NCBI GenBank assembly: GCA_021786915.1 | Contig: JAJYMP010000263.1 | Coordinates: 1 to 13,893 of the forward strand | Reading direction: 5' to 3' | DNA: 13,893 bases | Source: Chloroflexota bacterium | GTDB lineage: Bacteria; Chloroflexota; Limnocylindria; Limnocylindrales; CSP1-4 | Part shown: positions 1 through 13,893 of the stretch, piece after piece | How the letters are laid out: each line of letters starts with the position of its first letter | How positions within the stretch are numbered: position 1 is the stretch's first letter | Made by a program: the position numbers and the translations under genes | Notes under the pieces: model-generated | What the model saw: only the letters and a program-made list of their open reading frames with translations | Told to the model about the DNA's origin: nothing | Database searches by the model: none

Positions 1-2376
1 CCGACGCGGCTGGACGGGCCGAAGACCCGGTTCCTCCCGTTCAACCGCGGCAACGCCGGCGGCAGGGGCAACGCCCCCGACCCGTCGGGCCACCGCACCC
101 GGTATCTGTGGGAGGAGCTCTGGGCGCGGGACGCCTGGCTCGACGTCCTCGCCCGGTTCATCCACGTCATCCCGGGCGAGGGATCGACCAAGGCCGCGAA
201 GCTGCGCAACGGGACGACGATCTTCCCGCGCTACCACCAGTGGGACGCGGTCCGCCGGCTCGAGGCCGCCGCGCGCGAGGAGGGCCCCGGGCACAGCTAC
301 CTCGTCCAGCACTCCGCGGGGTCGGGCAAGAGCAACACGATCGCCTGGCTCGCCCACCGGCTGATGAGCCTCCACGGCGCCGACGACGCGCCCGTGTTCG
401 ACAAGGTCGTCGTCATCACCGACCGGGTGATCCTCGACCGCCAGCTCCAGGAGACGATCTTCCAGTTCGAGCACGCGACCGGCGTCGTCGCCCGGATCGA
501 CCAGGACTCGGGGCAGCTCGCCGACGCCCTGTCGGGCGAGCAGAGCCGGATCGTCATCACGACGCTCCAGAAGTTCCCGTTCATCCTGGACAAGGTCAAG
601 GAGCTCGGGCGCCGGCGTTTCGCGGTGATCGTCGACGAGGCGCACAGCTCCCAGACTGGCGAGGCCGCGAAAGGCCTCAAGCAGGCGCTCGGGTCAGTCT
701 CGGCCGAGGCCGCGCTCGACGCCGCGGAGGCCGCCGATGCGGCGGGCGCCCCGCCCGACCCCCAGGACGCGCTCGCGGCGACCCTCACCGCCCGCGGCCG
801 CCAGCCGAACCTGTCCTTCTTCGCCTTCACCGCGACCCCAAAGGGCCGCACGCTCGAGCTGTTCGGGCGGAAGAACGCGGACGGCAACTACGCGCCGTTC
901 CACCTGTACTCCATGCGCCAGGCCATCGAGGAGGGGTTCATCCTCGACGTGCTCGCGAACTACACGACCTACGCCACCTACTGGAAGGTCGGCAAGGCCG
1001 TCGCCGACGACCCCGAGTACGACACCCGGCGGGCCAAGCGGGCGATCGCGCGGTTTGTCTCGCTCCACCCGCACAACCTCGCCCAGAAGGCCGAGGTGAT
1101 CGTCGAGCACTTCCGCGCCCACACGCGTCGCAAGATCGGCGGCAGGGGCAAGGCGATGGTCGTGACCTCGTCGAGGCTCCACGCGGTGCGGTACAAGGAG
1201 GCGATCGACAAGTACATCGCGGAGAAGGGGTACGCGGACACGAGGGCGCTCGTCGCCTTCTCGGGCACGGTCAGCGACGAGGGCGACGACTTCACCGAGT
1301 CGGGGATGAACCGGCTGCCCGAGAGCCAGACCGCGACCGCGTTCGGCGGCCCCGAGTACGGCGTGCTGATCGTCGCCGAGAAGTTCCAGACGGGCTACGA
1401 CCAGCCGCTGCTCCACACCATGTTCGTGGACAAGGTGCTCACCGGCCTCGCGGCGGTCCAGACCCTCTCGCGGCTCAACCGGATCCACCCCGAGAAGACC
1501 GACACGTTCGTGCTCGACTTCCGCAACGACGCCGAGGCGATCACTGAGGCCTTCGAGCCCTGGTACGAGACGACCGTCGCGGTCCCGACGGACCCGAACA
1601 CCCTCCACGACATGGCCGGCCGCGTCTTCGGGCTCCAGGTCCTCGACGCGGCCGAGGCGGCGGCGATCGCCTCGCTCATCGCCGACCGCACCCACAGAGT
1701 CACCGACCACGGCGCCATCTACGCGCTCCTCGGGCCGGTTGTCGGGCGGTTCAGGGGCAGGCCGGAGCCGGAGCAGTACGAGTTCCGCGACTCCCTCGAC
1801 GCGTACCTGCGGGCGTACTCGTTCCTCGCCCAGGTCGTCGAGTTCGGCGATGTGGGCCTCGAGGCGCTGTACCTCGCCGGCCGGGCGCTCCAGGCCGACC
1901 TCCCGGCCCAGGACGGCGGAGGCCGCCTCGACCTCGGCAGCGAGGTGGAGCTGACGCACCTGCGCCTCGAGGAGACGAGCTCGGGCTCGATCACCCCGGA
2001 CCACGGGGTGGGGGAGCTCGCCGCCATCTACTCCGGCAGGGGCAGGCAGGCCGAGGAGTCGGCCGAGCACCTGTCCGCGATCATCTCCGTCCTCAACGAG
2101 CGCTTCGGCATGGCCCTCGGCACGGCCGACCAGCTCTTCTTCGAACAGATGGAGGAGACCTGGATGGCCGACCAGCAGCTCACCGACCAGGCCCGCGCCA
2201 ACCCGATCGAGAACTTCCGCCTCGTGTTCAACGACGTGTTCATCAAGAGCATCGTCGGCCGCATGGACGACAACGAGGACATCTTCCGCAAGATCCTCGA
2301 CGAGCCGGCGTTCCAGGCGGTCGTCATGGACCACTACCTGCGGCGAGTGTTCGAGCGGGCGAGAATGCTTCGATGA
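1..2376 (+). CDS. hsdR: Type I restriction enzyme motor/endonuclease subunit HsdR, 5'-truncated by the window edge
   Basis: The frame is open from base 1 to TGA at 2374-2376, giving 791 codons. HsdR proteins are usually about 1000 residues, so roughly 200-250 N-terminal residues, including the PD-(D/E)XK nuclease domain, lie upstream of the window. The visible part is the SF2 DNA translocase. It shows the HsdR hallmark FLPFNRGNAGG near residues 11-21, Walker A HSAGSGKS at 104-111, the DEAH box at 212-215 (VDEAHSSQTG), motif III FTATP at 276-280, TGYDQP near 464-469, and motif VI QTLSRLNR near 487-494. The rest is the helical C-terminus that docks on HsdM. HsdR cuts unmodified DNA after ATP-driven translocation, in complex with HsdM and HsdS, which are not in this window. 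Third codon positions are nearly all G/C except in the last ~11 codons. The stop overlaps the next start as ATGA. Family assignment is secure. Confidence 0.96.
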   Translation, partial: PTRLDGPKTRFLPFNRGNAGGRGNAPDPSGHRTRYLWEELWARDAWLDVLARFIHVIPGEGSTKAAKLRNGTTIFPRYHQWDAVRRLEAAAREEGPGHSYLVQHSAGSGKSNTIAWLAHRLMSLHGADDAPVFDKVVVITDRVILDRQLQETIFQFEHATGVVARIDQDSGQLADALSGEQSRIVITTLQKFPFILDKVKELGRRRFAVIVDEAHSSQTGEAAKGLKQALGSVSAEAALDAAEAADAAGAPPDPQDALAATLTARGRQPNLSFFAFTATPKGRTLELFGRKNADGNYAPFHLYSMRQAIEEGFILDVLANYTTYATYWKVGKAVADDPEYDTRRAKRAIARFVSLHPHNLAQKAEVIVEHFRAHTRRKIGGRGKAMVVTSSRLHAVRYKEAIDKYIAEKGYADTRALVAFSGTVSDEGDDFTESGMNRLPESQTATAFGGPEYGVLIVAEKFQTGYDQPLLHTMFVDKVLTGLAAVQTLSRLNRIHPEKTDTFVLDFRNDAEAITEAFEPWYETTVAVPTDPNTLHDMAGRVFGLQVLDAAEAAAIASLIADRTHRVTDHGAIYALLGPVVGRFRGRPEPEQYEFRDSLDAYLRAYSFLAQVVEFGDVGLEALYLAGRALQADLPAQDGGGRLDLGSEVELTHLRLEETSSGSITPDHGVGELAAIYSGRGRQAEESAEHLSAIISVLNERFGMALGTADQLFFEQMEETWMADQQLTDQARANPIENFRLVFNDVFIKSIVGRMDDNEDIFRKILDEPAFQAVVMDHYLRRVFERARMLR

Positions 2377-2972
2377 CGATGTCGTTGGGCACCATCGGCG
2401 GTCCGAGCCGATACGTCAGCCTCCCCATGGTGAGCCAACTGCGCGTCCTCATCAGTTGTGGCGCAGACATGCGGAGGTATCGCGACCTAGCCGTTGATGC
2501 AATCGAGGCCCTCGACCATCTCCTGATGTTTGATCTTGCCGCTGGTTGCACCCTCAATTAGTGGGACTTCCGTCGTGATCTGGCCCGCGAGGAGCCGGTC
2601 GGGCACATCCCGGACAGAAGCCTCGACGCTGTGAGGGAATCTCATGCCGTGATCGCGATCCTGGGATCGTCCGTGCCCGAGATCACCGAGAGAGAGATCC
2701 GCCACGTATTTGACCTTCGAGCAATCGGCCAGGATCGGGAGCTGATGGTGTTCAGGTACCGGCCGCCGCGAGCGCGGATTGCGACTTCTCGGTCTGGTCG
2801 GCCAAGCCCCGACGACTTGATCGTGGCGGTTCGGAATGACTACAGCACAGACATCATCTACCGGTCTTTCACGAGTGCGATGGGGTTCCAGTCGGCGGTG
2901 ATGATCCACCTGTTCAAGTTCATTGCGACCTCCCTCACCCCGGCGTTCGGGCCGCTCGGTGGAGGCAGATGA
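2373..2972 (+). pseudogene. TIR/DUF4062-like small protein gene interrupted by an in-frame amber codon
   Basis: One frame runs from ATG 2373 (overlapping the hsdR stop as ATGA) to TGA 2970-2972, 200 codons, broken only by TAG at 2559-2561 (codon 63). Codons on both sides make one continuous fold. An N-terminal beta strand, LRVLISCGADMRRYRD (residues 23-38), leads into a helix, AVDAIEAL. After the stop comes WDFRRDLAREEP, then SLDAVRESHAVIAILGS (83-99) and EITEREIRHVF (103-113), a pattern resembling the Rossmann-like DUF4062/TIR families. I see this similarity by eye only; a catalytic NADase role is not shown. Residues ~131-199 are an unassigned tail. I see no Shine-Dalgarno sequence before the possible restart GTG 2631, so the halves are probably not two separate genes. 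It could be a nonsense mutant, a readthrough gene or a sequencing error. About 18 of the first 62 codons end in A/T, unlike hsdR. Confidence 0.7.
2961..2965 (+). promoter_or_regulatory. Strong ribosome binding site GGAGG for the helical-repeat gene
   Basis: GGAGG lies 3 nt before ATG 2969 and 6 nt before the adjacent ATG 2972. The spacing favours 2972 as the true start, which changes the protein by one residue only. It allows independent initiation even though the upstream gene stops early at 2561. Confidence 0.6.
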
Positions 2973-5284
2973 TGCTTGACTGGATCGCGCTCTTCATCGA
3001 CCCATCGGATGAACTTGCCCGGCCGGACGTTGATCCACGCATCGCGGCTATCGCGCACCTGCTTCTTGGGCAGATCGATCTATACCAAAGGGGAGCCGAG
3101 CAGGTCGGGCTGCCCCTCGTTGGACGGGAAGTCCCGCCAGGGCGGACCGCCGAAGACGGGCTCATCCATGGCATCACCGGCCTGATCTTGGGCGACGCGA
3201 CGGCTCCGGCCACCCTGTGCGCGGTGGTGGACGATGTCGAGGCGACAAGCGATGTCCGGACAGTGGCCGCGGTCTTGGCGTCAATCGGACTGAGCAGCGC
3301 GGCCCGACCGGAGCTCGGCATCCGAGTCCTTGTATCGGCGGAAACGGTCTCGGAGTCGCCCATCGAGCGGCGCCTTCTCCAAGTACATAGATCGGTTCGT
3401 CTGGCCGAATGTGGCCAGTACGCGGCCGCTCTTGAGGCGAGCAGCCTTCCTGGAGGCGATATCGGTCCCCTCGGTGGGCTGCTCTCGGCCGTTGCGACCC
3501 GCAATCGGTGGCACTTCTCCTGGCTCGCGGGGCTCGGAGCCTCCTCGGTTCCCGTACCTCGGCTGACGGGCTTCCCGGCGTTCGGATGGCTGACGAGGCA
3601 TGTCGCTGCTGGCCTCGAAGCACTGCTGAATTCGGACTTCGAGAGCTACTTCCAGAATCCCTACACCCGGACCCTTCGCTTTGGTGCTCAAGATCAAAGC
3701 GAGCGACTGCTCGGGTCAGCACTGTTCAGAGCCGAGTGCCTTGCGGACTGGTCACAGGTCCAGGCGATGCGGGTTGTGGTCGGCCGGAGCCGCCTGTTGC
3801 GGGAAATCGGGAAACCCGTCAATGAGATCGAAGGCGCCCTGTGGCTGCTCGTCCGAGGGCGCGATCCAGGCGGCATTGAACTTGCCGCCCGCACCTTGTT
3901 GGCGTCCGGCCCAATCACGCCGCTGCGCCTGGCTGGTCGAACCGCTGCCGTTGCTCCGTGGCGACCGCATGAGATCAAGTCCGCGATGAAGCTGATTCGC
4001 TATGCGGCTTCCACCTTCGATCCGGAACTGGCGGACAGTACGATCGATCGACTCGTGAGGCTGACGCCAGCGGTCCGAGATCGTCAGGCTGGCGATCTCG
4101 TAACACATGAGGTGCTTGACGCGGTGGCGGCCCTTCTGCCGTACGCGACCATCGATGCGGCGAGAGTCGTCGCTCGGGCGGCACTCGTGATTGCCCAGGA
4201 ACCGCCCGATGCATTGACGCACCAAGCACTCCCGGCCGTTCTGATATCGCTTCCGTGGCGGCAACTGCCTCGCGACATTCGCGGTGCCTGGCTGAGATAC
4301 CTGAGCAGCGAGCTGTCGGCCACAACCCACCACGTCTTCGTCGCATACGCGGCCGCAGCGGCGCTCGCACACGCCGGATCGCGCCTGATCTGGCGGTCTG
4401 TGGAAGCATCGTACCGAGACCATCGAGCCCCCCTCGCGGTTGGCCTCTTGGCGGCTCGTTCGCGCTTGCCGGTCGACATCCGCACAGCCATCGAGGCGGA
4501 CGCTGTCGAACGCGCCACGCAGTTGCGCGAAAGAGCCTCCAAGGGCGATCTACAGATGGGTGCGCCGTCGATCGGAGGACTTCTTGGACGGATGGCACGA
4601 GGGCTGAAGCCATCCGTATTGCGCGCCGCAGTCGAATTCGCGCTCGATCCGAACGTGGCTCAGGATGAGAGGATCGCCGCTGCATCCGAACTTATTCACG
4701 TCCTGCATCGCACCCCTCGATGGGTCAGACGAGCCCTACAGGTAGGTCTGGAGCCGTCCCGGGTGGAGATCGTGGTGTTTGGTACTCCGGTCGCCCTCCG
4801 TGCGTTCAATCTCGAGCTCCGGGCCCGATTGTCGGCGATCTCCAGAGAGGACGCGACAGGCGAGTTCTTGGATCTGGCCCACAGCAGTTCGCTCGACGGC
4901 CGGATCGGGGCTGTGAATTCCGGGCCCACCTTGCGAGAAGTCGTCGGCGGGCCAATCGTCGAGTCGACGACGCTCGGACTCTCGTGGGATGCTTCCCCTA
5001 CGGTTCGCGCGCGGGCTGGCGCGCAACTCGTCCATATGACAATCGAAACGCCTGGGCTCGCCGGAGCCGCTCGACACCGCATCGGGGAAATGCTCTCGGA
5101 GCCGGGAGAGGAGGTGCCCCGTGCCTGCTGGGCGGCACTGTCAGACTCCACGGATTCGGCCTCTGCCGTCTTCACCCACCATGCGGAAAACACGGTGGCC
5201 AACCACGAGTCCTACGCGGTGCGCAGGGTGGCTGCACAATTCCTCGCGGTAGCTCGCGGACAGGGCGGGCGGGGACGCGGGTGA
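2969..5284 (+). CDS. Uncharacterised ~770-residue helical protein with C-terminal HEAT-like repeats
   Basis: The start overlaps the stop of the TIR-like gene (ATGA 2969-2972), and its own stop overlaps the next ORF (GTGA 5281-5284), so it sits in the hsdR operon. The protein is 771 residues, or 770 from the better-spaced ATG 2972. It reads as almost entirely alpha-helical and soluble, with no signal peptide, clear membrane span, P-loop or nuclease motif that I can find. C-terminal segments follow the HEAT pattern of an acidic turn, VR, then a small-residue helix: DASPTVRARAGAQL near 674-687, PGEEVPRACWAAL near 712-724, and HESYAVRRVAAQFL near 746-759. The tail ends in GQGGRGRG. More degenerate helical pairs occupy roughly residues 330-600. 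I do not recognise the family. A scaffold or sensor for the adjacent TIR-like protein is plausible from coupling alone. Codon use is less G/C-biased than hsdR. Confidence 0.85.
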   Translation: MMLDWIALFIDPSDELARPDVDPRIAAIAHLLLGQIDLYQRGAEQVGLPLVGREVPPGRTAEDGLIHGITGLILGDATAPATLCAVVDDVEATSDVRTVAAVLASIGLSSAARPELGIRVLVSAETVSESPIERRLLQVHRSVRLAECGQYAAALEASSLPGGDIGPLGGLLSAVATRNRWHFSWLAGLGASSVPVPRLTGFPAFGWLTRHVAAGLEALLNSDFESYFQNPYTRTLRFGAQDQSERLLGSALFRAECLADWSQVQAMRVVVGRSRLLREIGKPVNEIEGALWLLVRGRDPGGIELAARTLLASGPITPLRLAGRTAAVAPWRPHEIKSAMKLIRYAASTFDPELADSTIDRLVRLTPAVRDRQAGDLVTHEVLDAVAALLPYATIDAARVVARAALVIAQEPPDALTHQALPAVLISLPWRQLPRDIRGAWLRYLSSELSATTHHVFVAYAAAAALAHAGSRLIWRSVEASYRDHRAPLAVGLLAARSRLPVDIRTAIEADAVERATQLRERASKGDLQMGAPSIGGLLGRMARGLKPSVLRAAVEFALDPNVAQDERIAAASELIHVLHRTPRWVRRALQVGLEPSRVEIVVFGTPVALRAFNLELRARLSAISREDATGEFLDLAHSSSLDGRIGAVNSGPTLREVVGGPIVESTTLGLSWDASPTVRARAGAQLVHMTIETPGLAGAARHRIGEMLSEPGEEVPRACWAALSDSTDSASAVFTHHAENTVANHESYAVRRVAAQFLAVARGQGGRGRG

Positions 5285-5430
5285 CCGAGGTGAATGGTCT
5301 GAATAGCGGCGACGCCATGACTGACCAGGCTGCCTTCGACGAAATGATCATGCGCAACGAAGCGCGCCAACGGGAGCCAATCGCGGCCATGCGCGTGGAG
5401 TTGTCACCACTCGAACCGGCGGCGTCCTGA
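5281..5430 (+). CDS. Tentative small ORF, 49 codons, end of the hsdR-linked cassette
   Basis: GTG at 5281 overlaps the preceding stop (GTGA), repeating the coupling seen at the other gene joints of this operon. The frame ends at TGA 5428-5430, inside the loop of a hairpin. The product is 49 residues, acidic and helical in the middle (AAFDEMIMRNEARQREPIAA), with a Pro/Ala-rich end. An internal ATG at 5317 would give 37 residues. It has no recognisable family, signal peptide or membrane span. The evidence is position and coupling only, so it may be a chance ORF. Confidence 0.35.
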   Translation: MTEVNGLNSGDAMTDQAAFDEMIMRNEARQREPIAAMRVELSPLEPAAS

Positions 5431-5445
5431 ACTCTCGCCGCCGGT
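5415..5445. terminator. Perfect 10-bp-stem hairpin between convergent operons
   Basis: ACCGGCGGCG (5415-5424) pairs exactly with CGCCGCCGGT (5436-5445) across an 11-nt loop that contains the stop codon of the small ORF. It sits 92 bp from the stop of the convergent qatD gene, where a bidirectional terminator is expected. There is no T-tract on either strand, so intrinsic termination is unproven; many high-GC terminators lack one. Confidence 0.55.
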
Positions 5446-5537
5446 GCCCTCCCAGCCACCTTGTCGCGCGATCGAGAGGCCCGCAAGAACTGGCAGCCGG
5501 GCGCTCGACCGGACTTCCGCGCGGCTCGCTTGACCCG

Positions 5538-6287
5538 TCACGTTCGGGCGGACGTGAAGGCGGCGGTCATGTTGGCGAGCACCTGCTCGCGCGCCTCGTC
5601 GATGGTGACCTCCCAAGCGCCTGCCAAGCGGTGCACGGTCGCGACGATGTCCGACGGCGCGTTCGCGCGGCCGGCGTGTCGGCCGTATGGCGCGTCGGTC
5701 TCGGTCAGGACGCGCTCCCTTGGCACCCGGGCAAGCAGTTGCCCTGCCTTCGACCCCGCCAGCATCGACTCGTTGATCGAGAAGTAGCATCCCGCCGCCA
5801 CAGCCCGGTCGACGAGCGCCACTGCACCCGTGAACCAGTGTAGGACCGGAGTCAGGCGGATGGTCGGCCGCTCCAGTCTGGCGATGACGTCCTCGTCAGC
5901 CCGTCGGCTGTGGAAGCTCCATACCTTCCCGCCCAGCCGGGCGTCCGCGAGAATCTCGTCTAGGACCGCCTGCTGTCGCGCCTTGCTCGAGGCGCCATCA
6001 CGGGAGTAGTCGAGTCCGACCTCGCCGATGTAGTCCGCTCCCTCCGCCGCACGCAGGAATGCCGCGACGTCCCGGGCGGAGAGTCGCCCGGCGAGCAGCG
6101 GGTGCAGTCCGACGGCCAGCCGGACGTTCTTGGCCGTCGCGAAGCGGCCCTTCGCGGCCTGGAACTCCTCGGCGTGGTTGGTGACTCCGACGATGACGAC
6201 TCCGGAATCCAGGGCCCGGCGAATGGCGGAGGGCGGGTCGGCCAGATCCATGACGTGGCAGTGTGCGTCGACGAGTGCCGTCATCAT
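5538..6287 (-). CDS. qatD: QatD, TatD-like metal-dependent DNase of the QatABCD anti-phage system
   Basis: This 249-residue protein carries the full metal-binding set of the TatD amidohydrolase-fold nucleases: DAHCH (His9, His11), GEVGLDYS (Glu89), SFHSRRA (His126), LHWFTG (His150) and TETDAPYG (Asp198). The length is normal for TatD. The ATG at 6287-6285 overlaps the qatC stop (ATGA), and a second ATG follows directly, so the start could be one codon later. On its own it would be called a housekeeping TatD DNase. Its place as the last gene after a KAP ATPase, QatB and a QueC-like protein identifies it as QatD, presumably a nuclease effector or processing subunit. Its biochemical role in defence is not settled. 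Divalent-metal-dependent 3'-5' exonuclease activity is inferred from the family. Confidence 0.92.
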   Translation of the reverse strand: MMTALVDAHCHVMDLADPPSAIRRALDSGVVIVGVTNHAEEFQAAKGRFATAKNVRLAVGLHPLLAGRLSARDVAAFLRAAEGADYIGEVGLDYSRDGASSKARQQAVLDEILADARLGGKVWSFHSRRADEDVIARLERPTIRLTPVLHWFTGAVALVDRAVAAGCYFSINESMLAGSKAGQLLARVPRERVLTETDAPYGRHAGRANAPSDIVATVHRLAGAWEVTIDEAREQVLANMTAAFTSART

Positions 6288-7621
6288 GCGAACCTGGCCT
6301 GCAATGCGCGGTCCGTCGCACCGGACAGGAACACCCCGACCTCGGCCATGCCGCGAGCGTGAACGTCGGCGAAGGCTGTCGCCTCTCCGGAGGGCAGCGA
6401 GCCGTTGCGCAGGACAGCGACCGACGACGGCCGGGCCGCGAGCGCCCGGACGAGCGCTCGGAGGGTGTCGGCACGCGTGCCTTCGTCATTCACGAACGCC
6501 GACGCCGTCAACACGTCAAGTTCGTAGTCTCCAGCCGTGTCGAGGCCGACCCGCGCGAGGGACGCACGCCGGATTAGGCACGGATAGCACCACCCGCACG
6601 AGCGGTTCCGCGTGCGGGCGGGGTGGGCGCACGAGATAGACCGGCGGGCGACCGCATCGAGCAGCACCCGGTTGGCGCACTGCTCTGCGGCCTCGCCCTT
6701 CGTCATGAGGCGGAATGGGTTCTCGACGCGATTCGCGATGCCCAGGGCCTGTCGCAGTTGGGCGATGAGCGCCATGAAGTGGGGATGTGTTGTGCGCGTG
6801 CTGGCCGAGCCTGACCGCGACGCGATCAGCGGGACGTTGATCCCGATCAGGCCGTTCTCGGGCATGTGGAGCGGCACCTCAGGCCCAACTGCAGCCGCCA
6901 GCGCTAGGCCCCACGCGATGAACAGGAGCGAGCGGGCGCGGGTGGTGTTCTCCGCGGCGGCGGGGAGCGGCCGCTCCTGTGCAGGGGCTGGCCGCCGGAC
7001 CTGAACGCTCATCCTGGCGAGCGCGACGCGTTCGCCGTAGACGTCGTGGAGACGTCCGAACAACTCAGTCTGGCGGGCGACGCTCGTTCGCGAGTCGCGG
7101 ACTGCGGCGAGCAGCACGCACCGGTCGGGGGACCGCTCGAGCAGGTCGATCGCGCCGATGAGCGAGTCGAGCCCCCCGGAGAAGAGGCAGACCACGTCGG
7201 CCTCGACGGGGCGGACTTCGAGGCCCCGCGGCCGCCGGCGCGAGGCGCGCAGCTCCCAGTGGTCGCCGGAGACGAACGACAGGGCGCGCTCGGCGATCGG
7301 CTCGGCCGCGGACCAGTCGATGGCTCGCGGATGCTCCAACGTGAGGTCGCGCGTCCAACGGTCCGCCGTCGCGACACGAGATGCCACCTTGTCGGTGATG
7401 AACGAGCCCACCGCAAGCCACAGCAGGTCGACCGCCGGTGCGGGGATCGCCGACCAGCGGCGATGCGCCAAGCGCCTGTGGCCCCGCCGGGATGGCTCGT
7501 CCTCCAGCGTGAACGCGATGGATGCGGTGTTCGCGGACTCCTCCTCGAACACGTCGATGTAGTTGACGCCTCGAGCGCGGCGTGTGGCGACCGGGCGGGT
7601 CCGGAGCAGGAACGCGGTCAC
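6284..7621 (-). CDS. qatC: QatC, QueC-like PP-loop protein of the QatABCD anti-phage system
   Basis: The protein is 445 residues from GTG 7621, which overlaps the qatB stop as GTGA. The open frame runs further upstream to 7759, but that part is antisense-like Arg/Pro-rich sequence inside qatB, so I reject the longer start. The PP-loop is CLFSGGLDS (SGGLDS at 148-153), the ATP-pyrophosphatase signature of QueC (7-cyano-7-deazaguanine synthase). A putative zinc site is formed by Cys331, Cys342, Cys345 and Cys348 (SCGWCYPC). A conserved-looking MPENGLIGINVPL stands at 253-265. It is longer than QueC (~220-240 residues) because of an N-terminal extension of ~140 residues, typical of the defence paralogue. 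No other queuosine genes are nearby, so a role in deazaguanine synthesis is unlikely. The likely chemistry is nucleotide or protein modification. Confidence 0.92.
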   Translation of the reverse strand: MTAFLLRTRPVATRRARGVNYIDVFEEESANTASIAFTLEDEPSRRGHRRLAHRRWSAIPAPAVDLLWLAVGSFITDKVASRVATADRWTRDLTLEHPRAIDWSAAEPIAERALSFVSGDHWELRASRRRPRGLEVRPVEADVVCLFSGGLDSLIGAIDLLERSPDRCVLLAAVRDSRTSVARQTELFGRLHDVYGERVALARMSVQVRRPAPAQERPLPAAAENTTRARSLLFIAWGLALAAAVGPEVPLHMPENGLIGINVPLIASRSGSASTRTTHPHFMALIAQLRQALGIANRVENPFRLMTKGEAAEQCANRVLLDAVARRSISCAHPARTRNRSCGWCYPCLIRRASLARVGLDTAGDYELDVLTASAFVNDEGTRADTLRALVRALAARPSSVAVLRNGSLPSGEATAFADVHARGMAEVGVFLSGATDRALQARFA

Positions 7622-8322
7622 TCCAGGTCCTCCATGAGCCCGAACGCCTCTTGCACCATCTCGCGCAGGCGATCGGCGCCTGCCTGCGTCGTCCACGGGA
7701 ATGCCAGGACGTCGACATCGTCGAGGCGCAGCCGGACCAGGGCGCGGGTGCGATCCCACGCCTCGTCCACGATCGCCTGCTGCTCGGTGGTCGACCCGAC
7801 CTTGGCGATCCGCGGCTCGAGGTCACGCAGGAGCAGGGTGAACACAAACCGTGCGAAGAACGTGCCGAGGATCTCCTCGACCTGGCCTGCCGACAGCGTC
7901 TGGTCGAGGATCTGGTCGGCGGTGAGCGCCTCCGGAAACGCCTCGTCGAATGTGAACAGCAGGGCATCGCGGATGGCCTGCTCGTCGAGGGTGCTGCCGT
8001 CGCCGGCCAGCTCGTCGGCGAGCCCGGACAGCATGTCCTCGCGGCCGAGCCCGACAAGGTCGGCGAGTCCGAGGTCCTCGAACACGGCCCGAAGGGGAGC
8101 CGCCCCGGCAGCACTCGCGAGGCCGGCGGTCCGCTGGGCCGAGGCCACCCATTGCCGCGATGCCTCGGCGCCGCCCGCCGCGCCGCCCAGAGCCTCGACG
8201 AACCGCTCGAACATGCGACGGGCAGGCTCGTCACCCCGGTCGCGGACGAAGGTCGTGGCCGAGCGCCGGTAGTTGGTCCACGGTCGACCACTCGGCCCCT
8301 TGATGTCCTTCGACGTCCCCAC
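7618..8322 (-). CDS. qatB: QatB, subunit of the QatABCD anti-phage system
   Basis: The product is 234 residues from GTG 8322-8320. The start is supported by AAGGGAG four bases upstream and by the N-terminal MGTSKDIKGPSGRPW, a Gly/Ser-rich start seen in QatB proteins, followed by SATTFVRD. The rest appears helical, with an acidic middle (residues ~100-150) and no catalytic motif that I can identify. The gap from the qatA stop is 27 nt, and its own stop overlaps the qatC start (GTGA), so A-B-C-D are one transcript. QatB has no assigned enzymatic function. Its identity here rests on gene order, length and the N-terminal pattern rather than on a diagnostic active site. Confidence 0.85.
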   Translation of the reverse strand: MGTSKDIKGPSGRPWTNYRRSATTFVRDRGDEPARRMFERFVEALGGAAGGAEASRQWVASAQRTAGLASAAGAAPLRAVFEDLGLADLVGLGREDMLSGLADELAGDGSTLDEQAIRDALLFTFDEAFPEALTADQILDQTLSAGQVEEILGTFFARFVFTLLLRDLEPRIAKVGSTTEQQAIVDEAWDRTRALVRLRLDDVDVLAFPWTTQAGADRLREMVQEAFGLMEDLE

Positions 8323-8326
8323 TGGT

Positions 8327-8333
8327 CTCCCTT
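8327..8333 (-). promoter_or_regulatory. Ribosome binding site AAGGGAG that fixes the GTG start of qatB
   Basis: On the minus strand AAGGGAG is followed by four bases and then GTG at 8322. It lies in the 27-nt gap after the qatA stop, so qatB can initiate on its own, unlike qatC and qatD, which rely on overlapping stop/start codons. Confidence 0.55.
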
Positions 8334-8349
8334 CTGCGAGCGGCGTGAC

Positions 8350-10146
8350 CTACTTGAGGGCAGCCTTGGCTGCCTTGGCGACAGGCGCATCCGAGGCTGC
8401 CCAGCCCCCGAGCAGATTCGCGAGATCCTGGGGCATGGGCTTGAACTGGACCCCGAAGCCGAGCACGAGCGCCGGCGGCATGTTCGCCGGTGGGATGCGC
8501 GCGAGGCGCTGCGCGAACTCCGGCACGAGCGTCGGGTCAATCCCGGCCATCTCAGCGGCACTCTTCATGGCGGCGCCGCGGGGAGCGCTCTCGGCACGTT
8601 CCATCAGGCGGTCGAAGACGACCGTCTTCTCCTCCGCCACGAGGGTTGCGAACTCGGCGATCGCGGCCTTCCTCGTCCGTTCGACCTCGTCGCCGAGGCG
8701 CGCGAGGAGCTGCTGCATCGCCGGCCCGAGCCTCGCCTCAGACATGCTCTGGACGAGGCGCTCTCGCGAGAAGTAGAAGTATGGCCCAAGGTCCTCCTTG
8801 GCCAGCGGGGGATCCAGCCGGACCCACTCGGCGAGTCGCTCCGTGCCGAGCCACCTGGTCGCCTCGTCGGTGACCTCGCCTTCTCCGCCGGCGGCTGCCT
8901 GCTCGATGGCTGCCAGGGGCGCGGCCATCCCCTTGCCCTCGGCCTGCCACCTGAACAGGGTCTCGAATGCCACCAAGTCGACCTGCTCGAGGACGCCCAT
9001 CTTGGCGAGCACCGCAACGTCGAGCGGCACGCCGCGGCGCTGCGCCGCGTGATGCCGGAGCATGACCGTGTTGAGGAAGCGCTTGATCTGGCGGGGGTTG
9101 CCGCGCAGCCGCCGCGAGAGGGGCGGCGAGATCTGCCGCGCGATCGCAAGGGACCGCGCGAGGTCACCTGGCAACGTGCCGCCCAGTGCCTCGGTCGCGA
9201 TCCCCTCGTTCATCGCGATGGCCAGGTACGCGCTCTCGCGCTGCTTCCTGGCCGCCTCGCGGAGGGCGTCGATCTCCGCGTCCGCCAGGTTGGAGACCTC
9301 GGCGAGCAGCAGGTTGATGTAGGTCTGGGCGTCGTTCGTCGAGAGCGGCGGCACGACGATCCTGGTCTGGATGAGCTTCTCGAAGTAGTCCCCACCGAGC
9401 GTTGGGTAATCGCGGCTCACGGACGGGAACCGCCGCGTGATCGCGTCTCGCACGATGCGCTCGTCGGCGGCCACCACGTAGGCCGTCTTCTTGACGTGCA
9501 GGAACAGCCGGATGGCCTCGAAGGTCTCGATGATCGTCGGGGGCAGGCAGCGGTCGAGGTCGTCGATGAAGACGACGAGGCGATCCACGTCCTCGAGCCC
9601 TTCGAGCAGAGTCTCGAAGTCGGCCCGGAACTCCGCGACCGACGCATAGGCCGGCTCTCTGGCGGCCTCGCTCGCCTCGGCATCACCCTTGCTCTTCAGA
9701 TAGCCGAGACCTATGAAGGCCGTAGGGTCGATCGGGATTCCGGCGTGCGCTGCGATCCCCGCACGGGCGACGGCGCCGGCCACCGTGAACCAGTTGACTC
9801 GGCCCACGAGCTTCGCGAGCAGCGCCCGAGACCTCTCCTGGACCGTCGTATCCGCCTCGACCGCGGGGTCCAGGGCCGTCATGACCGCCTGCATGAGCGC
9901 GGTCTTGACGTCCTCGAACCCCTCGAACTGCCAGGGGCTGAACTCGACGACCACGGACCGCTTCGCCTCGTCGGCGCGCAGCATCTTGGCGGTCATCTTG
10001 AGGAGGCTGCTCTTGCCGGATCCCCAGTCGCCGCTTACACCGACGGTGATTGGCAGGAGCCGCGGCTCGCACAGGACCGTGATCAGCTCGTCGGCGAGGT
10101 AGTCGAACCCGAGCAGGTCGATGTCGGTCTCGTTGTCAGCCCACAT
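8350..10146 (-). CDS. qatA: QatA, KAP-family P-loop ATPase of the QatABCD anti-phage system
   Basis: This 598-residue protein is a KAP-type NTPase. It shows Walker A GDWGSGKSS at 39-47, the KAP signature VVVEFSPWQFEG at 65-76, and Walker B VVFIDDLDRC at 191-200, followed by PPTIIETFEAIRLFL and the sensor-like strand AYVVAADERIV. A weakly hydrophobic insert sits near residues 118-150, where KAP ATPases often carry membrane hairpins; here it is broken by Pro and charged residues, so membrane insertion is uncertain. The C-terminal ~200 residues are helical. The start ATG 10146-10144 has GGAGG five bases upstream. As first gene of the operon it likely supplies ATP-driven sensing or switching for the nuclease and QueC-like subunits. 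That role is inferred from STAND/KAP biology. The stop TAG is followed by a 27-nt gap before qatB. Confidence 0.93.
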   Translation of the reverse strand: MWADNETDIDLLGFDYLADELITVLCEPRLLPITVGVSGDWGSGKSSLLKMTAKMLRADEAKRSVVVEFSPWQFEGFEDVKTALMQAVMTALDPAVEADTTVQERSRALLAKLVGRVNWFTVAGAVARAGIAAHAGIPIDPTAFIGLGYLKSKGDAEASEAAREPAYASVAEFRADFETLLEGLEDVDRLVVFIDDLDRCLPPTIIETFEAIRLFLHVKKTAYVVAADERIVRDAITRRFPSVSRDYPTLGGDYFEKLIQTRIVVPPLSTNDAQTYINLLLAEVSNLADAEIDALREAARKQRESAYLAIAMNEGIATEALGGTLPGDLARSLAIARQISPPLSRRLRGNPRQIKRFLNTVMLRHHAAQRRGVPLDVAVLAKMGVLEQVDLVAFETLFRWQAEGKGMAAPLAAIEQAAAGGEGEVTDEATRWLGTERLAEWVRLDPPLAKEDLGPYFYFSRERLVQSMSEARLGPAMQQLLARLGDEVERTRKAAIAEFATLVAEEKTVVFDRLMERAESAPRGAAMKSAAEMAGIDPTLVPEFAQRLARIPPANMPPALVLGFGVQFKPMPQDLANLLGGWAASDAPVAKAAKAALK

Positions 10147-10397
10147 GGTCTCCTCCGAGGGCCGCAGCGCCGCCGCCAGCGACCGTCATGGGCAAGCCCA
10201 ACAGCGGTGCATCCCGGTCAATCGGGGTCACTCCTCGGATTCGACATCGGGCCACTTCGGCATCCCCTCTGTCCGCTGCGCGGGCACAACCGTGCATCTA
10301 GGACGGACCGTGATCATGAGGCACGCATCCGAGTGCCGTTCGGCCGTATCTACGCTCACGAGCGCGAAGGTTCGAGCACAGTCATGATCAGGCGGCG

Positions 10398-10415
10398 CTG
10401 CGACACTCTGCGACA
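10398..10415. repeat. Tandem 8-bp direct repeat CTGCGACA, 10-bp period
   Basis: CTGCGACA occurs at 10398-10405 and 10408-10415, one helical turn apart, just left of the CGTGACA palindrome. It may be part of an operator cluster for the Phd-like proteins encoded 155 bp downstream. Confidence 0.4.
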
Positions 10416-10419
10416 GGCT

Positions 10420-10440
10420 CGTGACACGTTGACTGTCACG
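10420..10440. promoter_or_regulatory. Putative operator palindrome CGTGACA-n7-TGTCACG
   Basis: CGTGACA (10420-10426) and TGTCACG (10434-10440) are perfect inverted arms with a 7-nt spacer that contains TTGAC. The arm length and spacing fit a site for a dimeric DNA-binding protein. Phd/YefM-type antitoxins bind palindromes upstream of their own genes, so the downstream double-Phd proteins are candidate ligands. Assignment is inference. Confidence 0.4.
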
Positions 10441-10569
10441 GTATCGCTTGGACAAACGACGCAGAAGCCAGTGGCACTCGGCCCTAGCTGGTTGGCTCCG
10501 CCCCCGCGGTTTGGCGTCTGTACACAATCTGTCTTGACGCACGTCCATACTCGAGCGCAGAGTGCCGAC

Positions 10570-10875
10570 ATGCAGAACGTGATTGGCATCCGGACTCTTC
10601 GGCGGGGCGTCAACGGGGCGCTCCTGCGCGTGGCGCGCGGCGAGACGATCGTCCTCGTGCGGCACGGGCGGCCGGTCGCGATCCTCCGGCCCCTCGGCGA
10701 GGGCGAGCTGTACCGGCGGGTGTCGGTGACAACCTTCCGGCGGAACCTGCGGCGGGCCGTGCTGGTGTCGCACCGCCGCCCGATCACGCTCACCTGGTAC
10801 GGCGACGGGGCCGCGGTGCTGGCGCCCGTCCCGCCCGAGCTCGAGCTCGAGTACGAGGAGGACGAGCTCCTGTGA
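10570..10875 (+). CDS. Double Phd/YefM-like antitoxin-fold protein, 101 residues
   Basis: The ATG at 10570 is the first start giving a sensible protein; the same frame is open far upstream only because it is antisense to qat genes. Two Phd-like units are seen. Residues 5-44 (IGIRTLRRGVNGALLRVARG, then IVLVRHGRPVAILRPLGE) match the usual helix, 'GE.i.i.r.GrPvAvL' turn and strand. Residues 51-87 (VSVTTFRRNLRRAVL, then ITLTWYGDGAAVLAPVP) are a more diverged copy. The tail is strongly acidic (ELELEYEEDELL). Single Phd/YefM antitoxins are ~80-90 residues with one such domain and a toxin-binding tail. No toxin gene follows; the next gene is another double-Phd protein, with a GTGA overlap. The most likely role is a DNA-binding regulator of the transfer operon. 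No clear Shine-Dalgarno sequence is visible. Confidence 0.75.
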   Translation: MQNVIGIRTLRRGVNGALLRVARGETIVLVRHGRPVAILRPLGEGELYRRVSVTTFRRNLRRAVLVSHRRPITLTWYGDGAAVLAPVPPELELEYEEDELL

Positions 10876-11474
10876 CCGCCGGCGGGATGATCCAGGCGCT
10901 CGGGATGCGCGAGGTCCGCGAGAGGATGCGCGCGGTCGTGGCGCGGGTCGAGGCGGGCGAGGCCCTCGTGGTGCTCCGCGACGGGCAGCCGGCCGCGGTG
11001 ATGCTCGGCTTCGCCGAGGGGCAGCGCTGGCAGCAGGTCGAGCGGTCGCTGTCCTCGCTCCACGGCCTCGAGCTGTACCCGGAGCTGGCGCGCGACACGG
11101 CCGAGCTGGCGCGGCTGGTTCGGCGCGAGACAAGGCCGTCGGCCAGCGCGATCCGCCATCTGGCCGAGCAGCCTCGCGACATCCTGGCGCCGCTGCGGAC
11201 TATGGGGATCACCGACGCCCGGGCCGGGTTCGCGACGCTGCTCGACGAGGTCGGGCGGGGGCGGACGATGACGATCGTGTCGAGCGGCCGGTTCGCGGCC
11301 ACGCTCGTCGCGCCGCGCGAGTTCGACCGCCTCCGCGCGCTCGACCGCACGGTGGGCTGGTTCCGGTCCGCGGGGCTCGACCTCGCGGCCGCGGACGATG
11401 CCGCGATCGCCGCCTTCGTCCGCGACTTCGCGGCGCGGTCGGCGGCGGCCGGTGCCGAGCAGGCGGCGGGGTAG
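10872..11474 (+). CDS. Second Phd/YefM-like protein with two antitoxin-type domains, 200 residues
   Basis: GTG 10872 overlaps the previous stop (GTGA); an internal ATG at codon 6 is an alternative. The first Phd-like unit is residues 6-50 (MIQALGMREVRERMRAVVAR, then ALVVLRDGQPAAVMLGF). The second is 111-158 (MGITDARAGFATLLDEVGRG, then MTIVSSGRFAATLVAPREFDRL), which is closer to the canonical YefM pattern, including the trailing FDRL helix. About 60 residues of charged helix join them, and a further helical tail reaches residue 200. With its partner this makes four antitoxin-type domains in two coupled genes and no RelE/Doc/VapC-type toxin. ATG of the pilin gene follows two bases after the stop, tying it to the secretion genes. 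Regulatory function is inferred, not shown. Confidence 0.75.
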   Translation: MTAGGMIQALGMREVRERMRAVVARVEAGEALVVLRDGQPAAVMLGFAEGQRWQQVERSLSSLHGLELYPELARDTAELARLVRRETRPSASAIRHLAEQPRDILAPLRTMGITDARAGFATLLDEVGRGRTMTIVSSGRFAATLVAPREFDRLRALDRTVGWFRSAGLDLAAADDAAIAAFVRDFAARSAAAGAEQAAG

Positions 11475-11476
11475 CG

Positions 11477-11872
11477 ATGGGCGCGAGCGGGGGGACGAGG
11501 CGGGTCCGGCGCAGCCGCACGGCGCTGGTGCTGGCGGCCCTCGCGCTCCTGTGGCTGGCGGGCGCCTCGCCGAGCCTCGCGTCGGGCACCGTGCCGGCCG
11601 GGGCGAAGGAGGCGCTGGCGCCCGTCACCAAGATGATCGCGACGCTGGTGGCGATCGCGATCGGCCTGGGCGTGGCGGTCTGCGGCGCGGTGATCGTGTG
11701 GGGCGGCATCGAGAAGACGCTCGCGGGCGCGAACCAGGACGCCGAGCACCGCGCCACGCGGCGGATCCAGAACGGGATCCAGGGCCTGGTCTGGATGATC
11801 CTCGCGAGCGTGATCGTGTCCACGATCACCGCCATCGCCGTGGCCTACGGCCTCATCGACACGCCCTTCTAG
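11477..11872 (+). CDS. VirB2/TrbC-like pilin of a type IV secretion system
   Basis: This 131-residue membrane protein has the layout of VirB2/TrbC pilins. A basic N-terminus (RRVRRSR) and hydrophobic signal segment (ALVLAALALLWLAGASPSLAS) have a plausible cleavage after about residue 35. A hydrophobic span follows at ~52-76 (MIATLVAIAIGLGVAVCGAV, then IVWGGI). A charged loop (KTLAGANQDAEHRATRRIQN) leads to a second span at ~103-126. The loop's RIQNGIQG segment is reminiscent of TrbC-like proteins. It follows the double-Phd gene by two bases and precedes a VirB6-like gene by 11 nt. The processed subunit would sit in the membrane and form the extracellular conduit. Family assignment is by topology and context rather than a diagnostic motif. 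Confidence 0.75.
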   Translation: MGASGGTRRVRRSRTALVLAALALLWLAGASPSLASGTVPAGAKEALAPVTKMIATLVAIAIGLGVAVCGAVIVWGGIEKTLAGANQDAEHRATRRIQNGIQGLVWMILASVIVSTITAIAVAYGLIDTPF

Positions 11873-11883
11873 GCCGGACCGCG

Positions 11884-13026
11884 ATGCAGACGACCCGGGG
11901 CCTGGTCCCCCCTGCCCTCCGGACCCTCCGTCCCCTCCCGGCCCGGCCGCGGGCCCCCCGCGGCGTGCCGCCCGCCGCCCTGGCAATGCTCGCCCTCGCG
12001 GCCATCGGGCTGCTGCTCGCCGGGGTGGGACGGCCGGCCGCGGAGCAGCCCGAGACGACGGCCGCGGTTCCGACACCAAGCCTGGCGGTGTCAGCCGTCG
12101 GCGCGATCCCGGTCATCGGCGACCCGGTCCGCGACCTCACGGTCTGGTACTCGGACCGCGTGGCGGACGCCGACCGGGCTGCGCTCGACAACCTGCGCGG
12201 CCAGCTCCTCACGCCGGTCGACCCGCTGGCCGACGGCGTGACCCGGACGCTGTACGGCCCGATGGTGCTCGTCACCCTGCCGCTTCTCACCTTCGGCGGC
12301 CTGATCCTCGGCTTCCTGATCATGACCAGCCGGACGAGCGGGGAGGGCGCGTACGCCGTCCGCTCGACCACCCCGCGGTACGTCGCCGCCGCCGTCCTCG
12401 CGATCCTCGGGATCTTCCTCGCCTCGGTGCTCGCGCAGTTCACCGCGGCGCTCGACGGCGCGATGATCGGCGTGTCGCTCCCGGCTGGGTCGGTCGGCGG
12501 CCCGGCGGCGTGGCCGTCGGGCGGCGGCGTGTTCACCGTCCTCGCGCAGGGCGGCTTCGACCCGTCCCTCGGGCAGGGCCCGGACAACTGGAACGACGGC
12601 GCCTGGCTGTCGTCGGGCCTGCTCGGCGGGATCCTGCTCACCGCGCTCGGGATGGCGGCCTGGGTCATCGGCATGCTCGAGCGCCTGCTGGTGATCGTCG
12701 GGCCCCTGTGCCTCGCCGCCTACGCGATGCCGGCGACGGCGCGGGTGACGTCGGTCTGGCTGCGCGCGCTCCTGGCGGTGCTCGCGGTGCGCTTCGCGTG
12801 GACGGTGACCTTCGTCCTGTTCAGTCTCGTGGCGCTGCCGCACGTCGGCCCGTCCGGGGCCCCGCCCACCGTGGCGGACACGAACGTCCTGCTGGGGCTC
12901 GCCGCGGGAGCCGCGGCGATGATGCTCGGGCTGCCGCTCGTGCTGGGCCCGGTGGCCATGGCCGGGCCGCAGTCGCTCGAGCTCCGCGAGCTGGCCTCGA
13001 CGCTCGCCCTGCTGCGGTACGCCTGA
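11884..13026 (+). CDS. VirB6/TrbL-like multi-spanning membrane protein of a type IV secretion system
   Basis: The product is 380 residues from ATG 11884, 11 nt after the pilin stop; the frame is open further upstream, but that part is antisense/shadow sequence over the pilin gene. Hydrophobic spans fall at about residues 31-49, 126-147, 166-187, 244-263, 268-285, 292-317 and 335-359. A ~75-residue polar segment (residues ~50-125) follows the first span, and a Gly/Pro/Trp-rich loop (~195-243) separates the third and fourth. This is the usual plan of VirB6/TrbL inner-membrane channel proteins, whose sequences are poorly conserved. It is followed by the PrgI-like gene after two bases, all in one operon. 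No enzymatic motif is seen. Other polytopic transfer proteins of Gram-positive elements are possible, so the name is provisional. Confidence 0.7.
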   Translation: MQTTRGLVPPALRTLRPLPARPRAPRGVPPAALAMLALAAIGLLLAGVGRPAAEQPETTAAVPTPSLAVSAVGAIPVIGDPVRDLTVWYSDRVADADRAALDNLRGQLLTPVDPLADGVTRTLYGPMVLVTLPLLTFGGLILGFLIMTSRTSGEGAYAVRSTTPRYVAAAVLAILGIFLASVLAQFTAALDGAMIGVSLPAGSVGGPAAWPSGGGVFTVLAQGGFDPSLGQGPDNWNDGAWLSSGLLGGILLTALGMAAWVIGMLERLLVIVGPLCLAAYAMPATARVTSVWLRALLAVLAVRFAWTVTFVLFSLVALPHVGPSGAPPTVADTNVLLGLAAGAAAMMLGLPLVLGPVAMAGPQSLELRELASTLALLRYA

Positions 13027-13028
13027 CG

Positions 13029-13893
13029 GTGGGCCGCCTCGTCGACGTCCCGGAGAACGCGGTCCGCGAGGAGCCGCTCGCGTTCGGGCTCACCGTCGCG
13101 CAGCTCCTCGTGTGCGGCGCCGCGGTCGCGGTCGGCGCCCTCCTCGACCTGCTCCCGCTCTGGCTGCCGATTCGCGTTGTGCTGATCCTCGTGGCCGCGG
13201 GGCCGGTGCTGGTGGCCGCGATCCTCCCGGTCCGCGGCGAGCCCGCGTACCGCTGGGCCGTCCGCGCCCTCCGGTACTGGCGCAGCCCGCGCGTGCTGCA
13301 GGTGAGCGGGGCGGAAGCCGCAGGTAAGGGGGAGATAAGTGGGGTTCGCCACGATGCGCAGGTCGATGACGCGCCGGGAGGGGTCGTGGACAGCTGGGCA
13401 GACGGGAAGGCCACAGGGGACCCGGTCCCCGCGCGGGAGCCGGGCCAGGCCGGGCCGGCGCCGGCACCCGCTGCGCTCGCGCGCCTGCGGGTCGTCGAGC
13501 CCGAGGCGGACGGGGCCGCGACGCCTGCGGGCGACCCGACCGTGGTGGCCGCACCCGAGCGCCCGCACCCCGCCCCGCACGCCCTGCCCACGATGCGCGT
13601 GGTCGCGGTCGCTGGCTTCGCGGGCGGGACCGGGCGGACGACGCTCGCGGCCGAGGTCGCGACGCTCGTGGCGGCGTCCGCGAGGATCCGCGTCCCCGAC
13701 GGCTCGGAGCGGGCGGTCCGCGTCCTGCTCCTGGACGCCGCGCGGCTCGCGAGCGCCGCGGGCCTGCGCCTGGGGCTGCCCCCGGCCGCCATCGCCGCCT
13801 CCCGCAACCACCGCCTCTGGCGCGACCCCTCCGCGGTCGCCGAGGCCGCGGCCCGGACGCCCTGGGGCGCGGACGTGCTCACCCTGCCGCCGC
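13029..13893 (+). CDS. PrgI-like membrane domain fused to a ParA/MinD-like ATPase domain, 3'-truncated by the window edge
   Basis: The frame is open from GTG 13029 to the window end (288 codons) with no stop. Residues 1-90 fit PrgI-family transfer proteins: VDVPENAVREEPLAFGLTVAQ, two membrane spans at about 22-40 and 47-67, then a cytoplasmic stretch PAYRWAVRALRYWRSPRVL. A Pro/Ala-rich linker runs ~91-187. From 188 a P-loop fold begins: MRVVAVAGFAGGTGRTTLA (GGTGRTT at 199-205), then VRVLLLDAARLASAAGLRLGL, which matches the ParA/MinD strand after the P-loop. The lysine of GK[ST] is replaced by Arg, and the upstream 'signature' lysine of KGGxGK is Ala. PrgI proteins of conjugative elements are normally stand-alone and ~100-130 residues, so the fusion is unusual. 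It lies two bases after the VirB6-like gene. Nucleotide hydrolysis is doubtful with this P-loop. Confidence 0.75.
   Translation, partial: MGRLVDVPENAVREEPLAFGLTVAQLLVCGAAVAVGALLDLLPLWLPIRVVLILVAAGPVLVAAILPVRGEPAYRWAVRALRYWRSPRVLQVSGAEAAGKGEISGVRHDAQVDDAPGGVVDSWADGKATGDPVPAREPGQAGPAPAPAALARLRVVEPEADGAATPAGDPTVVAAPERPHPAPHALPTMRVVAVAGFAGGTGRTTLAAEVATLVAASARIRVPDGSERAVRVLLLDAARLASAAGLRLGLPPAAIAASRNHRLWRDPSAVAEAAARTPWGADVLTLPP

What the first reader, a model, noticed from the sequence alone, without database searches (positions are those of the whole stretch)
2373..5430. Undescribed cassette translationally coupled to hsdR: TIR/DUF4062-like protein plus large HEAT-like protein
Directly behind hsdR, three frames are joined by ATGA, ATGA and GTGA overlaps. 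The first resembles TIR/DUF4062 signalling or effector folds. The second is a ~770-residue helical protein with HEAT-like ends and no enzyme motif. Small TIR-like effectors paired with a large sensor/scaffold are a recurring abortive-infection design, and placement inside a restriction operon suggests a back-up that acts when restriction is inhibited, as known for the anticodon nuclease PrrC. I do not recognise this pair as a named system. Function is inference.
Basis: partly seen in the sequence, partly recalled or inferred. Interest (0 to 1): 0.72.

Follow-up and report, generated by a model that had tools for sequence, protein, structure and literature searches.

The report
Helical defence scaffold with exchangeable killers
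Behind a bacterial restriction gene sits a damaged copy of a probably unrecognised anti-virus module: a large helical scaffold protein that, in related bacteria, is paired with or fused to different cell-damaging enzymes (a TIR-like enzyme, a DNA-cutting domain or a lipase-like enzyme).

Summary
The three frames and their ATGA/ATGA/GTGA joints are real, but frame 1 is broken by an in-frame TAG at 2559-2561, so this copy's effector is probably dead. The 771-aa protein has no Pfam, NCBIfam or PADLOC match and one near-identical public protein. Genome searches (1,760 genome searches, repeats counted) found remote relatives in 9 genomes, 8 of them full-length, plus 8 plasmid records. They show a helical, C-terminally HEAT-like core with an effector-like part just upstream or fused N-terminally: a TIR/DUF4062-like protein (window and two genomes with intact pairs), a DUF4365 PD-(D/E)XK nuclease (two genomes; plasmids of Streptomyces, Rhodococcus, Glutamicibacter), an alpha/beta-hydrolase, or putative membrane proteins. 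Several neighbourhoods hold restriction, Cas1, toxin-antitoxin, integrase or relaxase genes. The tie to hsdR is not conserved: none of 80 hsdR relatives (63 with 3 kb or more behind hsdR) carries the cassette. I read it as an unnamed abortive-infection-type family: helical sensor plus exchangeable effector. NAD+ cleavage and the trigger are inferred; the TIR assignment rests on one profile match (P 3.6e-6; 0 of 200 shuffles as good), not on a structure.

The parts
1..2376 (+). hsdR, type I restriction subunit R (5' end outside the window)
   Evidence: PADLOC REase_I 2.5e-29; SWI2_SNF2, ResIII, T1R_D3-like; closest relatives 79-81% identical in four Chloroflexi MAGs. A neighbour, not a conserved part of the module.
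2373..2972 (+). TIR/DUF4062-like effector gene, broken: 62 codons, in-frame TAG at 2559-2561, then 136 codons in the same frame
   Evidence: both pieces match the intact L101 gene separately; profile match to DUF4062
2559..2561 (+). in-frame TAG that breaks the effector gene, inside a conserved block
2969..5284 (+). 771-aa alpha-helical repeat protein (core of the family; HEAT-like C-terminal part), open frame intact
   Evidence: relatives; HEAT repeats in relatives
5281..5430 (+). 49-codon frame overlapping by GTGA; no relatives found, status unsure
5538..6287 (-). qatD (TatD-like nuclease), separate convergent system
   Evidence: PADLOC QatD 4.5e-56
6284..7759 (-). qatC (QueC-like); longest frame, true start probably further in
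   Evidence: PADLOC QatC 2.4e-88 over residues 109-483
7618..8322 (-). qatB
   Evidence: PADLOC QatB 3.3e-8
8350..10146 (-). qatA (KAP P-loop ATPase)
   Evidence: PADLOC QatA 4.4e-102; KAP_NTPase

Best explanation
The 771-aa protein is the core of an unnamed defence-type family: a helical, HEAT-like solenoid that most likely senses an infection signal (probably by binding a phage component) and switches on an effector encoded immediately upstream or fused to its N-terminus. In this branch the effector is a small TIR/DUF4062-like protein, probably an NAD+-consuming enzyme with a conserved T-x-x-E glutamate, so activation would deplete NAD+ and stop the infected cell. In sister branches the same core carries a DUF4365 PD-(D/E)XK nuclease, an alpha/beta-hydrolase or putative membrane proteins. 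Shown here: the pair, its recurrence, homology of the cores, the variety of parts in the effector place, mobile/defence surroundings in most annotated loci, and that this copy's effector gene is broken. Inferred: TIR fold, NADase activity, sensing, abortive infection.
For: Core homology: full-length profile matches; pairwise E down to 6e-116 (window to L101) and chains of significant links that join all 13 cores compared, though many single pairs show none; in a tree of the 13, each of the three effector labels with more than one member falls on one side of a branch. Pair recurrence: intact TIR-like gene in L091 and L101; TIR-like profile in 2 of 177 genomes, both beside the core. TIR/DUF4062 link: hhalign probability 87.4, P 3.6e-6, 132 columns; reversed rows 0.4; best of 200 column shuffles scores 24.4 against 42.2; T and E of T-x-x-E invariant in 3 of 3. 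DUF4062 is reported as a TIR-like NADase family in phage defence (PMC13174449, a preprint: abstract, passages and two sections read). Effector variety: DUF4365 at the N-terminus of L104, L119, L136, L137, L138 (Pfam E 5e-23 to 7e-17); a QxK motif in 6 of 6 fusions, matching the Q and K named as potential active-site residues of a DUF4365 nuclease in PMC10810196 (passages read); PADLOC Argonaute-associated REase match in 3 of 3 tested; abhydrolase in front of L135. Setting: type I M and R plus Cas1 (L091), integrase and Gp49/HTH pair (L101), HipA and PIN (L103), PDC-S39 (L104), integrase and TrwC relaxase (L119); AbiE pair (L138), MobF relaxase (L139).
Against: No function was measured. No Pfam TIR/DUF4062 hit even at E 10 for the window gene and L081, or E 5 for L101; a direct search with a nine-row DUF4062 HMM scores the window's piece only at E 4.3 among 13,975 ORFs; no TIR chain in the PDB by profile. 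Without the window row the profile match falls to probability 39.8 (P 3e-4), and single L101 and L081 give 2.2 and 12.7; only 1 of 9 pairwise comparisons of L101 stands out (z 3.0). Both AlphaFold2 models were useless (mean pLDDT 43 and 33). The core has no recognised sensor domain. The effector variety is read from 13 cores plus L102, and the tree shows effector types as single groups, not repeated switching. In L103 no effector was identified; in L102 only the C-terminal third of the core is present. L105, L134 and L135 were only partly annotated and show no clear known defence gene. This window's own copy cannot make the whole effector.
Confidence: 0.62

Rival explanations
1. Restriction back-up: the pair belongs to the hsd operon and acts only when restriction is blocked, as the anticodon nuclease PrrC does (recalled).
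For: ATGA coupling to hsdR in the window; type I M and R genes also lie in the L091 island.
Against: 0 of 80 hsdR relatives carry it, 63 of them with 3 kb or more behind hsdR; L101 sits behind an integrase; 4-nt overlaps behind hsdR with other cargo in 3 of 80 loci; the cassette differs in third-position GC from hsdR.
Confidence: 0.08
2. Two-step signalling: the TIR-like protein makes a nucleotide messenger that the helical protein reads (Thoeris-like), rather than draining NAD+.
For: TIR enzymes can do either (introduction passage of PMC13174449); separate genes.
Against: The core has no ligand-binding or effector domain match; sister cores carry a nuclease or a hydrolase in the same place, which fits an effector at the end of the line.
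Confidence: 0.14
3. Toxin and neutraliser: the small upstream protein is a toxin and the helical protein its antidote, serving element maintenance rather than phage defence.
For: Two overlapping genes; mobile settings.
Against: Antidotes of about 770 aa are unusual (recalled); in six cores the DUF4365 part is fused to the core, which suits one regulated machine. The two readings overlap, since many defence systems are toxic when released.
Confidence: 0.12
4. Not a defence module: a cellular protein complex of another kind that drifts with mobile elements.
For: No direct functional evidence; several neighbourhoods unannotated.
Against: Rare and patchy (0 of 150 genomes of the phylum of a Duganella genome; 2 of 148 of the class of a Streptomyces genome); domains of known defence types in the effector place.
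Confidence: 0.1

Closest known systems
Swarozyc (DUF4062 TIR-like NADase; PMC13174449, preprint, abstract, passages and two sections read)
   Same: TIR/DUF4062-like domain with a conserved glutamate; defence-island settings; a second part needed for defence
   Different: Swarozyc is one protein with a C-terminal auxiliary domain that binds the phage portal; here the TIR-like protein is small, scores below Pfam DUF4062, and the large part is a separate HEAT-like protein
DSR2 (SIR2 NADase with HEAT-repeat region; PMC11263360, passages read)
   Same: NAD-consuming effector steered by a large helical region with HEAT repeats that binds a phage tail tube protein: the best model of how this could work
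   Different: SIR2 not TIR; one polypeptide; no sequence link to the core seen (no DSR2 among the 56 PDB matches of the core profile)
Short Argonaute systems with TIR or DUF4365 effectors (PMC10810196 passages; PMC12205087 and PMC10474274 search listing only)
   Same: The same two effector kinds, TIR and DUF4365 nuclease, alternate on one sensing core
   Different: Sensing there is by Argonaute plus APAZ; none was seen among the proteins scanned here, and the core is a helical repeat protein
PADLOC HEAT_CxxC_PDDEXK
   Same: HEAT repeats with a PD-(D/E)XK nuclease, by its name
   Different: Only a weak match over the HEAT repeats of L101 (E 5e-5)
PrrC (anticodon nuclease in an hsd operon; recalled)
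   Same: Gene placed in a type I restriction operon
   Different: No shared domain seen in the scans, and the hsd link is not conserved here

Membership tests
DUF4062 / Swarozyc | Pfam DUF4062 above its curated cut-off | tested here: not met
   0 families at E up to 10 for the window gene and L081; 0 for L101 at E up to 5
DUF4062 / Swarozyc | Homology to the DUF4062 domain at profile level | tested here: inconclusive
   hhalign probability 87.4, P 3.6e-6, 0 of 200 shuffles as high, but 39.8 without the window row
DUF4062 / Swarozyc | Conserved catalytic glutamate | tested here: inconclusive
   T-x-x-E invariant in 3 of 3 and aligned by hhalign to a T-x-x-E of the DUF4062 rows; that this is the residue equivalent to E97 of KpSwz was not checked on a structure
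DUF4062 / Swarozyc | Auxiliary phage-binding domain in the same polypeptide | tested here: not met
   The gene ends after the TIR-like domain; the large protein is separate and HEAT-like
DUF4062 / Swarozyc | NADase activity triggered by phage | not testable with these tools
   needs assay
DSR2 | SIR2 domain fused to helical HEAT region | tested here: not met
   no SIR2 match in the 12 of 13 cores scanned against Pfam (L139 not scanned)
SPARTA/SPARDA | Short Argonaute and APAZ | tested here: not met
   No Piwi/APAZ match among the window and neighbour proteins scanned; not every ORF of every locus was scanned
SPARTA/SPARDA | DUF4365 nuclease domain (sister branch only) | tested here: met
   DUF4365 above cut-off in 5 of 5 fusions scanned; QxK in 6 of 6
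hsd-operon back-up (PrrC-like) | Conserved placement in the hsd operon | tested here: not met
   0 of 80 hsdR relatives, 63 with 3 kb or more behind hsdR; L091 and L101 differ
HEAT-repeat proteins | HEAT repeats above Pfam cut-off | tested here: met
   HEAT_2 31.3 bits over 27.7 and HEAT 26.2 over 23.5 in L101 only; below cut-off in L081, L103, L104, L136-L138; none listed for the window protein, L105, L119, L134, L135

The most novel reading that the evidence does not exclude
A new defence family built on one helical (HEAT-like) sensor core that takes different effectors in the same place - TIR-like NADase, DUF4365 DNase, lipase-like hydrolase, membrane proteins - in one branch through a shared ~130-aa adaptor domain (free in L105, fused behind the hydrolase in L135), spread on plasmids and other mobile elements of Chloroflexi and Actinobacteria.
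Probability: 0.6. Interest if true: 0.68.

Novelty: new variant of a known kind. Interest (0 to 1): 0.58.

Why it matters
If right, it adds a sensing core that no library used here recognises, and it offers a natural experiment: the same core beside an NAD-type enzyme, a nuclease, a hydrolase or membrane proteins. That would make it possible to ask what a helical defence scaffold detects and how it hands the signal to unrelated effectors. It also gives DUF4062-like proteins a two-gene form, next to the one-gene Swarozyc.

Tried and rejected
Protein search of 5.8 billion sequences with the core found one near-identical protein (2 of 770 residues differ); repeated with a 6-row alignment it found the same one; in both only the 7,996 candidates sharing most words were scored, so remote relatives may have been missed. 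The broken effector gene, stop read as X, found none. Exact-peptide scans found no relative: the window core in genome and viral contigs, the TIR-like alignment and the L135 core in viral contigs. Plasmid tblastn with the window core, L101 core, L101 TIR-like, L134, L103 and L105 cores found none; L135 found one weak hit, to the S. canus fusion. Megablast of the whole window against plasmids found one record, 272 bases inside hsdR. AlphaFold2 without an alignment gave models too poor to search, so no fold search was run. Dropped as chance or short-repeat matches: the other 13 genomes (E 0.007 to 0.35), L095/L107, L099/L106, L108, L109, L110; the short second match in G638 (L118) was not counted. 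L065, L002 and L010, picked by gene size behind hsdR, looked like other proteins by eye. Idea rejected: L105's and L134's small partners as TIR-like (hhalign 0.1-0.3 against the three TIR-like and 0.1-0.2 against DUF4062). Idea rejected: L134's partner shares the L105/L135 domain.
Full report
WHAT IS THERE. The window opens inside hsdR (1-2376), whose stop overlaps frame 1 by ATGA; frame 1 (2373-2972) overlaps the 771-aa frame (2969-5284) by ATGA, which overlaps a 49-codon frame (5281-5430) by GTGA. Frame 1 carries an in-frame TAG at 2559-2561. The cassette's third-position GC (0.70-0.76) lies below hsdR (0.97) and below the Qat genes scored (0.82-0.90). Downstream and convergent lies a Qat system, QatD-QatC-QatB-QatA; further right are a Phd/YefM-type gene and a PrgI-like match below Pfam's cut-off, so the region may be cargo of a conjugative element (inference). 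The host is unknown; the four nearest hsdR proteins (79-81%) are in Chloroflexi MAGs.

THE LARGE PROTEIN IS AN ORPHAN BY ORDINARY SEARCH. No Pfam or NCBIfam match at E 10, no PADLOC match; among 5.8 billion proteins only a near-identical one from a 3.5-kb contig (2 of 770 residues differ). Whole-genome searches with the core went further: 0 of 6 handles; 14 of 400 genomes of the phylum of G001 (a Chloroflexi locus), of which one is a full-length match (E 1.7e-43, 28% identity) and 13 weak ones were dropped. With a two-row and then larger alignments: 4 of 151 relatives of G324, one dropped; 4 of 396 genomes of the phylum of G006 (a Solirubrobacterales locus), one dropped; 2 of 9 handles with weak short matches, dropped; 3 of 201, 2 of 149 and 3 of 150 relatives of G431, G676 and G638; 0 of 150 of the phylum of G893 (a Duganella locus); 2 of 148 of the class of G896 (a Streptomyces locus). 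That is 1,760 genome searches, repeats counted. Counted once, 9 genomes hold a member: G324, G431, G426 (only the C-terminal third, behind a PHP/ATPase-like part), G638, G616, G676, G660, G1206, G1154. tblastn with the L119 protein found 10 plasmid records: 5 covered over 80% (Streptomyces 2, Glutamicibacter 1, Rhodococcus 2), 3 Rhodococcus records at 74% with an IS3 transposase annotated inside the match, and 2 Rhizobium records with the DUF4365 part only.

ONE FAMILY. In an all-against-all comparison of 13 cores (L102 left out; phmmer in a set of 13 sequences) every core is linked to at least one other at E 3e-26 or better, and further links of E between about 4e-23 and 2e-7 join the branches, while many single pairs between branches show none. 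Eight positions are identical in 13 of 13 (G314, P315, P583, R645, V679, R680, G713, R752 of the window protein); W5 and P12 near the N-terminus are kept in 12 and 11 of 13. The C-terminal third matches HEAT_2 and HEAT above cut-off in L101, and the family profile matches artificial HEAT-like repeats and PP2A-A in the PDB (E down to 1.1e-21); the N-terminal half shows only weak TPR/PPR-like matches.

THE EFFECTOR PLACE. In L091 an intact 178-aa gene overlaps the core by 4 nt; in L101 an intact 202-aa gene ends 2 nt before it. They are 27% and 46% identical to the window's frame 1. A profile of the three, run over 177 genomes of the class of G431, found just these two. In L104, L119, L136, L137 and L138 the core is fused behind DUF4365 and L139 is annotated so; QxK is kept in 6 of 6; the Argonaute-associated REase model of PADLOC matches 3 of 3 tested. 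DUF4365 linked to a short Argonaute is an unspecific DNase when activated (PMC10810196, passages). In L135 an alpha/beta-hydrolase frame overlaps the core frame, taking the longest frames. In L105 a 190-aa gene overlaps the core by 4 nt, behind a 212-aa gene with three hydrophobic segments; in L134 a 287-aa gene with an N-terminal hydrophobic segment overlaps by 4 nt. The 190-aa L105 protein aligns over residues 7-142 with residues 278-410 of the L135 hydrolase protein (phmmer E 7.9e-7 for that one comparison; hhalign probability only 34, P 4e-4; Smith-Waterman z 8.4, 0 of 500 shuffles): a shared domain next to the core, perhaps an adaptor. L103 has no clear upstream partner; a metallo-beta-lactamase-fold gene is divergent. 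So in 12 of the 13 cores an effector-like or membrane-type part lies directly upstream or N-terminal; two loci also have a candidate downstream (a DUF4062 gene in L104, a Schlafen/AlbA_2 gene in L134).

TREE. Cores with DUF4365 group together (100/100), those with TIR-like partners too (93/92, so not firm), and L105, L134, L135 form a third group (99/97). The five labels need 4 changes, the least possible, so the effector types look old; repeated switching is not shown. End branches are long (median 0.96).

IS FRAME 1 TIR-LIKE? Profile-profile comparison with nine DUF4062 domains fetched from relatives of G616 (7 of 61 genomes; nine matches, all nine used): probability 87.4, P 3.6e-6, 132 columns, T-x-x-E on T-x-x-E; reversed rows 0.4; the best of 200 column shuffles scored 24.4 against 42.2; unrelated targets QatD and the hydrolase 0.6 and 0.1. 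Against: no Pfam hit; a nine-row DUF4062 HMM gives the window's piece only E 4.3 among 13,975 ORFs; 39.8 without the window row, and 2.2 and 12.7 for L101 and L081 alone; 1 of 9 pairwise tests stands out; no PDB TIR by profile. I call it probable, not shown.

SETTINGS. L091: type I methylase and restriction subunit and Cas1. L101: tyrosine recombinase, Gp49/HTH pair. L103: HipA, PIN. L104: PDC-S39. L119: integrase, TrwC relaxase, PDC-M28C-like ATPase. L138: AbiEi/AbiEii beside it; L139: MobF relaxase, AbiEii, transposases; L136-L139 are linear plasmids. L105, L134 and L135: no clear known defence gene among what was annotated.

HSDR. Of 80 hsdR relatives none carries the cassette (no family-profile match among their ORFs); 63 hold at least 3 kb behind hsdR, and what follows hsdR differs in size and strand from locus to locus. 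The restriction back-up idea is therefore not supported.

MECHANISM. By analogy with DSR2, whose helical region with HEAT repeats binds a phage tail tube protein that triggers its NADase (PMC11263360, passages), and with the short Argonautes, where TIR and DUF4365 effectors alternate on one core, I read the core as sensor or activator and the upstream part as effector. In this window the effector gene is broken, so the copy is probably inactive. Known-system check: PADLOC finds no named system for the cores or TIR-like partners scanned beyond weak HEAT-repeat matches and the DUF4365 part, and seven paper searches listed no paper that I recognised as describing this family; only the held library was searched, and the preprint's supplement on DUF4062 operons was not seen.

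Noticed in passing
5538-10146 (-): QatA-QatB-QatC-QatD defence system, convergent to the cassette; the QatB match is weak (E 3.3e-8).
   Followed up: partly
10571-13893 (+): Phd/YefM-type gene (10872-11474) and, further right, a PrgI-like match below cut-off: possibly conjugation-element genes.
   Followed up: no
L105:2162-2734 and L135:8137-9423 (residues 278-410): A shared ~130-aa domain, free in one locus and fused behind an alpha/beta-hydrolase in the other, both directly upstream of the core: possible effector-core adaptor.
   Followed up: partly
L104:11503-12666 (+): A true DUF4062 gene directly downstream of a DUF4365-core fusion; that genome has a second DUF4062 gene elsewhere.
   Followed up: partly
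L102:4136-6715 (-): C-terminal third of the core behind a PHP/AAA-ATPase-like N-terminus (PHP by eye): natural fusion or recombination product.
   Followed up: no
NZ_CP050125.1, NZ_CP063236.1, NZ_CP092102.1 (Rhodococcus plasmids): DUF4365-core genes with an annotated IS3 transposase inside the match, apparently interrupted copies.
   Followed up: no
L138:3873-5036 (+): 387-aa protein without a family match placed directly before the DUF4365-core gene in Glutamicibacter pGnC15; AbiE pair behind it.
   Followed up: partly
L103:7191-8552 (-): Metallo-beta-lactamase-fold gene divergent from the core, weakly like LmuA of Lamassu (E 1.1e-5).
   Followed up: partly
L134:12158-13342 (+): Schlafen/AlbA_2 protein directly downstream of the core.
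   Followed up: no
G638:C144:15934-16080: A second short core-like match near the same contig's end.
   Followed up: no
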